Assembly: GCA_947259215.1 (NCBI GenBank)
Contig: CAMYLJ010000021.1
Coordinates: 1 to 64,000, forward strand
Reading direction: 5' to 3'
DNA from: an uncultured delta proteobacterium
GTDB lineage: Bacteria > Myxococcota_A > UBA9160 > JAFDET01
DNA: 64,000 bases
Numbering within the stretch: position 1 is the first letter of the stretch; each line of letters starts with the position of its first letter. The notes beneath the pieces are model-generated. The model made no database searches, was not told where the DNA came from, and saw only the letters and a program-made list of their open reading frames with translations. The position numbers and the translations under genes were made by a program. This document shows, one piece after another, positions 1 through 64,000 of this stretch.

Positions 1-383
<383 letters not shown>

Positions 384-434
384 TCGTGGGGACAAAGGTG
401 CTCGAGAGCTGCTGAGCCGCCGCTCGCCCTCAGC

Positions 435-823
435 AAGGGCTGGCCCGACGTGCCCGAGTGGGTCTTCTTGCGCTGTGGCCGGCACCTCTTCGTGGGAGGA
501 GCGGCACTTCAGCCGCGTCTGGGAGCGCCTGCGGCGCCGGGCCCTGCGCGAAGGGATCCGGCCGCTCAAGCTCCACGCCACGCGCCACACCTGGGCCACC
601 CTGGCGCTCCAGGCCGGGAAGTCGGTGCGCTGGGTGGCCGACCAGCTCGGGCACGCCGATCCGGCTCTCACGATGCGCGTCTACGCCCACGCGATGCGCG
701 AAGAAGAGACGGACCTGTCGTTTGCGGAGTTCGGCGCGACGCGGGACGACTCCCGGCGTCTCTATACGTCTCCGGAATCCGACGACGGCTGGAGCGAGTC
801 GCGTAAACGCCCGGATTTCCTGG
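435..823 (+). pseudogene. Tyrosine recombinase (phage-type integrase) remnant
   Basis: Only the C-terminal catalytic part of a tyrosine recombinase is visible. A stretch reading GWPDVPEWVF (438-467) is followed, after a one-base frame change near 468, by AVAGTSSWEERHFSRVWERL and then the catalytic block HATRHTWATL, an LGHADP segment and Y-AHAM. That covers the H-x-x-R box, the second His and the nucleophile Tyr. The first catalytic Arg, the core-binding domain and any start codon are missing. The frame then runs through the opposite-strand tRNA and stops inside it at 883-885, so the real C-terminus is uncertain. It reads toward the 3' end of tRNA-Lys, the usual place for an integrase that uses a tRNA 3' end as its attachment site. 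I read it as a dead remnant of an integrated element. Confidence 0.8.
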
Positions 824-896
824 TGGGCCGCGTGGGGATCGAACCCACGACCAACGGGTTAAAAGCCCGGTGCTCTACCAGCTGAGCTAGCGGCCC
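824..896 (-). tRNA. tRNA-Lys (anticodon UUU)
   Basis: On the minus strand a full 73-nt cloverleaf can be drawn. The 7-bp acceptor stem is GGGCCGC (890-896) with GCGGCCC (825-831 on the plus strand) and the discriminator is A at 824. The D arm reads AGCTCAGCTGGTAGAGC, the anticodon loop is CTTTTAA (UUU), and the T arm is GTGGGTTCGATCCCCAC. The CCA is not encoded. The 3' end faces the integrase remnant on its left. Confidence 0.95.
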
Positions 897-1040
897 GGGG
901 GGAGGATAACCCACGGGGCGGCGGGGGCTTGCGGGGATCCGTCCTTCGGGCCGGATGCGCCCTCCCCGGCCGGAGTTTGCCTATGGTTTGCCAAACTCCC
1001 CCGCTCCGCCGTAGAGGATCGCTTCGGCGGCGGCGGCCTC

Positions 1041-1736
1041 TTGGCCACTAGTACGAGTGAGTTGACGAACACGCTGATCGACGGCGACTGCGTCAACCTC
1101 TCTGCAACGATCACCTCGATGGGCGGCAACGTGGAGAGCCCGGGCGACACCTGTGCGCTCGCGGACCCGACCGATCAGGTGAACGTCACTGCCGCTCAGC
1201 TCGCCCTCGGGTCGCTCCAGGACAACGGCGGGGCGACGCAGACCCACGCACTCCTTCCGGGCAGCGTGGCCATCGACGCAGCCGTAGACTGCCCGCCGCC
1301 CGACGCGGATCAACGCGGCGTGTCGCGGCCGCAGAGCGCAGCGTGAGATAGCGGAGCCTACGAGGCAGTGCTCGTGCTGCCGGTGGAGATCGACATCAAG
1401 CCCGGCAGTGACCCGAACTCCATCAACCCGTTCAGCCGTGGCGTCATCCCCGTCGCCATACTCGGCTCCGACACGTTCGATGTGGAGGACGTGGATGTGA
1501 CCAGCTTGGCGTTCGGACCCGATGGCGCGGCTCCCGCCCACAAGAAGGGTGGTCACTTGGAGGACGTGAACGACGACGGGCTTACGGATCTCGTGTCGCA
1601 CTACCGGACACAAGAGACGGGCGTCGCTGCCGGCGACGAGGAAGCCTGCCTCACGGGCGAGACGCTGAACGGCACACCCTTCGAGGGCTGCGATGCCATT
1701 CGGACCGTGGGGCGCCGCAGACGCGCGATCCATTAG
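1041..1736 (+). pseudogene. Secreted choice-of-anchor Q-type protein fragment with an in-frame TGA
   Basis: One frame runs from about 1041 to the stop at 1734-1736, interrupted only by TGA at 1344-1346. Before it, LQDNGGATQTHALLPGS and AIDAAVDCPP match the end of choice-of-anchor Q (CSLREA-type) surface proteins. After it, DSGAYEA continues the same motif. The canonical family motif has Cys at this exact point (AACDIGAYE), so TGA most simply replaces TGC or TGT. The downstream half carries [20 protein letters not shown] and [19 protein letters not shown], a calcium-loop-like module common in exported proteins of deltaproteobacteria. There is no start codon, ribosome site or signal peptide in frame upstream, so the N-terminus is also missing. 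I call it a decayed surface-protein gene; readthrough or a base error at the TGA remains possible. Confidence 0.65.
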
Positions 1737-1760
1737 GCTCGCACCAGACCCGACTCGACG

Positions 1761-1780
1761 CGCCCCGCTTCGGCGGGGCG
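1761..1780 (+). terminator. UUCG-loop hairpin, copy 1
   Basis: Perfect 8-bp stem CGCCCCGC / GCGGGGCG closed by a TTCG tetraloop and followed by TTGTCGTC. It lies 25 bases after the stop of the broken choice-of-anchor gene. Near-identical hairpins sit after two PEP-CTERM reading frames at 3712 and 8526. Confidence 0.7.
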
Positions 1781-1883
1781 TTGTCGTCGAGGAGGGGACA
1801 GCGTCTAGGCGGGTCTTCGCGGGCGTCGGGTAGGCCTGGAGACGGAGAAGCCGACTCCCCAGGCCGCCGAGGGCGTCGTCATA

Positions 1884-2213
1884 TCACTCCCTGCCCTGCG
1901 CGCAGCGCAGCACGGTCTCGTCCAAGCACTTCTCGTAAGCTTCTTCGATGGCCTTTCGCACCTTGTCGCGGCTATAGAAGTTCTCCAGTAACTCGCCCGG
2001 CACATCATCAGATACGAAGAAGTCCAGCCTTGCATCTCGGTCGGCGGCGCAGAGGCGCTCTGCGGCCTTCTCACAGTCGGTGTCGCCCAACTCCGTCGGG
2101 TCAATTCGCATGATAGCCATCAGTAGGAGTGCCATGACAACCGCCCCCAGGAGGAATCCCACCAGAAGATTATTGCTGAACAATTCGATTGCCTCCCTGA
2201 GATCGGGCCTCAT
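1884..2213 (-). CDS. Hypothetical membrane-anchored protein
   Basis: A 109-residue protein I do not recognise. Residues ~10-35 (NNLLVGFLLGAVVMALLLMA) form one transmembrane helix near the N-terminus. The rest is charged and predicted helical, with three Cys (in DTDCEKAAERLC and EKCLDETVLRC) that could form disulfides if the C-terminal part is outside the cytoplasm. Base composition is less GC-rich than its neighbours, which fits an accessory region. The start is ATG at 2213, with no strong ribosome site in front. No neighbour gives a functional hint. It could be a spurious frame, but the clean hydrophobic/charged pattern argues for a real gene. Confidence 0.5.
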   Translation of the reverse strand: MRPDLREAIELFSNNLLVGFLLGAVVMALLLMAIMRIDPTELGDTDCEKAAERLCAADRDARLDFFVSDDVPGELLENFYSRDKVRKAIEEAYEKCLDETVLRCAQGRE

Positions 2214-2310
2214 GGCAAATGTAGGGGACCGTGGAGCTTTGCTCCGGAGCCCTCACGCAACCGGCCGGGCGTCGTCCTTCACACAGTTGTCCGACAGCGC
2301 GTAGGGCTCC

Positions 2311-2365
2311 TCCTTGCCTATGATGCTGCGGCGTAGGCGGCGGCACTAGCGCTTTTCGTGCCGCC
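2311..2365. other. Possible PEP-CTERM tail remnant and convergent stem-loop
   Basis: On the plus strand 2326-2349 reads LRRRRRH-stop, the same basic ending as the two PEP-CTERM frames nearby, but the upstream frame stops at 2302 and no PEP motif is left. The stop overlaps the stop of the minus-strand small gene (TAG 2347-2349 against TAG on the minus strand at 2346-2348). A perfect 8-bp stem GGCGGCAC (2339-2346) / GTGCCGCC (2358-2365) spans both stops and could end transcription from either side. Confidence 0.35.
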
Positions 2366-2534
2366 GCCCCCTCACCCGCATCGCCCGGCGGAGGAGGCGA
2401 TCGCGGCGCTCGGGTGAGGGCTCGTCCGTAGCCAGTCGCTCCAGCTCCCTGGCCACAGCCGCCAGCAGCTCCCGCAGGGCCAGATTCTCGGCGTAGAGCT
2501 GGCGGGCGAGGGCGTGGGGGTCGGTGGTCATCAT
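2346..2534 (-). CDS. Small helical protein, DPHALARQLYAEN family
   Basis: A 62-residue frame starting with two Met codons (2534 or 2531): DPHALARQLYAENLALRELL, then a helix-forming stretch and the basic end RRAMRVRGRRHEKR. The heptad-like spacing of Leu/Ala suggests a single helix or short coiled coil. The N-terminal motif DPHxLARxLYAEN recurs on the same strand at 3785-3836, also next to a PEP-CTERM tail, which makes chance unlikely. Function unknown. It converges with the PEP-tail remnant and shares the 2339-2365 stem-loop. A longer frame upstream is open but has no family support, so I start at the ATG before the conserved motif. Confidence 0.5.
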   Translation of the reverse strand: MMTTDPHALARQLYAENLALRELLAAVARELERLATDEPSPERRDRLLRRAMRVRGRRHEKR

Positions 2535-2890
2535 GGCCGCCAAGGTCGAGCCTGGGCGTGTCAGCGGCGGACGCAGGCAAGTCGCGAGGGCCGCTCGCAA
2601 GCCCGCGTTAGCGCCTAGGCCGCAAGTGCCCTTGCCCCGCTTGGTACAGCGCTGCAATTCGTGACGCTTCCAAGGCGGGAAGACCCGCGCCGGGTGGGGC
2701 CGAACGCGACAGGCCGCCGATTCCTGCGACCGGCGAATGGGGCAGGATGGCAGACAATCTGTACAGGCACAGGCTTTCTGCCGGCGCAACTCGTTGGCAT
2801 CCCGCTTGCAGTTCGTGGTAACGGATTCCAGCGACAGACTGCGGCGATCAAGGCGATCCAGCGCAGATCGCGCTGAAGAAGGAGGTCATC
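2535..2890. other. Gene-free stretch
   Basis: I see no convincing gene here. Short frames exist on both strands but show no recognisable motif or ribosome site. The right end is the leader of the secreted protein at 2891 and contains a strong ribosome site (AAGGAGGT at 2878-2885). No clear promoter boxes could be assigned. Confidence 0.4.
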
Positions 2891-3403
2891 ATGAAGACAG
2901 GAATTCTTGTTTCATTGGCCGCGCTGGCGTTGACCGTCTTCGCGGTTTCAGAGGCACAGGGCAAGAACGGAAAACTGCTCAAGGTGAGGCTCTTCGGAAG
3001 CAGCTTTACCACGAGTTCGCAGGATGATGGAACGCCCACGCCGGTGACAGATGCGTTCACCTCTTACCAAAGCGGAATCGCCAAAGGGTCCGGGAGCCCT
3101 CTCGTTTCTGCGCAAACCGTAACCGAGGCGGCTCATGCGGATGCCCGCTGCCCCGTCGAGCTGCCGGTTGGGAACGACCTGACCACCAGCTTCGTTTGGA
3201 CGTACAAGGACGGCTCGATCCTTTCCGGAACAAGCGGAGCAGGGAGCTTCTTCTGCAGTGACGGCGTGGTCTTCGTTGGCGAGCTTCTAGGCATCATCAC
3301 AGGAGGCGATGGGCGATTTGAAGGCGCGACGGGCACCTGGGTGGGAACGGCGCGGATAGAGAACTCCCGCCTTACGGCGGAATTCAGCGTAGACCTCGAC
3401 TGA
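2891..3403 (+). CDS. Secreted beta-barrel-like protein
   Basis: A 170-residue exported protein. Residues 1-24 (MKTGILVSLAALALTVFAVS, then EAQG) look like a Sec signal peptide. The mature part is rich in Gly, Ser and Thr with alternating strands, and ends in GDGRFEGATGTWVGTARIEN, which resembles the closing strands of allene-oxide-cyclase-like/lipocalin-like small barrels; that match is from memory of the pattern and is tentative. Two Cys (in ARCPVELP and FFCSDGV) may form a disulfide. AAGGAGGT lies 6 bases before the ATG, a near-ideal ribosome site that fixes the start. Its moderate GC content and lack of co-directional partners fit an accessory gene. Role unknown. Confidence 0.8.
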   Translation: MKTGILVSLAALALTVFAVSEAQGKNGKLLKVRLFGSSFTTSSQDDGTPTPVTDAFTSYQSGIAKGSGSPLVSAQTVTEAAHADARCPVELPVGNDLTTSFVWTYKDGSILSGTSGAGSFFCSDGVVFVGELLGIITGGDGRFEGATGTWVGTARIENSRLTAEFSVDLD

Positions 3404-3490
3404 GCGATCGGTGCGAGAAAACCAGAACTCGAGGCACCCAACGGGGGGGCCGCCATTTTTCCGGCATCTTCACTTTGGGCGTGTGCCAAG

Positions 3491-3682
3491 GTGACAACGT
3501 CCCAGGCGGACATCAGCCTCTCCGGCGATAGCAGCGCCGTTGGGACGAGCAGCGCTAGTCCCAGCGCAAGCTTTACCGGCAGCGCCGCGGTCTCGACCAC
3601 GTTCCCGATGCCCGAGCCAACTACCGCCCTCCTCCTCGCCTCCGGGCTGGTGGGATTGGCCACGCAGAGGCGGCGGCACTAG
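3491..3682 (+). pseudogene. PEP-CTERM protein, C-terminal fragment
   Basis: About 63 residues of Ser/Thr/Ala-rich linker followed by PEPTTALLLASGLVGLA and TQRRRH-stop: a PEP box, a hydrophobic helix and a basic tail. This is the sorting signal processed by exosortase in PEP-CTERM systems. No signal peptide or start codon with a ribosome site precedes it, so only the 3' end of a gene survives. The ending is almost identical to the complete gene at 7890-8498 (PEPTTALLLVSGLVGLAVRRRRH), so the two are probably paralogues. The stop is followed after ~30 bases by hairpin copy 2. Confidence 0.7.
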
Positions 3683-3711
3683 AGCCCTCTGGGAGAGCCG
3701 AGTCTTCGACG

Positions 3712-3731
3712 CGCCCCGCTTCGGCGAGGCG
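3712..3731 (+). terminator. UUCG-loop hairpin, copy 2
   Basis: Stem CGCCCCGC / GCGAGGCG (one C-A mismatch) with a TTCG loop, followed by TTGTCGTTTC. It sits about 30 bases after the PEP-CTERM fragment and matches the hairpins at 1761 and 8526. Confidence 0.65.
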
Positions 3732-3784
3732 TTGTCGTTTCACAAGGGACGGCGATGGCCTTCGCTTCGCTCCCCTAGCCGACG

Positions 3785-3836
3785 GGTTCTCGGCGTAGAG
3801 CATGCGGGCCAGGTCGTGGGGATCAGCAACAGCCAC
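3785..3836 (-). pseudogene. Truncated copy of the DPHxLARxLYAEN small gene
   Basis: From GTG at 3836 the minus strand encodes AVADPHDLARMLYAEN. It matches the N-terminus of the small gene at 2346-2534 for 13 residues, then diverges into unrelated sequence. It faces the PEP-CTERM fragment and hairpin copy 2 in the same tail-to-tail geometry as the other copy. I read it as a remnant, although the frame stays open to 3621. Confidence 0.4.
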
Positions 3837-4144
3837 GACGCCAGTATGGCCCCGGACGTGTCGGAAGTGGTCACGCGAAGGGCGGACTCCCTCTCGGAAG
3901 CGGCCTCCGCGACGAATCTCGGGACTGCGCCTACTATTGGTCCAGGAGGATGCCCCCGCATGGCTGAGCTGATCCTCATCTCAGTCGGCGAAAGGAGCGC
4001 CCCTTCTCCTACGCGATTTTCAGAATCGGCTACCCGCTGCTCTTGATCAGCGGCCTGGCAATTGGCGCGCTTCTGCTGCTCGGCGCCTTTGGCTAGAGCA
4101 GCCCTTCCGGGAGGCAGAGCGGATAGAGACCCACAGGCGGAAGG
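3837..4144. other. Region with a possible start-less one-helix reading frame
   Basis: Most of this stretch shows nothing recognisable. At 4004-4096 the plus strand reads FSYAIFRIGYPLLLISGL, then AIGALLLLGAFG-stop: a clean transmembrane segment with a basic N-terminal side. A ribosome-site-like AAAGGAG (3991-3997) precedes it, but no ATG, GTG or TTG is suitably placed; ATT at 4016 or TTG at 4043 are the only options. It is either a small membrane peptide with a rare start or a damaged gene. The leader of the cyclase gene at 4145 occupies the right end. Confidence 0.25.
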
Positions 4145-7100
4145 ATGAGCTTCATAGAGATCGTGCGCCGAGCCCGGGAGCTCCTGCGAGATGAAGGCCG
4201 GATCAGCCTTCGGGGCCTGAAGCGTGAGTTCAATCTCGACGACCAGGCTCTCGACGAGTTGGTCGAGGAACTCGTTGACGTGCAGCAGGTTGCCGCTCGC
4301 GAGGGCAAGGTGGTGTCGTGGATAGGCCCTGCCGCCGAGCGCGAAGCACCGGTGGCCGCCACGGCACCCACGCCCGAGCCCGCTAGCGAAGCCGAGCGCC
4401 GGCAGCTCACCGTGCTCTTCTGCGACTTGGTGGACTCGACCCGCCTCGCGGCTGAGATGGACCCCGAGGACTGGCGCGAGGTGGTGCGCGGCTACCAGCA
4501 GGCCGCCGGCGAGGTGATCGAGCGCTACGACGGCCACGTGGCCCAGTACCTGGGCGATGGCCTCCTGGTCTACTTCGGCTGGCCCCGCGCCCACGAGGAC
4601 GACGCGGAGCGGGGGGTGCGAGCGGGGATCGGAATCGTGGAAGCTATCGCCGAGCGCAACCCGCAGCTCGCGGAGCAGCACGGCCTCGAGCTAGCCGTGC
4701 GGATCGGCATCCACACCGGCCTGGTCGTGGTCGGCGAGATGGGCGCCGGCGAGCACCGCGAGACGCTCGCCCTGGGCGACACGACGAACCTGGCGGCGCG
4801 CCTCCAGGGGGTGGCCGAGCCCGACACGGTCGTGGTGAGTCCCGCGACCCTGCGCCTCGTACGCGGGATCTTCATTACCAGGGACCGGGGCCCGCAGCGG
4901 CTGAAGGGCTTCGCCGAGCCCGTGGCCGTGCACCGGGTCGTGCGGCCGAGTGGCGTTCGGAGCCGCCTCGACCTGGCGGCCGGGAAGCTCACCCCCTTCG
5001 TCGGCCGTGAGCAGGAGGTGGGCCTGCTGCTGAGCCGCTGGGAGCAGCTCCAGGAGGGCCACGGGCAGGTGGTGCTGGTGGACGGCGAGGCGGGCATCGG
5101 GAAGTCGCGCCTCGTGCAGCTCCTGCACGCGCGGCTGGCCGACGATCGGCACAGCTGGCTCGAGTGCTGCTCCTCCCGCTACCACCAAAGCAGCGCCTTC
5201 CGGCCCATCATCGAGCTGCTGGAGGAGGCGCTTCGCTTCTCGCCCGAGGACTCGCCCGGGGCGAAGCTGGCGCTGCTCGAGGCGGCGCTGGGCCGCACCG
5301 GATTTTCTGCATCCGAGACGCTGCCGCTGCTCACCACCTTGCTCTCGCTGCCTCTTCCCGACCGCTACCAACCGCCGTTCTTGAGCCCGGAGGCCCAGCG
5401 CCACCGAACCCTCGAGCTGCTGGCCGACTGGTTGTTCAGCCTGACCGCGGAGCAGGCGATGGTGCTCGTCGTGGAGGATCTGCAGTGGGCCGATCCCTCG
5501 ACCCTGGAGCTGCTGGGACGGCTGATCGAGCAGGTGCCCACGGTGCCGCTGCTCCTGGTACTGACCGCTCGACCCGAGTTCGCGCCTCCGTGGGGCACGC
5601 GCTCGCACCTGCTGCACCTGACGTTGAGCCCGCTCACGCGCCCCCAGATGGCGACCATGGTGGACGCGATTGCCGGAGAGCGGGCACTGCCGGGGAAGGT
5701 GGTCGAGGAGGTGGTGACGAGGGCCGGTGGGGTGCCGCTCTTCGTGGAGGAGCTGACGAAGGGCGCCCTGAAGGCCGACCGGCTCGAGGCGCTCGGGATT
5801 CCCGCGACGCTCCAGGATGCGCTCATGGCGCGGCTCGACCGGCTCGGTCCGGCCAAGGAGGTCGCGCAGCTGGCGTCGGTGCTGGGTCGCGAGTTCACCC
5901 ACGAGCTGCTCGTGGCCGTCTCGCCGCTCGAGGCCCCGGTGCTCGAAGCCGCCATCCGCCGGCTGCTAGAGGCGGAGATCCTCTACCAGCGCGGCGCGGC
6001 ACCGAGCGCCACCTACAGCTTCAAGCACGCGCTGATCGAGGATGCAGCCTATGGGTCGCTGCTTCGGAGCGCGCGCCAGCGGCTGCATGAACGGATTGCT
6101 GAGCTCCTCGAGAAAGAGTTTCCGGAGCGCACGGCGGCGCAGCCCGAGCTCCTAGCGCATCACTATGAGCATGCGGGACGGACGGCGGAAGCCATTTCGT
6201 ACTACCAGCGCGCGGGTGAGGGGGCGAAGGCTCGCTCCTCGAACCTGGAGGCGATCGCGCACCTCGAGCGCGGTGTGGAGCTTACGCAGAAGCTTCCGGA
6301 AGACGCCGAGCGCCACGAGCTCGAGCTGGCACTCCAGCTCGACCTAGGGGCTGCCCTCATCGCTGCCCAGGGCTTCGGCACGGAGGAGACGCGACGGGCC
6401 TGGGAGCGGGCGCAGACGCTCTGCGACCGGGGAGTAAGCCCCGAGCGGCTGGCATCGGCGCTCTACGGCCTCTCGACCTTTCACGGGATGAGCTCGGAGC
6501 TTGACGCCTCGATCGAGCTCGGAGAGCGTCTCATCGCGCTGGCGCAACGGACCCGGGATCCGGGCCACCGATTGCTGGGCTACACCGCCACCGGATATAG
6601 CAAGTTCTGGCAAGGGCGGTTCCGGGAGTGCCTCGAGGACACGGACGCGGCGCTGGCCAGCTACGACCCCGCTCGTCATGCAATGCTGGCCTACGGAACG
6701 GACCCGGTCGTGGTGCCGTCCGTGTTCGGGAGCTGGGCGCTGTGGAATCTGGGGCATCCCGATCGGGCAGTCGCGCGCGCCGAGGAGGCGATCGCGCACG
6801 TTCGCGCGATCTCCCAGCCCTTTCGGCTCGCCACGGCACTCTCTGGCGCGTGCGCGCTCTACGCATTTCGCCGTGATTGGGAGGCATGCGAGCAGCGCGC
6901 CGAAGAGAACATCACGGTCTCGGAGCGCCACGGCTTTCCGCTGCCTGCCGGCACAGGCAAGGCGTTCCGTGCGCTCGCGCGGGCATCCACCCGCGGCGAT
7001 GACACCCTCGCGGCTGCGGTGGAGGGAGTCTCCGCGGCCGCGCGTACCGGGCAGCAGTCCGGAGCGCCAGCCTTCCTGTGGATGCTTGCCTGCATCCATC

Positions 7101-7468
7101 GCGCGACGTGCTCCGAGGCCCGTGCCCTCGGCGTCGTGGAGCAGGCGCTCGCGGTCGGAGAGCGGCTCGGGCAACGGTTCTTCGATGCCGAGCTGCTGCG
7201 CCTCAAGGGTGACCTGCGCCTCTGCCTCCCGGATCCTCGGGAGCAAGAGGTCGAGGGGCTCTTTCGCGAGGCCCTCGAGGTCGCCCGCGCCCAGGAGGCG
7301 AAGTCCCTCGAGCTCCGCGCCGCCACCTCCCTCGCACGTCTCTGGCAGCAACAGGGAAAGCAGGCCGAGGCCCGCGAGCTCCTCCAGCCGGTCTACGACT
7401 GGTTCACCGAAGGCTTCGACACGCCGGATCTGAAGCACGCGAAGGCACTGCTGGAGGAGCTGGCTTAG
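4145..7468 (+). CDS. Adenylate/guanylate cyclase - AAA ATPase - TPR regulator
   Basis: A 1107-residue cytoplasmic signalling protein of a type frequent in myxobacteria and relatives. Residues 1-60 look like a small winged-helix or helical module. Residues ~85-265 are a class III cyclase catalytic domain: RRQLTVLFCDLVDSTRL with metal Asp94, the YLGDGL loop with Asp138, and GDTTNLAARL with the transition-state Asn215 and Arg219. Residues ~284-560 are an AAA/STAND-type ATPase: PFVGRE, Walker A GEAGIGKS (314-321) and Walker B LVVEDLQWADPS (~442-455). The rest is helical repeats of TPR type, probably a sensor surface. No membrane segment is present. It stands alone, with no co-directional partner within 400 bases downstream. 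What it senses and whether it makes cAMP or cGMP cannot be told from sequence. GGAAGG abuts the ATG. Confidence 0.9.
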   Translation: MSFIEIVRRARELLRDEGRISLRGLKREFNLDDQALDELVEELVDVQQVAAREGKVVSWIGPAAEREAPVAATAPTPEPASEAERRQLTVLFCDLVDSTRLAAEMDPEDWREVVRGYQQAAGEVIERYDGHVAQYLGDGLLVYFGWPRAHEDDAERGVRAGIGIVEAIAERNPQLAEQHGLELAVRIGIHTGLVVVGEMGAGEHRETLALGDTTNLAARLQGVAEPDTVVVSPATLRLVRGIFITRDRGPQRLKGFAEPVAVHRVVRPSGVRSRLDLAAGKLTPFVGREQEVGLLLSRWEQLQEGHGQVVLVDGEAGIGKSRLVQLLHARLADDRHSWLECCSSRYHQSSAFRPIIELLEEALRFSPEDSPGAKLALLEAALGRTGFSASETLPLLTTLLSLPLPDRYQPPFLSPEAQRHRTLELLADWLFSLTAEQAMVLVVEDLQWADPSTLELLGRLIEQVPTVPLLLVLTARPEFAPPWGTRSHLLHLTLSPLTRPQMATMVDAIAGERALPGKVVEEVVTRAGGVPLFVEELTKGALKADRLEALGIPATLQDALMARLDRLGPAKEVAQLASVLGREFTHELLVAVSPLEAPVLEAAIRRLLEAEILYQRGAAPSATYSFKHALIEDAAYGSLLRSARQRLHERIAELLEKEFPERTAAQPELLAHHYEHAGRTAEAISYYQRAGEGAKARSSNLEAIAHLERGVELTQKLPEDAERHELELALQLDLGAALIAAQGFGTEETRRAWERAQTLCDRGVSPERLASALYGLSTFHGMSSELDASIELGERLIALAQRTRDPGHRLLGYTATGYSKFWQGRFRECLEDTDAALASYDPARHAMLAYGTDPVVVPSVFGSWALWNLGHPDRAVARAEEAIAHVRAISQPFRLATALSGACALYAFRRDWEACEQRAEENITVSERHGFPLPAGTGKAFRALARASTRGDDTLAAAVEGVSAAARTGQQSGAPAFLWMLACIHRATCSEARALGVVEQALAVGERLGQRFFDAELLRLKGDLRLCLPDPREQEVEGLFREALEVARAQEAKSLELRAATSLARLWQQQGKQAEARELLQPVYDWFTEGFDTPDLKHAKALLEELA

Positions 7469-7889
7469 GACCGAGCCCTCCCAACACCGGATCGATCTCT
7501 TTTCCAAGCACATCCTCGACGCCATCGAAGCGGCCTATGCGCGGGGCGATGAGGCCCAGGCCAACGCCCTGGTCGAGCACTTCGCCCGGGCCATCCTCCG
7601 GGCCGGCGGTAGCTGCGAGCCCTAGGCTCGACCTGACGAGGCTGCCGGCAGTCGGGTACTGGTGGGTACGGCCGTTCCCTTCTGGTGGAACGCTAGTTCC
7701 CTTTGCCTCTCGGCCTGCGACACGCGGTCGCGTCGCAAGTACCTGGAATCCCTACGAGCCGCAAAAGTGTCCCCGAAGGCACGGATATTGCTGCTGATTG
7801 GGCCCGGGAAGGGGATCGCGCGTTGTCGCGCTGATCTGGCTGAGTTCTGTGTGCCCTCTCCCTGCTTGCCAACCCTGGGGAGGGACCCG
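7469..7889. other. Stretch with an orphan ORF fragment and the leader of the PEP-CTERM gene
   Basis: Between 7491 and 7637 one plus-strand frame has strongly gene-like codon use and encodes IDLFSKHILDAIEAAYARGD, then EAQANALVEHFARAILRAGG and a short tail. It has no start codon and I do not recognise it; it may be the end of a lost gene. The remaining ~250 bases show no gene. A ribosome site (GGGAGGGA, 7878-7885) for the next gene lies at the right end. Confidence 0.3.
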
Positions 7890-8498
7890 ATGCGCCGTAG
7901 AATCCTGCCGATCCTCACCTGTGCGACCCTGTTGCTCGGCGGCCTGCCCGGCACGGCTCACGCGCTGCCGCTGATCTTCGACAGCTTCGACGGGGGTTCT
8001 TCCTCCAGCATCCGGGGTCCCGGGTTTTCGCCCGGCACTTTCGTCGTCAGCGTCGCCCAGCCGACGCTCATCGACGGCATCGCCGTTCTGACCGACATGG
8101 CCAGCGCCAGCAACATTAAGTTCGTGATCTTCGACCATGCGGGCCACGTTCCGCTGCTGATAAGCGCCTCGCAGGCGTTCGCCGATGACGGGGGCATCTT
8201 CACCTGGAAGCAGTCGAATCCGATCAACTTCACGCTGATGCCGGGGGTGCAGTACGACATCGGCGCCATCTCGGACACCGGGGGTCTCTGGGCTTTCGAC
8301 TTGGTCGCGAACTCCCAGAACGGAATCACCAACTCCGTGTCGAATCCGAACTTCTCCAACTTCGCTGCCCCGACCCAAGTTGGCCATGCGGCCGCCGACG
8401 CGGCCGTCCGCCTGTTCGGGCAGGTGCCCGAACCCACCACCGCCCTCCTCCTTGTCTCCGGCCTGGTAGGACTAGCGGTGCGGAGGCGGCGGCACTAG
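7890..8498 (+). CDS. PEP-CTERM sorted exported protein
   Basis: A 202-residue exported protein. Residues 1-27 are a signal peptide (MRRRILPILTCATLLLGG, then an ALPGTAHA-like cleavage region). The middle is a beta-rich domain with no recognised family. The C-terminus is VPEPTTALLLVSGLVGLA followed by VRRRRH: PEP box, membrane helix and Arg cluster, the three-part signal recognised by exosortases. No exosortase or exopolysaccharide genes are in the window, so the processing enzyme must be elsewhere. A longer upstream frame is open, but GGGAGGG eight bases before ATG 7890 and the signal peptide fix the start. The gene is followed by hairpin copy 3 and faces a 52-residue minus-strand gene. Confidence 0.85.
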   Translation: MRRRILPILTCATLLLGGLPGTAHALPLIFDSFDGGSSSSIRGPGFSPGTFVVSVAQPTLIDGIAVLTDMASASNIKFVIFDHAGHVPLLISASQAFADDGGIFTWKQSNPINFTLMPGVQYDIGAISDTGGLWAFDLVANSQNGITNSVSNPNFSNFAAPTQVGHAAADAAVRLFGQVPEPTTALLLVSGLVGLAVRRRRH

Positions 8499-8525
8499 CC
8501 GCTTCCGCCAGGAGGAGCCACGCAG

Positions 8526-8545
8526 TGCCCCGCTTCGGCGGGGCG
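8526..8545 (+). terminator. UUCG-loop hairpin, copy 3
   Basis: Stem TGCCCCGC / GCGGGGCG (outer G-T pair) with a TTCG loop, followed by TTGTCGTTTGG. It lies 28 bases after the PEP-CTERM stop. It shares stem, loop and trailing bases with the hairpins at 1761 and 3712. Confidence 0.7.
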
Positions 8546-8574
8546 TTGTCGTTTGGGGCTTCGCAGCGCTGCCG

Positions 8575-8733
8575 CTAGCCACCCGCGACGTTGACTTGGT
8601 TGCGCCCGATGTTTACCTGGATGCTCGGTCCCAGGAGCTTCCGCACCTGGGCCAGCGCCTTCACGGCCTGCACGTAGCGGCGTTCGGCGCGGTCTCGGTG
8701 GCGGTCCATGTAATCCGCCATCGGCAGATCCAT
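8575..8733 (-). CDS. 52-residue conserved-looking small protein
   Basis: ATG at 8733 opens a 52-residue frame: MDLPMADYMDRHRDRAERRY, then VQAVKALAQVRKLLGPSIQV and NIGRNQVNVAGG-stop. The first 35 residues are amphipathic helix. The end has the alternating pattern QVNIxxxQVNV of two short strands, a pattern I associate with small uncharacterised proteins in other bacteria, but I cannot name a family. In-frame TGA about 24 bases upstream of the ATG limits the start. It converges with the PEP-CTERM gene across hairpin copy 3, repeating the arrangement at 2346. A palindrome at 8756-8773 lies just upstream. Confidence 0.55.
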   Translation of the reverse strand: MDLPMADYMDRHRDRAERRYVQAVKALAQVRKLLGPSIQVNIGRNQVNVAGG

Positions 8734-8755
8734 CCCCCGCGGCCGCGGACCCGGA

Positions 8756-8773
8756 CGTCACGAAGTCGTGACG
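8756..8773. promoter_or_regulatory. Palindrome CGTCACGA-AG-TCGTGACG
   Basis: A perfect 8-bp inverted repeat with a 2-base centre. It lies 23 bases upstream of the small minus-strand gene (start 8733) and 77 bases downstream of the stop of the minus-strand lnt operon (8850). Length and symmetry fit a dimeric repressor site; it could equally be a short terminator hairpin for that operon, though no T-run follows. Confidence 0.35.
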
Positions 8774-8849
8774 ACCCGCCGGGGGCGGATGACCTGCGAG
8801 GCGGCGGGACGTCGCTGACGCTCGACCACAGCAGGCGCACAGGGCCGCA

Positions 8850-9791
8850 TCAGCCCTTGCCAGCAGCCTTGCAGCGCAGCATGCGCCAAGGACGATGGCC
8901 TGCGGCGCCCGGGCCGCCCAGCGTCGTCAGCACGAGATCGTAGTCGAACTCCTCGCCGTGGGGCGCTTCGTCGTCCGGGTCCGGATCGAATCCGTCCACT
9001 GCGAGCACGGCGTGCTCGCACCCGGATAGCTCGATCACCAGGTTGGAGAGGAATCCCGGCCCGCTGTCATCGTCTTCGCCGAGGGGCTCGCCCTCGGGGT
9101 CGAGGAGGCGGACCACGGAGTCGTTGAACTCGCCGCCGGCCCGATCGAAGAGGGATACGCTGACGAAGCCGCCTCCCCTCCTGGGCAGGCGGAAGTAGTC
9201 GATGTCTCCCGGCGTGAGGCGTCCGCTCACGATCGAGAACGACCGGATGCCTCGAAGGCCCGGCAGGCGCGGTGCGGTGGCCGGCTCGTCGTTGCGCCCT
9301 TCCCCCTCGCCCACCCGAGCGACGTCCCGGACCAGCGCCAGCTCGAGGAAATAGCGGAACGCCTCCTCGTGCGTGCTGCCGTCGAACGCGTCGTCGCCGA
9401 AGCCGCTCACCGCCACCTTCCAGCGGCCCGAGCGATCGACGGGTACGGCGATGCGCGAGAGGAACCCGGAGCCGCCGTCGTCGTTGACGCTGCGCGGTCC
9501 GTCCTCCCCCGGAGCGAAGATCCCGATCACCGGATCGTCGAATTCCCCGGCGTCGCGCGCAAACAGCGATACCGCGAGCACGTCGCCAGCGCGGGCCCAC
9601 AACTCGAAGAAATCCACGTCGCCGGGCGCGATCCGGCCCCAGACGCCCGCGCCACGGCCGTCGCCTGCCGGCCGCGGTACGACGCGCGTCGCGTGCTGTG
9701 ACTCGTCGTTGGGCTCTCGCTCGAAGCCGGCCCCCCCGAACCCGAAGGCGAGGAGCACCGTCGTCACCAGGGCCACGGTTCGCATCTTCAC
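8850..9791 (-). CDS. Exported protein with two PPC-like repeats
   Basis: A 313-residue protein starting at GTG 9791; AAGGAGG sits 8 bases upstream, better placed for this GTG than for ATG 9785. Residues 1-22 are a signal peptide (MRTVALVTTVLLAFGFGG). Two homologous halves follow. Each has an acidic EPNDE/RNDEPATA start, a GRxxPGDxDFF/YFxL core and a GEFDDPVIGIF / GEFNDSVVRLL strand. These features are typical of bacterial pre-peptidase C-terminal (PPC-like) domains, which usually accompany secreted enzymes. Here no catalytic domain is attached, so binding or scaffolding is likely. It is the last gene of the lnt operon, one base after the cyclase stop. Confidence 0.8.
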   Translation of the reverse strand: MKMRTVALVTTVLLAFGFGGAGFEREPNDESQHATRVVPRPAGDGRGAGVWGRIAPGDVDFFELWARAGDVLAVSLFARDAGEFDDPVIGIFAPGEDGPRSVNDDGGSGFLSRIAVPVDRSGRWKVAVSGFGDDAFDGSTHEEAFRYFLELALVRDVARVGEGEGRNDEPATAPRLPGLRGIRSFSIVSGRLTPGDIDYFRLPRRGGGFVSVSLFDRAGGEFNDSVVRLLDPEGEPLGEDDDSGPGFLSNLVIELSGCEHAVLAVDGFDPDPDDEAPHGEEFDYDLVLTTLGGPGAAGHRPWRMLRCKAAGKG

Positions 9792-9792
9792 G

Positions 9793-12198
9793 TCACGGTC
9801 CTCCTTGGAATGGCTCGTCGCCGCGGGCGCGCTCCCGCGCCAGGACGTGCAGCTCGATGGGTGCGCTCCGGCCACGGACCGGACGGGGTCCGAGGCTCTG
9901 AAAGTCGTCGATCTCGCCGCGACAGCGGGCAGCGGTAGTCTCGTCGATGACGATCTGCGCAGCGAGATCGCGTGTGAGTCCTTCGAGGCGCGCGGCCAGG
10001 TTCGTGGTGTTCCCGAGCACACACCAGATGTCCCGATCGATGGAGCGAATCGTGCCGACGAAGCCCTCCCCGGTCGCGACGCCGACACCCACTTCGAGGC
10101 CGCCTTCGCCCCCGGCGCGTCTCCCCAGCTGCCGCACCGCCGGTCCGATCCGCCGGGCGGCGCGCAGGGCCGCGCGCTCCTTGTCGGCGAGGGGACCCGA
10201 CGCGCCGAAGACCGCCATCAGCCCGTCGCCGCTGAAGTCCACCACGGCTCCCCCTTCGGCGCGCACCAGCTCGCTCACCCGCGCGGTGTAGTCGCTGATG
10301 GTCGAGAAGATCTCGCCGGGCTGCCGCGCCTCGGAGAAGCGGGTGTAGCCCTGGATGTCGGCGAACAGCACCGTCACCTCGCGGGAGCCGGGCTCGAGAT
10401 CCACGCCGCGCTCGAGCTGCTCGCGCACGGCGCCCGGCACGAACTTGCGCATCCGGTCCATCATCTCCCGCTCGTCGCGCACCAGCTGGTCCTGGTCGAA
10501 GCGCTGGAGCTGCAGGGCGGCGTGGTCTGCGACGGTACCCAGCAGGACCACCTCGGTGTCCGTGAAGACGTCCCCGGAGCGCTTCTCGCCCAGGCAGATC
10601 AGCGCGCCGATCTGACCGTCCGAGAGCACGGGAACCAGCATCTCGACCCCCATGGCATCGAGCGCAGCGGCCTCCGCCTCGCCCAGGGAGGCCACCCCGC
10701 GCCGCCGCAAGCGACGGCTGGAGAGCGGTCCCGCGAAGAGCTCGAGGGTCTGGACCAGGGGCGATTCCAGGGCGAAGGCCGGTGCGAACGCGGGCCCGTC
10801 GGCGAAGACCGGCGCCAGCACCGCGTCCGCCGGCGCGTAGATGGTGGTGCAGACCGGGTCGAGCAGCTGGCGCAGCCGTCTGCCCAGATGGTCGAAGAGG
10901 TCGGCGGGCTTCTCGCAACGGCTCATCTCGGACCAGAGCTCGCGCACGCCGCGCTCGAAGGCACGGCGCTCCACGAAGAGCAGATCCGCCAGACGCGGCT
11001 CGATGGTCGAGCGTGTGAACAGCAGCAGGCCGGCGGCCAGCAGCGAGAGTGTCGCCTGGGCGATGGTAGGGTCGAGGACGGCTTCCAGCGAGTCCGCGGC
11101 ACGGGGGATCGCGAAGAGCGTGGCTCCGATCAACGCGATGGATAGCAGCGTGAAGCTGGTGGCTCGGGTGATCAGGCCGTTCACGTCGAAGAGGTTGTCG
11201 TAGCTGAGTGCGATCCAGATGGAGATCGGCACCAGCACGACGGCCAGCAGGCTGAGCTCGTAGAGCCACCAGAACTCGGGCCGGACCAGGGTGACCAGAC
11301 CCGCCAGCAGGGCCGGGACCAGCCCGACGTAGAAGCCGAGCACGACCCACTTGATCTGCCGCTTCCCCGTCGCCCGGGAGGCGCGGAAGTTCGCCACCAG
11401 CAGGACGCCCCCACAGGCGATCGACCCGATCGAGGCCAGCAGGTTCAACGGCAGGCCCCACTCGGAGGGAAACGGAAGACCGAAGGCCCACGACGAGGCC
11501 GCCGGTCCCAGCACCAGGAAGACCGCCGGCGCGATGCGCCAGAAGCGGCCCTCCCGCGCGGTCTCCGCGGGAAAGACGAGCAGGGTACGCAGCACGAATG
11601 GAATCGTGACCGCCAGTCCCCCGGCGAACACCACGATGGCGGCGTAGGTCTGGAGCCGCGAGCCGCCGAAGAAATAGGTCCAGTGCAGCGCGTAGCCGAT
11701 CATGCCCACGAAGAAGAGCCGAGCCGCGCGCAGCCCCCGCGAGCGCACGAACGCGAGCGCGCCCGTGGCGGCGAAGCACAGGGAGAGCAGCGTGGCGCGC
11801 CAGGGCCAGCGCACCGGCAGCAGCTCGATCCGCGCCTGCGCCTCGGCGCCCTCCCGCCGGTAGCGGACCTCGACGCTCGGCGCGCTGCCCGCCGCGCCAG
11901 CGTCGAGGGTCCCGTACACGTCGGCCACGAAGGCCGCCTTCCCCACTCCGGCCAGGGACCGGCCACCGACCTCGACCAGCTCGTCGCCCACGCGCAGGCT
12001 CGAGCGGTCCGCCTCCACGGCACTCCAGAAGCTCCGCACCCGCGGCCCCGCTTCGGGCCCCGCCGCCGCCTCCACGTGGAAGGGGATCCACGCCAGCCCG
12101 CCCCCCAGGAGCACGCTCAGGTGCAACAGGAAGCACACGCCCCAGACCCCGAGCAGGGTCCAGAGCAGCAGCGCGTCCCGGCTTCGCAGCAGGCCCAT
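9793..12198 (-). CDS. Membrane adenylate/guanylate cyclase with PDZ-like and GAF modules
   Basis: An 801-residue inner-membrane signalling protein. A first membrane helix (~12-35) is followed by a periplasmic segment containing LRVGDELVEVGGRSLAG (~70-90), which looks like a PDZ carboxylate-binding core. About seven helices (~130-400) come next, then a cytoplasmic GAF-like region (~430-585). The C-terminal class III cyclase (~610-785) has metal Asp in VTVLFADIQGYTRFSE and VDFSGDGLMAVFG, and NTTNLAARLEG. The architecture suggests an envelope signal converted into a cyclic nucleotide. It lies in a tight minus-strand operon: 14 bases after the Gly-rich secreted protein and one base before the PPC-like protein. 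The PDZ assignment is tentative; the cyclase is certain. Confidence 0.88.
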   Translation of the reverse strand: MGLLRSRDALLLWTLLGVWGVCFLLHLSVLLGGGLAWIPFHVEAAAGPEAGPRVRSFWSAVEADRSSLRVGDELVEVGGRSLAGVGKAAFVADVYGTLDAGAAGSAPSVEVRYRREGAEAQARIELLPVRWPWRATLLSLCFAATGALAFVRSRGLRAARLFFVGMIGYALHWTYFFGGSRLQTYAAIVVFAGGLAVTIPFVLRTLLVFPAETAREGRFWRIAPAVFLVLGPAASSWAFGLPFPSEWGLPLNLLASIGSIACGGVLLVANFRASRATGKRQIKWVVLGFYVGLVPALLAGLVTLVRPEFWWLYELSLLAVVLVPISIWIALSYDNLFDVNGLITRATSFTLLSIALIGATLFAIPRAADSLEAVLDPTIAQATLSLLAAGLLLFTRSTIEPRLADLLFVERRAFERGVRELWSEMSRCEKPADLFDHLGRRLRQLLDPVCTTIYAPADAVLAPVFADGPAFAPAFALESPLVQTLELFAGPLSSRRLRRRGVASLGEAEAAALDAMGVEMLVPVLSDGQIGALICLGEKRSGDVFTDTEVVLLGTVADHAALQLQRFDQDQLVRDEREMMDRMRKFVPGAVREQLERGVDLEPGSREVTVLFADIQGYTRFSEARQPGEIFSTISDYTARVSELVRAEGGAVVDFSGDGLMAVFGASGPLADKERAALRAARRIGPAVRQLGRRAGGEGGLEVGVGVATGEGFVGTIRSIDRDIWCVLGNTTNLAARLEGLTRDLAAQIVIDETTAARCRGEIDDFQSLGPRPVRGRSAPIELHVLARERARGDEPFQGGP

Positions 12199-12212
12199 CG
12201 CCTGGCGTCGCC

Positions 12213-13016
12213 TCAGGAGTCCGAAAGGATGGTGCGGATGGTCACCTTGAGCCGGTGCACCGTCGCCGTCACGTCGTCCTCCGCCGAGTGGTCGAAGATG
12301 TCCTTCTCACCGACCATCTCGAGGAAGGGGGTCGAGCCCGGAGGCAGCCCCAGGGCGTCGATGAGCGTGGCCTCGGCCGCGGGAGGCAGCGTCGTCCAGC
12401 GGATGCGGATCTGCGAGGCGCCTGCCTGCTGGCCGCCGCCGCCACCACCACCGGCGCCACCGCCGCCGCCGCCGCCGCCGCCGGCACCACCCCCAGCGCC
12501 ACCGGTGCCAGAGAGCCCGATGCGGCTCTCGACGGCCGGCTCGCGCCAGGTCGGGAAGCAGAAGCCGACACAGTCGATGCCGAGGATGCTGGAGTTGCCG
12601 AGGTCCCGGTACGACTCCGCGATCACGGTGGTCTTGCCGTCGCGGGTGAACTCGAGCATCAGCGTGAGTGTCGTGCCCGAGAAGTCCTGCGGCACCGTGT
12701 TGCCCGCGGCGTCCTTCTCGAGGGGGATGGCCGAGGTGTCCTCGACGCGGCCCGTGTCCTTGTCGGCGATCAGCGTGAGGACGCCCTTGATGGCGACGTC
12801 CGAGAGCACGGTCGTGCAGACGCCGGGCTCTCCGCTCGCGTCCTCGCAATCGAACTCGTCCAGGCAGGCGCGCTGCGGGTCCGCCTCGCACATGCCGAGG
12901 GGGAGCAGCCCGAAGCGCGCGCTCGGCCCCGGCGATCCCGCGAAGGCGGGTGCGAAGGCGACGAGGGCGGCCCCCAGAGCCACCGGAAGTGCAATCGACA
13001 GCTGCTTTCTCATCAT
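12213..13016 (-). CDS. Secreted protein with polyglycine linker
   Basis: A 267-residue exported protein. Residues 1-27 are a signal peptide (MMRKQLSIALPVALGAALVA, cut near AFAGS). The mature N-terminal half has paired Cys (MCEADPQRACLDEFDCED, VCTT, CVGFCF), suggesting disulfides. A linker of about 30 residues is nearly pure glycine with Ala (plus-strand GCC/ACC repeats near 12433-12500), then a ~75-residue C-terminal domain. The start ATG at 13016 overlaps the stop of lnt as ATGA, with GGAGGAGG upstream, so translation is probably coupled. Function unknown. Position between the lipoprotein acyltransferase gene and an envelope-sensing cyclase suggests an envelope role. Confidence 0.75.
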   Translation of the reverse strand: MMRKQLSIALPVALGAALVAFAPAFAGSPGPSARFGLLPLGMCEADPQRACLDEFDCEDASGEPGVCTTVLSDVAIKGVLTLIADKDTGRVEDTSAIPLEKDAAGNTVPQDFSGTTLTLMLEFTRDGKTTVIAESYRDLGNSSILGIDCVGFCFPTWREPAVESRIGLSGTGGAGGGAGGGGGGGGGAGGGGGGGQQAGASQIRIRWTTLPPAAEATLIDALGLPPGSTPFLEMVGEKDIFDHSAEDDVTATVHRLKVTIRTILSDS

Positions 13017-14515
13017 CGTGTTCCTCCTCCGATACGGACTGGAAGTGCGAGGGACGCCGCGACGACGCCGAGCGCCAACCAGCCCGCCAGATCCCCCACC
13101 CGTTGGTACAACGTCGTGACGCGAGAGGTCCTCACCGTCGCTGCTAGCGCGGCCGCCTGGCCGGGCGTTCCGAGCAGGTGGACGCGACCGGTAGGCTCGA
13201 TCACGGCCGACGGACCGGCGGCGGCCGGACGCACGACGGTCCGGCGGTTCTCGATGGCCCGCAACGCCGCCGCCTGCACCACGTGCAGGGCCGCGGCGCG
13301 GTGAGCGTACCAGCCGTCGTTCGAGGGGTTCACCAGCAGCGTCGCCCCGCCGCGCGCCAAGTTGCGCGCCACATCGGGGAAGAGCGCCTCGGCGCACAGG
13401 AAGGCGCCCAGCAGGGCGCGGCGGGTGGGCAACACGCGCGGGTCGCTGCCGCTGCGGTAGCGGGCCCGCTCCCCGGCGAAGCGCTCGCCCAGCGGTGCCG
13501 ACTCCGCGAAGGGAACCAGGTGCATCTTGTCGTAGCGCGCGGCGACCTCGCCCCGGCTCAGGACGAAGACACTGGTGTAGTAGTCGGGCTCCGGGGACGC
13601 CAGCCGGTAGTGGGGCGCCCCCACGACGAGCTCGAATTCGAGATCGCGCGTCTCGCCCAGCAGTCGATCGCGCGCCGCGGAGGACTCACGCAGATAGAAG
13701 TCGACGGCGTACTCCGGCCAGAAGACGAGCTCCGTGTCGGCGGAGGCGCTGCGCGTGAGCGCGAGCTGGCGCTCCAGGTTGGCGATGCGGCGGGCGGGCT
13801 GATGGCGGAGCTCCGGCGCGAGACCCGGCTGCACCAGTGCGACGCGCAGGCTCTCCCCCGGCGAAAGCGGTCCGGAGAGCCGGACGCCCGCATAGGCGAG
13901 CGCGACGACCGCCAGCGCGGCGAAGGCGAGGCGCTCGCGCCGGGGCCAACGACCCGCGAGGGCCCCCGAGGCGACTCCGGCGAACACGGCGTTCCCGGTA
14001 GCGAGGAGCCAGCCGACGCCGAACGGACCGACCAGATCGGCGACCTGTGCGAAGGGCGAGCCGACCTGGGTGATGGCGGCGAGCGCGAAGGGATTGGCGA
14101 TCCAGCCGGAGGCGCGCACGAACTCCGCCGCGGTGAAGCCCGCTCCCGCCACGAAGGGCGAGACCGGCCCGCGCCGCGCCTGGAAGGCCAACCACGAGCC
14201 GAACAGCGCGTAGGGCGCCGCGTCGACGAGGGCCAGCGCGAGCAGGCCCAGCCAGCCCCAGAGCGCGTCGCCGCCAAAGAAGCCCGCGAGCGTCGCCGGG
14301 AACCACCAGGCCACCGAGAGCGTCGCCGCCGCGGCCCAGGCGCCGCCACACAGGGCGCCGCGGGCCGGCGACACGCGGCCGAGCGCCCAGAACAGGGGCG
14401 CGAGCGCGACCCAGGCGACGGGCCACCAGGACAGCGGTGGGAAGGCGAGCCCCCACAATCCGCCGGACGCCACGGCCAGTAGCTCCGGCAGGCGACGAGT
14501 GCCGAGAGTGGTCAA
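13013..14515 (-). CDS. lnt: Apolipoprotein N-acyltransferase
   Basis: Transfers the third acyl chain from phospholipid to the N-terminal Cys of lipoproteins, the last step of lipoprotein maturation at the inner membrane. The 500-residue length is normal. Residues ~10-215 hold six to seven membrane helices. The periplasmic nitrilase-fold domain (~220-470) shows all three catalytic residues: Glu268 in FWPEYAVD, Lys330 in YDKMHLVPF and Cys374 in GAFLCAEALFPD. A C-terminal helix follows. It is the first gene of a four-gene minus-strand operon with two secreted proteins and a cyclase, and its stop overlaps the next start by four bases. The gap upstream (14516-14666) shows no gene. Confidence 0.95.
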   Translation of the reverse strand: MTTLGTRRLPELLAVASGGLWGLAFPPLSWWPVAWVALAPLFWALGRVSPARGALCGGAWAAAATLSVAWWFPATLAGFFGGDALWGWLGLLALALVDAAPYALFGSWLAFQARRGPVSPFVAGAGFTAAEFVRASGWIANPFALAAITQVGSPFAQVADLVGPFGVGWLLATGNAVFAGVASGALAGRWPRRERLAFAALAVVALAYAGVRLSGPLSPGESLRVALVQPGLAPELRHQPARRIANLERQLALTRSASADTELVFWPEYAVDFYLRESSAARDRLLGETRDLEFELVVGAPHYRLASPEPDYYTSVFVLSRGEVAARYDKMHLVPFAESAPLGERFAGERARYRSGSDPRVLPTRRALLGAFLCAEALFPDVARNLARGGATLLVNPSNDGWYAHRAAALHVVQAAALRAIENRRTVVRPAAAGPSAVIEPTGRVHLLGTPGQAAALAATVRTSRVTTLYQRVGDLAGWLALGVVAASLALPVRIGGGTR

Positions 14516-14666
14516 GACCCCATCGATCTTACCCTTCAGCGTCGGGACGCTGGTAGAAAAATCGCTGAAGATCTGGGGGAAACGATCGATGGCCGGGGGG
14601 CTCAGAGGGGCACTGCCAAGCGCCGAGGCCGATGGCCACCTGGTCCACGAGACCGGCCCGCGTCGG

Positions 14667-15944
14667 TCAGCGCTCGATCACCACCTCGTACCGGTAGGGT
14701 GATCCCTCGCCTCCCAGGACGAGCGTGCCGCCCGAGGCCGGGAAGAACACGAGGCCCTGGCGCGCGTCCGGCCCAGGCAGCCGGCGGCCGTCGACCAGGC
14801 AGCCGAGCCGGCTCCCCAGATCGAGGACGCCGATGCGTCCGTCGCGTTCGACGATCTCCACGTGGCGCCGGGAGACCTGCCAGGGCAGCTCGTCGGGGAT
14901 CTCGAGATCGTTGCGGACGTCGGGGTCCAATCGGCCGATCCGGAACGGGAACGCGTCGATGCGCAGGCGCTCCACGGGGATCGCAGCGCGGGCCTGGAGC
15001 GTCAGGCCGCGCAGCCAGACGGCGGGAGCCGGTGCCGCGTCGGCGCGCACCGGAGGCGGCGGCAGCTGGGAGAGCGTCCGCGCCACGTCGTCGGCCAGGT
15101 GGCGCATCTGCTCGTGGATGAGCGAGCCCGGCGCCTGGTGGAGGATCGAGTGCGCCCGGCCTTCGGGGTTGGTGTAGAGCGCCTCGATCTTCGGGCTGCG
15201 CGAGACGAACGTCTCGAAGAGCGGATACTCCAGGGCGCGGATCTCCGAGAGCAGCAGGCTCAGCACGTCCTGCGCCTCGGCCTCCCGATACTTGATCCGC
15301 AGATCCACCATCGAGAGCAGGATCCGCGCGCGAGTGCGCGGCAGGCCCCAGGCGTCGAGCAGCTCGAAGACCTTGCGAGCCTCGGCCAGCGAGGCCTGGT
15401 CGCTCACGACGACGATCGCGAGGTCGCTCGCCGCAATCGCGTTGCGGGTCAGGATCTCCAGGTCGCTCTTGGTGTCGATGATGACGGTCCCGCGCCAGCC
15501 GCTGCGCGCCAGGACCTCTTGCAGGTGGGAGGGCCGATCGATCTCCCGCTTGAGCTCCGCGATTTCGGCGCTCGAGGCCACGTAGTGGACGCCGTACTGG
15601 CCCAGGTTCACGGCCGAGGAGAGGCTCCCCGCCCGCAGGGCGCCGAGCAGGTCTTCCTTGGGAGGCGCGGGTTCGAACGCGAACATGCGGTCGACGAGCG
15701 GCTGGTCGTCGAGTCCGAACACCAGGACGGGCTCGTCTTCGCGCAAGGCGCGCAGGTAGATCGCGAGGTTGGTCGCGATCGTGGTCTTGCCGACCCCTCC
15801 CTTGTTGCTGGTCACGGTGACGACCCGGCAGGGCCGCTGCGGCTCTCCGGCGGCGATCGGCGACACCGCCTTGCGCAGGCGATCGTAGATTCGGCTCAAC
15901 GCATACCCGGCACTCCCGTCCAACCGCGGATTTCCATATCGCAT
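14667..15944 (-). CDS. ParA/MinD-type ATPase fused to an FHA domain
   Basis: A 425-residue cytoplasmic protein. The deviant Walker A KGGVGKT (48-54) with the signature Lys, and TVIIDTKSDLEI as Walker B, place it among ParA/MinD/CpaE-like ATPases. Residues ~325-420 look like an FHA phosphothreonine-binding domain: RIGRLDPDVRN, SRRHVEIVERDGRIGVLDLG and a G-x-x-V-DG-R-x-LPG turn. A hydrolase that positions cell structures fused to a phospho-reader suggests control by a Ser/Thr kinase; none lies in the window. It follows the FAD monooxygenase by 79 bases and precedes lnt by 151. Partner proteins such as ParB or pilus genes are absent, so its cargo is unknown. Confidence 0.85.
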   Translation of the reverse strand: MRYGNPRLDGSAGYALSRIYDRLRKAVSPIAAGEPQRPCRVVTVTSNKGGVGKTTIATNLAIYLRALREDEPVLVFGLDDQPLVDRMFAFEPAPPKEDLLGALRAGSLSSAVNLGQYGVHYVASSAEIAELKREIDRPSHLQEVLARSGWRGTVIIDTKSDLEILTRNAIAASDLAIVVVSDQASLAEARKVFELLDAWGLPRTRARILLSMVDLRIKYREAEAQDVLSLLLSEIRALEYPLFETFVSRSPKIEALYTNPEGRAHSILHQAPGSLIHEQMRHLADDVARTLSQLPPPPVRADAAPAPAVWLRGLTLQARAAIPVERLRIDAFPFRIGRLDPDVRNDLEIPDELPWQVSRRHVEIVERDGRIGVLDLGSRLGCLVDGRRLPGPDARQGLVFFPASGGTLVLGGEGSPYRYEVVIER

Positions 15945-16023
15945 CGCGGCGGGAGAGGCGACCGTGTCCGGAATCCCTCACCGGGGAATCCCCGGAGCGG
16001 GGCGCGCCGCGGCGCAGTCCGGG

Positions 16024-17232
16024 TCAGACGCGCAGGCGCACGTCGCCGATGCCCTGGAGGAAGGGCCTCGCGTTCGCCATGACGAGACGCTGCCCAAGAG
16101 ACGTGACGAGGAAGCGCGCCAGCAGGCGACGCGCGGGCCCGCCCCACCAGGCGCGCTGGAGCACGACGCGCGGCGGGAGCGCCTGACGGCGCTGGATCGG
16201 GACGATCTCGGGCAGCCGCGCCGCCTCGACCCGGGCGCCGGCGGCGTCGACGGCGTCGGGAGCGGCCCCCTCGCGCAGCACGGGCACCAGCTCGTTGGCC
16301 GCCACCACGACGTCGCGGAGCGCGATGTTCAGTCCCTGCGCACCGACGGGCGACATCACGTGGGCCGCGTCCCCGAGGAGCAGCGCTCCGGGCACGCTCC
16401 AGCGCGTGACCCGATCCGCCCGGCAGTCGAGCAGGAAGGGATGCTCCAGGTTCCCCACGGAGGCGCGCAGGTGCTCGCCCAGGTCGGGGGTCACGTGCTC
16501 GGCCATGTCCTCCAGCCAGCGCTCGATCCCTTGCCGCCGCAGCTCGCCGAAGGTCCCCTTCAGGATCGCCCAGGCCACCTGGGTGCGATCGTCCCAGCTG
16601 CGGTAGGCGATCAGCAGGTGGCCGCGGCCCAGGTAGACGCGTACACCCGGGATCGCGTCGAGCGACGGCACCTTGCACCACACGATGTCCATCGGAAGGT
16701 CCTGGGCCCTCGCCTCGAAACCGCCGCGCGCGCGCACCAGCGAGCCGCGGCCGTCGGTACCCACCACCAAGTCCGCATGCAGCTCGATCTCGCGCTCCTC
16801 GCTGTAGACGCGCACGCCGACGGCGCGCCCGCCCTCGTGCAGCAGCCCGCGCGCGGTGGCACCGCGCAGGAAGCGGAACGCGGGCCGCTTCGCCGCCTCC
16901 GCGACGATTCCCTCGAGCAGGGCCGGCTGGGAGAACGCGGCGGGCATGCGGCCGTCGAAGAAGTCCGGCTCGCCCTCGATCCGCACGAGGCGCTGCCGGT
17001 TCAGGTACGCCTCCAGCACCCGCGGCTCGGAGCGTGGCACCGCCGCCAGCACGCCGGCGAGGCCCATCTCCTCCAGTGCGGCGATGCCCGTCGGAAGCAG
17101 CACCTCGCCACGGAACTCGCGCGCGAAGTCGCGCTGGCGCTCGAGGAGCGTCACCTCCACGCCCCGGTCGGCCAGCAGGAAGGCGAGGCTCGCGCCGGCG
17201 GGCCCGCCTCCCACGACGATCACGTGGGCCAC
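16024..17232 (-). CDS. FAD-dependent aromatic-type monooxygenase
   Basis: A 402-residue flavoprotein of the p-hydroxybenzoate hydroxylase/UbiH class. The N-terminus VIVVGGGPAGASLAFLLADR is the dinucleotide-binding fold. A DG-like segment (VVGTDGRGSLVRARGG) is present, and GDAAHVMSPVGAQGLNIALR is the second FAD motif that contacts the ribityl chain. Such enzymes hydroxylate aromatic or quinone rings using NAD(P)H and O2. The substrate cannot be inferred: no ubiquinone or aromatic-degradation genes are nearby. The start is GTG at 17232, and the divergent LsrF-type gene begins 105 bases to the right, leaving a shared promoter region. Confidence 0.88.
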   Translation of the reverse strand: MAHVIVVGGGPAGASLAFLLADRGVEVTLLERQRDFAREFRGEVLLPTGIAALEEMGLAGVLAAVPRSEPRVLEAYLNRQRLVRIEGEPDFFDGRMPAAFSQPALLEGIVAEAAKRPAFRFLRGATARGLLHEGGRAVGVRVYSEEREIELHADLVVGTDGRGSLVRARGGFEARAQDLPMDIVWCKVPSLDAIPGVRVYLGRGHLLIAYRSWDDRTQVAWAILKGTFGELRRQGIERWLEDMAEHVTPDLGEHLRASVGNLEHPFLLDCRADRVTRWSVPGALLLGDAAHVMSPVGAQGLNIALRDVVVAANELVPVLREGAAPDAVDAAGARVEAARLPEIVPIQRRQALPPRVVLQRAWWGGPARRLLARFLVTSLGQRLVMANARPFLQGIGDVRLRV

Positions 17233-17336
17233 TCGCGACCTCCCGCCCCAGCGTAGCCGGCACGCGCTTTGACGGGAATTGGGGGCGCCGATAGAGTCTG
17301 GGATCCCAGCGGGCAGCCAGCCCGGGAGCCAGGACG

Positions 17337-18224
17337 ATGGCCGACGCGGACACCAAGAGCGCGAAGAACTACCAGGCGGACGTACCCGCGCCGAACGAGC
17401 CCTTCTTCCTGAAGGGGTCGAACAATCTCGACTGGGGCATGAAGAATCGGCTGGCCAACATCTTCGACCCGCGCTCGGGGCGCACCGTGATGCTGGCCTT
17501 CGACCACGGCTACTTCCTCGGTCCCACCAGCGGTCTCGAGCGGATCGACCTGGACATCGTCCCGCTGATCGATCACGCCGACACCCTGATGCTGACCCGG
17601 GGCATCCTGCGCACCAGCATCCCGCCCACTTACACCGGCGGGATCGTGCTGCGCGCCAGCGGCGGCCCGAGCATCCTGAAGGAGCTCTCGGACGAGGAGA
17701 TCGCGCTCAGCATCGACGAAGCCATGCGGCTCAACGCGGCGGCCATGGCGGTGCAGGTCTTCATCGGCGGCGAGAACGAGACGAAGTCCGTCCACAACAT
17801 GACCCGGCTCGTCGACCTGGGGAACCGCCACGGGGTCGCCACCCTGGCCGTGACGGCCGTGGGGAAGGACATGGCGCGCGACGCCCAGTACATGCGCCTC
17901 GCCACCCGCATCTGCGCCGAGCTGGGCGCCACCTACGTCAAGACCTACTACGTGGACGAGGGCTTCGAGACCGTCACCGCGAGCTGCCCAGTCCCGATCG
18001 TGATCGCCGGCGGCAAGAAGCTGCCCGAGCCGGAGGCCCTCGAGCTGGCGTACAACGCCGTCCAGCAGGGCGCGGCCGGCGTGGACATGGGGCGCAACAT
18101 CTTCCAGTCGGAGCATCCGTCGGCGATGATCCAGGCCGTGCGCAAGGTGGTCCACGAGGGCTTCAAGCCCGCCGAGGCCTACGAGTTCTTCCGCACGCTG
18201 AAGAGCGAGCGCTCCCCCGGCTAG
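17337..18224 (+). CDS. Class I (DeoC/FbaB-type) aldolase of the LsrF family
   Basis: A 295-residue TIM-barrel protein close to LsrF, the 3-hydroxy-5-phosphonooxypentane-2,4-dione thiolase of autoinducer-2 breakdown, and to FbaB aldolases. Visible landmarks: [12 protein letters not shown] near residue 58, TRGILRTS, the Schiff-base lysine candidate Lys202 in [15 protein letters not shown], and the phosphate-binding [14 protein letters not shown]. The N-terminal extension ([15 protein letters not shown]) is also seen in LsrF-like proteins. It begins an operon with an epimerase 13 bases downstream and an aldolase/dehydrogenase fusion, which points to sugar-phosphate catabolism rather than quorum signalling. 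LsrK, LsrG and an Lsr transporter are not present, so the lsrF name is not applied. Confidence 0.85.
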
Positions 18225-18236
18225 GCAGCGGCTCGA

Positions 18237-18962
18237 ATGGTCTCGCCCCTCTTCCGCAGCATCCGCGACGCGGCCCCCACCCTGAGCGTCGGCATGCTCA
18301 CCGCCGACCTGGGACACCTGGCCGACGAGATGCGCCTGCTCGAGTCGACCGGCGTGCGCCTGGTGCACTTCGACGTGATGGACGGCTGCTTCTGCCCCAT
18401 GACCACCCTGGGACCGCCGGTCGTGAAGGCGGTGCGCACCTCGCTGGTGAAGGACGTGCACCTGATGATCGTGGAGCCCCGGACCAAGGTGCGCGACTAC
18501 GTGGCGGCCGGGGCGGACGTCGTCACCATCCACGCCGAGTCCGGCGAGCACGTGCATCGGGTGCTCCAGGAGCTGGGGAGCCTGCCCAACGCCAACGACC
18601 CCGAGCGCGGGATCGTGCGCGGGGTGGCGCTCAACCCGGGAACCCCGCTGGAGACCCTGGAGCCGCTGCTCGACGAGCTGGAGCTGATCCTGCTGCTGGC
18701 GGTGAACCCCGGCTGGGGCGGCCAGAGCTTCGCGACGGCGACTCCGCGGCGCCTCGAGCGGGCGCGGCGCATGATCGAGGCCGCGGGGCGCGAGATCCTG
18801 CTCGGCGTGGACGGCGGCATCACGCGCCAGAACGTGGGCGACGTAGTGGGGCTCGGCCCCGACGTGATCGTCACCGGGAGCGCCGTCTTCGACGGCAAGG
18901 CGCCCGCGGACAACGCCAAGGCCATGCTCGAGGCCGTAGCGGCGGCCGCCGGGAAGGCGTAG
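18237..18962 (+). CDS. Ribulose-phosphate 3-epimerase family protein
   Basis: A 241-residue TIM barrel of the Rpe/AlsE family, which inverts C3 of pentulose or hexulose phosphates using two aspartates and a divalent metal. The motifs are clear: HFDVMDGCFCP (first Asp and metal His), DVHLMIVEP, TIHAESGEH, LLAVNPGWGGQSF and LGVDGGITRQN (second Asp), then VTGSAVF at the phosphate site. The N-terminus SVGMLTADLGHLADEM differs from the usual SIL-ADF of housekeeping Rpe, and VNPGWGG replaces VNPGFGG. That suggests a paralogue with a different sugar substrate. It sits between the two aldolase genes, with six bases to the next start. Confidence 0.88.
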   Translation: MVSPLFRSIRDAAPTLSVGMLTADLGHLADEMRLLESTGVRLVHFDVMDGCFCPMTTLGPPVVKAVRTSLVKDVHLMIVEPRTKVRDYVAAGADVVTIHAESGEHVHRVLQELGSLPNANDPERGIVRGVALNPGTPLETLEPLLDELELILLLAVNPGWGGQSFATATPRRLERARRMIEAAGREILLGVDGGITRQNVGDVVGLGPDVIVTGSAVFDGKAPADNAKAMLEAVAAAAGKA

Positions 18963-18968
18963 CCCGCG

Positions 18969-21074
18969 ATGGAGAGCCGCTGGGTCGAAGCCGACGCCGA
19001 GGCGTTCGTCGCGAACTACCCGGGCGTCGACCCCGACCTCGCGCTGCGCGCGTACGCGAGCCGTCTCGTCGGCGCCGAGCCCGCGCTCGTCCTCCACGGC
19101 GGGGGCAACACCTCGCTCAAGGGCCGGGCGCACGATGTCTTCGGGGAGCCCCTGGAAGCGCTCTTCGTGAAGGCGTCGGGACACGACCTGGCCACGATCG
19201 GGCCCGAAGGCCACGTGGCCGTCGCGCTCGCTCCCCTGCGCCGCCTGTGCGAGCTCGACGCGCTCTCGGACGAGGCGATGCTGGACGAGCTGCGCCGGCA
19301 GCTCTTCGACCCTCGCGCGCCGACGCCCTCCATCGAGGCGCCGGTGCACGCGGTCGTGCCCGGGCGCTACGTGGATCACACCCACGCGGACGCGGTGCTG
19401 GCCCTCTGCAACCAGCCCGACGGCGAGGCCCACGTGCGCAAGGCCCTGGGCGACGACGTCCTCGTGCTGCCCTATGTGGCCGCCGGCTTCCGCCTGGCCA
19501 AGCAGGTGGCCGAGGCCTGCGCCCGCCACCCCGAGGCGCGCGCCATGGTGTGGCTGCACCACGGCATCGTGACCTGGGGAGACCGCGCGCGAGACTCCTA
19601 CGAGCTCATGATCGCGCTGGTGTCGCGGGCGGAGGCCTATCTCGACGCCCACGCGGGGCGCCCGCCGCAGCCGGCCCGACACACTTCGCTGGAAGAGGCG
19701 GAGTCGCGGCTGGCACGCGTGGCGCCGCTGGCGCGCGGTCTGCTGGCGGCCCCGACGGGGGACCCGGACCGGCCGCACCGGCGCATGGTGCTGCGTCCGC
19801 TGGTGGACCGCGCGGTCCTCGACTTCGTCGACGCCGAGGGCGCGCGCAGCCTGGCGCTCTCCCCTCCCCTCACCGCGGACCACCTGATCCGCACCAAGCC
19901 CCTTCCCGCCTGGATCGATGCGCCCGACTGGGAGGACGACACGCACCTGCGTACCCAGCTCGAGCAGGCGCTGGGCGACTACCGCGCGGAGTACGAGGCG
20001 TACCTGACGCGCAACGCCTCGCGGCTCCCGGCCGGCGTGGAGCCGTTCGACGCGCTCCCGCGGGTGCTCTTCCTGCCCGGCCTGGGAGCCCTGTGCGCCG
20101 GTCGGGACGCGCGCGCCGCGCGCATCGCCCGGGACATCACCGCCCAGACCGTGGCGGCCAAGACGCGCATCGCGGCCATGGGCGCGGCCTACGAGGGGCT
20201 CGACGAAGCGCAGCTCTTCGAGATGGAGTACCGCACGCAGCAGCAGGCGAAGCTGGATCGGACGGAGCCGCTGCTCGCGGGCCAGGTTGCGCTGGTGACG
20301 GGCGCCGCCGGTGCCATCGGCTCCGGCATCTGCGGCCGCCTGCTCGAGCAGGGGGCCCACGTCGCCGTCACCGACCTGCCCGGCCCCGCACTCGACGCCC
20401 TCGCCTCGGAGCTCGACGCGCGTTTCCCCGACCGCGCCATCGGCGTCCCCCTGGACGTGACCGACGCCGCGTCCGTCGCCGCCGGCTTCGCCGCCGTGAG
20501 CCGCAGCTGGGGGGGCGTGGACGCCGTCGTGATCAACGCGGGTCTCGCCCACGTGGCGGGCCTGGAGGAGCTGGACGTGGAGCGCTTCCGCCAGCTCGAG
20601 CGCGTGAACGTGGACGGCACGCTCCAGCTGCTGGCCGAAGCGGGCCGGCATCTCCGCCGCCAGGCGACGGGTGGCGACGTCGTCCTCGTCTCGACCAAGA
20701 ACGTGTTCGCGCCGGGCGCGCGCTTCGGCGCCTACAGCGCCACCAAGGCGGCCGCGCACCAGCTCGCGCGCATCGCCAGCCTCGAGCTGGCCGACCAGGA
20801 CGTGCGGGTCAACATGGTGGCGCCGGACGCGGTCTTCTCCCACGGCGAGCGGCGCTCGGGCCTGTGGGCGGAGGTGGGGCCGGACCGCATGAAGGCACGC
20901 GGCCTGGACGCTGCGGGGCTCGAGGACTACTACCGCAGCCGCAACCTCCTGAAGGCCCGCATCACCGCCGACCACGTGGCCGAGGCGGTGCTCTTCTTCC
21001 TCTCGCGGCGCACGCCCACCACGGGCGCGACCCTGCCCGTGGACGGCGGCCTCCCGGACGCCACGCCGCGCTGA
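18969..21074 (+). CDS. Bifunctional class II aldolase / short-chain dehydrogenase
   Basis: A 701-residue two-domain enzyme of the family annotated as rhamnulose-1-phosphate aldolase/lactaldehyde dehydrogenase. Residues ~1-420 are the class II aldolase/adducin part: LVLHGGGNTSLKG, a zinc ligand pair DHTHADAVL, and MVWLHHGIVTWGD with the third ligand. Residues ~435-701 are an SDR: GQVALVTGAAGAIGSGI for NAD binding, VINAGLAHV, and catalytic Tyr-x-x-x-Lys in YSATKAAAH. The pair would cleave a ketose phosphate and oxidise or reduce the aldehyde. With the LsrF-type aldolase and epimerase upstream it forms a three-gene catabolic set; no kinase, isomerase, regulator or transporter is beside it, so the sugar is unknown. 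Confidence 0.9.
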   Translation: MESRWVEADAEAFVANYPGVDPDLALRAYASRLVGAEPALVLHGGGNTSLKGRAHDVFGEPLEALFVKASGHDLATIGPEGHVAVALAPLRRLCELDALSDEAMLDELRRQLFDPRAPTPSIEAPVHAVVPGRYVDHTHADAVLALCNQPDGEAHVRKALGDDVLVLPYVAAGFRLAKQVAEACARHPEARAMVWLHHGIVTWGDRARDSYELMIALVSRAEAYLDAHAGRPPQPARHTSLEEAESRLARVAPLARGLLAAPTGDPDRPHRRMVLRPLVDRAVLDFVDAEGARSLALSPPLTADHLIRTKPLPAWIDAPDWEDDTHLRTQLEQALGDYRAEYEAYLTRNASRLPAGVEPFDALPRVLFLPGLGALCAGRDARAARIARDITAQTVAAKTRIAAMGAAYEGLDEAQLFEMEYRTQQQAKLDRTEPLLAGQVALVTGAAGAIGSGICGRLLEQGAHVAVTDLPGPALDALASELDARFPDRAIGVPLDVTDAASVAAGFAAVSRSWGGVDAVVINAGLAHVAGLEELDVERFRQLERVNVDGTLQLLAEAGRHLRRQATGGDVVLVSTKNVFAPGARFGAYSATKAAAHQLARIASLELADQDVRVNMVAPDAVFSHGERRSGLWAEVGPDRMKARGLDAAGLEDYYRSRNLLKARITADHVAEAVLFFLSRRTPTTGATLPVDGGLPDATPR

Positions 21075-21124
21075 AGCAGCGCGACCGAGCCGGATGGGCG
21101 AGCGGCGCCACGCGGGGGTACCCT

Positions 21125-21145
21125 CCCCGCTCGCAGCGAGGGGGG
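21125..21145 (+). promoter_or_regulatory. Hairpin enclosing the metG ribosome site
   Basis: CCCCGCTCG (21125-21133) pairs with CGAGGGGGG (21137-21145) around a CAG loop, eight pairs with one G-G mismatch. The 3' arm contains the only purine-rich stretch (GAGGGGGG) before the proposed CTG start at 21153, so folding could hide it from ribosomes. This may be an expression control or a chance effect of GC content. Confidence 0.35.
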
Positions 21146-21152
21146 ATCACCG

Positions 21153-22661
21153 CTGGCCGCGGGACGCGTCTACATCACCACCGCCATCGCCTACGTGAAC
21201 GCGGCCCCGCACCTGGGGCACGCGCTCGAGTACGTGCAGACCGACGCCCTGGCGCGCCACCGCCGTCTGCGCGGGCAGGATCTGCGCTTCCTGACCGGCA
21301 CCGACGACAACGCGCTGAAGAACGTGCAGGCGGCGACCGCCGCGGGCATGGAGCCCGCCGCCTTCGTGGCGACGAACGCCGAGCACTTCAAGGGGCTGCG
21401 CACCACCCTCGGGCTCTGCTACGACGACTTCATCCAGACCGCGTCGGACCCGCGCCACCGTCCGGGCGTCGAGCGCCTGTGGCAGCGCTGTGCCCAGGCC
21501 GGCGATCTCTATCAGCGCCACTACGAGGGCCTCTACTGCGTGGGCTGCGAGCAGTTCTACGAGGAATCGGAGCTGACCGACGGCGTCTGCCCCGAGCACA
21601 AGACCGCGCCAGAGCGGGTGTCCGAGGAGAACTGGTTCTTCCGGCTCTCCCGCTACCAGGATCGCCTGCTGGAATTGATCGAGTCCGGCGAGCTGAGGAT
21701 CGAGCCGCGCCAGCGCCGCAACGAGGTGCTGGGCTTCATCCAGCAGGGGCTCCAGGACTTCAGCGTCTCGCGCGACGCCGAGCGCGCCCACAACTGGGGC
21801 ATTCCGGTGCCGGGCGACCCGAGCCAGGTGATCTACGTCTGGTTCGACGCCCTCGGCAACTACATCACGGCCCTCGACTACGGCGGCGACCGGGCGCTCT
21901 ACGACCACTGGTGGCTCGGAGCCGACGAGCGCATCCACGTGATCGGCAAGGGCATCCTGCGCTTCCACGCGGTCTACTGGCCGGCCATGCTGCTCTCCGC
22001 CCAGGAGCCCCTGCCCTCCACCGTCGCGGTGCACGACTACCTCACGGTCGAGGGCGGCAAGATCAGCAAGTCGCTCGGCAACGTGATCGACCCGAAGGCG
22101 CTGGTGGAGCGGTTCGGGCAGGACGCGCTGCGCTGGTGGCTGCTGCGCGACGTCCCCACCCTGGGCGAGGCGGACTTCTCCCTGGCACGGCTCGTGGAAC
22201 GCGCCAACCAGGACCTGGCCAACGGCCTCGGCAACCTGGCGAACCGCACGTTCTCCATGATCCACCGCTACCGGGACGGCGCCGTGCCGGAAGCGGAGTG
22301 GCCCGCGCAGGCCGAGGCGCTGCGCGGGGTGCGGGACGGGGTCGCGGCGGCGATCGACGAGGCCCTGGCACGCTTCGACTTTCGCGCCGCCACCGGCGAG
22401 CTCTGGCGCGTGGTGGACGAGGCCAACCGGCTGGTGGACGCGACCAAGCCCTGGGAGCTGGCCAAGGCGGAGCGCGACGGCGCCGCGCCCGCCGCCCTGG
22501 ACGGAGTGCTGGCGGCCCTCTTCGCCGCGGTCCGCGCCGTGACCGACGAGCTCGAGCCCTTCCTGCCGGAGCTGGCAGCCAAGGTGGGCGAGGCCCTGGG
22601 CGATGGCAGCCGCGTGCCGAAGCCGGAGCCCCTCTTCCCGCGCCTCGAGCTCGAGACCTGA
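21153..22661 (+). CDS. metG: Methionine-tRNA ligase (apparent CTG start)
   Basis: Charges tRNA(Met) with methionine. The 502-residue form shows the class I signature HLGH (20-23), a zinc-binding knuckle YCVGCEQFY with a second Cys near residue 147 (GVCPEHK), the KMSKS-equivalent KISKS (303-307), and the helical anticodon domain. The family needs the first strand YITTAIAYVNAAPHLGH. The only ATG-like start within it, GTG 21195, would delete that strand. Upstream in frame there is no ATG, GTG or TTG; CTG 21153 gives the normal short N-terminus (LAAGRVYITT), with GAGGGGGG 7 bases before it. A start by CTG, or a base error upstream, is therefore required. No C-terminal tRNA-binding EMAPII domain is present. 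Confidence 0.9.
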   Translation: MAAGRVYITTAIAYVNAAPHLGHALEYVQTDALARHRRLRGQDLRFLTGTDDNALKNVQAATAAGMEPAAFVATNAEHFKGLRTTLGLCYDDFIQTASDPRHRPGVERLWQRCAQAGDLYQRHYEGLYCVGCEQFYEESELTDGVCPEHKTAPERVSEENWFFRLSRYQDRLLELIESGELRIEPRQRRNEVLGFIQQGLQDFSVSRDAERAHNWGIPVPGDPSQVIYVWFDALGNYITALDYGGDRALYDHWWLGADERIHVIGKGILRFHAVYWPAMLLSAQEPLPSTVAVHDYLTVEGGKISKSLGNVIDPKALVERFGQDALRWWLLRDVPTLGEADFSLARLVERANQDLANGLGNLANRTFSMIHRYRDGAVPEAEWPAQAEALRGVRDGVAAAIDEALARFDFRAATGELWRVVDEANRLVDATKPWELAKAERDGAAPAALDGVLAALFAAVRAVTDELEPFLPELAAKVGEALGDGSRVPKPEPLFPRLELET

Positions 22662-22968
22662 TCGCTTGGCTTGACTTTCGCTTTTTGTTCGCATAGGCTC
22701 CAGGGCGTCACGTCGCCTTTGACGACTGCCCGAACGACCGAGACGACTGGGGTCGGTGGAAGACGGTTCAGCGGTCACCCCCCTGGACGGCGCCCTGGCG
22801 GGCTCTTCCGGCCGGCGGGGGCGGCTCGAGAGAGTCGCCCCCTACTCCCAGCGTCCCAGCGCCGAGACGCCGAGACATGGAGACAGAGTGGGCAACCACC
22901 ACGGGCGACGCGCTCCGGATGTGTCAAGCTTTCCCCGGACTCGCGCCGAGTCCGAGGAGGGACCCCCG
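22662..22968 (+). promoter_or_regulatory. Long leader with a candidate sigma-70 promoter
   Basis: An AT-rich patch directly after metG contains TTGACT (22671-22676), a 17-base spacer and TAGGCT (22694-22699), a fair -35 but weak -10 match. If used, it would give a leader of about 260 bases before the small lipoprotein at 22969. A frame is open through part of the leader but has no signal, motif or ribosome site, and I see no other gene. Confidence 0.3.
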
Positions 22969-23160
22969 ATGTACCCCGCGAATCGGACGAAGACGCAGGT
23001 CCACGCCGCCGGCCTCGCCCTGGCCGGCCTGCTGGCCCTCGGGGCGCTGCCGCTGGGCGGCTGTGCTCGGGAGGAGCCCGTCTACGGGCGGGCCAGCGCG
23101 CCGAGCAATCCGGAGATGATCTCGGACACCGAGGAGATGAGCCGCCGCCAGAGCCGCTAG
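22969..23160 (+). CDS. Small lipoprotein
   Basis: A 63-residue protein with a basic N-terminus, a hydrophobic stretch (LALAGLLALGALPLGG) and Cys about 30 residues in, forming a lipobox-like LGGC. After cleavage the mature lipoprotein would have only ~33 residues, rich in Ser, Glu and Arg (REEPVYGRASAPSNPEMISD). GGAGGG precedes the ATG at 22969 by 8 bases. It converges with serA, 10 bases away. No family is recognised; short lipoproteins of this kind often attach to peptidoglycan or outer-membrane complexes, but nothing here shows which. Confidence 0.65.
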   Translation: MYPANRTKTQVHAAGLALAGLLALGALPLGGCAREEPVYGRASAPSNPEMISDTEEMSRRQSR

Positions 23161-23170
23161 GCGGTACCGG

Positions 23171-24751
23171 TTACAGCTCCACCAGCTGCACGGCGATCAT
23201 GTTGGGGAGCGAGCGCAGGCGCTCGAGGACCTCTTCCGTCGGGGCGTTGTCGATGTTGACCAGCATGCAGGCCTCGCCCCGCTCGCGTACCAGCGCCAGC
23301 TGCATGCGCGAGATGTTCAGACCCTCCTCGCCGAGCGCCGAACCCACCGTGCCCACCACGCCCGGCCGGTCGTGGTTGTGGATCAGGAGGGTGGGCCCTT
23401 CCGGGATCGCTTCCAGCATGAAGTCGTCCACGCGCACGATCCGCGGCTGGTCGCCGTGGAAGATGGCCCCCGCGACAAGGCGGTCCACGCAGCCCCGCAC
23501 GCGCGTCGTGATGGCGCTGGCGAAGTCGCTGGCGCGGGTGGTCTTGGACTCCACCACCTTGATGCCGCGCTGCTGGGCCAGTACGGGCGCGTTCACCATG
23601 TTGACGTGGTCGCTCACGGATTCGAGCAGGCCCTTCAGGACGGCCACCGTGATGGGCGCCACGCGCAGGTCGGCCACCTCGCCCGCGTACTCGATCTCGA
23701 TCTCCTCGATGGCCCCCGGGCAGAGCTGGCCCTGGAAGCGACCGAGCTTCTCGGCGAGGGTCAGGTAGGGCCGGATCTGCTCCAGCACCTCGGCCGAGAC
23801 CGAGGGCATGTTGACGGCGTTGCGCACCAGCCCGGCGAGCAAGAAGTCCCGCACCTGCTCCGCCACGGCCACGGCCACGTTCACCTGGGCCTGCTCGGTC
23901 GAGGCGCCCAGGTGCGGCGTGCAGATCACGTTCGGGTGTACGACCAGCGGGTGGTCGGCCGCCGGCGGCTCTTGAACGAAGACGTCGAGGGCGGCGCCGG
24001 CCACCCGGCCGTCGTCCAGCGCTTCGAGCAGCGCCTCCTCGTCGATGATCCCGCCCCGGGCGGCGTTCACGATCAGCACGCCGGGCTTCGTCTTCGTGAG
24101 CGCCTGGCGTCCGATCAGCCCCGTGGTCTCGCGCGTACGCGGGACGTGGACCGTGATGGCGTCGGCGCGGGCGAAGAGCTCGTCCAAGGGGACCAGCTCC
24201 ACGTCCAGCCGCTGGGCCGCCTCGGGCGCAATGTGGGGATCCGCGGCGATCACCTTCATGCCGAGGCCCCGGCCGCGCAGGGCCACGATGCGGCCGATGT
24301 TGCCCAGGCCGATCACGCCGAGGGTGCGGTTGTACAGCTCGATCCCCGTGAAGCGCTTCTTCTCCCACTTCCCGGTCTTCATGGAAGCGTTGGCCTGGGG
24401 CACGTGGCGCGCCAGCGACACCAGCAGCGCGATGGCGTGCTCGGCGGTGGTGACGTTGTTGCCCTCGGGCGTGTTCACCACCGCGATGCCGCGGGCCGTG
24501 GCCGCCGCCAGGTCCACGTTGTCGACGCCGATACCGGCGCGGCCCACCACCCGGAGCTTCTCGGCGGCCTCGATCACCTGGGCGGTGACCTTCGTGCCGC
24601 TGCGGATCACCAGGCCGTCCGCGTCGCGGATCGCCTCCAGCAGCTCTTCCGGCGAGAGGTTCGGCCGGTAGTCGACCTCCAGGCCCCGGGCCTGCTCGAG
24701 GATCTCTCGGCCCTGCTCGGCCAGGCTGTCGCTCACGAGGACCTTGGCCAC
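23171..24751 (-). CDS. serA: D-3-phosphoglycerate dehydrogenase
   Basis: Oxidises 3-phosphoglycerate to 3-phosphohydroxypyruvate, the first step of serine synthesis. The 526-residue long form is typical: substrate domain (GLVIRSGTKVTAQVIE), Rossmann motif LGVIGLGNIGR, catalytic region VNAARGGIIDEEAL and CTPHLGAST with the active His, an intervening domain (~320-450), and a C-terminal ACT domain (LLIHNHDRPGVVGTVGSALG) that in many homologues binds serine for feedback control. GTG 24751 is preceded by AAGGAG. It lies 10 bases behind the class V aminotransferase, whose product would act on the next step, so the two form a serine operon. Confidence 0.96.
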   Translation of the reverse strand: MAKVLVSDSLAEQGREILEQARGLEVDYRPNLSPEELLEAIRDADGLVIRSGTKVTAQVIEAAEKLRVVGRAGIGVDNVDLAAATARGIAVVNTPEGNNVTTAEHAIALLVSLARHVPQANASMKTGKWEKKRFTGIELYNRTLGVIGLGNIGRIVALRGRGLGMKVIAADPHIAPEAAQRLDVELVPLDELFARADAITVHVPRTRETTGLIGRQALTKTKPGVLIVNAARGGIIDEEALLEALDDGRVAGAALDVFVQEPPAADHPLVVHPNVICTPHLGASTEQAQVNVAVAVAEQVRDFLLAGLVRNAVNMPSVSAEVLEQIRPYLTLAEKLGRFQGQLCPGAIEEIEIEYAGEVADLRVAPITVAVLKGLLESVSDHVNMVNAPVLAQQRGIKVVESKTTRASDFASAITTRVRGCVDRLVAGAIFHGDQPRIVRVDDFMLEAIPEGPTLLIHNHDRPGVVGTVGSALGEEGLNISRMQLALVRERGEACMLVNIDNAPTEEVLERLRSLPNMIAVQLVEL

Positions 24752-24761
24752 GAGGGCTCCT

Positions 24762-25913
24762 TCAGGCGTGGTCGCGCAGCAGCTCGACGGCGGTGCGTAC
24801 GCCTTCGCCGGTCTTGAACTCGTAGCCGAGGCGCGCCAGCGCGATCTCCACCGCCGCCACCGCGGCGATCGTGTCGAAGGCGTCGAAGTAGCCGAGGTGG
24901 GCCAGCCGGAAGATCTTGCCCTTGGCCTTCCCCTGCCCGTCCGCGGTCGTGAACCCGAGCTCGTCCTTCAGGAGCTTCCGCAGCGCCGGCCCGTCGATGC
25001 CCTCGGGCACCACGACGGCGGTCGCCGCCGGGCTCGGCGCGTCGGGCGCGTAGAGCTCCAAGCCGAGGGCGCGCATGGCCTCGCGGGTGGCGTGGGCCAG
25101 CGCCTCGGTGCGCCGCCAGGTGCCCTCGAGCCCCTGCTCGTCGAGGATGATCTTCAGCGCCTCCTCGAGGCCCATCAGCAGCGACACCGCCGGCGTCCAG
25201 GCGGTCTGGTCCCCCTCGAGCGCGCTGCGCTCGGCCGCGACGTCGAAGTAGAAGCGCGGGCAGGTCGCGCTCTCCTGGAAGCGCCAGGCGCGCGGCGACA
25301 GTCCCAGGAACGCGAGCCCCGGCGGCAGCATGAAGGCCTTCTGGCTGCCGGAGACCAGCGCGTCGATGTCCCAGGCGTCCATGGGGATGTCGTAGACGCC
25401 GACGGCGGTGATGCCGTCCACCACCACCAGCCGCTCGCCCTCCCGCGCGCGCACGGCCTGCACGACCTCGCGCACGGGGTGGCGCACGCAGGTGCTGGTC
25501 TCCGAGGCGGTCAGGTAGACGGCCTTCACGTCCGGGTTGGCGTCCAGGGCCTCCCCCACCCGCGCCGGATCCACCGCCTGCCCCCACTCGACGTCGATGC
25601 AGGTGGTGCGCACGCAGTAGGCGTCGCAGATCTCCTGCCAGCGCTCGCCGAACTTCCCGCCACGCACCACCAGCGCGTGGTCGCCCGGCGACAGCAGGTT
25701 CGAGACCGAGGCGTTCATGGCCCCGGTCCCCGAGGCCGCGAAGATCAGCACGGGCTGCTCGGTCTGGAAGATCCGCTGGAGGCCTTCCTTGCAGTGCTGG
25801 AAGATGGGGATGAAGTCCGGGGCCCGGTGGTGGATGATCTCCGGCGCCATGGCCAGGCGCACGCGCTCGGGAACGGGCACCGGGCCCGGGGTGAAGAGTC
25901 GGCGCTTCAACAT
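24762..25913 (-). CDS. Class V aminotransferase (phosphoserine / alanine-glyoxylate type)
   Basis: A 383-residue PLP enzyme of the AGT/SPT family. Landmarks are FTPGPVPVPERVRLAM, HHRAPDFIPIF, the cofactor-binding IFAASGTGAMNA, VVDGITAVG with the Asp that holds the pyridine nitrogen, and the Schiff-base Lys in VSGSQKAFMLPPGLAF. Members interconvert alanine/glyoxylate, serine/pyruvate or phosphohydroxypyruvate/phosphoserine. Being co-transcribed with serA favours the phosphoserine role, replacing SerC, as proposed for several bacteria and archaea; phosphoserine phosphatase is not in the window. The AT-rich gap to aroA (25914-26038) is the divergent promoter region. Confidence 0.92.
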   Translation of the reverse strand: MLKRRLFTPGPVPVPERVRLAMAPEIIHHRAPDFIPIFQHCKEGLQRIFQTEQPVLIFAASGTGAMNASVSNLLSPGDHALVVRGGKFGERWQEICDAYCVRTTCIDVEWGQAVDPARVGEALDANPDVKAVYLTASETSTCVRHPVREVVQAVRAREGERLVVVDGITAVGVYDIPMDAWDIDALVSGSQKAFMLPPGLAFLGLSPRAWRFQESATCPRFYFDVAAERSALEGDQTAWTPAVSLLMGLEEALKIILDEQGLEGTWRRTEALAHATREAMRALGLELYAPDAPSPAATAVVVPEGIDGPALRKLLKDELGFTTADGQGKAKGKIFRLAHLGYFDAFDTIAAVAAVEIALARLGYEFKTGEGVRTAVELLRDHA

Positions 25914-26038
25914 TGTGGCTCTCGCGTGCCAGGGGTGCTCTAACCCCTTGGAATAAAATCGGTTTCACTCTAGGGGCACGCGGAGAGAAGTGTGCCCGAC
26001 GGCCCCTGGGGCGTCAAGGTTGCTAGCCTGCCAGCGCC

Positions 26039-27343
26039 ATGGCCAGCGACGGACGCGCGCTCCCCGATCTGCTTGCCGTCGCGCCGCGCGGCCCCCTGGA
26101 TGCCGAGGTGCGCGTCCCCGGCTCGAAGAGCATCTCGAACCGCGCCCTGCTGGTGGCGGCCCTGGCCGAGGGCGAGAGCCGGCTCGAAGGCCTCCAGGCC
26201 AGCCAGGACATCGACGTCATGCGCGTGGCCCTGGCGGCCCTCGGCGCCGGCATCGTCCGCGACGACGCGGCGGGTCCGGACGCCTGGCGGGTCGCGGGAA
26301 CCGGCGGGCGCCTGCGCGCACCGACGGTGACCCTCGACGTGCGCGCCTCGGGCACGGCCGCGCGCTTCCTGATCGGGGTGGCCAGCCTGGTGCCCGGAAC
26401 CGTGCTGGTGGACGGCACGCCGCGGCTGCGGGAACGGCCGGTGGCCGACGTGGCCGACGCGCTCGGGCGTCTCGGCGCCCAGGTCGAGATCCTCGGGCGG
26501 GACGGCTGCCCGCCGGTGCGCGTGCGCGGGGGCAGTCTCGAGGGCGGAACCGCCAGCGTCGACGCGCGCCGCTCCAGCCAGACCGTCTCCTCCCTGCTGC
26601 TGGTCGCGCCCTACGCCCGCAAGGACGTGCGTCTCGAGCTGATGGACGGGGCGCTCGTCTCGCGTCGCTACGTGGACGTCACACTCGCCGTGATGCGCGA
26701 CTTCGGCGCGCGGGCGGCGTGGTCGGCGCCGGGGGTGCTGGAGGTGCGGGCGGGCGCAACCTACACGGGGCGCCGCTACGCCGTCGAGCCGGACGCGTCG
26801 GCGGCGGTCTACCCGCTCTGCGCCGCGGCCATCGCCGGCGGCCGCGTGCGGGTGCCGGGCCTGGCGGGCAACTCGCGCCAGGCCGATGTGGCGCTGCTCG
26901 AAGTGCTGGAGCGGATGGGCTGCCGCGTCGTGCGCGAGGCCGACGCGGTCGAGGTGTCGGGCCCCGTGGGCGGGCTCCGCGGCGTGGAGGCGGACCTGAA
27001 CGCCTTTCCCGACGCGGCCGTGGCCCTGGCCGTAGTGGCCGCCTTCGCCGACGGGCCTACCCGGATCCGGAACGTGGCCCACATGCGCCTCAAGGAGACG
27101 GACCGCCTGGCGGCCCTGGAGACGGAGCTGAGAAAGCTCGGCTGCGGCGCCCACGCGGATGCGGACTCCCTCGCCATCGAGCCCGGCCCGCTGCACGGCG
27201 CGGAGATCGACACCTACGACGACCACCGCATGGCCATGGCCTTCGCGTTGGCGGGCCTGAAGCTCCCCGGCGTCGAGATCCGGGACCCGGGCTGCGCGGC
27301 CAAGTCCTGGCCGAATTACTTCGAGGTGCTGGAGCGTCTGTAA
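26039..27343 (+). CDS. aroA: 3-phosphoshikimate 1-carboxyvinyltransferase (EPSP synthase)
   Basis: Transfers enolpyruvate from PEP to shikimate-3-phosphate in the chorismate pathway. The 434-residue protein has both halves of the inverse alpha-beta barrel. Substrate-site motifs seen: GSKSISNRALLVAALAEG, ASGTAARFLIG, LRERPVADVADALGRLG, SSQTVSSLLLVAPYA, and RLKETDRLAALETELRKLG with TYDDHRMAMAFALAGL near the end. The glyphosate-contact region reads ASGTAAR rather than the class I AGTAMR/AGNAGTAMRP type, so it may belong to a less inhibitor-sensitive group; that is only a guess. It is transcribed alone, divergent from the serine operon. Confidence 0.95.
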   Translation: MASDGRALPDLLAVAPRGPLDAEVRVPGSKSISNRALLVAALAEGESRLEGLQASQDIDVMRVALAALGAGIVRDDAAGPDAWRVAGTGGRLRAPTVTLDVRASGTAARFLIGVASLVPGTVLVDGTPRLRERPVADVADALGRLGAQVEILGRDGCPPVRVRGGSLEGGTASVDARRSSQTVSSLLLVAPYARKDVRLELMDGALVSRRYVDVTLAVMRDFGARAAWSAPGVLEVRAGATYTGRRYAVEPDASAAVYPLCAAAIAGGRVRVPGLAGNSRQADVALLEVLERMGCRVVREADAVEVSGPVGGLRGVEADLNAFPDAAVALAVVAAFADGPTRIRNVAHMRLKETDRLAALETELRKLGCGAHADADSLAIEPGPLHGAEIDTYDDHRMAMAFALAGLKLPGVEIRDPGCAAKSWPNYFEVLERL

Positions 27344-27379
27344 CCGGGAGGCGCCGGAGCGCCTATAGAATGAGGGGCG

Positions 27380-27616
27380 CTAGCCGGAGGAGCGCCGCAG
27401 CTCCTTGGGCGCGCGCGTGCGATAGAAGCGCCGGGGGCGATTGGTCAGCCAGCGCTCGTCCACGGTGGAAGCGCTGGCCTGCTCGGCGGGGGCGCCGCTG
27501 GCGCAGGCCGGGCTGCAGTACCAGACGCCGCGGGACTCCACCGACGCGAGCCCCAGGCTGGCGAGGCAGCGCGGACAGGAGCCGCTGTACGGGCGATAGT
27601 CGGTACGCGCGGTCAT
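27380..27616 (-). CDS. Small zinc-ribbon protein
   Basis: A 78-residue protein, start ATG 27616. CPRC (15-18) and YCSPAC form a treble-clef or ribbon-type metal site: GSCPRCLASLGLASVESRGV, then WYCSPACASG. A basic C-terminus (RPRRFYRTRAPKELRRSSG) may bind nucleic acid or membrane. It lies between aroA (convergent) and the divergent ABC operon. Function unknown; a longer upstream frame exists but lacks conserved-looking sequence. Confidence 0.6.
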   Translation of the reverse strand: MTARTDYRPYSGSCPRCLASLGLASVESRGVWYCSPACASGAPAEQASASTVDERWLTNRPRRFYRTRAPKELRRSSG

Positions 27617-27668
27617 GGGCGGGCGCAGGGTAGAGAGCGACCGCGAGAACGGCAAGCATCTGAGGAGC

Positions 27669-28409
27669 ATGGCGACAGACGATCCGACACGCGAGCGGCG
27701 CGGGTGCCGCATCCAGGCCCGGGAGCTCACCCGGCGCTTCGGCGATCACGTGGCCCTCGACGCCCTGTCCCTGGACGTGGCGCCCGGCGAGGCTTTCGGG
27801 CTGCTCGGCGCGAACGGCGCCGGCAAGACCACCTTCATCCGCCTCGTGACGGGCTACCTGGTTCCCACCACGGGCGAGGTGACGATCGACGGACTCTCGC
27901 CGGGGGGCGCGCCCCAAGCCGTGCACGCGCGCATCGGCTACGTGGCCGAGACCTCGCGCATCTACCCCGAGCTGCGGGTGCGCGGCTTCCTGCGCTTCGC
28001 GGGCGGGGTGCGCGGCCTGGCGGGCGACGTCCTGCACGAGGCGGTGGAGCGAACCCTCGAGCGATTCTCCCTCCGCGACGTGGCCGGGCGCATGGTGGGG
28101 AATCTCTCCAAGGGCTACCAGCAGCGGGTCTCCCTGGCCCAGGGCTTCCTGCACGATCCGCCGCTCGTGATCGTGGACGAGCCCTCCAGCGGACTCGACC
28201 CGCTCCAGCAGGGCGAGGTCCGCGCGGTGCTGGGCGCCGCCGGCGGCGAGCGCACGGTCCTGCTCTGCACACACGACCTGGCGGAAGCCCGCGAGCTGAC
28301 CCAGCGGGTAGCCGTGCTGCGAGCGGGACGGCTCGTGGCGCTGGGCCGCACCGAGGAGGTGCTCGGCGGCGACCCGCTCGCCCTCTTCCGGGAGGACGGC
28401 GCCCCGTGA
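27669..28409 (+). CDS. ABC transporter ATPase, GldA/NatA-like
   Basis: A 246-residue ABC ATPase: Walker A LLGANGAGKTTF, Q-loop region TGYLVPTTGE, signature LSKGYQQRVSLAQ, Walker B LVIVDEPSSGLDPLQ and switch His in LLCTHDLAEA. The LSKGYQQR signature and DPLQ box are typical of the ATPase of gliding-type (GldA) and multidrug/Nat exporters. The stop overlaps the GTG start of the permease (GTGA at 28406-28409) and a GldG-like subunit follows, so this is the motor of a three-gene system. In Bacteroidota Gld ABC proteins are needed for gliding or surface-protein export; in other phyla their cargo is unknown. The start is ATG 27669, close behind GAGGAG. Confidence 0.92.
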   Translation: MATDDPTRERRGCRIQARELTRRFGDHVALDALSLDVAPGEAFGLLGANGAGKTTFIRLVTGYLVPTTGEVTIDGLSPGGAPQAVHARIGYVAETSRIYPELRVRGFLRFAGGVRGLAGDVLHEAVERTLERFSLRDVAGRMVGNLSKGYQQRVSLAQGFLHDPPLVIVDEPSSGLDPLQQGEVRAVLGAAGGERTVLLCTHDLAEARELTQRVAVLRAGRLVALGRTEEVLGGDPLALFREDGAP

Positions 28410-29200
28410 TCCCGCTGCGCGCCCTCATCCGCAAGGAGCTGGCCGTCCTGTTCACGTCGCCCGTGGCGTACCTGACCCTCGCCATGGTGGGCGTCGTCAC
28501 GGCGCTGGTCTTCTTCGACCACCTGCGGGTCTACAACCAAACGCTCTTCGTGTGGGCGAGCACCACCATGGGCGGCTTCGAGACCGACACCATCCCCGAC
28601 TACATCAACCTGCGCACCCTGGTCTTCCTGCCGGTGATGGAGCAGCTGGCGCTGATGTTCATCGGACTCGTGCCGCTGGTGACCATGCGGGTCTTCTCCG
28701 AGGAGCGCGCCCGCGGCACCGACGAGCTGCTCGCGACGACCCAGCTCTCTCCCAACCAGATCGTCGCGGGCAAGTTCCTGGTGGCGTACCTCTTCGTCGC
28801 GATCATGCTGGCGGTGAGCTTCGTGTACCCGGCCACCTCGATCGTGACTGCCGGCCTCGGGCTGAAGCACCTGGTGGCCGTCTACGTCGGCCTCTTCACC
28901 CTGGGGATCGGAATCGCGTCCATCGGGCTCGTCTGCTCGGCCTGGACCACGAGCCAGCTCGTGGCCGCCGTCTCCGCCTACGCGGTGGCGTTCGTCGTGT
29001 ACGACTTCAGCTGGGCCACGGCGTTCGTGCGCGACCGGGAGTCGCTCGCCTCCCTGCTCGACGCCATCTCGATCCACCCGCGCTTCGGGGGCTTCGCCGA
29101 GGGGCTCGTAATCGGCGCGGACGTGGCCTACTTCGCCGCGCTGGCGCTCGTCTGCTTCGGCCTGGCCCGCGTGTCCCTGGACCTGGAGCGGGTGCGCTAG
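28406..29200 (+). CDS. ABC transporter permease, GldF-like
   Basis: A 264-residue ABC-2 type permease. The N-terminal coupling segment PLRALIRKELAVLFTSPVAY is the hallmark of GldF/NosY-like proteins, followed by about six membrane helices, including LALMFIGLVPLVTMRVFSEE and RGTDELLATTQLSPNQIV in the cytoplasmic turn. GTG 28406 overlaps the ATPase stop and has GGGAGG upstream. The next gene starts directly after its stop, so the three subunits are translationally linked. Confidence 0.9.
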   Translation: MIPLRALIRKELAVLFTSPVAYLTLAMVGVVTALVFFDHLRVYNQTLFVWASTTMGGFETDTIPDYINLRTLVFLPVMEQLALMFIGLVPLVTMRVFSEERARGTDELLATTQLSPNQIVAGKFLVAYLFVAIMLAVSFVYPATSIVTAGLGLKHLVAVYVGLFTLGIGIASIGLVCSAWTTSQLVAAVSAYAVAFVVYDFSWATAFVRDRESLASLLDAISIHPRFGGFAEGLVIGADVAYFAALALVCFGLARVSLDLERVR

Positions 29201-30730
29201 GTGCGGGAGCTCGGACTCGTCGGCGCCATCGCGATCGCCGCGGGCGTGGGCTCCTACTACGTCACCGGCGAGTTCGGGCGCTTCGGGCAGGTGAACGTCG
29301 CGCTCGGGGGGCTGGCGCTGGCGCTCTATGCGGTCCGCGCCCTGGGACGCATGCGTCGCCTGGGCGGCACGCCGGTGGCGCGCCGCATGCTGACCACGCG
29401 CGCCGCGCTGCTCGTGGCCGTGGTCGCCGCGGCGGTGGCACTCGAGCGCGGCGCGGCGCGCCTGGACCTGCGCTGGGACTGGACCCTCGACCGGCGCCAC
29501 GAGCTCTCGCCGGCCAGCCGCGACGCGCTGGCGGCGCTGCCGGACGGCCTGGTCGCGACGCTCTACTACGACGCGGAGGATCCGCGCATCCGCGGCACGC
29601 GGCTGCTGCTCGAGTCCTTCGCCACCAGCGGTCGCGTCCAGGTGCGCGAACGCGTGCTGGACGACGCTCTGGAGGACCTCGACCGCTTCGGCATCTCGTC
29701 GTCCAACAGCGTGCTGCTCGAGGTGGACGACCGCTGGGAGCTCGTCGGCCGGCCCAGCGAAGGCACCGTGTGGGAGGCGCTCGAGCGCCTGCGCGCGCTC
29801 GAGCGGCGCACCGTGGTGTACTACGCACGCGGCGCCGGCGAGGGCAACCTGCTGCGCAGCGACGCGCTCGGCTTCTCCGGGCTGGCCGCCGCCCTTCAGA
29901 CCGAGGGCTACCGGGTGCGCGACCTGGTGATGGCCGCGACGGACGCGATCCCACAGGACGCGGCGGCGCTGCTGGCGATCGCGCCGGAGCGACCCTGGCG
30001 GGAGGAGAGCGTGGCGCTCGTGGACGGCTACCTCGCTGGCGGCGGCGGGCTGGTGGCGCTGCTCGAGCCGGGCCGGGAGACGGGCCTCGAGCCGCTGCTG
30101 GAGCGCTGGGGCTTCGAGACGCCGGACGCGGTGGTGGTAGACCCGGCGTCGGGCCCGATCGAAGGCGGCGCGCCCGGCGTGAACCCCCTGGCCCACGCCT
30201 ACGACCGCGACCACCCGATCACGAAGCCCCTGGACGCGAACCGCATGGCCTTCTTCCTGGGCGCGCGGCCGGTGCGCGCCGCCCGCAAGCCGGAGCCCGA
30301 GGATCGGCTCTCGGTGCTCGTCCACTCGAGCCCACGCGCCTGGCTGTCGCGCGACTTCGAACGGATTGCGCGCGGCCTGCCGCCCCAAGATCGCGACGGC
30401 GCCCCGGACGACCGCCACCCGCTGGCCAGCGCCGGCCGCTATCCCCGCGGCGAACGCGAAGCGCGCGTCGTCGTCTTCGGCGACAGCCGCTTCGCGAGCA
30501 ACGGCCACCTGCGCGCGCTCTTCAACCTGGACCTGATCCTGAACAGCGTGAACTGGGTGGCCCAGCGCGCCGAAGGGCGGCTCACGCGGCGCCCGAACAT
30601 CCTGACCGAGATCCAGCAGCCGCTGACGCCGCAGGAGTCCCTCCGCATGTTCTACGGCGTGGGCCTGCTGATCCCGGAGCTGCTGCTGATGGCCGCCGCC
30701 ATCGCCTGGCTCCGCCAACGCAGCGCCTAG
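29201..30730 (+). CDS. GldG-like membrane/periplasmic ABC subunit
   Basis: A 509-residue protein starting at GTG 29201, immediately after the permease stop. Two N-terminal helices and one at ~65-82 precede a large periplasmic domain with the LDRRHELSPASRDALAALPD and VVYYARGAGEGNL segments found in the GldG/DUF4350-type family. One more helix closes the C-terminus (LIPELLLMAAAIAWL). The periplasmic part (~90-490) resembles a ThuA/GATase-like fold in relatives and is thought to bind a substrate or partner. The stop codon's last base is the first base of the large inverted repeat at 30730. Confidence 0.85.
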   Translation: MRELGLVGAIAIAAGVGSYYVTGEFGRFGQVNVALGGLALALYAVRALGRMRRLGGTPVARRMLTTRAALLVAVVAAAVALERGAARLDLRWDWTLDRRHELSPASRDALAALPDGLVATLYYDAEDPRIRGTRLLLESFATSGRVQVRERVLDDALEDLDRFGISSSNSVLLEVDDRWELVGRPSEGTVWEALERLRALERRTVVYYARGAGEGNLLRSDALGFSGLAAALQTEGYRVRDLVMAATDAIPQDAAALLAIAPERPWREESVALVDGYLAGGGGLVALLEPGRETGLEPLLERWGFETPDAVVVDPASGPIEGGAPGVNPLAHAYDRDHPITKPLDANRMAFFLGARPVRAARKPEPEDRLSVLVHSSPRAWLSRDFERIARGLPPQDRDGAPDDRHPLASAGRYPRGEREARVVVFGDSRFASNGHLRALFNLDLILNSVNWVAQRAEGRLTRRPNILTEIQQPLTPQESLRMFYGVGLLIPELLLMAAAIAWLRQRSA

Positions 30731-30798
30731 GGGACGTTGGTTCAGAAGTTCAGAAACTTCTCCTGCGGAAGTTTCTGAACTTCTGAACCAACGTCCCC
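30730..30798. repeat. 31-bp perfect inverted repeat with 7-base loop
   Basis: Left arm 30730-30760 begins GGGGACGTTGGTTCAGAAGT; right arm 30768-30798 is its exact reverse complement; the loop is TCCTGCG. Within each arm GTTCAGAA occurs twice in tandem. The arms are only about 45% GC in a ~70% GC region. It fills the gap between convergent gldG-like and exbD-like genes, starts inside the gldG-like stop codon and could end transcription from both sides. Length, perfection and odd base composition suggest a mobile palindromic (REP/MITE-like) element rather than an ordinary terminator. Confidence 0.9.
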
Positions 30799-30802
30799 TT
30801 TG

Positions 30803-31216
30803 TCAGCTGCCGGAGGTGGGCTTGGTCGCGAGGGCGATGCCGCGGGCGCCGGCCTGCTGGGCGACGTCGAGGATGTTGACGGCCGTGCCGAGCAGCACCT
30901 TGCGGTCGCCGCGCAGGATCACCAGCTTCTCGCGCGCCTGATCGAGGCGCTCCTTCAGCACTGCCGAGAGCTGCTCGTTGCTGACCACGCGCCCGTCTAC
31001 CTCGATCTCGCCGCGCTCGGTGACGGTCACCGTGACGCCGCTCGGGGTCGTGTCCGCCACCGCCGCCTCGGGCAGGTCCACCGTCTTGCCCTGACTCGAG
31101 ATCACGGACGTGGTGACCATGAAGATGATCAGAAGCACCAGGAAGACGTCGGTGAGCGGGGTGATGTTGATCTCGGCGATGATCTGGTCGTCGGCGAGAT
31201 CCTCGCTGCTATGCAT
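30803..31216 (-). CDS. exbD: ExbD/TolR-type biopolymer transport protein
   Basis: A 137-residue single-helix protein: short cytoplasmic N-terminus, INITPLTDVFLVLLIIFMVT (helix with the conserved functional Asp in LTDV), then a periplasmic domain (GEIEVDGRVVSNEQLS, LVILRGDRKVLLGTAVNILD). With the ExbB-like protein it forms the proton-driven stator that energises TonB- or Tol-type partners. ATG 31216 overlaps the end of the exbB-like gene by eight bases. A further upstream frame exists but includes no conserved sequence. Confidence 0.92.
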   Translation of the reverse strand: MHSSEDLADDQIIAEINITPLTDVFLVLLIIFMVTTSVISSQGKTVDLPEAAVADTTPSGVTVTVTERGEIEVDGRVVSNEQLSAVLKERLDQAREKLVILRGDRKVLLGTAVNILDVAQQAGARGIALATKPTSGS

Positions 31217-31904
31217 GCTGGGGCTGGGCACCCGGCACCTCCTGGGTCGGCGCATCCGGCGTGGGGGCGGCCGTGCCGCCCGCCGACTCCACGTAGAGCA
31301 GCGCCTGGACGAAGCGCTCGCACGCCCGCGCCAGCGTGTTGGCGATGTTGGTGACGCGCACGGACAGGTAGTTGAAGAAGAGCAGCGCGGTGATGGCCAC
31401 CGCCAGGCCCACCGCCGTGGCGACCAGTGCCTCGGAGATGCCGGCCGCTACCACCTCGAAGCCCCCCGCGCCCTCGGCCGCCATGGCCTGGAAGGCGCGG
31501 ATGATGCCGATCACGGTGCCGAAGAGGCCGACGTACGGGGCCAGGGAGCCCACGGTGCCGAGGATCCACAGGCCGCGTCGCAGGCCGTGCACCGACTCCT
31601 GGCGCGAGGTCGCCAGCACGCGGTCCAGGTCCTCGAGCGCGATGTTCTTCCAGCGCAGGCCGTCGAGGAAGATGTTGGCGGCCGGTGAGTCGGCCCGCTC
31701 GCAGAGCGAACGCACGGTGGCCACGTCGCGGCGCACGAGCGCGTCCACGACCTCGCGGGTCAGGGCCTTCGTGTGCGCGTCCATTCCCCGGTAGCGCCAG
31801 AAGCGCTCGAACACGATGCCCATGCAGACGATCGACGCGATCCCGAGCGGGATCGTCGTGTGCCAGGCCTGCCGCATCAGCTCCAGAATCTCGCCGGTTT
31901 CCAC
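31209..31904 (-). CDS. exbB: ExbB/TolQ/MotA-family proton channel
   Basis: A 231-residue inner-membrane protein with three helices (WHTTIPLGIASIVCMGIVFE; GTVGSLAPYVGLFGTVIGII; LVATAVGLAVAITALLFFNY). The second has the MotA/TolQ/ExbB signature GLFGTVIGI-RAF. It pairs with the ExbD-like protein to convert proton flow into motion. GTG 31904 is chosen because AGAGGAGG lies 6 bases upstream; a longer frame to 31949 lacks a ribosome site. It is divergent from the TonB-like gene, the likely partner. Confidence 0.92.
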   Translation of the reverse strand: METGEILELMRQAWHTTIPLGIASIVCMGIVFERFWRYRGMDAHTKALTREVVDALVRRDVATVRSLCERADSPAANIFLDGLRWKNIALEDLDRVLATSRQESVHGLRRGLWILGTVGSLAPYVGLFGTVIGIIRAFQAMAAEGAGGFEVVAAGISEALVATAVGLAVAITALLFFNYLSVRVTNIANTLARACERFVQALLYVESAGGTAAPTPDAPTQEVPGAQPQHA

Positions 31905-32228
31905 GGCTGCCTCCTCTCGCCCCTTCGACCCTTCCCCGGGATGCCGCACGCTCCGAACGGTCTTGCGCGCAACGCATCAGGGTAGCTGAGAACATTGACA
32001 CCCTCGACCCCCTCACGTACGTTTTTCGTTCCTGGGACGGGGCGTTAGCGCGGCGAAGCGTTCGAATAACCCCGGTCCATGCCGCGTCGAACCGGGGTCA
32101 TTTCGACGGGGTCGTCGAAGCGTCGCAAAGACCGGGCATTGGCCCGAGGCCTGCAAGCGCAAGAGCCGGAAGGCGCTGCGCAGGCGACGGGAAGCCGATC
32201 GAAAGCGACGCGGGAGAGAGCGGACAGG
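31905..32228 (+). promoter_or_regulatory. Divergent intergenic region with a sigma-70-like promoter
   Basis: TTGACA (31995-32000), 17 bases, then TACGTT (32018-32023) point rightward toward the TonB-like gene: a perfect -35 and a modest -10. A frame is open before ATG 32229 but has low coding quality. No convincing leftward promoter for the exbBD genes was found. No other gene is visible. Confidence 0.45.
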
Positions 32229-33410
32229 ATGATCGGAGAGTCCAGCGAAGACCTCGTCGTGCGGCGGCGGCAGCGACGCGGGTCGCCCATGCGCACCGCC
32301 CGTGTGGGGGTTGCCCTCCATACTCAGGCCGCTGGCGCGGGTGCGGCTGCGATCGACTTCCCCGGCATCCTGATCCCGGATGAAGAGAGCGAACGCAGCC
32401 GCTGGATCAGCTCCGGGATCGCGCTGCTGGTGCACGCCTCCGTGGTGGGCCTCATCCTGCTCATCGGCTGGCTGGCGCCCGAGGAGATCAAGGAGAAGCT
32501 GATCCCGGTGCGGATCCTGAACGAGCCGCCGGCCGCGAAGAGCGATCCGGCGCCGGCGCGGCGGGTGCTGGCGGAGCGCCGCTCCCGCGTCTTCCAGCCC
32601 CAGGCCCAGGCCGTGAAGCCCCAGGTGGAGAACCCGCGGGTCGTGGCCCGCGCCGCACCCCAGGTCGCCTCCCAGAAGATCGAGATGAATGCCGTGAACC
32701 AGGTGGCAGCGCCCCGGCAGGTAAGCCGCAGGGCCGTCTCGGTGGAGAAGGTGTCCGCAGTGCGTTCGGCCGCGCCCCAGGCGGTGCAGGGCCGCGTCGA
32801 CGTGGGCGCGACCTCCGGACCGGCCCTCAAGGGCCCGATCGAGGTGGACGCTCCGGTCGGCGCCTCGGTAGGTCCGCGCCAGGTGGCCCGCGTGGGGAAC
32901 ACCATCGGCACGGGTACGGTGAGGCTCGGCGACGGCTCGTCCGTTCAGGAAGGCATCGATTCGAACCGCGACGTCCTCGGCTCGGCGACCGGCCCGCGCC
33001 TGGCCGACGTGCGCGCCAACGTGGGCGAGGGCCTGATGGACGGCAGCGGCGGCACCGGCGCGGGCGGCCAGGCTGGCGTGACCTTCGGCCAGTGCTTCAA
33101 GCGTCCCGAGGTGCAGGAGTACTGGAACGTGATCCACCGTCGCATGCGCTCGCGCTGGGTGCTGCCGCCGGACGTGCCCGCCAACCAGCAGATCCGGCTC
33201 CGCTTCAGCCTCGACGCCGCCGGCTCGGCCCACGGTGTGGAGCTCGTGCCGGGCGGCGACCCGCGTCTCGGTCGCAGCGCCGTCGACGCCCTGCGCAGCG
33301 CCGCGCCCTTCCCGCCCATGGGCGATCGCGTCCGCTGCCTCTCCGGCGCGCCGATCGTCGGCACCTTCCGAAACCCGCTGGGCGGCACTGGGACGGGTGG
33401 TGGCCGCTAG
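32229..33410 (+). CDS. TonB/TolA-like energy-transducing protein
   Basis: A 393-residue protein. A short cytoplasmic N-terminus precedes one membrane helix (SSGIALLVHASVVGLILLIG). A periplasmic spacer of ~220 residues, rich in Ala, Val, Pro and Gln, follows (PQAQAVKPQVENPRVV, QVAAPRQVSRRAVSVEKVSA). The globular C-terminus has the TonB/TolA pattern EYWNVIHRRMRSRWVLPPDV and IRLRFSLDAAGSAHGVELV, with two Cys (FGQCFKRP; RVRCLSG) possibly bonded. It is the natural partner of the divergent ExbB/ExbD. Its stop overlaps the start of the giant repeat protein, implying coupled translation and a working link. The ATG 32229 start is a choice; an earlier in-frame ATG (32079) would add 50 basic residues. 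Confidence 0.88.
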   Translation: MIGESSEDLVVRRRQRRGSPMRTARVGVALHTQAAGAGAAAIDFPGILIPDEESERSRWISSGIALLVHASVVGLILLIGWLAPEEIKEKLIPVRILNEPPAAKSDPAPARRVLAERRSRVFQPQAQAVKPQVENPRVVARAAPQVASQKIEMNAVNQVAAPRQVSRRAVSVEKVSAVRSAAPQAVQGRVDVGATSGPALKGPIEVDAPVGASVGPRQVARVGNTIGTGTVRLGDGSSVQEGIDSNRDVLGSATGPRLADVRANVGEGLMDGSGGTGAGGQAGVTFGQCFKRPEVQEYWNVIHRRMRSRWVLPPDVPANQQIRLRFSLDAAGSAHGVELVPGGDPRLGRSAVDALRSAAPFPPMGDRVRCLSGAPIVGTFRNPLGGTGTGGGR

Positions 33411-36400
33411 CCGGCTCGCGGCACTCCTTCCCGCGCTCGCCTTCGCCGCCCTGCCCTTCACCGCTGCGGCGAAGCCGCCCGTGGTGCTGCTCTACGACGA
33501 CCAGGAGCAGCTCAAGGAGAAGCAGAGCGACACCAACGGCGACGGCAGCTACGACGAGATCGTCCGCTACCAGAACGGCAAGCCCGCCAGCGCCGAGCAG
33601 GACTCGAACCACGACGGCCGCATCGACATCTGGATCGCCTACGGCCCGGACGGCCGGCCCACGCGCCAGGAGGCCGACACCAACGGCGACGGCAAGCGCA
33701 ACCAGTGGATCGAGTTCAGCGGCGCCGACCCCTCAGTGCAGCGCGACGACGCGGACCACGACGGTACGCCGGACAAGGTGCTGCGCTTCGAGAACGGCAA
33801 GCCCGCCGAGCTCGAGGAGGACTCGGACCTCGACGGCCGGCCGGACCGCTGGGTGAAGTACCGGGACGGCGAGATCGCCCTGGTGGAGGAGGCACGCCGG
33901 GGCGGCGGCAAGGTGGACCTGCGAGCCGAGTTCAACCCGGACGGCAGCAAACGCCGCGAGCAGCAGGACACCACCGCCGACGGCAAGCTCGACATCCTGA
34001 TCCTGTACGAGCGGGGTGTGAAGTCCCGCGTCGAAGAGGACACCGACGCCGACGGCACGCCCGAGATCGTCACCTTCTACCAGGACGAACTCATCCTGAG
34101 CCGCGAGGCCGACACCACGGGCGACGACCGCCGCGACACCGTCTCCACCTATCAGAAAGGTCGCGAGCGCAAGCAGGTGCGCGACCAGGACGGCGACGGC
34201 AGGCCCGACTTCATCGCGACCTTCGAGCCCAACGGCGACCGCGAGCGCGAGGAGATCGACGCCCGCGGCACCGGGCGGCTCGACCTGGTGCGCAGCTACG
34301 AGCGCGGGATCCGGGTCCTGGAGGAAGAAGACACGGACGGCGACGGCAAGCCGGACGTGGTGACCCAGTACGACGGCGACACCCCGCTCTCCAGCGGCGC
34401 CGACACCAACCGCGACGGCAAGCAGGACACCTTCATCGAGTACCGGGACGGCAAGAAGAACCAGCAGCGCGAGGACCGGGACGGCGACGGAGAGGTGGAC
34501 GCCGTCTACGCCTTCGACGACGCCGGAAACGTCTCCCGGGAAAGCCTGGACGAGGATGGCGACGGCTTCTTCGAGGTGCAGGCCGAGAGCCGGGACGGCA
34601 AGCTGGTCCAGCGGAGCGTGCTGCCGAAGGACGGCGAGAAGCCGAAGCGCAGGGAGTTCCACGCCGACGGCCGGCTCGTGCGGGTCGAGCTCGACGAGAG
34701 CGGCGACGGCGAGGTGGACCTCTGGAACTTCTACGCGCCGGACGGGAAGCTCGAGAAGCAGGAGCAGGACGCGGACCTGGACGGCCGGGTGGATGCCTGG
34801 GTCACCCTGGACACGAAGAGCGGCAAGGAGACCCGGGTCATCAAGGACACGGACGGTGACGGCGAGCCCGACTCCTGGCGCACCAACGACGCCGAAGGCG
34901 TGCCCCAGCGCCTGGAAGCGGACAAGACACGCGACGGCAAGCCGGACCGCATCGTGCTCTTCGAGGGCGGCAAGCCCGCGCGCTTCGAAGAGGACACTTC
35001 AGGCGACGGCAAGCCGGACCTTCGCGGCGCGCTCGAGGCCGACGGGAGCGTCTCGATCGAGGAGCGCGACACCGACGGCGACGGGACCTTCGACAACCGG
35101 GTCAGCTTCGCCGAGGGCGAGAAGCGGCGCGAAGAGCGCGACACCGACGGCGACGGCAAGTACGACGTGAGTCTCCAGTATCGAGGCGGCCAGCAGGTGC
35201 GTCAGGAGCAGGACGCCGACGGCGACGGGCGCTTCGAGTCGGTGCTGCTCTTCGAGGCGGGCCGCCAGGCCACCCAGGAGCGTGACAGCGACGGCGACGG
35301 CAAGACCGACGTCCGGGTCGAGCTCGACCCCGAGGGCCGACCTGCCCTGGAGCAGGTAGACACGGACCGGGACGGCGGCTTCGACGTGGTCAAGCGCTAC
35401 GAGGCCGGCACCCTCATCCGCGAGGAGAACGACGGCGACAGCGACGGACGCTACGAGCTCGTGACCCTGCACGCCGGCGGCGGCCCTACCCGTTCGGAGC
35501 TCGACGCCGACGGCGACGGCGTGCCGGAGGTGGTGATCGAGTACGCCGACGGCAAGAAGGCGCGCCAGACCGAGGACAAGGACGGCGACGGACGGGTCGA
35601 CGTGGTGACGGAGTTCGGCCCGGACGAGCAGCCGACGCGCCTGCTGGCCGACACGGACGGCGACGGCAGCCGGGAGACCACCACCATCCTGGAGAAGGGC
35701 CAGACGGTCCGCACCGAAAAAGACCTGAACGCCGACGGCCGCCCCGACGTGGTCGCCTACTACGAGAAGGGCGCGATCGTCCGCCAGGAAGAGGACACGG
35801 ACTTCGACGGCACGATCGACAAGCGCAGCGTCGCGGGCAGGGGCGGCAGCCAGGTGCAGGAAGCGGACACCGACGGCAACGGCAAGATCGACACCTGGCT
35901 CAGCGTCGACGCCAAGGGCAACGTCGTGAAGCGCCAGGAGGACACCACCGGGGACGGCAAGCCGAACCGCACCCTGGCCTTGCAGGGAGAGCGGGTGGTG
36001 CGCCTGGAGGAAGACCGCTCCGGCCGCGGCTGCACGGACCTTGTGCAGGCCTACGACCCCGACGGCAACGTGAACGAGGAGCGCAAGGACACCTCCGGCA
36101 ACTGCAAGATCGACGTCTGGACGTTCCTCGAGGGCGGCCGCATCGTGCGCCAGGCCCAGGACACCAGCGGGAACGGCCGGCCGGACGTGCTGACCCAGTT
36201 CGACGGCGAGGGCCGGGCCACCATCCAGGAGGTGGTCGAAGGCAAGGGCAAGCAGCCCAGCAAGCGCCTGTTCCTCACCAGCGACGGCAACGTCTCCGCC
36301 CAGTGCGTGGACTCCACGGGCGACGGGCGCCTCGACGCCCGCTCCGTCGTCCGCGGGGGTGTGGTCCCCGAGGTGCTCTACGACACCACCGGCGACGGCG

Positions 36401-36666
36401 TCGCCGACCTGCGCGAGGTCTACGACGGCAACGACCTGGTTCGGGTGGACGCCGACACCAACGGCGACCGCCGTCCCGACACCGTCCAGTACATGGCGGG
36501 CGGCCAGATGACTCGCCAGGACGAGGACCACGACGGCGACGGCGTCGCCGACGCCCGCTTCGAGGGCGACCAGGCCGCCAGCCTGCCCCCCGGCACGAAG
36601 CTCCCGGGCGCTCGCTTCGGCAAGCTGGAGTGCGGACGCTTCTCGCGCTTCTGGGCGCAGCGCTAG
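33400..36666 (+). CDS. Giant exported protein of ~40 calcium-loop/beta-hairpin repeats
   Basis: About 1088 residues. GTG 33400 (or 33397) overlaps the TonB-like stop; a signal peptide (LAALLPALAFAALPFTAAA) follows. The rest is ~40 tandem units of 23-26 residues with consensus D-T-D-G-D-G-K-x-D, four residues, Y/F-x-x-G, then a charged xxxxEE, for example DTDGDGKYDVSLQYRGGQ and DTDGDGKPDVVTQY. The first half is an EF-hand/thrombospondin-3-like calcium loop; the second resembles the tyrosine-glycine hairpins of MORN/Rhs-type repeats. Two longer spacers interrupt at ~34600-34680 and ~36230-36300. The C-terminus (GAR-FGKLECGRFSRFWAQR) has a Cys. A long, calcium-stiffened solenoid outside the inner membrane is predicted. 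I know similar repeat proteins only as uncharacterised; no function is assigned. Confidence 0.85.
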   Translation: MAASRLAALLPALAFAALPFTAAAKPPVVLLYDDQEQLKEKQSDTNGDGSYDEIVRYQNGKPASAEQDSNHDGRIDIWIAYGPDGRPTRQEADTNGDGKRNQWIEFSGADPSVQRDDADHDGTPDKVLRFENGKPAELEEDSDLDGRPDRWVKYRDGEIALVEEARRGGGKVDLRAEFNPDGSKRREQQDTTADGKLDILILYERGVKSRVEEDTDADGTPEIVTFYQDELILSREADTTGDDRRDTVSTYQKGRERKQVRDQDGDGRPDFIATFEPNGDREREEIDARGTGRLDLVRSYERGIRVLEEEDTDGDGKPDVVTQYDGDTPLSSGADTNRDGKQDTFIEYRDGKKNQQREDRDGDGEVDAVYAFDDAGNVSRESLDEDGDGFFEVQAESRDGKLVQRSVLPKDGEKPKRREFHADGRLVRVELDESGDGEVDLWNFYAPDGKLEKQEQDADLDGRVDAWVTLDTKSGKETRVIKDTDGDGEPDSWRTNDAEGVPQRLEADKTRDGKPDRIVLFEGGKPARFEEDTSGDGKPDLRGALEADGSVSIEERDTDGDGTFDNRVSFAEGEKRREERDTDGDGKYDVSLQYRGGQQVRQEQDADGDGRFESVLLFEAGRQATQERDSDGDGKTDVRVELDPEGRPALEQVDTDRDGGFDVVKRYEAGTLIREENDGDSDGRYELVTLHAGGGPTRSELDADGDGVPEVVIEYADGKKARQTEDKDGDGRVDVVTEFGPDEQPTRLLADTDGDGSRETTTILEKGQTVRTEKDLNADGRPDVVAYYEKGAIVRQEEDTDFDGTIDKRSVAGRGGSQVQEADTDGNGKIDTWLSVDAKGNVVKRQEDTTGDGKPNRTLALQGERVVRLEEDRSGRGCTDLVQAYDPDGNVNEERKDTSGNCKIDVWTFLEGGRIVRQAQDTSGNGRPDVLTQFDGEGRATIQEVVEGKGKQPSKRLFLTSDGNVSAQCVDSTGDGRLDARSVVRGGVVPEVLYDTTGDGVADLREVYDGNDLVRVDADTNGDRRPDTVQYMAGGQMTRQDEDHDGDGVADARFEGDQAASLPPGTKLPGARFGKLECGRFSRFWAQR

Positions 36667-36673
36667 CGCGCAT

Positions 36674-36715
36674 CGGGCGTTGCGGGCCGTGGGCAACCCG
36701 TCCCGGCAACGCCCG
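36674..36715 (+). terminator. Stem-loop after the repeat-protein gene
   Basis: CGGGCGTTGC (36674-36683) pairs perfectly with GCAACGCCCG (36706-36715) across a 22-base loop, eight bases after the stop. No T-run follows, so it may protect the 3' end or act with Rho rather than as an intrinsic terminator. Confidence 0.5.
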
Positions 36716-36834
36716 CGAAGCGTCTCGCCAAGGGGGGGCCACTAGTCCATACTGAGCGGCCCCCGCGGAGGGAACGCGGGGGGGAGATCTCCTGTGTCAG
36801 CTCCCCGACACCTCGCATTTCCGGTCGTCACGCG

Positions 36835-38673
36835 ATGAGCCCGCTGGAGCTCGGAGGCGTGGGCCTCTGGCAGCTCCTCAGCGCGGGTGTCGTGGGCCTC
36901 TGGCTGGGCGGCGTGCTGGCGCTGACCCGGCTGCCGAGAACGGCTCTCTCTGGCGCCATCTGGGGGCTCGTGGTGTGCGCTGCCCTCTGGTCGCTGGGCG
37001 ATCTCATCACCGGCCTGGCGCAGGATCTCCTCTGGGAGCAGATCGGTCTGAGCCTCCTCTACTCGGGGGCGATCTTCCTGCCGTCCTTCTGGTGGATCCT
37101 GGCACTGCGCTGGGCCGAGGATCGCGGCGTGGCTCCGCCGCTGGACACCCGCCTCTGGAGCCGCGTGCCGCTCCTCTTCGCCGGCGTGATGTGGCTCATC
37201 ATGCTCACGAACCCCTGGCACGGTCAGTTCGGGGTCCCCATCGTCGGCGGGCGCAACCTCTACGGCCCGCTGTGGTGGGTGATGGCGCTTCCGAACTATC
37301 TGCTGATCTTCGGCGCGATCGCCGTGGAGCTGCGGGTGCTGCGGCGCATCGAGGCGCGGGCGATCCGAAGACAGGGAGCTTTCGGGATCGCCGCCGGCGG
37401 CGTGGTCCTGCTGGCCAACCTGGCCTACGTGTCGGGCGCGGGCTCCCACGCGAACACCACGCTTCCGGTGCTGACCGCCGCCGCGGTGATCCTGGTGATC
37501 GGCATGGTGCGAGAGGGGCTCTACGGCGTCCTGCCGGTGGCCCTGCCGGTGATCGCCTCCAGCGACCCGGACGGGCTCCTGGTGGTGCGGCCCGACGGAC
37601 GCCTGGTGCACGCCAATCCGCGCGCGCGGGAGCTGCTGGGAACGCTCGAGGTCGCCACCGGCACGCGCATTCCCGACTCCCTGGCGCCCCGGCTGATCGA
37701 GCCGGACGGCACGCGGGTAGATCGCTCCGCCCCGGACTGGGAGGAGCGCTGGTGGCAGGGCGTGCTCGGGTGCGGCGGCATCCTCTATCGCTACGAACGC
37801 GGCGACGCCACGCCCTGGCTGCGCATGAGCGCCCAGCCCGTACGCGGGCGGCGCGACCGGCTCATCGCCCACTGCCTGCGCGCCCACGACGCGACCGACG
37901 AACAGCGCGCCGAGGTCGAGCTGCACCGGGCGCGTCGGCTCGAGAGCGTCGCCCAGCTCTCCCGCGGCGTGGCCCACGACTTCCAGAACCTGCTGACGGT
38001 GGCGCGGGGCAACGCCGAGCTGCTGCTCGACCGCATGCCGGGCACACCGGAGGTCCAGCGCAAGCTCCACAAGATCCTGCGTTCCTGCGAGCAGGCCGGC
38101 GAGCTTGCGGATCAGCTCCAGCTCTACGCCGGAGCCGTGTCTCCCACGCGGCGTCCCGTGGACCTCTCGGAGCTGGCTCGCGACACCTACGAGATGCTCG
38201 ATGCCGACGTCCTCTCCGCCCCGATCGACCGCAGCATCGACGTGGAGCTCGACCACACCGCCGACCCCCTGCTGATCGAAGCCGATCCAACCCAGCTTCG
38301 GCAGCTGCTGCTGAACCTGTTCGTGAACGCCCGCGACGCTCTCCACGAGCGCGGCGGCGAGATCCACGTCTGCACGGGCCGCGCCACCCTCGACCCGGCG
38401 CTCGCCCGGCACCTCGTGCTCGGGCGCGACCGCCCGTCGGCCGCCTACGCCTACCTGACCGTCTCGGACACCGGCACCGGCATGGACCCACAGACCCAGG
38501 AGCGCATCTTCGAGCCCTTCTTCAGCACCAAGGGAAAGCAGCGCGGAATCGGGCTCTCCACGGTGTTCGGGATCGCGCGCTCCCACGGCGCCCTGATCGA
38601 GCTCGAGAGCGAGCTCGGCCGGGGCACGGTCTTCACGGTCTACTTCCCGATCGCGGACGACGCCACGGACTGA
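36835..38673 (+). CDS. Membrane sensor histidine kinase
   Basis: A 612-residue kinase. Residues ~1-240 contain about seven membrane helices (7TM-type N-terminal sensor), ~245-360 a PAS-like domain (SSDPDGLLVVRPDGRLVHAN), then the phospho-acceptor box SRGVAHDFQNLLTVARGN with His381 and the ATPase core: N box QLLLNLFVNARDAL, G1 SDTGTGMDPQTQERIFEPFF, G2 KQRGIGLSTVFGI. The HDFQN box places it with NtrB/HWE-like two-component kinases that often pair with sigma-54 activators; indeed such a gene follows 216 bases downstream. What it senses is unknown. It lies downstream of the repeat-protein gene, separated by a stem-loop. Confidence 0.92.
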   Translation: MSPLELGGVGLWQLLSAGVVGLWLGGVLALTRLPRTALSGAIWGLVVCAALWSLGDLITGLAQDLLWEQIGLSLLYSGAIFLPSFWWILALRWAEDRGVAPPLDTRLWSRVPLLFAGVMWLIMLTNPWHGQFGVPIVGGRNLYGPLWWVMALPNYLLIFGAIAVELRVLRRIEARAIRRQGAFGIAAGGVVLLANLAYVSGAGSHANTTLPVLTAAAVILVIGMVREGLYGVLPVALPVIASSDPDGLLVVRPDGRLVHANPRARELLGTLEVATGTRIPDSLAPRLIEPDGTRVDRSAPDWEERWWQGVLGCGGILYRYERGDATPWLRMSAQPVRGRRDRLIAHCLRAHDATDEQRAEVELHRARRLESVAQLSRGVAHDFQNLLTVARGNAELLLDRMPGTPEVQRKLHKILRSCEQAGELADQLQLYAGAVSPTRRPVDLSELARDTYEMLDADVLSAPIDRSIDVELDHTADPLLIEADPTQLRQLLLNLFVNARDALHERGGEIHVCTGRATLDPALARHLVLGRDRPSAAYAYLTVSDTGTGMDPQTQERIFEPFFSTKGKQRGIGLSTVFGIARSHGALIELESELGRGTVFTVYFPIADDATD

Positions 38674-38715
38674 GCCGCGTCGCGCGCGGCGCCCGCGTTT
38701 CGCGGGCCCAGCCGC

Positions 38716-38744
38716 GTGACCGTCGCTTCGCGTCACTGCGTGAC
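38716..38744 (+). promoter_or_regulatory. Candidate enhancer site (three GTGAC half-sites)
   Basis: GCGTGACCG at 38714-38722 and again at 38738-38746 flank GTCAC at 38732-38736, so GTCAC-TGC-GTGAC (38732-38744) is a perfect palindrome and the outer site pairs with it in inverse order. It lies ~100 bases before the -24/-12 element, the normal distance for binding of a sigma-54 activator. Autoregulation by the following gene is inferred. Confidence 0.4.
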
Positions 38745-38839
38745 CGCCCGTTGGCGCTCGCGACGCCGGATCGCGTCGGTTCCCGGCAGATGCCGTCGGA
38801 CTTCGACTGCGGGTGCGGACGCGGGAAGCGGCGGACGCG

Positions 38840-38855
38840 CGGCACATCGCTTGCA
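38840..38855 (+). promoter_or_regulatory. Sigma-54 (-24/-12) promoter candidate
   Basis: CGGCACATCGCTTGCA: GG at 38841-38842 and GC at 38853-38854 are separated by exactly 10 bases, and both GGCAC and TTGCA match the consensus fully. Transcription would start near 38866, giving a ~24-base leader with GGAGGAA before ATG 38890. Because it precedes a sigma-54 activator gene, self-control is likely. Confidence 0.6.
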
Positions 38856-38889
38856 GCTTCCCTTCGGCCCGACCGCCGGAGGAACCCTG

Positions 38890-40239
38890 ATGCGTATCCG
38901 CTCGATCTTGTGGATCGGCCGTGGCGACGAGCTCGGCTGCGGCGTCGTCGCCGACGCTCCCAGCCTGGACGTGGCCTGGGCCGCGGACCTGGAAGACGCC
39001 CTGGCGCTGCCGCTGGGAAGCTTCGAGGGCGCGGTCGTCGACGCGCGCGACGCCGCAGGAGCCGCGGCGGACCTGCGCCGCCTACGGCGGCTGCGTGGCG
39101 CCCCGAGCGTGCTGGTGCGGATCGACGCCCACGAAGCGCCGAGCGTCCCTGTCCTGATGGCCGCGGGCGCGGCGGACGTGGTGCTGCGCAGCGGCGACGG
39201 CGGAGGCAGCGAGGAGCTGGTGGAGCGGATCGCGAAGCTGCCCTCATCGCTGGGAGCGCCGCCCGCAGCGGGCTCGGGGCGCCAGGCGGCGCCCCACCTG
39301 CGCGGCGTGGTGGGGGAGAGCGCGGCCCTGCGGGCCGCCTTCGAGCTGGCGGAGCGGGCGGCCTCGTCCCAGGCCACGGTGCTCGTGGCCGGCGAGACGG
39401 GCACCGGCAAGGAGCTCCTGGCCCGCGCCATCCACGCCGGCGGACCGCGCGCCAGCAAGCCCTTCCTGGCCGTGAACTGCGCCGCTTTCACCGAGACGCT
39501 GCTCGAGAGCGAGCTCTTCGGCCACGTGCGCGGGGCGTTCACCGGGGCGGACAAGGAGAAGCGCGGCCTGTTCGAGGGCGCCGACGGCGGCACCCTCTTC
39601 CTGGACGAGATCGGCGAGACCGCGCCCGGCTTCCAGGCGAAGCTGCTGCGCGTGCTCCAGGAACGCGAGGTGCGCCCGGTCGGCGGCGCGCGCACGCGGA
39701 GCGTGGACGTGCGGGTCGTCGCCGCCACCAATCGCGAGCTCCCGCACGAGGTCGAGTGCGGGCGCTTCCGGGAGGACCTCTACTACCGGCTCGCCGTCTT
39801 CCCGATCCAGGTGCCGCCGTTGCGGGAGCGGCCCGAGGACGTGTTGCCGCTGGCACGCCACTTCCTGGCGCGCCACGGGCGCCGCGACGGCAAGCGCGGC
39901 CTGCGCCTGTCGCGCGACGCGGGCCACCTGCTCCAGGCCTATCCCTGGCCCGGCAATGTGCGCCAGCTCGACAACGAGATGCAGCGGGTCGTGGCCCTCT
40001 CGGAGCCCGGCGCGGCCGTGACACCGGCCCTGCTGTCGCCGCCGATCCTGGGCATCGCCGAGCCCGTGACAGCGGTCGGTGAGGGCGAGACCCTGCGCGC
40101 CACCCTGGACCGGGTCGAGGCCTGGCTGCTGCGCCGCGCCCTCGACGCCCACGACGGCCGCCGCGCCGCCACCGCCCGCCGCCTGGGGCTCACGCGCGAG
40201 GGCCTCTACAAGAAGATGAAGCGGCTGGGCATCGAATGA
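38890..40239 (+). CDS. Sigma-54-dependent transcriptional activator with degenerate receiver
   Basis: A 449-residue enhancer-binding protein. Residues ~1-115 have receiver-like alternation and an Asp at 51 (GAVVDARDA), but lack the acidic pair near the N-terminus and the conserved Lys, so phosphorylation is doubtful. Residues ~137-375 are the AAA+ domain: Walker A GETGTGKE (168-175), the sigma-54 contact loop GAFTGA (215-220), Walker [12 protein letters not shown], and arginine-finger region [14 protein letters not shown]. The C-terminus is a Fis-type helix-turn-helix ([18 protein letters not shown]). ATG 38890 has GGAGGAA 5 bases before it. It follows a sensor kinase gene and a near-perfect -24/-12 promoter. 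Its targets may include the upstream envelope genes, but no other clear sigma-54 site was found there. Confidence 0.93.
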
Positions 40240-40289
40240 GGCCTGCCGGGCGGGTTGCGGGAATCCCTCACGAGAGACAGACTATACGC

Positions 40290-40508
40290 ATGAAACGTAC
40301 GAATCTTGTGCTTGATGAGGAACTTCTCGAGGAGGCCACCCGCCTCTCCGGTGAGAAGACCTACTCGGCCGCCGTGATGCGCGCGCTCGAGGACTTCGTA
40401 CGCCGGGCCAAGGCGCGGCAGATCCTCGAGCTCCGAGGGTCCGGCCTGTGGGAGGGAGATCTCCGCGAGATGCGTGGAGACAGACGCCGCAAGAAGAAGG
40501 CGTCGTGA
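40290..40508 (+). CDS. vapB: Antitoxin of a VapBC module
   Basis: A 72-residue protein: KRTNLVLDEELLEEATRLSG is a ribbon-helix-helix-type DNA-binding start and the helix ALEDFVRRAKARQILELRG plus GSGLWEGDLREMR matches the toxin-clamping tail of VapB (DUF2191) antitoxins. ATG 40290. The stop overlaps the toxin start (GTGA, 40505-40508). The RHH dimer probably represses its own promoter. Confidence 0.9.
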   Translation: MKRTNLVLDEELLEEATRLSGEKTYSAAVMRALEDFVRRAKARQILELRGSGLWEGDLREMRGDRRRKKKAS

Positions 40509-40894
40509 TCCTGGTCGACACCTCCGTCTGGATCGAGGTCTTCAGGGCCCGTCGGCCCTTCGATCTGGAGGCGGCCGTGGACCTCGACGATGTCGTGACC
40601 TGCCTCCCGATCGTGCAGGAGATTCTCCAGGGCTTCCGGGAGGAGGGCGCGTACCGAAGGGCCCGCGACGCCATGCTCTCGTTCCCGATCGTCGAGTCAC
40701 CCCTTGGGAGCGACATCTTCCTGGACGCAGTGGGTCTCTACCGGGCCGCCCGCCGAGGCGGGAGAGCGGTCCGGTCTGCCGTGGATTGCCTCATCGCCGC
40801 CTGCGCGATACGCCACGACCTCGAAGTGCTGCATCGAGACCGGGACTTCGCGGAGATCGCACGAGTCTCGGCGCTCCGCCAACGGACTCCATGA
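40505..40894 (+). CDS. vapC: VapC-type PIN-domain ribonuclease toxin
   Basis: A 129-residue PIN domain. All acidic metal ligands are visible: Asp5 in ILVDTSVWIE, Glu39 in IVQEILQGF, Asp94 in SAVDCLIAACA, and Asp112/114 in LHRDRDFAEIA. Such enzymes cut tRNA or rRNA when freed from VapB. GTG 40505 overlaps the antitoxin stop by four bases. The module stands between a sigma-54 activator and a PQQ dehydrogenase with no other mobile-element mark. Confidence 0.93.
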   Translation: MILVDTSVWIEVFRARRPFDLEAAVDLDDVVTCLPIVQEILQGFREEGAYRRARDAMLSFPIVESPLGSDIFLDAVGLYRAARRGGRAVRSAVDCLIAACAIRHDLEVLHRDRDFAEIARVSALRQRTP

Positions 40895-41029
40895 TGCCTC
40901 GCGGAGACGGAGGCGGCCTGCGTCCAGCCCTCTGAGCGACCCGGCGTTCCGTTCCCTCGCGATCGCCGCCGTGGAGTACCCTGGATGCTCACGCGGCTCG
41001 ATGCCACTCGGCCGCTAGGAGACGGCTCG

Positions 41030-43186
41030 ATGAGAACTGCGGAACTCGCGACGCCCATGGGCGTCGTGCTGGCGATGCTCTTGAGCATGCTCGGGTGCGA
41101 GAGCGATCGACCGGAGCCGGCAGAACGCCCGGCGGTAGAACCGGCCCCTGCAGCCGTCGACGCGGCCCGGCTGACGGCAGCGGACGGCGAGCCGGGAAGC
41201 TGGATGTCCTACGGACGGACCTACAGCGAGCAGCGCTACAGCCCCCTCGAACAGATCAACACCGAAACCGTGGGCGAGCTGGGGCTGGCCTGGTCCTTCG
41301 ATCTCGAGACGGAACGCGGCATCGAGGCCACCTCGCTCGTGGTCGACGGCGTGATGTACACCACGTCCGCCTGGAGCATCGTGCACGCCCTCGATGCGCG
41401 AACCGGAGAGCCGCTCTGGCGCTACGACCCGGGTGTGGCCAAGGACAAGGCCCGGCATGCCTGCTGTGACGCGGTCAACCGCGGGGTCGCCGTCTGGCAG
41501 GGGCAGGTCTTCGTGGGCGCGCTCGATGGCCGGCTGCTGGCGCTCGATGCGGCGACCGGCAAGCTCAACTGGGAAGTGGCCACCGTCGACCCGGCGCTGC
41601 CCTACACGATTACCGGCGCGCCCCGCGTCATCCGCGGCAAGGTCCTGATCGGGAACGGCGGCGCCGAGTTCGGTGTGCGCGGGTTCCTCGGGGCGTACGA
41701 CGCCAACACGGGCGAACGGGTCTGGCGCTTCTACACCGTGCCCGGCAATCCGGAGCTCGGCTTCGAGAACGCAGCGATGGCCATGGCCGCGAAGACCTGG
41801 AACGGCAAGTGGTGGGAGCTCGGCGGCGGGGGCGGCACGGTGTGGGACGCCATGGCCTACGACCCGGAGCTCGACCTGCTCTACATCGGCGTCGGCAACG
41901 GCACGCCCTGGAACCAGGAGATCCGCTCGCCCGGCGGTGGCGACAACCTGTTCCTGTCTTCGATCGTCGCCCTGCGACCGGATACGGGCGAGTACGTGTG
42001 GCACTACCAGACCACCCCGGGAGAAAGCTGGGACTACACCGCCACGCAGCACATCATCCTGGCGGACCTCGAGCTCGACGGAAAGCCGCGCCAGGTGTTG
42101 ATGCAGGCCCCGAAGAACGGGTTCTTCTACGTCCTCGACCGCCGCGACGGCACGCTGCTGAGCGCCGACAACTACATCAACATCACCTGGGCGACCCATG
42201 TCGACGTGAAGACCGGTCGGCCCGTCGAGGTTCCGGGCGCGCGCTACAAGGACTCTCCCTTCCTCATGTTCCCCTCGTACCTGGGTGGACACAACTGGCA
42301 CCCCATGTCCTACAACCCGGACACGGGGCTCGTCTACATTCCGGCGCTCGACATTCCCGCCAACTACGCCCAGCCCGAGAAGTTCCGCTACCGGCCCGGC
42401 ATCACGAACCTCGGCACGGACGGCATCCTGGCCGGCTTGCCGGATTCACAGGCGGAGCGCGACGCCATGCGCCCACTGGTCGCGGGGAGGCTGCTGGCGT
42501 GGAATCCGAAGACGCAGAAGGAGGCCTGGCGGGTCGAACACAAGGGCTCCTGGAATGGCGGCACCCTGACGACCGCGGGCAACCTGGTCTTCCAGGGCAC
42601 GGCCGATGGCCGGTTCGTCGCCTACAGCGCCGACGAGGGCAAGCGCCTTTGGGACTTCCCGGCCCAGACGGGAATCGTGGCCCCGGCCATGACCTACGAG
42701 ATCGACGGCGAGCAGTACGTGTCCCTGAACGTCGGCTGGGGGGGCGCCTTCGCCCTCGTCTTCGGAGAGTTCGTCCAGGCGGAGAGCATCCCCAACGTGA
42801 GCCGGGTCCTGACGTTCAAGCTCGGGGCCACCGGGCAGCTGCCCGCGGTGGACTGGCAGCCGACGGTGAGCTTCGACCCGCCGCCGCAGACCGCCGACGA
42901 CGAGACGATTCGAGAGGGATTCGCCGAGTACCAGGATGTCTGCATGGGTTGCCACGGCCTGAACGCGGTGTCCGGACTCCTGATCCCGGACCTGCGTGGC
43001 TCCGCCCTGCTGCACGACCAGACTGGCTGGGACGCCGTCGTCCGGAACGGCGCGCTGCGCGAGAACGGCATGGCTGCCTTCGGCGACCAGGTGAGCCCGG
43101 AACAGAGCAGGGCCATTCGTGCGTACGTGATCCAGCAGGCCTGGCGCGGGCTGGAAGTGCAGAAGACTGGACTCACGCGCAGGTAG
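41030..43186 (+). CDS. PQQ-dependent alcohol-type dehydrogenase with C-terminal cytochrome c
   Basis: A 718-residue quinohemoprotein. The N-terminus has a hydrophobic stretch and Cys23 in SMLGCESD, a possible lipid anchor. The beta-propeller (residues ~60-600) has tryptophan-docking motifs and the vicinal disulfide pair Cys145-Cys146 (ARHACCDAVNRG) that sits over PQQ. The active Asp lies in ESWDYTATQH; the residue two after it is Thr, not the Asp of lanthanide enzymes, so calcium is expected. A fused cytochrome c domain carries CMGCH (638-642) and a candidate axial Met in ENGMAAFG. This architecture oxidises alcohols or related substrates in the periplasm. PQQ synthesis genes are absent here. 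A TetR gene lies downstream on the other strand. ATG 41030 is favoured by AGGAGA upstream. Confidence 0.9.
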   Translation: MRTAELATPMGVVLAMLLSMLGCESDRPEPAERPAVEPAPAAVDAARLTAADGEPGSWMSYGRTYSEQRYSPLEQINTETVGELGLAWSFDLETERGIEATSLVVDGVMYTTSAWSIVHALDARTGEPLWRYDPGVAKDKARHACCDAVNRGVAVWQGQVFVGALDGRLLALDAATGKLNWEVATVDPALPYTITGAPRVIRGKVLIGNGGAEFGVRGFLGAYDANTGERVWRFYTVPGNPELGFENAAMAMAAKTWNGKWWELGGGGGTVWDAMAYDPELDLLYIGVGNGTPWNQEIRSPGGGDNLFLSSIVALRPDTGEYVWHYQTTPGESWDYTATQHIILADLELDGKPRQVLMQAPKNGFFYVLDRRDGTLLSADNYINITWATHVDVKTGRPVEVPGARYKDSPFLMFPSYLGGHNWHPMSYNPDTGLVYIPALDIPANYAQPEKFRYRPGITNLGTDGILAGLPDSQAERDAMRPLVAGRLLAWNPKTQKEAWRVEHKGSWNGGTLTTAGNLVFQGTADGRFVAYSADEGKRLWDFPAQTGIVAPAMTYEIDGEQYVSLNVGWGGAFALVFGEFVQAESIPNVSRVLTFKLGATGQLPAVDWQPTVSFDPPPQTADDETIREGFAEYQDVCMGCHGLNAVSGLLIPDLRGSALLHDQTGWDAVVRNGALRENGMAAFGDQVSPEQSRAIRAYVIQQAWRGLEVQKTGLTRR

Positions 43187-43201
43187 CGGGTCCCCTGCCG
43201 G

Positions 43202-43318
43202 TCACCCCAGCCCGGCCCGACGCCGGAGTCGCAGCAGGCAGACGAGGCCGAGCGTCAGCAGCGCGAGCCGCGAGGGCTCGGGAAGCACGAAGCTCTCGCT
43301 GCCCCCGCTCCCGTGGGT
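43202..43318 (-). pseudogene. Orphan PEP-CTERM tail in frame after TetR
   Basis: On the minus strand, in the same frame and immediately after the TetR stop (43319-43321), 38 codons read THGSGGSESF, then VLPEPSRLALLTLGLVCLLR and LRRRAGLG-stop. This is a Gly/Ser linker, PEP box, hydrophobic helix and Arg cluster. No start with a ribosome site serves it. It is either the 3' stump of a lost exported protein or a tail that could only be translated by readthrough of the TetR TGA. Confidence 0.55.
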
Positions 43319-43936
43319 TCACTCGACGAGGTAACGGGTGATCAGGTCGCTGATCTCGCGCGCCGCGGTGCCGTCCCGGACCGCCGCCGGCTGGAGCCGG
43401 GCGGCTTCGAGCGTGAGCGACTCGGTCGCCTGGATGGCGACGAAGACGGCGAACTCCAGGTTGCGCGGCCGGATCTGCTTGCGGTGGCGCCGAACGAACG
43501 CCATGCCTAGATCCAGCAGCCGACGGTTGATGACCCGCGACTGGTCGGCCAGGACTTCCGCCGGCACCCGATCCCGGAGGGCGGCCTCGAGCCGGGGATC
43601 GACGGTGTGAGCCCGGACCAGGAGTTCCACGGTCCGCGCCACGCCCTCCCGCGCCGGAAGCTCGAGCGCCTCCTCCATGGCCTGGCCCACGAACCGGAAC
43701 ATCTGGTCGTTCAGCCGACGCCGGAGCTCGGTGAAGATCGCGTCCTTGTTCGGGAAGAACTCGTAGAGGGAGCCGATGCTGACACCGGCCACCTCGGCGA
43801 TCCGATTGGTGCTGGCGCGGTCGTAGCCCTGCTTGACCAGAACCCGAGCCCCCGCCTCCAGGATGGCGTCGAAGGTGGCCCGCGAGCGCTCCTGTTGCGG
43901 GCGTTTTCGCGGGGTTCTGCGCCGGCTGGGGGCCAC
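43319..43936 (-). CDS. TetR-family transcriptional regulator
   Basis: A 205-residue regulator. The N-terminal helix-turn-helix is clear: RATFDAILEAGARVLVKQGY, then ASTNRIAEVAGVSIGSLYEF and FPNKDAIFTEL. The C-terminal ligand-binding half is all helical and unassigned. It faces the PQQ dehydrogenase and is divergent from a membrane-protein gene at 44024; the gap (43937-44023) probably holds its operator, but no clean palindrome was found. Confidence 0.92.
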   Translation of the reverse strand: MAPSRRRTPRKRPQQERSRATFDAILEAGARVLVKQGYDRASTNRIAEVAGVSIGSLYEFFPNKDAIFTELRRRLNDQMFRFVGQAMEEALELPAREGVARTVELLVRAHTVDPRLEAALRDRVPAEVLADQSRVINRRLLDLGMAFVRRHRKQIRPRNLEFAVFVAIQATESLTLEAARLQPAAVRDGTAAREISDLITRYLVE

Positions 43937-44023
43937 GGGGAGGTCCTCCAGAACCCGAGTGGAAAATCAGAGCAATTGCTCGGATTCTAGACCGTGACGC
44001 CCCGGCGTCGAAAGGGGGACACG

Positions 44024-44908
44024 ATGCAGCGAGATTCCGATCCCACGCAGCGGCTTACGTTCGGGGTGGGCCTGGCGCTGCTGGCCATCTCGGGCCTCCA
44101 TGTCGTCCTCTGGCTCGTGACCGGCGAGAGCCTGGCAGGCCCGCTCTCGATCCGGCGGCCGATCCTGTTCTTCTTCTCCGCGGGGCTGCTGGCCCTGACG
44201 TTCGGGCTGACCCTTCCGCAGCTCCGCGTCGGCGAGCGACCGGTCTCCGAGGCGAGGATCCGAGCGCTCGAGCTGGGCTTCCTGGCCCTGCTGCCCGGGC
44301 TCTCCATGATCGGACTCCAGTACTGGCTGGGCTCGGAATCGCACTTTCACGGCACCACGCCGCTCGATCTGCTGTCGAATGCGCTCACGATCGCTGCGGC
44401 CATCGCGTACACCGCCGTCGCTGTCGAGCTCACGCGCCTCCTGTGGCGCCGTGGCGGGCGCGACGACGCCCTGGGCTGGGGTCTGCGCCTCGGCTGGGCC
44501 CTCCACCTCGTCGCGACCGTCGGCGTGGGCTGGGCGCTGGGCGCCAACGAGGGCGCGCCGGGCCCCCGCCAGCAGGCGCTCTTCCGCATGCACGCCCTGG
44601 GCGCCCACTCGGTGCAGCTGCTGCCGCTGCTGGCCTGGCTGCTCTCGGCCTCCGAGCTCGAACGTCGGGCGGTGTTGAAGCGTCTGGCGCTGGCGCTCGC
44701 GGGAGGAACGCTCTGGATCGTCGGGTGGGGATGGCTCGCGTGGCGGCAGCTCGCGGTCCAGGACGCGCCGAACGGCGTCGCCGTGATGCTGGGTGCCGCG
44801 GTCGCGATCGGCGCACTGCTCGCGGGCGACGCGCTGCGCCGACCCGGCTGGCGACCGCGGCTCGTGCGCGCCTGCCGCATCCCCGGGCCCGCGCACCGCC
44901 CGTGGTAG
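44024..44908 (+). CDS. Multi-helix membrane protein, unknown
   Basis: A 294-residue protein with about seven to eight membrane helices (LTFGVGLALLAISGLHVVLW; ILFFFSAGLLALTFGLTLPQ; ALTIAAAIAYTAVAVELTRL; GGTLWIVGWGWLAW). A conserved-looking loop reads RQQALFRMHALGAHSVQLLP. I recognise no family. ATG 44024 follows GAAAGGGGG; an earlier in-frame ATG (43994) lacks a ribosome site. It is divergent from TetR and is a reasonable target for it. The next gene, also a membrane protein, starts 35 bases later. Confidence 0.7.
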   Translation: MQRDSDPTQRLTFGVGLALLAISGLHVVLWLVTGESLAGPLSIRRPILFFFSAGLLALTFGLTLPQLRVGERPVSEARIRALELGFLALLPGLSMIGLQYWLGSESHFHGTTPLDLLSNALTIAAAIAYTAVAVELTRLLWRRGGRDDALGWGLRLGWALHLVATVGVGWALGANEGAPGPRQQALFRMHALGAHSVQLLPLLAWLLSASELERRAVLKRLALALAGGTLWIVGWGWLAWRQLAVQDAPNGVAVMLGAAVAIGALLAGDALRRPGWRPRLVRACRIPGPAHRPW

Positions 44909-44943
44909 AGTGACGGGACCGTTTCCTCTGCGCAGAGGGCGCC

Positions 44944-45624
44944 ATGCAGTTCGTCGGCATCGCCGTCTGGATCGTGTTGGGCGTCGTGCTCTTCGTGCTG
45001 GCCCCGAAGGTCCGGGCCTCCGTGGTGGGCTGGGTGGTGCTGCTGATGGGGCTCGCGGTCTTCGGCGTGCGCCTCCACCACGAAGGCCCCTATCCCTTTC
45101 CCGGCCCGATGGACCTCGCTGCCGGGTGCACGGCGATCCTCGTGGGCGCGCTCCTGATCCGGCCGCCCTGGCGCCGCCCAGCCGAGGAAGGCGTCCCGTG
45201 GGCGACCCGCGCACTGCTCGGCCTGGCGCCGATCGTCTTCGTGGTGGCGCTCGTCGCGATGGGACACGAGGCCGAGGAGGTGGTGGTGCTCCGCACCACC
45301 GATGCCGACGGCGACGTCCGCGAGACGCGGCTCTGGGTCGTGGACCACGACGGCGCACCCTGGGTCGTCACGAGTCTCGGCGGCCCGCACGATGCCGATC
45401 TGACCGCAACGCCGAGGGTGGAGATCGTGCGCGGGGGCGAGACGCAGTGCTGGCTGGCCGAGCGTCACGTCGACCGCGCGACCCTGGTGGCCCTGCTCCA
45501 GCTCCGTTCCGAGAAGTACCGCGCCCAGCGCATCGCCATCGCCAGTGGGCTCTGGCAGCACTTCGAGGAGCGGGATGATCTGACCCGGATCGCCGTCGGG
45601 ATCCGCTTCACCCCCTGTCCCTGA
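44944..45624 (+). CDS. Membrane protein with a PNPOx/nitroreductase-like C-terminal domain
   Basis: A 226-residue protein. Three or four helices fill the first ~105 residues (GIAVWIVLGVVLFVLAPKVR, GWVVLLMGLAVFGVRL, ALLGLAPIVFVVALVAM). The rest contains LWVVDHDGAPWVVTSLGGPH and RVEIVRGGETQCWLAERHVD, resembling the split-barrel core of PNPOx-like or deazaflavin-dependent (DDN/DUF385) proteins. That match is by pattern only. It follows the previous membrane-protein gene by 35 bases and is likely co-transcribed. Confidence 0.65.
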   Translation: MQFVGIAVWIVLGVVLFVLAPKVRASVVGWVVLLMGLAVFGVRLHHEGPYPFPGPMDLAAGCTAILVGALLIRPPWRRPAEEGVPWATRALLGLAPIVFVVALVAMGHEAEEVVVLRTTDADGDVRETRLWVVDHDGAPWVVTSLGGPHDADLTATPRVEIVRGGETQCWLAERHVDRATLVALLQLRSEKYRAQRIAIASGLWQHFEERDDLTRIAVGIRFTPCP

Positions 45625-45679
45625 CGCCGGCATTCGCCCAGGCCAGCCGACCGCAGGCCGTCGCGGTACCCTCCCTCCC

Positions 45680-45892
45680 ATGCCTGACGACACGACCCTG
45701 CTCGAGGGGCTCACTCCGGAAGAACAGCGTGAGCTCGAGCTCCAACGCTACGTCAAGGTCGGCAAGGATCTGATCTGGATCGAGGTCGACGGCTGCGTGC
45801 GGCGCGAGCCGGCCGAGACGTTGTACTACATCCAGACCGCGCGCGGCATCTTCCGCGTGAGCCGCATCAACGGCCGGGTCATCGAGGTCTGA
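45680..45892 (+). CDS. Small conserved-looking acidic protein
   Basis: A 70-residue soluble protein: TTLLEGLTPEEQRELELQRY, then KVGKDLIWIEVDGCVRREPA and ETLYYIQTARGIFRVSRING. A helical N-terminus and a four-strand C-terminal half are predicted, with one Cys. No family recognised. It converges with the cytochrome gene, one base between stops. Confidence 0.6.
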   Translation: MPDDTTLLEGLTPEEQRELELQRYVKVGKDLIWIEVDGCVRREPAETLYYIQTARGIFRVSRINGRVIEV

Positions 45893-45893
45893 C

Positions 45894-46319
45894 TCAGTCC
45901 TTCGACTGGATCGCGATCAGGTAGTCCATCACCAGATAGATGATCGCGCGCCGCGTGGACTCCTTCGCGGGGCTGGCCGGGACCTCGTCCAGGAGCCGGC
46001 GGCCCCAGACGGGCATGTCCGAGCGTCCGTGGGCGGTCACCATGTGCCGCCCATCGACGAACTCCTCGAGCCGCTGCCGGGGAAGCGGCGTGCCGTACTT
46101 GGCGCCGAGCAGGCTGAGATCCGGCGGCCGCGAGCGCAACGCCGGCGCCACGGGACCGAGCCCGTCCGCGAGGACGCCGTGGCACGACGCGCAGTACTGC
46201 CGGTAGTACGGGTAGCCCGGATGGTCTTCCAGCATTGCCCGCCCGCCCACCGGCTCGGCCCGAGCGATGCCTCCCGCCCCGAACGCGACGGCCAGGAGGC
46301 TGACGGCGAATCGCAGCAT
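45894..46319 (-). CDS. Exported c-type cytochrome
   Basis: A 141-residue protein with a signal peptide (MLRFAVSLLAVAFGAGGIAR), one heme site YCASCHGVLADGLGP and a candidate axial Met in HGRSDMPVWGRRL. This is a small class I cytochrome of the type that takes electrons from PQQ dehydrogenases, and two of those lie within 5 kb. ATG 46319 has GAGGA upstream. It follows the hypothetical exported protein by 13 bases. Confidence 0.9.
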   Translation of the reverse strand: MLRFAVSLLAVAFGAGGIARAEPVGGRAMLEDHPGYPYYRQYCASCHGVLADGLGPVAPALRSRPPDLSLLGAKYGTPLPRQRLEEFVDGRHMVTAHGRSDMPVWGRRLLDEVPASPAKESTRRAIIYLVMDYLIAIQSKD

Positions 46320-46332
46320 GTCGTTCCTCGGA

Positions 46333-46839
46333 CTACGGCGCCTGGAGCTGCAGCGAGTCGAAGAAGCGCTCCGCCTGGGCGCGCCCCGGCGAGGTCCAGG
46401 CGGCGTCGAAGACGTAGAGGCGGCGCCCGACCAGGAAGGTGCGCACCCGACCCTCGGCGGAGGAGGCGTTCTCGCGGTAGGCCAGCTCGCGCCCTGCGTG
46501 GTCGCCGAGCGAGACGGCTTCGAAGGACCCCGCCTGCAGCTCGTCGCGCTCCGCATAGCTCCGGCGCACTCGATCGAGGATGCCGTCGCGCGACTGGAAC
46601 CAGAGCGCCGCCCGCGGCAGGTCGGTCCAGGTGATCCAGAAGCTCGCCGCCTCGCCCTCGAGCCGGTACTGGTGCTCCACCACCTTGCCCACAGGCGTGC
46701 TGCTGCGGCTCGTCTCGTAGACGGGCGCGCCCGGCAACGCGGCCTCGAAGCCCGCGCCCTCCGGCGACAATCCCTGCCACGCCCCGGCCGTGGTGGCCAG
46801 GAGCGCGAGGGCGAACGCCCCCGCTGCGATGCGCTTCAC
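46333..46839 (-). CDS. Exported protein of unknown function
   Basis: A 168-residue protein with a signal peptide (MKRIAAGAFALALLATTAGA). The mature part has the pattern FEAALPGAPVYETSRSSTPV, EHQYRLEGEAASFWITWTDL and VGRRLYVFDAAWTSPGRAQA ending in ERFFDSLQL, which recalls small beta-rich domains sometimes annotated as stress or PsbP-like exported proteins. I do not assign one. It lies between the thiolase and a cytochrome, all on the minus strand. Confidence 0.75.
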   Translation of the reverse strand: MKRIAAGAFALALLATTAGAWQGLSPEGAGFEAALPGAPVYETSRSSTPVGKVVEHQYRLEGEAASFWITWTDLPRAALWFQSRDGILDRVRRSYAERDELQAGSFEAVSLGDHAGRELAYRENASSAEGRVRTFLVGRRLYVFDAAWTSPGRAQAERFFDSLQLQAP

Positions 46840-46872
46840 GGCATCCCCCTTCCGTTCTGCGCGATCGGCCGC

Positions 46873-48018
46873 CTAGCCGACCTTCTCCAGCACGTGGATG
46901 GCGCAGGCGCTGCCCAGACCGATCACGTGGGTCAGCCCGAGGCGCGCGCCCTCCACCTGGCGCTTGCCGGCCTCGCCCCGCAGGTGGGTCGAGACCTCGA
47001 AGATGTTGGCGATCCCGGTGGCTCCGAGCGGGTGGCCCTTCGAGAGCAGGCCGCCCGACACGTTGACCGGCACCCGGCCGCCGAGCGCCGTCTGGCCCTC
47101 GTCGATCAGCTTGCCGGCCTCGCCGTCGGCGCACAGGCCGAGGTTCTCGTAGTGCAGGATCTCCGCGGTGGCGAAGCAGTCGTGCAGCTCCACCAGGTCG
47201 ATGTCGTCGGGGCCGACGCCGGCCATCTCGTAGGCCGCCTGGGCGGCGAGCCGCGTGCAGGTGTTCACGTCCGGCATCACCAGGTCGCGCTCCTGCCAGG
47301 GATCGCTGGTCAGGACGGACGCCTTCACGCGCACCGCCCGCCCCATCAGGCCGAGCTCCTTCACCTTGGCCTCGGACGCCAGCACCGCTGCCGCCGAGCC
47401 GTCCACGTTCACCGAGCACATGAGCTTGGTGTTGGGGTAGGCGATCATCTCGGCGTTCATCACCTCGTCGAGAGGCGTCTCCTTCTGGTACATGGCCTTC
47501 GGGTTCAGGGTGCTGTGGTGGTGGTTCTTCACCGACACCTTGGCGAACTGCTCGAAGGTCGTGCCGTACTTGCGCGCGTGCTCCATCCCGGCCTCGGCGA
47601 AAACCGCCGGCATCAGGCCCGAGCCGAGGAGCCCCTCCTTGGGGATGCCCTTGCCGCCGCCGCCCCCACCGAGGAGACCCCGACCCATCTGCTCGACGCC
47701 GACGGCGAGCACCACGTCGTAGACGCCCGCCTTGATCGCCAGCCACGCGTCCCGGAAGGCCGTGGCGCCGGTCGCGCAGGCGTTGGAGCAGTTCACGACG
47801 GGGATGCCGGTCTGGCCGATCTCCTGGAGCATGCGCTGCCCCACCATGGCGTTGGCCTGGTAGAGGTTGCCGCACCAGAGGCCCTGCATGTCCTGGATCG
47901 TGAGACCCGCGTCGTCGAGCGCGCCGAGCGCCGACTCGGCGGCGATCTCGGGCACGCTGCGCTCGGGGAAGCGCCCGAACTTGATCATGTCGATCCCGAC
48001 CACGTAGACGTCGCTCAT
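46873..48018 (-). CDS. Thiolase-family (SCP2-type) acyl-CoA enzyme
   Basis: A 381-residue thiolase-like enzyme. The nucleophile is Cys81 in NCSNACATGATAF; the second half shows the His motif GHPLGATGIANIFE and LGSACAIHVLEKVG. This subgroup (lipid-transfer/SCP2 thiolase-like) typically works with a DUF35 OB-fold protein, which lies just upstream on the same strand, to make or break a C-C bond at acyl-CoA side chains, as in the Ltp2-ChsH2 steroid aldolase or in true thiolysis. Which reaction applies cannot be told. Two strong hairpins lie between the two genes. The tail in PQQ/cytochrome surroundings gives no pathway. Confidence 0.9.
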   Translation of the reverse strand: MSDVYVVGIDMIKFGRFPERSVPEIAAESALGALDDAGLTIQDMQGLWCGNLYQANAMVGQRMLQEIGQTGIPVVNCSNACATGATAFRDAWLAIKAGVYDVVLAVGVEQMGRGLLGGGGGGKGIPKEGLLGSGLMPAVFAEAGMEHARKYGTTFEQFAKVSVKNHHHSTLNPKAMYQKETPLDEVMNAEMIAYPNTKLMCSVNVDGSAAAVLASEAKVKELGLMGRAVRVKASVLTSDPWQERDLVMPDVNTCTRLAAQAAYEMAGVGPDDIDLVELHDCFATAEILHYENLGLCADGEAGKLIDEGQTALGGRVPVNVSGGLLSKGHPLGATGIANIFEVSTHLRGEAGKRQVEGARLGLTHVIGLGSACAIHVLEKVG

Positions 48019-48038
48019 GCTGCGCTCCTGCTAGTTGA

Positions 48039-48057
48039 CGGAGCCCCAAGGGCTCCG
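48039..48057 (-). terminator. Intercistronic hairpin A
   Basis: CGGAGCCC (48039-48046) and GGGCTCCG (48050-48057) pair perfectly around a 3-base loop. It lies 21 bases upstream of the thiolase start. It may be a terminator/attenuator or RNA-processing site between the DUF35 and thiolase genes. Confidence 0.5.
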
Positions 48058-48070
48058 TTTACGTCGCAAG

Positions 48071-48097
48071 CCGACCCAAGACCTTGTCTTGGGTCGG
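48071..48097 (-). terminator. Intercistronic hairpin B
   Basis: CCGACCCAAGAC (48071-48082) and GTCTTGGGTCGG (48086-48097) form a perfect 12-bp stem with a 3-base loop, four bases after the DUF35 stop. There is no clear T-run on the minus strand. Together with hairpin A it could set different amounts of the two proteins. Confidence 0.6.
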
Positions 48098-48101
48098 CCA
48101 G

Positions 48102-48536
48102 CTAGCCGGCCGCCGGCTGGAAGAAATAGCTGATGTAGGAGTTGCCCTCTTTGTCCTTGCGGCCGAGGGCATCCTTGTAGACCACCTCCACCGGCATCCC
48201 CATCGTCAGCTTCTCGGGGTCCGGATCGATCCCGATCAGGTTGCCCTTCACGGTGCCCCCGCCCTCCAGGTCGACGATGGCGGAGATGTAGGGGGTCTCG
48301 ATCCCGGGAAACGAGCGGTGGACGATGGAGTAGACGTAGAGCGTGCCGCGGTTCTCGAGCCGCTTCGGCGCGAGCGAGTCGCGGGCGCCGCACTTCGAGC
48401 AGTGGCGCCGCGCGCCCAGGAAGATGGCGCTACAGCTCGAGCAGACGTGGCCCTCGAGGTAGGGATCGCCGCCCTCGGGCAGCTTCAGGAAGTCGACCAC
48501 CGGGAGCGGCCCGCTGGCCTGGGTATCATCCGCCAT
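48102..48536 (-). CDS. DUF35-type zinc-ribbon/OB-fold acyl-CoA-binding protein
   Basis: A 144-residue protein: N-terminal zinc ribbon with Cys32, 35, 46 and 49 (VCSSCSAIFLGARRHCSKCG), then an OB fold (YVYSIVHRSFPGIETPYISA; GNLIGIDPDPEKLTMGMPVE). DUF35 proteins bind acyl-CoA and form complexes with thiolase-like enzymes, here the gene downstream. ATG 48536 has GAAGGA before it; the PQQ dehydrogenase at 48627 is divergent. Confidence 0.92.
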   Translation of the reverse strand: MADDTQASGPLPVVDFLKLPEGGDPYLEGHVCSSCSAIFLGARRHCSKCGARDSLAPKRLENRGTLYVYSIVHRSFPGIETPYISAIVDLEGGGTVKGNLIGIDPDPEKLTMGMPVEVVYKDALGRKDKEGNSYISYFFQPAAG

Positions 48537-48626
48537 GTCAGGGGCTTCCTTCGCGGTTGATTCTGGAGTCAAGGCGCGGAGAATGCCGGGGCGGCGCGAG
48601 GCTGTCAACGGAGGTACCCAGACGCC

Positions 48627-50609
48627 GTGAGGAGCCTTCTCGTGGCCGCAGCGTTGGCCCTGGCAGCCACGGGCGCCCGCGCCGAAGCGCCCGCCACGGC
48701 CGGCTGGGGCTGGACCGAGGGCGCCGCTGGCGGCGGCCGCTACTCACCCCTGGCCGACATCCACCGGGGCAACGTGGGGCGCCTGGAGCCCGTCTGGAGC
48801 TACCGCCACGGGGACGTCGCGCGCTCGCGCTGGCGCCCGGACGCCGTCAACCGCAGCACGGCCTTCGAGGCCACGCCGCTCGTGGTGGACGGCCGCCTGC
48901 TCTTCAGCACGCCCTTCAACCGGGTGATCGCGCTCGATCCGAAGACCGGCGCCGAGCTCTGGAGCTTCGATCCGGAGATCGACCGCAACCGCTTCTTCGC
49001 CAACATGCTGATCAGCCGCGGCGTCGCCTACTGGCACGATCCCGAGGCGCAGGGCTGGTGCACGCGCCGGGTGCTGCTGGCGACGCTCGACGCGCGGCTC
49101 ATCGCGCTGGATGCGGCCAGCGGGCGCCCCTGCGAGGCGTTCGGACGCGGCGGCGAGGTGGACCTGCTGGCGGGCCTCCCGAACGTGGCGGACTCCTGGG
49201 AGTACAACCTCACCTCTCCGCCGACGGTGGTGGGCGACGTCGTCGTCGTGGGGTCGTCGATCGCCGACACCCTCCGCCGCGTGGCGCCGCCGGGCGACGT
49301 GCGCGGCTACGACGTGCGCACGGGCGCCCTGCGCTGGACCTTCCGCACCATTCCCGCCCCGGGCGAGCCGGGCAGCGAGACCTGGGAGGACGGCAACGGT
49401 CGTGAGCGCTCCGGCGCCGCGAACGTCTGGTCCACCATCACGGCCGACCTCGAACGGGGCCAGGTCTTCCTGCCCGTGAGCACCCCGAGCCCGGACTTCT
49501 ACGGCGGCGACCGGCTGGGCGCGAACCTCTTCTCCGACAGCCTGGTGGCGCTCGACGCGGCCACGGGCGAGCGCCTCTGGCACTTCCAGACCGTCCACCA
49601 CGACATCTGGGACTACGACCTGCCGGCGCCCCCGATCCTGGTGCGCGTGCCCCACGCCGGGCGCGTCGTGGACGCCGTGGCGCTCCTCACGAAGACCTCG
49701 ATGCTCTTCCTGCTGGACCGCGAGACCGGCACGCCGATTCTTCCGGTGGAGGAGCGGCCGGTTCCGGCCTCCGACGTGCCGGGCGAGCGCGCCTGGCCGA
49801 CCCAGCCCTTCCCGACCCGACCGCCGCCGCTGTCGTCGCAGCGGATCGGCGAAGAGGATCTCTGGGACCTCGACCCGGAGCACCTCGCCGCGTGTCGCGA
49901 GTGGCTGGGACGCCTGCGCAACGAGGGCATCTACACACCGCCGAGTCTCGAAGGCAGCCTCGTGCACCCGTCCAACGGCGGTGGCGCCAACTGGTCGGGT
50001 GCGTCCTTCGATCCGGTGCGCGGACGCCTCTACGTGCCCGTCAACACCTGGGCACACATCGTCACGCTGAAGCCCGTCTGGGGCGGCGAAGGCAACCTGG
50101 AGCGCCGGGGCGCGCGCCCGATGCGCGGCTACCTGCGCGCGGCCTGGTACCTGCTCACGGGACGGGGCACCGGGCTCCGCTATCAGACCCATCCCCTCAC
50201 CGGCCGTGTTTCGTTCAACCGCGACGGCGTTCCCTGCCTGGCGCCGCCCTGGGGCGAGCTGGTGGCCGTGGATCTCGCGGAGGGGAGCATCCGCTGGCGG
50301 GCTCCGGCCGGCGAAGAGAACGGCGTGGAGGGCCTCTTCGGCTACGGGCCGGCCCTGGCCACCGCGGGCGGACTCGTCTTCCACGCCGGCACCCGCGACC
50401 TCCACCTGCGGGCCCACGATGCCGACACCGGCGCGCTCCTCGCCCGCTTCCCGCTCCCGGCCGGGCTCCACGCCGGCCCGATCAGCTACAAGCTCGAGCC
50501 CGGCGGGCGTCAGTTCCTGGTGGTCGCGCCCGGCGGGCACGTGGGCCTGCGCTCCGAGCCCGGCGACTGGATCCTGGCCTACGCCCTGCCGGCTCAAGCG
50601 GACCCCTGA
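48627..50609 (+). CDS. PQQ-dependent dehydrogenase, glucose-dehydrogenase-like
   Basis: A 660-residue periplasmic quinoprotein. A signal peptide (MRSLLVAAALALAATGARA) is followed directly by the propeller (GGGRYSPLADI, VVDGRLLFSTPFNRVIALDP, DGRGYDVRTGALRW-like blades). The catalytic Asp lies in HHDIWDYDLPAPP, the motif of the membrane glucose dehydrogenase/GDH-B-like group, but the N-terminal five-helix anchor of that enzyme is missing. The same WDYD pattern marks lanthanide methanol dehydrogenases, but in this group it is usual and does not prove lanthanide use. No cytochrome is fused; the small cytochrome at 45894 or a membrane acceptor may serve. GTG 48627 with GGAGGT upstream. A membrane-protein gene follows 34 bases later. 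Confidence 0.88.
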   Translation: MRSLLVAAALALAATGARAEAPATAGWGWTEGAAGGGRYSPLADIHRGNVGRLEPVWSYRHGDVARSRWRPDAVNRSTAFEATPLVVDGRLLFSTPFNRVIALDPKTGAELWSFDPEIDRNRFFANMLISRGVAYWHDPEAQGWCTRRVLLATLDARLIALDAASGRPCEAFGRGGEVDLLAGLPNVADSWEYNLTSPPTVVGDVVVVGSSIADTLRRVAPPGDVRGYDVRTGALRWTFRTIPAPGEPGSETWEDGNGRERSGAANVWSTITADLERGQVFLPVSTPSPDFYGGDRLGANLFSDSLVALDAATGERLWHFQTVHHDIWDYDLPAPPILVRVPHAGRVVDAVALLTKTSMLFLLDRETGTPILPVEERPVPASDVPGERAWPTQPFPTRPPPLSSQRIGEEDLWDLDPEHLAACREWLGRLRNEGIYTPPSLEGSLVHPSNGGGANWSGASFDPVRGRLYVPVNTWAHIVTLKPVWGGEGNLERRGARPMRGYLRAAWYLLTGRGTGLRYQTHPLTGRVSFNRDGVPCLAPPWGELVAVDLAEGSIRWRAPAGEENGVEGLFGYGPALATAGGLVFHAGTRDLHLRAHDADTGALLARFPLPAGLHAGPISYKLEPGGRQFLVVAPGGHVGLRSEPGDWILAYALPAQADP

Positions 50610-50643
50610 GGCGGTCGATCCGGCGTCCGGGGGATCGAGCCGC

Positions 50644-51399
50644 GTGCGCATCCTGACCATCGCATCGCTCGTGTGTCTGGTGGTCGTGGGCGCCGGCGTC
50701 GGAATCCGTCTCCTGGGGCTGGCCCGCCGCACGCGCCAGGCCCCCGAGCTCTGCGCCGGACTCGGCCTCGTGCTCCTCATCCTGGTGGGGGGCCCCTTCG
50801 CGGGGGTCGGCCGCCTGCCCGGCTGGGTCGGCACCGCTGCGGGCGACGCCTTCTTCGCGACCGGAATGCTGCTGACCGCGGCGGGGATCATCTGCCTCTA
50901 CGCGTTCACGTGGCGGGTCTTCCGACCCGACTCGCGGCTGGCGCTGGCCGGCGTGGTGCTGGCCAGCGGCTTCGCGCTCTGGCGCTGCCTGGCGCTCACG
51001 CGCGCGACGGCCGGACTGACCTCCGCGGCGGAGATCCTCCCGATCGCCCGCCCCTACGCGTTCACGATCACGACCGTCCTGGCGGGTGCCTTCCTGTGGA
51101 CGGCGGTGGAGTCGCTGCTCTACTGGCGGCCGCTGCGACGCCGGCTGGCCCTGGGTCTCGCCGATCCCGTGGTGGTGAATCGCGTCGGGCTGTGGGGCGT
51201 ATCCGGCCTGGCGGTGGCCGGGATGGTCTTCCAGATCGGGGTCCGCGCGCAAAGCGGCGGACTCGTGCTGCACGACCCCGTGGCGCTCGCGACGACGGCC
51301 TGCGCGGCCGTCGTGGTGGGAACCGCCTGGTGGCTGGCCTTCCTGCCGCCGGCCGCCTACCTGGCCCGGGTGCGCCGCCGCGCGCAGGCGCGCGCCTGA
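50644..51399 (+). CDS. Seven-helix membrane protein, unknown
   Basis: A 251-residue protein from GTG 50644 with about seven helices (ILTIASLVCLVVVGAGVGIR; ELCAGLGLVLLILVGGPFAG; AGDAFFATGMLLTAAGIICL; LATTACAAVVVGTAWWLAFL). The topology resembles the N-terminal sensor halves of the two kinases in this window but without a kinase domain. It follows the PQQ dehydrogenase by 34 bases, so an electron-acceptor or regulatory role is possible but unsupported. No conserved His pair for heme was obvious. Confidence 0.7.
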   Translation: MRILTIASLVCLVVVGAGVGIRLLGLARRTRQAPELCAGLGLVLLILVGGPFAGVGRLPGWVGTAAGDAFFATGMLLTAAGIICLYAFTWRVFRPDSRLALAGVVLASGFALWRCLALTRATAGLTSAAEILPIARPYAFTITTVLAGAFLWTAVESLLYWRPLRRRLALGLADPVVVNRVGLWGVSGLAVAGMVFQIGVRAQSGGLVLHDPVALATTACAAVVVGTAWWLAFLPPAAYLARVRRRAQARA

Positions 51400-51405
51400 G
51401 GCGCG

Positions 51406-51606
51406 CTACTCCGGGCGTTCCGGCATCAGGACCCACAGCAGCAGGTAGAAGAGCACCCCCGAGAAGGCGGTCGCCACGGAGAGCACCACGTAGAGCACCC
51501 GCACCAGGGTGGGATCCCAGCCCAGCCACTCCGCCAGACCGCCACACACGCCGGCGATGATGCGATTGTCGCGGGACCGCTGAAGGCCCTTCTGCGCTTT
51601 GGCCAC
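51406..51606 (-). CDS. PspC-domain membrane protein
   Basis: A 66-residue protein: RSRDNRIIAGVCGGLAEWLG and DPTLVRVLYVVLSV, then LFYLLLWVLMPERPE. The GVCGGLAxxxxxDPxxVR motif plus one or two helices defines the PspC domain, linked to envelope stress. GTG 51606 is chosen because AAGGAGG lies 5 bases upstream; the frame extends to 51660 without support. It is a stand-alone gene without PspA or PspB nearby. Confidence 0.92.
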   Translation of the reverse strand: MAKAQKGLQRSRDNRIIAGVCGGLAEWLGWDPTLVRVLYVVLSVATAFSGVLFYLLLWVLMPERPE

Positions 51607-51681
51607 GAGTCCTCCTTTCTTTTGGAACGATGATACGCGCGCGGAGCCCGTTCGGTTCACGCGCCCCGACGTGCGGCCTTC

Positions 51682-52581
51682 CTAGCGGAACCAGCCGTCG
51701 CGTTCGTCGAGGCCCTGCTGGATCAGCCCGCGGATGGCGTCCTTCACCACCTCCACCTGCTGCTCGATGCGGGCGTCGTCGTCGTGGGGGTCGCCCTCGA
51801 ATTCGAGGGGCTCGCCGAAGTGGAGGCGGAACTTCACGGGAAGCGGGATCGCCGCCAGGGGACCGAGCCAGGGAAAGGTCAAGGTGATGGGCAGTGCCGG
51901 CGCGCCGATGAGCTTCCCGAGCCAGCCCACCCGGGCCAGGGCCGGGGACTGCTCCTCGGCGCCGACGATCCCGACCGGGACGATGGGCGTCCGGGTCTCC
52001 AGCGCGAGGCGCAGGAAGCCCAGGCCGAAGCGCTGGAGCTGGTAGCGCTTCGAGTAGGGCTTCATGAAGCCGCGCTCACCCTCCGGGAAGACCATGATGG
52101 CCTCCTCGCGCTCGAGGAGCTGCGCGCAGTTGCGCGGGGTTCCCACGACCGAGCCGAAGCGATGCATGAACACGTTGAAGAACGGGATGCGCGGCAGGTA
52201 GTACTCGCCCATGCCGCGGACCATCCGCGGCGGCTCGTGGTCGAAGAAGAGCGAGCCGGCCAGCATGGCCCCGTCGAAGGCGAAGGTGTTCCCGGCGTGA
52301 TTGCCGATCAGGAGCACCCGTCCTTCGGGCACGCGCTCCAGGCCCGAGGCTTCGACCCGCAGCCAGTAGCGGTACACCATGCCGAGGGTGAGGAGGAGCG
52401 AGTGGCCCCACTCGGGGTCGAACCCGAAGGGGTCGTAGCCGTACTCGTTCAGGCGCGTGGGGATCCGGGCCAGGCGCTCGTCCACGTCGGCGCGCAGCGA
52501 GCGCAACGGCTCGGGGAGCGGCCAGCGCCATCCGCGCGGCCGTCGCTCGGCGGGGCGTGCCACGAGGGCGCGTTCGCTCAC
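51682..52581 (-). CDS. PlsC-type lysophospholipid acyltransferase
   Basis: A 299-residue acyltransferase. The catalytic His95 lies in LLIGNHAGNTFAFD; the His-Asp spacing is seven residues, longer than the classical four, as in the diacylglycerol-acyltransferase-like branch. FPEGERGFMKPYSKRYQLQR is the phosphate-binding block and PIVPVGIVGAEEQSP the third motif. It probably acylates a lysolipid or related acceptor at the inner membrane. GTG 52581 overlaps the stop of the dienelactone hydrolase gene (GTGA), so the two are expressed together. Confidence 0.9.
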   Translation of the reverse strand: MSERALVARPAERRPRGWRWPLPEPLRSLRADVDERLARIPTRLNEYGYDPFGFDPEWGHSLLLTLGMVYRYWLRVEASGLERVPEGRVLLIGNHAGNTFAFDGAMLAGSLFFDHEPPRMVRGMGEYYLPRIPFFNVFMHRFGSVVGTPRNCAQLLEREEAIMVFPEGERGFMKPYSKRYQLQRFGLGFLRLALETRTPIVPVGIVGAEEQSPALARVGWLGKLIGAPALPITLTFPWLGPLAAIPLPVKFRLHFGEPLEFEGDPHDDDARIEQQVEVVKDAIRGLIQQGLDERDGWFR

Positions 52582-53255
52582 GCCAGCTCGGCCCGGAAGA
52601 AGTTCACGGTGGCCCGCCAGGCCGCCGCCGCGGCCTCCGCGTCGTAGACGTCGGGCCGCGTGTCGTTGAAGAAGGCGTGATCCGCCTGGTCGAAGATCGT
52701 GAAGTCCGTGCGCACGCCGGCGTCCTGGAGTTCGTGCTCCAGCTTGCGCGCCGCCTCCGGCGGCACGAACTCGTCCTTGCCTGCAAAGACACCGAGCACG
52801 GCCGCGCGCAGACCCGAGAGATCGAGGGTCACGTTCGGATGCACGCCGTAGTAGTCGGCCACCGCCCCGATCCGCGGGTCGAGGGTGGCGGCGTAGAGCG
52901 CGAGCTGGCCGCCCATGCAGAAGCCGACGACGCCCACCCGACCGCCGTCCACCGCGGGGTGGCCGAGCAGCGCGTCCACGGCGCCGCCCAGGTCCCGCGC
53001 AGCGCGCGGGATCTGGAGGTCCAGCATCAGCCGGCCGGCGGCGTCGGGGTCGCTGGTGCGCTCGCCGTGATACAGGTCCGGCGCCAGCGCGACGAAGCCC
53101 TCGCGTGCCAGGCGGTCACAGACGTCGCGGATGTGGTCGACGAGCCCCCACCACTCCTGGATCACCAGGACGCCCGGCCCGCGGCCGCTGGCGGGAACGG
53201 CCAGGTGACCCGCGATGCGGTCGCTCCCGCTGGTGAACTCGAAGTCGCTGCCCAT
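52578..53255 (-). CDS. Dienelactone hydrolase family protein
   Basis: A 225-residue alpha/beta hydrolase. Cys113 in GVVGFCMGGQLALYAA is the nucleophile, with Glu34 (IQEWWGL), an Asp near 165 and His in DQADHAFFND completing the DLH active site. The family opens enol-lactones in aromatic degradation, but many members act on other esters. No chlorocatechol or protocatechuate genes are present. Its stop overlaps the acyltransferase start by four bases. Confidence 0.92.
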   Translation of the reverse strand: MGSDFEFTSGSDRIAGHLAVPASGRGPGVLVIQEWWGLVDHIRDVCDRLAREGFVALAPDLYHGERTSDPDAAGRLMLDLQIPRAARDLGGAVDALLGHPAVDGGRVGVVGFCMGGQLALYAATLDPRIGAVADYYGVHPNVTLDLSGLRAAVLGVFAGKDEFVPPEAARKLEHELQDAGVRTDFTIFDQADHAFFNDTRPDVYDAEAAAAAWRATVNFFRAELA

Positions 53256-53352
53256 GCGTCCGCTCTCCCTCGACGGAGCGGAGCATACCGGATCGCCGCG
53301 GCCGCCGAGCCGGCGCCCACGGCCGCTCCTCGCGAGGCGCTAGACTTCGCCC

Positions 53353-54576
53353 ATGCCCGCCGCCGAGCCCGCGCCCCCCCACGGCCGGCTGCGTCTGGCG
53401 GCGGACGCGGTGCCCGAACGCGTGCGCGGCGTGCTGGCGCGGCTCCGCGAGAGCTCCCACGAGGCCTGGCTGGTGGGCGGCTGCGTCCGGGACCTGGCGC
53501 GGGGCGAGCCGGTCCACGACTTCGACATCGCCACCGCCGCGCCGCCGGAGACCGTGTTGGCGCTCTTCCCGCACGCGGTACCCATCGGACTGCGCTTTGG
53601 GACCGTGATGATCCCGCACCGCGACGGTCCCCTGGACGTCACGAGCTACCGGGGGGCGAGCCTGGAGGAGGATCTGGCGCATCGCGACCTCAGCGTGAAT
53701 GCCATGGCGTGGGACCCGGAGAGCGACGTCCTACGCGATCCGTTCGAGGGGCTGGCCGACCTGCGCGGAGGCACGCTGCGCGCCGTGGGCTCGGCCCGCG
53801 AGCGGCTGGCCGAAGACCCGTTGCGTGCGGTCCGCATCGCACGCCTCGTCGCGCAGCTGGGATTCGCGCTGCACCCGGATCTCGAGCCGGCGATTCGCGA
53901 GGGGCGGGGCGGCACCCGGCGCATGGCGCGGGAGCGGGTGCGGCGCGAGCTCGAGGCGCTGCTGCTGGCGGAGCACGCCGGAGACGGACTCGAGCTGCTG
54001 CGGCGAACCGGAATCGAGGCGGATCTCGCGCCCGGCACCGCGGCCGACGCCCCGGCCGTCGTGGACCGACTGCCCCGCGAGCTGGCCGACCGCCTGGCGG
54101 GCTGGCTGCGCGAGACCGACGCCGAGACCACCTTGCGCCGGCTGCGCTTCCCCCACGCGCTGGCGGCCCGCGTGGGACGCCGCGTGCGCCTACACCCGCT
54201 GGACCTGCAGGCCGACCCGGCTCGCCCGGGCGAGGTGCGCCGGCTGCTGAAGCGCTGCGGTGACGAAGGCATGGGGCCGCTCGTGCGCCTGCGCGCGGCC
54301 GAGCTCGACGTTCGCGGTGCGAGCGCGGACGACCCGGTGCGGGCGCGACTGCGCGCGCTCGAGGGCGCCGCGCGGGCCCTGGTCGAACGCGGAACGCTGG
54401 CGCTCGGCCGTCGCGACCTGGCCGTCGACGGAAGCGCCGCCATGGCCATCCTGGACTGCGGCCCGGGCCGGCGCGTGGGGCAGGCGCTCGAGTACCTGAC
54501 CGAGCGCGTGCTCGACGACCCGGCCTGCAACACGCCCGAGCGGCTGGAGGCGTTGCTGCGCGAGTGGGCGGAGTGA
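53353..54576 (+). CDS. cca: CCA-adding enzyme / poly(A) polymerase family (class II nucleotidyltransferase)
   Basis: A 407-residue tRNA nucleotidyltransferase. The nucleotidyltransferase core has AWLVGGCVRDLARGEPVHDF and DIATAA with the metal Asp pair, then YRGASLEEDLAHRDLSVNAMAWD, DPFEGLADLRGGTLRAVG and the nucleotide-selecting region EDPLRAVRIARLVAQLGF. The C-terminal helical half is long and Arg-rich. The tRNA-Lys gene in this window lacks an encoded CCA, so such an enzyme is needed. Whether it adds CCA, A only or poly(A) cannot be decided here. The stop overlaps the next start as GTGA. Confidence 0.88.
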   Translation: MPAAEPAPPHGRLRLAADAVPERVRGVLARLRESSHEAWLVGGCVRDLARGEPVHDFDIATAAPPETVLALFPHAVPIGLRFGTVMIPHRDGPLDVTSYRGASLEEDLAHRDLSVNAMAWDPESDVLRDPFEGLADLRGGTLRAVGSARERLAEDPLRAVRIARLVAQLGFALHPDLEPAIREGRGGTRRMARERVRRELEALLLAEHAGDGLELLRRTGIEADLAPGTAADAPAVVDRLPRELADRLAGWLRETDAETTLRRLRFPHALAARVGRRVRLHPLDLQADPARPGEVRRLLKRCGDEGMGPLVRLRAAELDVRGASADDPVRARLRALEGAARALVERGTLALGRRDLAVDGSAAMAILDCGPGRRVGQALEYLTERVLDDPACNTPERLEALLREWAE

Positions 54577-55205
54577 GGGCGGTCGCGGGCATCGCGCTGG
54601 TGACCGCACTGCTGGCGCTCGCGTGCGCGACCCGGAGCGATCCGTGGAGCTACCGCCTGGCCGGCGGCGGCGCCCACTGGACCAGCGGCGCCGACGATCC
54701 GCTGCTCGTCTCCCTGAGCGAGCGCTACCCGGCGTTCTTCGAGGTGATGCTCGACCCGGGCCAGACGCGCGAGCCGGACCTGCGGCCCCTGCGCCACGAC
54801 CTCGAGCGCGAGCCCGTCGACCAGGGCAACTACGACGCCCTGAACGCGGTCGCGATGGGCTACTTCGAGCTCAACTGGCGCGCGGCCGAGTCCCCCGGCG
54901 GCAACACCTACTTCGCCGATTCCTTCCGGGCCGCCAAGCTCCTGTCGCTGCCCTGGCGCGCCTACGGCCTGGTGGACGACGGCCAGCTGCGCGACGCGAT
55001 CCTGGACTTCTTCGAGGACGCGGCGTCGGGCGACAAGCCAGGCACGGCGGCCACCGCGCCGCGCCTGGCCGGCATCGTCGCCTCGCTCGAGGCGAAGGAG
55101 CAGCGCCCGGATCGCCGGGCCCGCATCCACGCGCTGGCGGAGGAGCTGCGCCAGCGGGCCGAACGCCAGCGCGCCGAAGCAGAAGCCGAGAACGCCGCGC
55201 CCTAG
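54573..55205 (+). CDS. Predicted lipoprotein, unknown
   Basis: A 210-residue protein starting at GTG 54573, inside the cca stop (GTGA). The N-terminus RAVAGIALVTALLALACATR carries a lipobox LALAC, so the mature form is lipid-anchored. The rest is helical with WTSGADDPLLVSLSERYPAF, GNYDALNAVAMGYFELNWRA and ARIHALAEELRQRAERQR near the end. No family recognised. lysA follows after an 81-base gap containing the palindrome TCGCTCGCGAGCGA (55216-55229). Confidence 0.7.
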   Translation: MRAVAGIALVTALLALACATRSDPWSYRLAGGGAHWTSGADDPLLVSLSERYPAFFEVMLDPGQTREPDLRPLRHDLEREPVDQGNYDALNAVAMGYFELNWRAAESPGGNTYFADSFRAAKLLSLPWRAYGLVDDGQLRDAILDFFEDAASGDKPGTAATAPRLAGIVASLEAKEQRPDRRARIHALAEELRQRAERQRAEAEAENAAP

Positions 55206-55286
55206 CCCCTCGACCTCGCTCGCGAGCGACGTGGCGTCGACGCGATGCTCCGGGGTGGTTCGGGCCGTGTGCTACCGTCCGCCGCC

Positions 55287-56519
55287 ATGAATCGGCCGGA
55301 CGCCCGCCTGCTGACGCGCATCGCCGCCGAGCACGGCACGCCCTGCTACGTCTACGACGCCGACGCGATCCGCGAACGCCTGCGCAGCCTGCAGGCATTC
55401 GACGTGGTGCGCTACGCCCAGAAGGCCAGCTCCAACATCCACCTGCTCGGCCTCGTGCGCGAGGAGGGCGCGTTCGTGGACGCCGTATCGCGGGGCGAGC
55501 TCGAACGCGCGTTGCGCGCGGGTTTCCAGCCGGGCCGCGATCCCGCGGAGATCGTGTACTGCGCCGATCTGATCGACGAGCCCACCCTGGAGCGGGTGAT
55601 CGAGCTCGACATCCCGGTGAACGCCGGCTCGACCGACATGCTCGACCAGCTGGGCCACGCGCGGAAGGGCCACCCGGTCTGGCTGCGCATCAATCCGGGC
55701 TTCGGCCACGGCCACAGCCGCAAGACCAACACCGGCGGCGACGCCAGCAAGCACGGCATCTGGTACGAGTCCCTGGACGAGGCGCTCGCCCGCCTGGACG
55801 CCCACGAGCTCGAACTCCAGGCCCTCCACATGCACATCGGTTCGGGCACGGACTTCGACCACCTGAAGCAGGTGTGCGACGCCATGGTGGCGCAGGTGCG
55901 CGCCGCGAGCCGGGACATCGGCACCATCTCGGGCGGCGGCGGCCTGCCGGTCGCCTACCGCAAGGGCGACGCCACCCTCGACGTAGACGAGCTCTACCGG
56001 CTCTGGGACGAGGCACGCGGACGCATCCAGGACCTGGTAGGCCACGACGTGACCCTCGAGATCGAGCCCGGCCGCTACGTCACCGCCGAGGCCGGCGTGC
56101 TGCTGGCCCGGGTGCGGGCGGTGAAGGACCAGGGCAAGAACCGCTTCTGGATCGTCGACGCCGGCTTCAACGATCTGGTGCGCCCGGCCATGTACGGGAG
56201 CTACCACGCGCTCTCGCTGCTCCAGGACGAAGACTGGGTGGAGGGGCCGACCCAGCCCACGGTGGTGGGCGGACCGTTGTGCGAATCCGGCGACGTCTTC
56301 ACCCAGGAAGAAGGCGGCATCGTCGCGCCACGCCCGCTGCCCGAAGCGAAGGTCGGTGACCTGGTCGTGATCCACCACGCGGGCGCCTACGCCGCGGCCA
56401 TGGCCAGCAACTACAACACCCGCCCTCTGGCACCGGAGGTGCTGGTGGAGGGCGGCGAGCCGCGGCTCATCCGGCGCCGCCAGGAGCTCGAGGACCTGCT
56501 GGCGCTCGAGGACGTCTAG
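55287..56519 (+). CDS. lysA: Diaminopimelate decarboxylase-type PLP enzyme
   Basis: A 410-residue fold-type III PLP decarboxylase. Landmarks: PLP lysine Lys46 in RYAQKASSNIHLL, HMHIGSGTDFDHL, SGGGGLPVAYRKGDA, EIEPGRYVTAEAGVLLARV, the dimer-contributed Cys in VVGGPLCESGDVF and YAAAMASNYNTRPLAPEVLV. The family makes lysine from meso-DAP; a specificity shift to carboxynorspermidine or ornithine cannot be excluded, but the ending is LysA-like. ATG 55287. The stop overlaps the stop of the convergent NfeD-like gene by two bases. Confidence 0.92.
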   Translation: MNRPDARLLTRIAAEHGTPCYVYDADAIRERLRSLQAFDVVRYAQKASSNIHLLGLVREEGAFVDAVSRGELERALRAGFQPGRDPAEIVYCADLIDEPTLERVIELDIPVNAGSTDMLDQLGHARKGHPVWLRINPGFGHGHSRKTNTGGDASKHGIWYESLDEALARLDAHELELQALHMHIGSGTDFDHLKQVCDAMVAQVRAASRDIGTISGGGGLPVAYRKGDATLDVDELYRLWDEARGRIQDLVGHDVTLEIEPGRYVTAEAGVLLARVRAVKDQGKNRFWIVDAGFNDLVRPAMYGSYHALSLLQDEDWVEGPTQPTVVGGPLCESGDVFTQEEGGIVAPRPLPEAKVGDLVVIHHAGAYAAAMASNYNTRPLAPEVLVEGGEPRLIRRRQELEDLLALEDV

Positions 56520-56896
56520 CTCTCGGGACGCACGCGCAGGGTGAGGCCGCGCACCTCCAGCACGGTCACCGAGACGCCCTCCCCCACCGGCGCCAGCTCG
56601 CGCTCCGTCACGGCCCGCCAGAGCTCGCCCTCGATGCGCACGCGCCCTTCCGGCGCCAGCGCGTCCACCACCGTTGCGCTCCGCCCCAGGAGGCTCTCGT
56701 GACCGGCTCGGTGGGGCGACTCCAGCGCGCGGCGCGCGTACGGGAACAGCACGGCGTCCTTCACGAAGAGCAGCGCGATCACGCTCAGCGCCGCCCAGCC
56801 CGGCAGCCCGAAGTGCGACCAGGCGACGCCCACCACCGCGCCTCCCACGAGGTAACCCGGGAGCTGTGCCAGCCAGTAGCGCATGGGAACGCTCAT
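56516..56896 (-). CDS. NfeD-like membrane protein
   Basis: A 126-residue protein: two N-terminal helices (YLVGGAVVGVAWSHFGLPGW; ALSVIALLFVKDAVLFPYA), then a small beta domain with LLGRSATVVDALAPEGRVRI and EGELWRAV, the OB-fold core of NfeD proteins. NfeD partners membrane stomatin-type proteins; no stomatin gene is next to it. It converges with lysA and is divergent from the amine oxidase. Confidence 0.85.
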   Translation of the reverse strand: MSVPMRYWLAQLPGYLVGGAVVGVAWSHFGLPGWAALSVIALLFVKDAVLFPYARRALESPHRAGHESLLGRSATVVDALAPEGRVRIEGELWRAVTERELAPVGEGVSVTVLEVRGLTLRVRPES

Positions 56897-56970
56897 GGTC
56901 CCTAGCGTACCGCCTGGCGGCGATCCGGCCCGGCCTCAACCCGGGGCCCCGGGAAGCCGCAACGAGCGGC

Positions 56971-58338
56971 ATGAGGTGTTTGCCCCGCCGGCGGTTTCTG
57001 CAGCTGGCGCTGGGCGCCGCGGCGGGCCTGGCGGCCCCGCCCGTCCGCCGCGCGCGCGCGTCCGGGGGCAGCGTCGTGGTGATCGGGGCCGGCATCGCCG
57101 GCCTGGCGGCGGCCCGGGAGCTCCACGACGCCGGGACCCGGGTGGTGGTGCTCGAAGCGCGCGGGCGGCTCGGCGGACGGGTGCTGACCGACCGCAGCCT
57201 GGGCACGCCGGTGGAGCTCGGGGCCGCCTGGATCCACGGGGCGCGGGAGAACCCCGCCTTCGACCTCGCCCGGAGCCTCGGGGCGAGCACCCGGGCGACG
57301 GACTTCGACTCCGTCGCGCTGTACGACGGGGGCGGCAGCCCGGTCGCCGCAGACCGGCTGGAGGCGGTGGCGGGGACGCTCGACGCCCTGACCGGGAAGG
57401 TCCGCGCGCTCGCCGAGGGCGCGCCGCCGGATCTCTCCGTGGGCGAGGCCTTCCGCCGCGCCGCGGCGGGCGAGAGTCTCGACCCGTGGCAGCGGCGCGC
57501 GCTTGCATGGGCCCGCTTCGCCCTGGTGGCGGACGCGGGCGAGGAGCTCGACCGGTTGTCACTGGCCGGCTGGCAGGAGGGCGACCCCCTCGAGGGCGGC
57601 GACCTGCTCCTCGCCGACGGCTACGACCGGATTCCCCGCGGCCTGGCCGAGGGCCTCGACGTGCGCTTCAACACCCCGGTGCGCCAGGTCGTGGTGCGCG
57701 CGCGGGAGCTCCGGGTCGAGACCTTCCGCGGGCCGATTCCTGCCGCCCGCGTGCTGATCACGGTGCCGCTCGGCGTCCTGCGCGGGGACGGGCTGGCCTT
57801 CGACCCCGAGCTGCCGGACGCGAAGCGCGACGCCGCCGAGCGCCTGGGCGTCGGCCTGCTGAACAAGGTGGCCCTGCGCTTCGCGCTGCCCTTCTGGCCG
57901 AGCGAGCCGCACCTGCTGGGCTACGCCTCCGAGCGGGCCGGAGAATACCCGGCCTTCCTGAATCTGGAGGCCGCCTACCGGGCGCCGATCCTCGTGGGCT
58001 TCCTCGCCGGCGACGCGGCCCGCGCCGTGGAGTCACGCCCCGACGCCGACGTCGAGGCGGAAGCGCTCGAGGTCCTGCGTCGCATCTTCGGCACGAGCGT
58101 GCCGGCGCCGGCGGGGCTGGCCGTCTCGCGCTGGGGCCAGGACCCGTGGGCGGCGGGCGCCCGCTCGTACGTGCCGGTGGGCGTGGATCCCGCCGAACGC
58201 GATGCACTGGCCGCGCCGCTCTACGCCGGCCGCGTGCGCTTCGCGGGCGAGGCCACGCACCGCGCGCACCCCGGGAGCGTCCACGGCGCGTGGTGGTCCG
58301 GCGTGCGCGAGGCGCGCGCGATCCTCCGGGAATCCTGA
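56971..58338 (+). CDS. Tat-exported flavin amine oxidase
   Basis: A 455-residue FAD protein. The N-terminus RCLPRRRFLQLALGAAAGLA has a twin-arginine motif (RRRFLQ) and h-region, so folded export is expected. The FAD site is VVVIGAGIAGLAAARELHDA with EARGRLGGRV, and the second motif RVRFAGEATHRAHPGSVHGA near the end. GAAWIHG and the LELGAAWIHGARENP segment mark the monoamine/polyamine/L-amino-acid oxidase group. Substrate unknown. ATG 56971 is chosen to include the Tat signal; the upstream frame lacks a start with a ribosome site. It is convergent with the SDR gene. Confidence 0.9.
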   Translation: MRCLPRRRFLQLALGAAAGLAAPPVRRARASGGSVVVIGAGIAGLAAARELHDAGTRVVVLEARGRLGGRVLTDRSLGTPVELGAAWIHGARENPAFDLARSLGASTRATDFDSVALYDGGGSPVAADRLEAVAGTLDALTGKVRALAEGAPPDLSVGEAFRRAAAGESLDPWQRRALAWARFALVADAGEELDRLSLAGWQEGDPLEGGDLLLADGYDRIPRGLAEGLDVRFNTPVRQVVVRARELRVETFRGPIPAARVLITVPLGVLRGDGLAFDPELPDAKRDAAERLGVGLLNKVALRFALPFWPSEPHLLGYASERAGEYPAFLNLEAAYRAPILVGFLAGDAARAVESRPDADVEAEALEVLRRIFGTSVPAPAGLAVSRWGQDPWAAGARSYVPVGVDPAERDALAAPLYAGRVRFAGEATHRAHPGSVHGAWWSGVREARAILRES

Positions 58339-58369
58339 TGAACTCCGCTCGCCTGCGGCTCGCTGCGCG
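58339..58369. repeat. 31-bp dispersed intergenic repeat, copy 1
   Basis: TGAACTCCGCTCGCCTGCGG continuing to 58369. It differs from 60907-60937 at only three of 31 bases. Both copies lie directly after the stop of a plus-strand gene and before a convergent minus-strand gene. Confidence 0.75.
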
Positions 58370-58439
58370 CACCGCGCGTCGCGCGGCGCTTGCGGGGCGT
58401 CCGGGTTCGTGGTCGACGCGAGACGCGGTGGCTCCGTCT

Positions 58440-59363
58440 CTAGCGCGAGGTGCCGCTGAGGGGCTCGGGGGTGGCTTCCTGCTTGATTCGTTCGTCGTGG
58501 CTGCGGCGGGCGTCGACGAGGGCGGGCATGACGGCGTCCAGGTCGTCCTGGGTCCACAGGGACTCGGCGCGGAACGAGCGGATCACCGCGGGCTGCTGCA
58601 TGATGCCGACGCTACCGCGGGCGATGTGGAAGATCTGGCCCGTGACGTCGTCGGCGGCCGGAGACGCCAGCCAGGTGACCACCGGCGCGATCTGCGCCGG
58701 TCCGCGCTCGAAGGAGTCGGCGTCCACCTTCTCGCCCCGGCCCTCGACCAGCGGGATGGTGAGCCGGGTGGCCGCGCCGGGCGAGATGGTGTTCACGGTG
58801 CAGGCGTACTTGGCCAGCTCGAGCGCCAGCACCCGTGAAAAGCCGGCGATGCCCGCCTTGGCGGCGCCGTAGTTCGACTGCCCGAAGTTCCCGAGCAGGC
58901 CGGACACCGAAGAGAAGTTGATGATCCGGCAGCCCCGGCGATCGGTCTCGCGGATGTAGCGCGCGAAGGGACGCGAGCAGCAATAGTGGCCCTTCAGGTG
59001 CACGGCCATGACCGCGTCCCAGTCGTCCTCCTCCAGATTGAAGAGGCTCTTGTCGCGCAGGATGCCGGCGTTGTTCACGAGGACGTCGCAGGCGCCGAAG
59101 GCGTCGAGGGCAGCCTGAAAGATCGCGCGCCCACCCTCCACGCTGGCGACGCTGTCCGGGTTCGCGACCGCCTCGCCGCCCGCCTCGCGGATCTCCGCCG
59201 CGACCTCCTCCGCGACGCCGCCGGCGCCGGTGCCGTCGGCGGCACCGCCCAGGTCGTTCACCAGCACCCGCGCGCCGTGCCGCGCGAAGTCGAGGGCGAT
59301 CTCGCGGCCGATGCCGCGGCCGGCCCCCGTCACGATGGCCCCCTTCCCGTCCAGGATTCCCAT
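58440..59363 (-). CDS. Short-chain dehydrogenase, MFE-2 hydroxyacyl-CoA dehydrogenase-like
   Basis: A 307-residue SDR. GAIVTGAGRGIGREIALDFA is the cofactor site, VLVNDLGGAADGTG the MFE-2-type dinucleotide loop, VLVNNAGILRDKSLFNLEED the NNAG box, and Tyr-x-x-x-Lys is in QSNYGAAKAGIAGFS. The VNDLGG and AGILRDKS motifs are typical of the (3R)-hydroxyacyl-CoA dehydrogenase part of multifunctional beta-oxidation enzymes, here as a single domain with a C-terminal extension (~260-307). With the nearby enoyl-CoA hydratase it suggests acyl-CoA metabolism. ATG 59363. Confidence 0.92.
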   Translation of the reverse strand: MGILDGKGAIVTGAGRGIGREIALDFARHGARVLVNDLGGAADGTGAGGVAEEVAAEIREAGGEAVANPDSVASVEGGRAIFQAALDAFGACDVLVNNAGILRDKSLFNLEEDDWDAVMAVHLKGHYCCSRPFARYIRETDRRGCRIINFSSVSGLLGNFGQSNYGAAKAGIAGFSRVLALELAKYACTVNTISPGAATRLTIPLVEGRGEKVDADSFERGPAQIAPVVTWLASPAADDVTGQIFHIARGSVGIMQQPAVIRSFRAESLWTQDDLDAVMPALVDARRSHDERIKQEATPEPLSGTSR

Positions 59364-59519
59364 GGCGTGTGCTCCGCTTCGGGCTGCGGCGCGTCCGTCG
59401 GCAGGCCGCGCGCAGCTGCCACGATTCTTCCACAACTCGCCTCCCCCGTGCCCACCCGCGGCCCGGGATCCGTCGAAGGGGCGGCCTACGCTGCGAGCGC
59501 CAAAGACCGGAGGACCCCC

Positions 59520-60902
59520 ATGACCGATCGCCCCTACGGCCTCGCGGCCGCCGCCCGCAGCTCCCAGCTCCTGCGCGTGCTGGTGGTGGGAGCGCTGGTG
59601 CTCCTGCTCCAGGTCCCCATCGCCCTCATCCACGGCCAGATCACGGATCGCCAGGCCACCCGCGACTCGGCGGTGGCCGAGGTGACGAGCCGCTGGGGCG
59701 GTGCCCAGCAGATCCACGGCCCGGTGCTGCGGGTTCCGTTCCGCGCCCGCCGGATCGAGACGCAGGAGAATGGCGCCACGCGCGAGGTCCACACCCTGCG
59801 CCACGCGACATTCCTGCCGGATCAGCTGGAAGTGACCGGGGATGCGGAGGGCGAGACCCGCTACCGCGGGATCTACGAGGTGCCCGTCTACCGCGCGGAT
59901 CTCGAGATCCGCGGGCGCTTCTCGCGACCCGACTTCGCGCACCTCGACGTCGCACCCGGCGACGTGCTGTGGGAGCGCGCGCGGCTGCTGCTGTCCGTCG
60001 GCGACGCCCGCGCGCTGCGCAACCGGCCCGAGGCCCACTGGGGCGAGGCCACGATCGCCTTCGAGCCCGGCGGCGATCCCCTGGTGGGGGAGCGCCCGAG
60101 CCTCCAGGCGCATCTCGGTGGCGGGCTGGAGGGCGAGGCGTTCGAGTTCCGCATCCCGCTGGTGCTGAACGGAGCCACGAGCCTGGCCTTTGCGCCGATG
60201 GGCGCCGACACGCGCGTGCAGCTGACGTCGAACTGGCCCGACCCGAGCTTCCAGGGTGGCTGGCTCCCGACCCGGCGCAGCATCGACCCCGACGGCTTCG
60301 ACGCGACCTGGGAGGTCTCGCACCTCGGTCGCGGCTATCCGCAGCAGTGGCGGGACGGGCGGGTCGGCGAGGCCGCCCTGCGCAGCGCGGAGTTCGGCGT
60401 GAGCTTCCTGGCCCCGGTGGATCCCTACCGCATGGCGCTGCGCTCGGTGAAGTACGAGGTGCTGTTCCTGGCCCTGCCCTTCCTGGCCCTGTGGCTGTTC
60501 GAGGTGCTCGCGGGCCTGCGCGTGCATCCGCTCCAGTACCTCTTCGTCGGGTCCGCCCTGTGCCTCTTCTTCCTGCTCCAGCTCTCCCTGGCCGAGCACC
60601 TGGGCTTCCTGCACGCCTACGGCCTGGCCGCCGCTGCGGTGTCGCTGCTGGTCACGGCGTACAGCCGCGTGATCCTCGGCGCGCGCCGCCGGGCCGCGGT
60701 GATCGGCGGCGTGGTCGCCGCCCTGTACGGATACCTGTACGTGCTGCTTCAGGAGCAGGACTACGCGCTGCTGGTCGGCTCCTTCGGGCTCTTCGTCGCC
60801 CTCGCGGTGGTCATGTGGACCACCCGCGCGGTGGACTGGTACGGCCTGGAGGCGCGCCTGCGCGCGCACGTGGACGCGGCGGAAGCGCCCGGAGCGCCTT
60901 AG
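59520..60902 (+). CDS. creD: CreD-family inner-membrane protein
   Basis: A 460-residue membrane protein. One N-terminal helix (LLRVLVVGALVLLLQVPIAL) precedes a ~270-residue periplasmic domain with VTSRWGGAQQIHGPVLRVPF and EVHTLRHATFLPDQLEVTG, then about five helices from KYEVLFLALPFLALWLFEVL onward. This topology and the WGGxQxIxGPxLxVP motif define CreD/CbrABC-regulon proteins linked to beta-lactam and colicin response. CreB/CreC regulators are not present. GGAGGA precedes ATG 59520. Confidence 0.92.
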   Translation: MTDRPYGLAAAARSSQLLRVLVVGALVLLLQVPIALIHGQITDRQATRDSAVAEVTSRWGGAQQIHGPVLRVPFRARRIETQENGATREVHTLRHATFLPDQLEVTGDAEGETRYRGIYEVPVYRADLEIRGRFSRPDFAHLDVAPGDVLWERARLLLSVGDARALRNRPEAHWGEATIAFEPGGDPLVGERPSLQAHLGGGLEGEAFEFRIPLVLNGATSLAFAPMGADTRVQLTSNWPDPSFQGGWLPTRRSIDPDGFDATWEVSHLGRGYPQQWRDGRVGEAALRSAEFGVSFLAPVDPYRMALRSVKYEVLFLALPFLALWLFEVLAGLRVHPLQYLFVGSALCLFFLLQLSLAEHLGFLHAYGLAAAAVSLLVTAYSRVILGARRRAAVIGGVVAALYGYLYVLLQEQDYALLVGSFGLFVALAVVMWTTRAVDWYGLEARLRAHVDAAEAPGAP

Positions 60903-60906
60903 CAGC

Positions 60907-60937
60907 TGAACTACGCTCGCCTACGGCTAGCTGCGCG
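60907..60937. repeat. 31-bp dispersed intergenic repeat, copy 2
   Basis: TGAACTACGCTCGCCTACGG continuing to 60937. Three of 31 bases differ from copy 1 at 58339, each C or G against A. It begins four bases after the creD stop. Confidence 0.75.
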
Positions 60938-60939
60938 TC

Positions 60940-60959
60940 GGGCGACTCTCGAGTCGCCC
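60940..60959. terminator. Convergent hairpin between creD and the enoyl-CoA hydratase
   Basis: GGGCGACT (60940-60947) and AGTCGCCC (60952-60959) form a perfect 8-bp stem with a CTCG loop. It lies between the creD stop (60902) and the minus-strand stop at 60962. It could serve both directions. Confidence 0.6.
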
Positions 60960-60961
60960 TC

Positions 60962-61753
60962 CTAGCGACTCTGGGCGCGGCCGCGCTCCTGTACGGCGCG
61001 GCGCCGGGTCGCGATGGCCTCGGGAGTCACGCGGCGTGCGTTCTCGCGCGCGAGACCGCTCTCGAGGCTCCGCCCCTCGCCGTAGCTGGTCGCGAAGCCG
61101 GCGTCGATGATCCGCTTGTAGTCCCGCAGGGTGGTCGGATCGCACGAGAGCATGTCGCGCGCCAGGGACCGGCACGTGGGCAGGAGTTCCTCGGGCTCGA
61201 CCACGCGGTTCAGCAGTCCCCACGCGAGCGCCTGCTCGGCGTCGAGGAAGTTGCCCGTCAGCGAGAGCTCCTTGGCGCGCAGGATGCCGACGAGACGCGA
61301 GAGCTTCTGCGAGAGCCCCCAGCCGGGCAGGATGCCGACGCGCGCGTGGGTGTCGGCGAAGCGCGCGCGCGTGGAGCCCACGAGCACGTCGCAGGCCAGC
61401 GCCAGCTCGAAGCCACCGGTGATCGCCACCCCGTTCACGGCCCCGATCAGCGGCTGGGGCAGAGACTCCATGGCGCCGATCAGTTCTTCGCCCCCACCCA
61501 GCGCCGAGCGCGTGTCCGGGTCGTCGCCCGCCTCGCCGCCGAGCTCCTTCAGGTCGAGCCCGGCACAGAACGCCCGGTCGCCGGCGCCGGTGACGATCAC
61601 GGCTCCCACGTCGGCGTCCTCGGCCAGCGCGCGAAACGCGTCGCCGAGCGCGTTCCGCAACGCCCGCGACAGCGCGTTCATGGCCTGCGGCCGGTTCAGG
61701 GTGAGGGTTGCGACGCCGTCGGCCTTCTCGATCCGCAGCACGGGCTCGGTCAC
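60962..61753 (-). CDS. Enoyl-CoA hydratase/isomerase family protein
   Basis: A 263-residue crotonase-fold enzyme. Visible: VATLTLNRPQAMNALSRALR, the oxyanion loops GDRAFCAGLDLKELGGEAGD and PLIGAVNGVAITGGFELALA, and a catalytic Glu candidate in ADTHARVGILPGWGLSQKLS. The GxxPGWGLS pattern with one Glu/Gly mix leaves hydratase or isomerase open. GTG 61753 is chosen for AGGAGG 8 bases upstream; ATG 61780 is an alternative. It is divergent from the sensor kinase at 61848. Confidence 0.9.
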   Translation of the reverse strand: MTEPVLRIEKADGVATLTLNRPQAMNALSRALRNALGDAFRALAEDADVGAVIVTGAGDRAFCAGLDLKELGGEAGDDPDTRSALGGGEELIGAMESLPQPLIGAVNGVAITGGFELALACDVLVGSTRARFADTHARVGILPGWGLSQKLSRLVGILRAKELSLTGNFLDAEQALAWGLLNRVVEPEELLPTCRSLARDMLSCDPTTLRDYKRIIDAGFATSYGEGRSLESGLARENARRVTPEAIATRRRAVQERGRAQSR

Positions 61754-61847
61754 GGGGGGATCCTCCTGGACCTCAAGCATACCCCCCAGGTCGCGAGACC
61801 ACCTCAGGACCCACGGCCGAAGTGCCGATGACCCATGCGGTTTCTGC

Positions 61848-63580
<1,733 letters not shown>

Positions 63581-63584
<4 letters not shown>

Positions 63585-63781
63585 GTCGGCTCGGCCTCGG
63601 GGTCAGCGCCTCCTTCGCGCACGAGCTGCTGCAGGAAGTCGCCCTCCACCGGCGAGAGGTCGAAGCGCCGGCTCGCGTCGGAGACGAGCGCGCCCAGGCT
63701 CCGCTTCGGCTCCTCGACGCGCTGCTGCGAGATCCAGCGCACGGCCTTGCGCAGCTTCTCGCCCTTCGGCTGGAGACTCAC
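63581..63781 (-). CDS. Small helical protein, unknown
   Basis: A 66-residue protein from GTG 63781: SLQPKGEKLRKAVRWISQQR, then VEEPKRSLGALVSDASRRFD and LSPVEGDFLQQLVREGGADP. All helical and charged. GTG overlaps the stop of the upstream gene (GTGA), so the two are coupled. I recognise no family with certainty. Confidence 0.7.
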
Positions 63782-64000
63782 GGCGCGTCGACTTCGTCGT
63801 CCACGGCCTCGAGGAACTCGCGGAAGCGCTGCTGGATCTCCGCCTCGGTCAGCTTGATGATCATGGTGAGGAGCCGGTAGCGGGGCGCGTCCGGGTTCGA
63901 CTTCGCGGCGGGATTCGGCTCGATCGAGAGCGCCAGCGCGCGATCGGTCGGAATGGCGGTGACCGCCTTGCTGAAGCCCTCCTGGGTGCCGGTCTTGTCG
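63778..64000 (-). CDS. Hypothetical protein, C-terminal part (cut by window edge)
   Basis: The last ~74 residues: KTGTQEGFSKAVTAIPTDRA, LALSIEPNPAAKSNPDAPRY, RLLTMIIKLTEAEIQQRFRE and FLEAVDDEVDAP-stop. The N-terminus lies beyond the window. No family recognised. It is coupled to the small helical gene downstream by a four-base overlap. Confidence 0.7.
   Translation of the reverse strand, partial: DKTGTQEGFSKAVTAIPTDRALALSIEPNPAAKSNPDAPRYRLLTMIIKLTEAEIQQRFREFLEAVDDEVDAP

What the first reader, a model, noticed from the sequence alone, without database searches (positions are those of the whole stretch)
33400..36666. About 40 tandem DxDGDG / YxxG repeats in one exported protein
The units keep a 23-26 residue period for nearly the whole mature protein, combining an EF-hand-like calcium loop with a Tyr-Gly hairpin and an acidic end. 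The pattern predicts a very long calcium-dependent solenoid. Only two spacers break the array, and a single Cys-containing cap closes it. The overlap with a TonB-like gene ties it to an energised envelope process.
Basis: partly seen in the sequence, partly recalled or inferred. Interest (0 to 1): 0.75.

Follow-up and report, generated by a model that had tools for sequence, protein, structure and literature searches.

The report
Calcium-loop ribbon protein of TonB systems
This is a very long, exported repeat protein with about 40 predicted calcium-binding loops, and across two bacterial phyla its gene is almost always found beside the genes of the TonB motor that powers import through the outer membrane, so it looks like an undescribed part of that machine.

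Summary
The repeat is real: window 33400-36666 (+) encodes a 1088-aa exported protein with 42 consecutive 24-26-aa units. 37 units keep the D-x-[DNST]-x-[DN]-G-x-x-[DEN] ligand positions; the strict motif occurs 34 times against 0.23 in shuffles. AlphaFold gives a confident chain of beta-hairpins joined by these loops (pLDDT 87.5; 11-unit fragment 94.1, pTM 0.82), nearest to OspA single-layer sheets and MORN/YD-repeat sheets, so 'ribbon' fits better than 'solenoid'. Calcium was not tested.

The main new result is gene context. In 20 of 20 relatives the layout is exbD< exbB< | tonB-like> repeat>, with near-fixed length (median 1090 aa). The long form is in 36 of 40 genomes of this class, 0 of 149 other Myxococcota. 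In Desulfobacterota, shorter arrays are followed by exbB (14 of 15; the fifteenth by exbD-tonB), usually with exbD and tonB. Eight loci hold a TonB-dependent receptor, several with nickel/cobalt, corrinoid or tungstate uptake genes. Thirty-one loci of short-array relatives show no ExbB, ExbD or TonB. Tol-Pal lies elsewhere in the genome.

Best reading: a periplasmic accessory subunit of a TonB-ExbBD energiser, probably a calcium-stiffened strut. The partnership is well supported; the strut mechanism is inferred.

The parts
33400..36666 (+). DxDGDG/YxxG repeat protein, 1088 aa, exported, 42 units
   Evidence: orthologues
33400..33471 (+). predicted signal peptide (residues 1-24, AAA|KP), no lipobox
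   Evidence: read from the sequence; low pLDDT residues 1-23
33529..36600 (+). array of 42 beta-hairpin units (residues 44-1067), each a 9-residue DxDGDGxxD loop, a strand, a tight turn and a strand
34621..34692 (+). degenerate unit 16 (first 'spacer'), in register, also degenerate in orthologues
36235..36309 (+). degenerate unit 38 (second 'spacer'), carries invariant C969 near its end
36031..36105 (+). C878 and C902, one repeat apart; candidate inter-unit disulfide
36601..36666 (+). C-terminal cap with conserved LxCGxFxxFW motif (C1078, W1085 invariant in 26 orthologues)
32079..33410 (+). TonB-like protein, 443 aa: TM helix, Pro/Ala-rich spacer, TonB C-terminal domain with two invariant Cys 81 residues apart
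31209..31949 (-). ExbB/TolQ proton-channel subunit, divergent from the TonB-repeat pair
   Evidence: PF01618 111 bits; conserved position
30803..31255 (-). ExbD/TolR subunit
   Evidence: PF02472 92 bits; conserved position

Best explanation
The protein is a periplasmic accessory subunit of a dedicated TonB-ExbB-ExbD energiser. It is a long ribbon of beta-hairpins joined edge to edge, with a Dx[DN]xDG calcium loop on one side of nearly every hairpin. Calcium filling the loops would neutralise its strong negative charge and stiffen it, so that it acts as a strut or scaffold between the inner-membrane ExbBD-TonB motor and the outer membrane, helping TonB reach and work on its receptor (in Desulfobacterota probably receptors for metals and corrinoids). 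Shown here: repeat, export signal, conserved loops, predicted fold, near-fixed length in this class, genetic linkage to TonB/ExbBD in two phyla. Inferred: calcium occupancy, stiffness, periplasmic location, contact with TonB or the receptor, and the strut role.
For: exbD< exbB< | ton> rep> in 20/20 relatives; TonB-like and repeat genes missing together in genus g34. Different gene order but same partners in Desulfobacterota: exbB directly downstream of the array in 14/15 loci, exbD-tonB in the fifteenth. TonB-dependent receptors confirmed by Pfam in 8 loci, with NikL, BtuF-like, WtpA/TupA, DUF4198 neighbours. Negative control: 0/31 loci of short-array relatives have ExbB, ExbD or TonB hits. 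Separate complete Tol-Pal in the same genome. AF2 pLDDT 87.5, fragment pTM 0.82. Lengths 1085-1096 aa in most orthologues despite 42-64% identity. Mature pI 4.4, 258 D+E against 153 K+R.
Against: No interaction, localisation or calcium data. In the window's own class the TonB-dependent receptors are not next to this module, and genus g34 has 6-8 receptors without it, so receptors there do not need it. The full-length model has pTM 0.37, so overall shape is unknown. Window ExbB is closer to own TolQ (37%) than to the Desulfobacterota ExbB (28%), so the two phyla may have built the link separately and roles could differ.
Confidence: 0.5

Rival explanations
1. Metal-binding buffer or handover protein: the loops bind the imported metal (or calcium needed to keep the cargo or receptor right) in the periplasm, and the length simply gives capacity.
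For: Desulfobacterota loci carry NikL, BtuF-like, WtpA/TupA and ZnuA genes; weak sequence match to lanmodulin, E 5.6e-4.
Against: The loop is the generic oxygen-ligand calcium type, without the Cys/His expected for nickel, cobalt or zinc; near-fixed length with position-specific units (653/1040 best matches to the same index) argues for a defined shape, not a sponge.
Confidence: 0.2
2. Part of a trans-envelope motility or surface machine like Myxococcus Agl-Glt, driven by the TolQR/ExbBD-like motor rather than serving nutrient import.
For: Myxococcota host; window ExbB is TolQ-like; GldA/F/G-like ABC genes lie next to exbD in 13 of 20 loci.
Against: In Desulfobacterota the same protein type sits with TonB-dependent receptors and metal uptake genes; the GldG match is weak (18.6 bits, cut-off 390); other Glt components were not searched for.
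Confidence: 0.12
3. Surface adhesin of the Lsa25.6 type that only happens to lie next to a TonB system.
For: Best curated family hit is Lsa25.6 family adhesin, 101.6 bits.
Against: Below that family's cut-off of 150 bits; no lipobox or surface anchor; the neighbour link holds in two phyla while short-array Lsa25.6-like relatives lack it (0/31).
Confidence: 0.08
4. Closed hollow shell like Rhs/Tc/teneurin YD-repeat cages, which could enclose a cargo.
For: Lowest Foldseek E-values are Rhs cores and teneurins (8e-22 full length).
Against: TM-scores only 0.1 (full) and about 0.2 (fragment), rmsd about 60 and 21-29 A, against TM 0.43 to OspA; no Rhs family hit and no C-terminal cargo domain.
Confidence: 0.07

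Closest known systems
Lsa25.6 family (NCBIfam NF050087, a Leptospira adhesin family)
   Same: Same kind of DxDGDG hairpin repeats; best curated hit, 101.6 bits
   Different: Below the family cut-off (150 bits); that model is 196 aa, this protein has 42 units and a TonB/ExbBD neighbourhood
TtpB/TtpC/TtpD accessory proteins of Vibrio TonB2 systems (PMC6957404)
   Same: Extra proteins encoded with tonB-exbB-exbD; shown there to be essential for TonB2-dependent siderophore uptake
   Different: TtpD is described there as a TPR protein and TtpB as having a leucine zipper, not calcium-loop hairpin repeats; homology not tested directly here
OspA single-layer beta-sheet (engineered OspA, e.g. 2fkj)
   Same: Best listed TM-score of the 11-unit fragment, 0.43; sheet of stacked hairpins
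   Different: OspA is a short surface lipoprotein with no calcium loops; 11% identity
YD/Rhs/teneurin shells and MORN-variant repeats
   Same: Single up-and-down beta-sheet of many strands (78 strands in teneurin, PMC5851990); strongest Foldseek E-values
   Different: TM-scores 0.1-0.26 to the shells; no Rhs Pfam match; MORN_2 matches only 4 of 26 orthologues, weakly
FG-GAP/calcium-blade Dx[DN]xDG motif (PF13517; PMC3123361)
   Same: Same calcium-loop motif; PF13517 matches at 37 bits; the motif is known to recur in strand-loop-strand contexts, mostly outside the cytoplasm
   Different: Units are 24-aa hairpins, not propeller blades of about 60 aa

Membership tests
TonB-ExbB-ExbD energiser (the neighbouring module) | ExbB/TolQ and ExbD/TolR domains | tested here: met
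   PF01618 111 bits, PF02472 92 bits
TonB-ExbB-ExbD energiser (the neighbouring module) | TonB C-terminal domain in the partner protein | tested here: met
   Window protein alone is sub-threshold (17 bits), but 7 of 8 orthologues match TonB_2 (best 1.5e-7) and the profile finds TonB in PDB at E 0.008
TonB-ExbB-ExbD energiser (the neighbouring module) | Not simply the Tol-Pal system | tested here: met
   Complete tolQRAB-pal-cpoB type operon elsewhere in the genome
Accessory subunit of TonB system | Conserved co-localisation with tonB/exbBD | tested here: met
   20/20 and 15/15 against 0/31 control loci
Accessory subunit of TonB system | Required for TonB-dependent transport | not testable with these tools
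   Needs a deletion strain
Lsa25.6 family adhesin | Score above curated cut-off of 150 bits | tested here: not met
   101.6 bits
Dx[DN]xDG calcium-loop proteins | Ligand residues at loop positions 1, 3, 5 and 9 | tested here: met
   37 of 42 units
Dx[DN]xDG calcium-loop proteins | Actual calcium binding | not testable with these tools
   Models contain no ions
Rhs/YD-repeat shell | Rhs/YD family sequence match | tested here: not met
   No such Pfam family
Rhs/YD-repeat shell | Closed spiral shell | tested here: inconclusive
   pTM 0.37 full length; fragment TM about 0.2 to shells
EF-hand protein | Helix-loop-helix around the loop | tested here: not met
   Strands flank the loops

The most novel reading that the evidence does not exclude
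A calcium-stiffened beta-ribbon of near-fixed length that acts as a mechanical ruler or strut of a TonB motor, spanning much of the periplasm and coupling the ExbBD motor to outer-membrane receptors: a new kind of energiser subunit present in at least two phyla.
Probability: 0.3. Interest if true: 0.8.

Novelty: new variant of a known kind. Interest (0 to 1): 0.62.

Why it matters
How TonB transmits force across the periplasm is a long-standing open question. A long repeat protein locked genetically to TonB-ExbBD in two phyla gives a new, testable component, and its calcium loops suggest a way in which envelope calcium could set the stiffness or activity of the machine. It would also give a function to proteins in uncultured Myxococcota and Desulfobacterota whose nearest curated name is a Leptospira adhesin.

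Tried and rejected
PHROGs gave no match. PDB sequence search gave only lanmodulin, weakly; set aside as motif similarity. The idea that the module is the genome's Tol-Pal system was rejected by finding Tol-Pal elsewhere. The idea that receptors in this class require the module was weakened by genus g34, which has receptors but neither gene. Rfam found nothing in 30-41 kb. Literature searches for a TonB-linked DxDxDG repeat protein found no description; only open-licence papers were searchable. 'Recent tandem expansion' was rejected: Tandem Repeats Finder reports no DNA-level array there, and units match the same-index unit of other species (47% identity against 27% between units).

Full report
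Observation. The ORF at 33400-36666 (+) is real and encodes a 1088-aa exported protein. It overlaps the end of a TonB-like gene (32079-33410) by 11-14 nt. It holds 42 units of 24-26 aa. The strict motif D.[DNST].[DN]G..[DEN] occurs 34 times against 0.23 in shuffles, and Asp autocorrelation peaks at 24. 37 units keep all four ligand positions. There are four cysteines rather than one; C969 and C1078 are invariant, and C878/C902 sit one repeat apart.

Structure. AlphaFold2 with 25 orthologous sequences gives pLDDT 87.5 over the whole protein and a regular series of hairpins, two strands per unit. Global pTM is 0.37, so the overall course of the chain is not determined. An 11-unit fragment gives pLDDT 94.1 and pTM 0.82. 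Against the PDB the lowest E-values are Rhs/teneurin YD shells, but with TM about 0.2; the best TM-score among the listed hits, 0.43, is engineered OspA, a single-layer sheet of hairpins. Among viral models the best are MORN-repeat proteins. I read this as an edge-to-edge hairpin ribbon with the calcium loops along one side. If flat, 86 strands at 4.8 A would be about 41 nm of contour (arithmetic, an estimate only; twist would shorten it).

Conservation. Orthologues of the whole protein occur at 42-64% identity in the order, most of them 1085-1096 aa long. Units keep their identity: a unit's best match in the window protein is the same-index unit in 653 of 1040 cases (chance about 1 in 42). 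The array is therefore old and of nearly fixed length. In a phylum sample it is present in 31 of 34 genomes of the order and 5 of 6 of a second order of the class, and in none of 149 other Myxococcota at E <= 1e-60. Named loci are uncultured Myxococcota/Deltaproteobacteria MAGs, one of them UBA9160; that the class is GTDB's UBA9160 is my inference.

Genetic context. In 20 of 20 relatives with enough contig, the layout is exbD< exbB< | ton> rep>. The 20 loci were chosen for having the array on a long contig, not for exbBD. Genus g34 lacks both the array and the TonB-like gene, apart from one weak TonB hit. The window genome has a complete Tol-Pal operon elsewhere and, by PF01618, only one other strong ExbB/TolQ, which is that TolQ. 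It has one detected TonB-dependent receptor, on another contig.

Independent support. In distant Desulfobacterota-type genomes, arrays of about 500-670 aa (and two of about 340 aa) are encoded with exbB, exbD and tonB. Of 15 surveyed loci with sequence beyond the array, 14 have exbB directly downstream and the fifteenth, L224, a truncated-looking locus, exbD-tonB. In L216 tonB lies just upstream of the array instead; in L212, L222 and L226 tonB was not seen, in the last two because the contig ends. TonB-dependent receptors are confirmed in eight loci: L121, L212 (broken frame), L215, L216, L218, L219, L220, L225. Neighbours include NikL (L100, L103, L215), BtuF-like (L225), exported-looking precorrin-methyltransferase-like proteins (L216, L219), WtpA (L218), TupA-like (L220) and ZnuA (L100). 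As a control, 31 loci with short-array relatives show no ExbB, ExbD or TonB hit. Window ExbB is nearer to its own TolQ than to the Desulfobacterota ExbB, so the alliance may have arisen more than once, which would strengthen the functional link.

Mechanism. Shown: repeat, export signal, conserved loops, predicted fold type, near-fixed length, gene linkage. Inferred: that the protein is periplasmic, binds calcium in the loops, is stiff, and supports TonB action. The partnership with a TonB energiser I hold at about 0.85; the strut mechanism at about 0.5. Known TonB accessory proteins (TtpB, TtpC, TtpD in Vibrio) show that extra subunits can be essential for TonB transport (PMC6957404), and Dx[DN]xDG loops bind calcium in many contexts, mostly outside the cytoplasm (PMC3123361).

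Novelty. I found no description of a DxDGDG hairpin-repeat protein as part of TonB systems, within an open-licence library. The closest family name, Lsa25.6 adhesin, is not met (101.6 of 150 bits). I file it as a new variant of a known kind: a new type of TonB-system accessory protein built from a known calcium-loop motif.

Noticed in passing
L216:10392-12197 and L219:11015-11902: Proteins with apparent signal peptides that match precorrin methyltransferases, encoded in TonB/array loci; an exported corrinoid-type methyltransferase is odd.
   Followed up: partly
L140:4721-7317 (G000:C19): The only TonB-dependent receptor detected in the window genome is followed by a small secreted-looking protein that is little more than a TonB C-terminal domain (TIGR01352, 43 bits).
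   Followed up: partly
window 40236-40894: VapBC-like pair after the sigma-54 regulator; it is 80-89% identical in two relatives (L065, L071) while the flanking regulator is about 55%, which suggests recent exchange.
   Followed up: no
window 36835-40239: Histidine kinase and sigma-54 regulator downstream of the array; a regulator match also lies downstream in about half of the 20 relatives.
   Followed up: no
window 27615-30730: ABC ATPase, permease and GldG-like genes beside exbD, kept in 13 of 20 relatives.
   Followed up: partly
L142:3740-5011 and L143:4929-6878: Other short-array proteins in the same genome look like lipoproteins, one with a glycine-zipper-like stretch; not linked to ExbBD.
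   Followed up: partly
L111:139-15981: Giant 5280-aa open frame in a Cytophagaceae MAG with about 123 DxDGDG-type motifs.
   Followed up: no
window 32079-33410: Two invariant cysteines 81 residues apart in the TonB-like C-terminal domain, suggesting a disulfide.
   Followed up: partly
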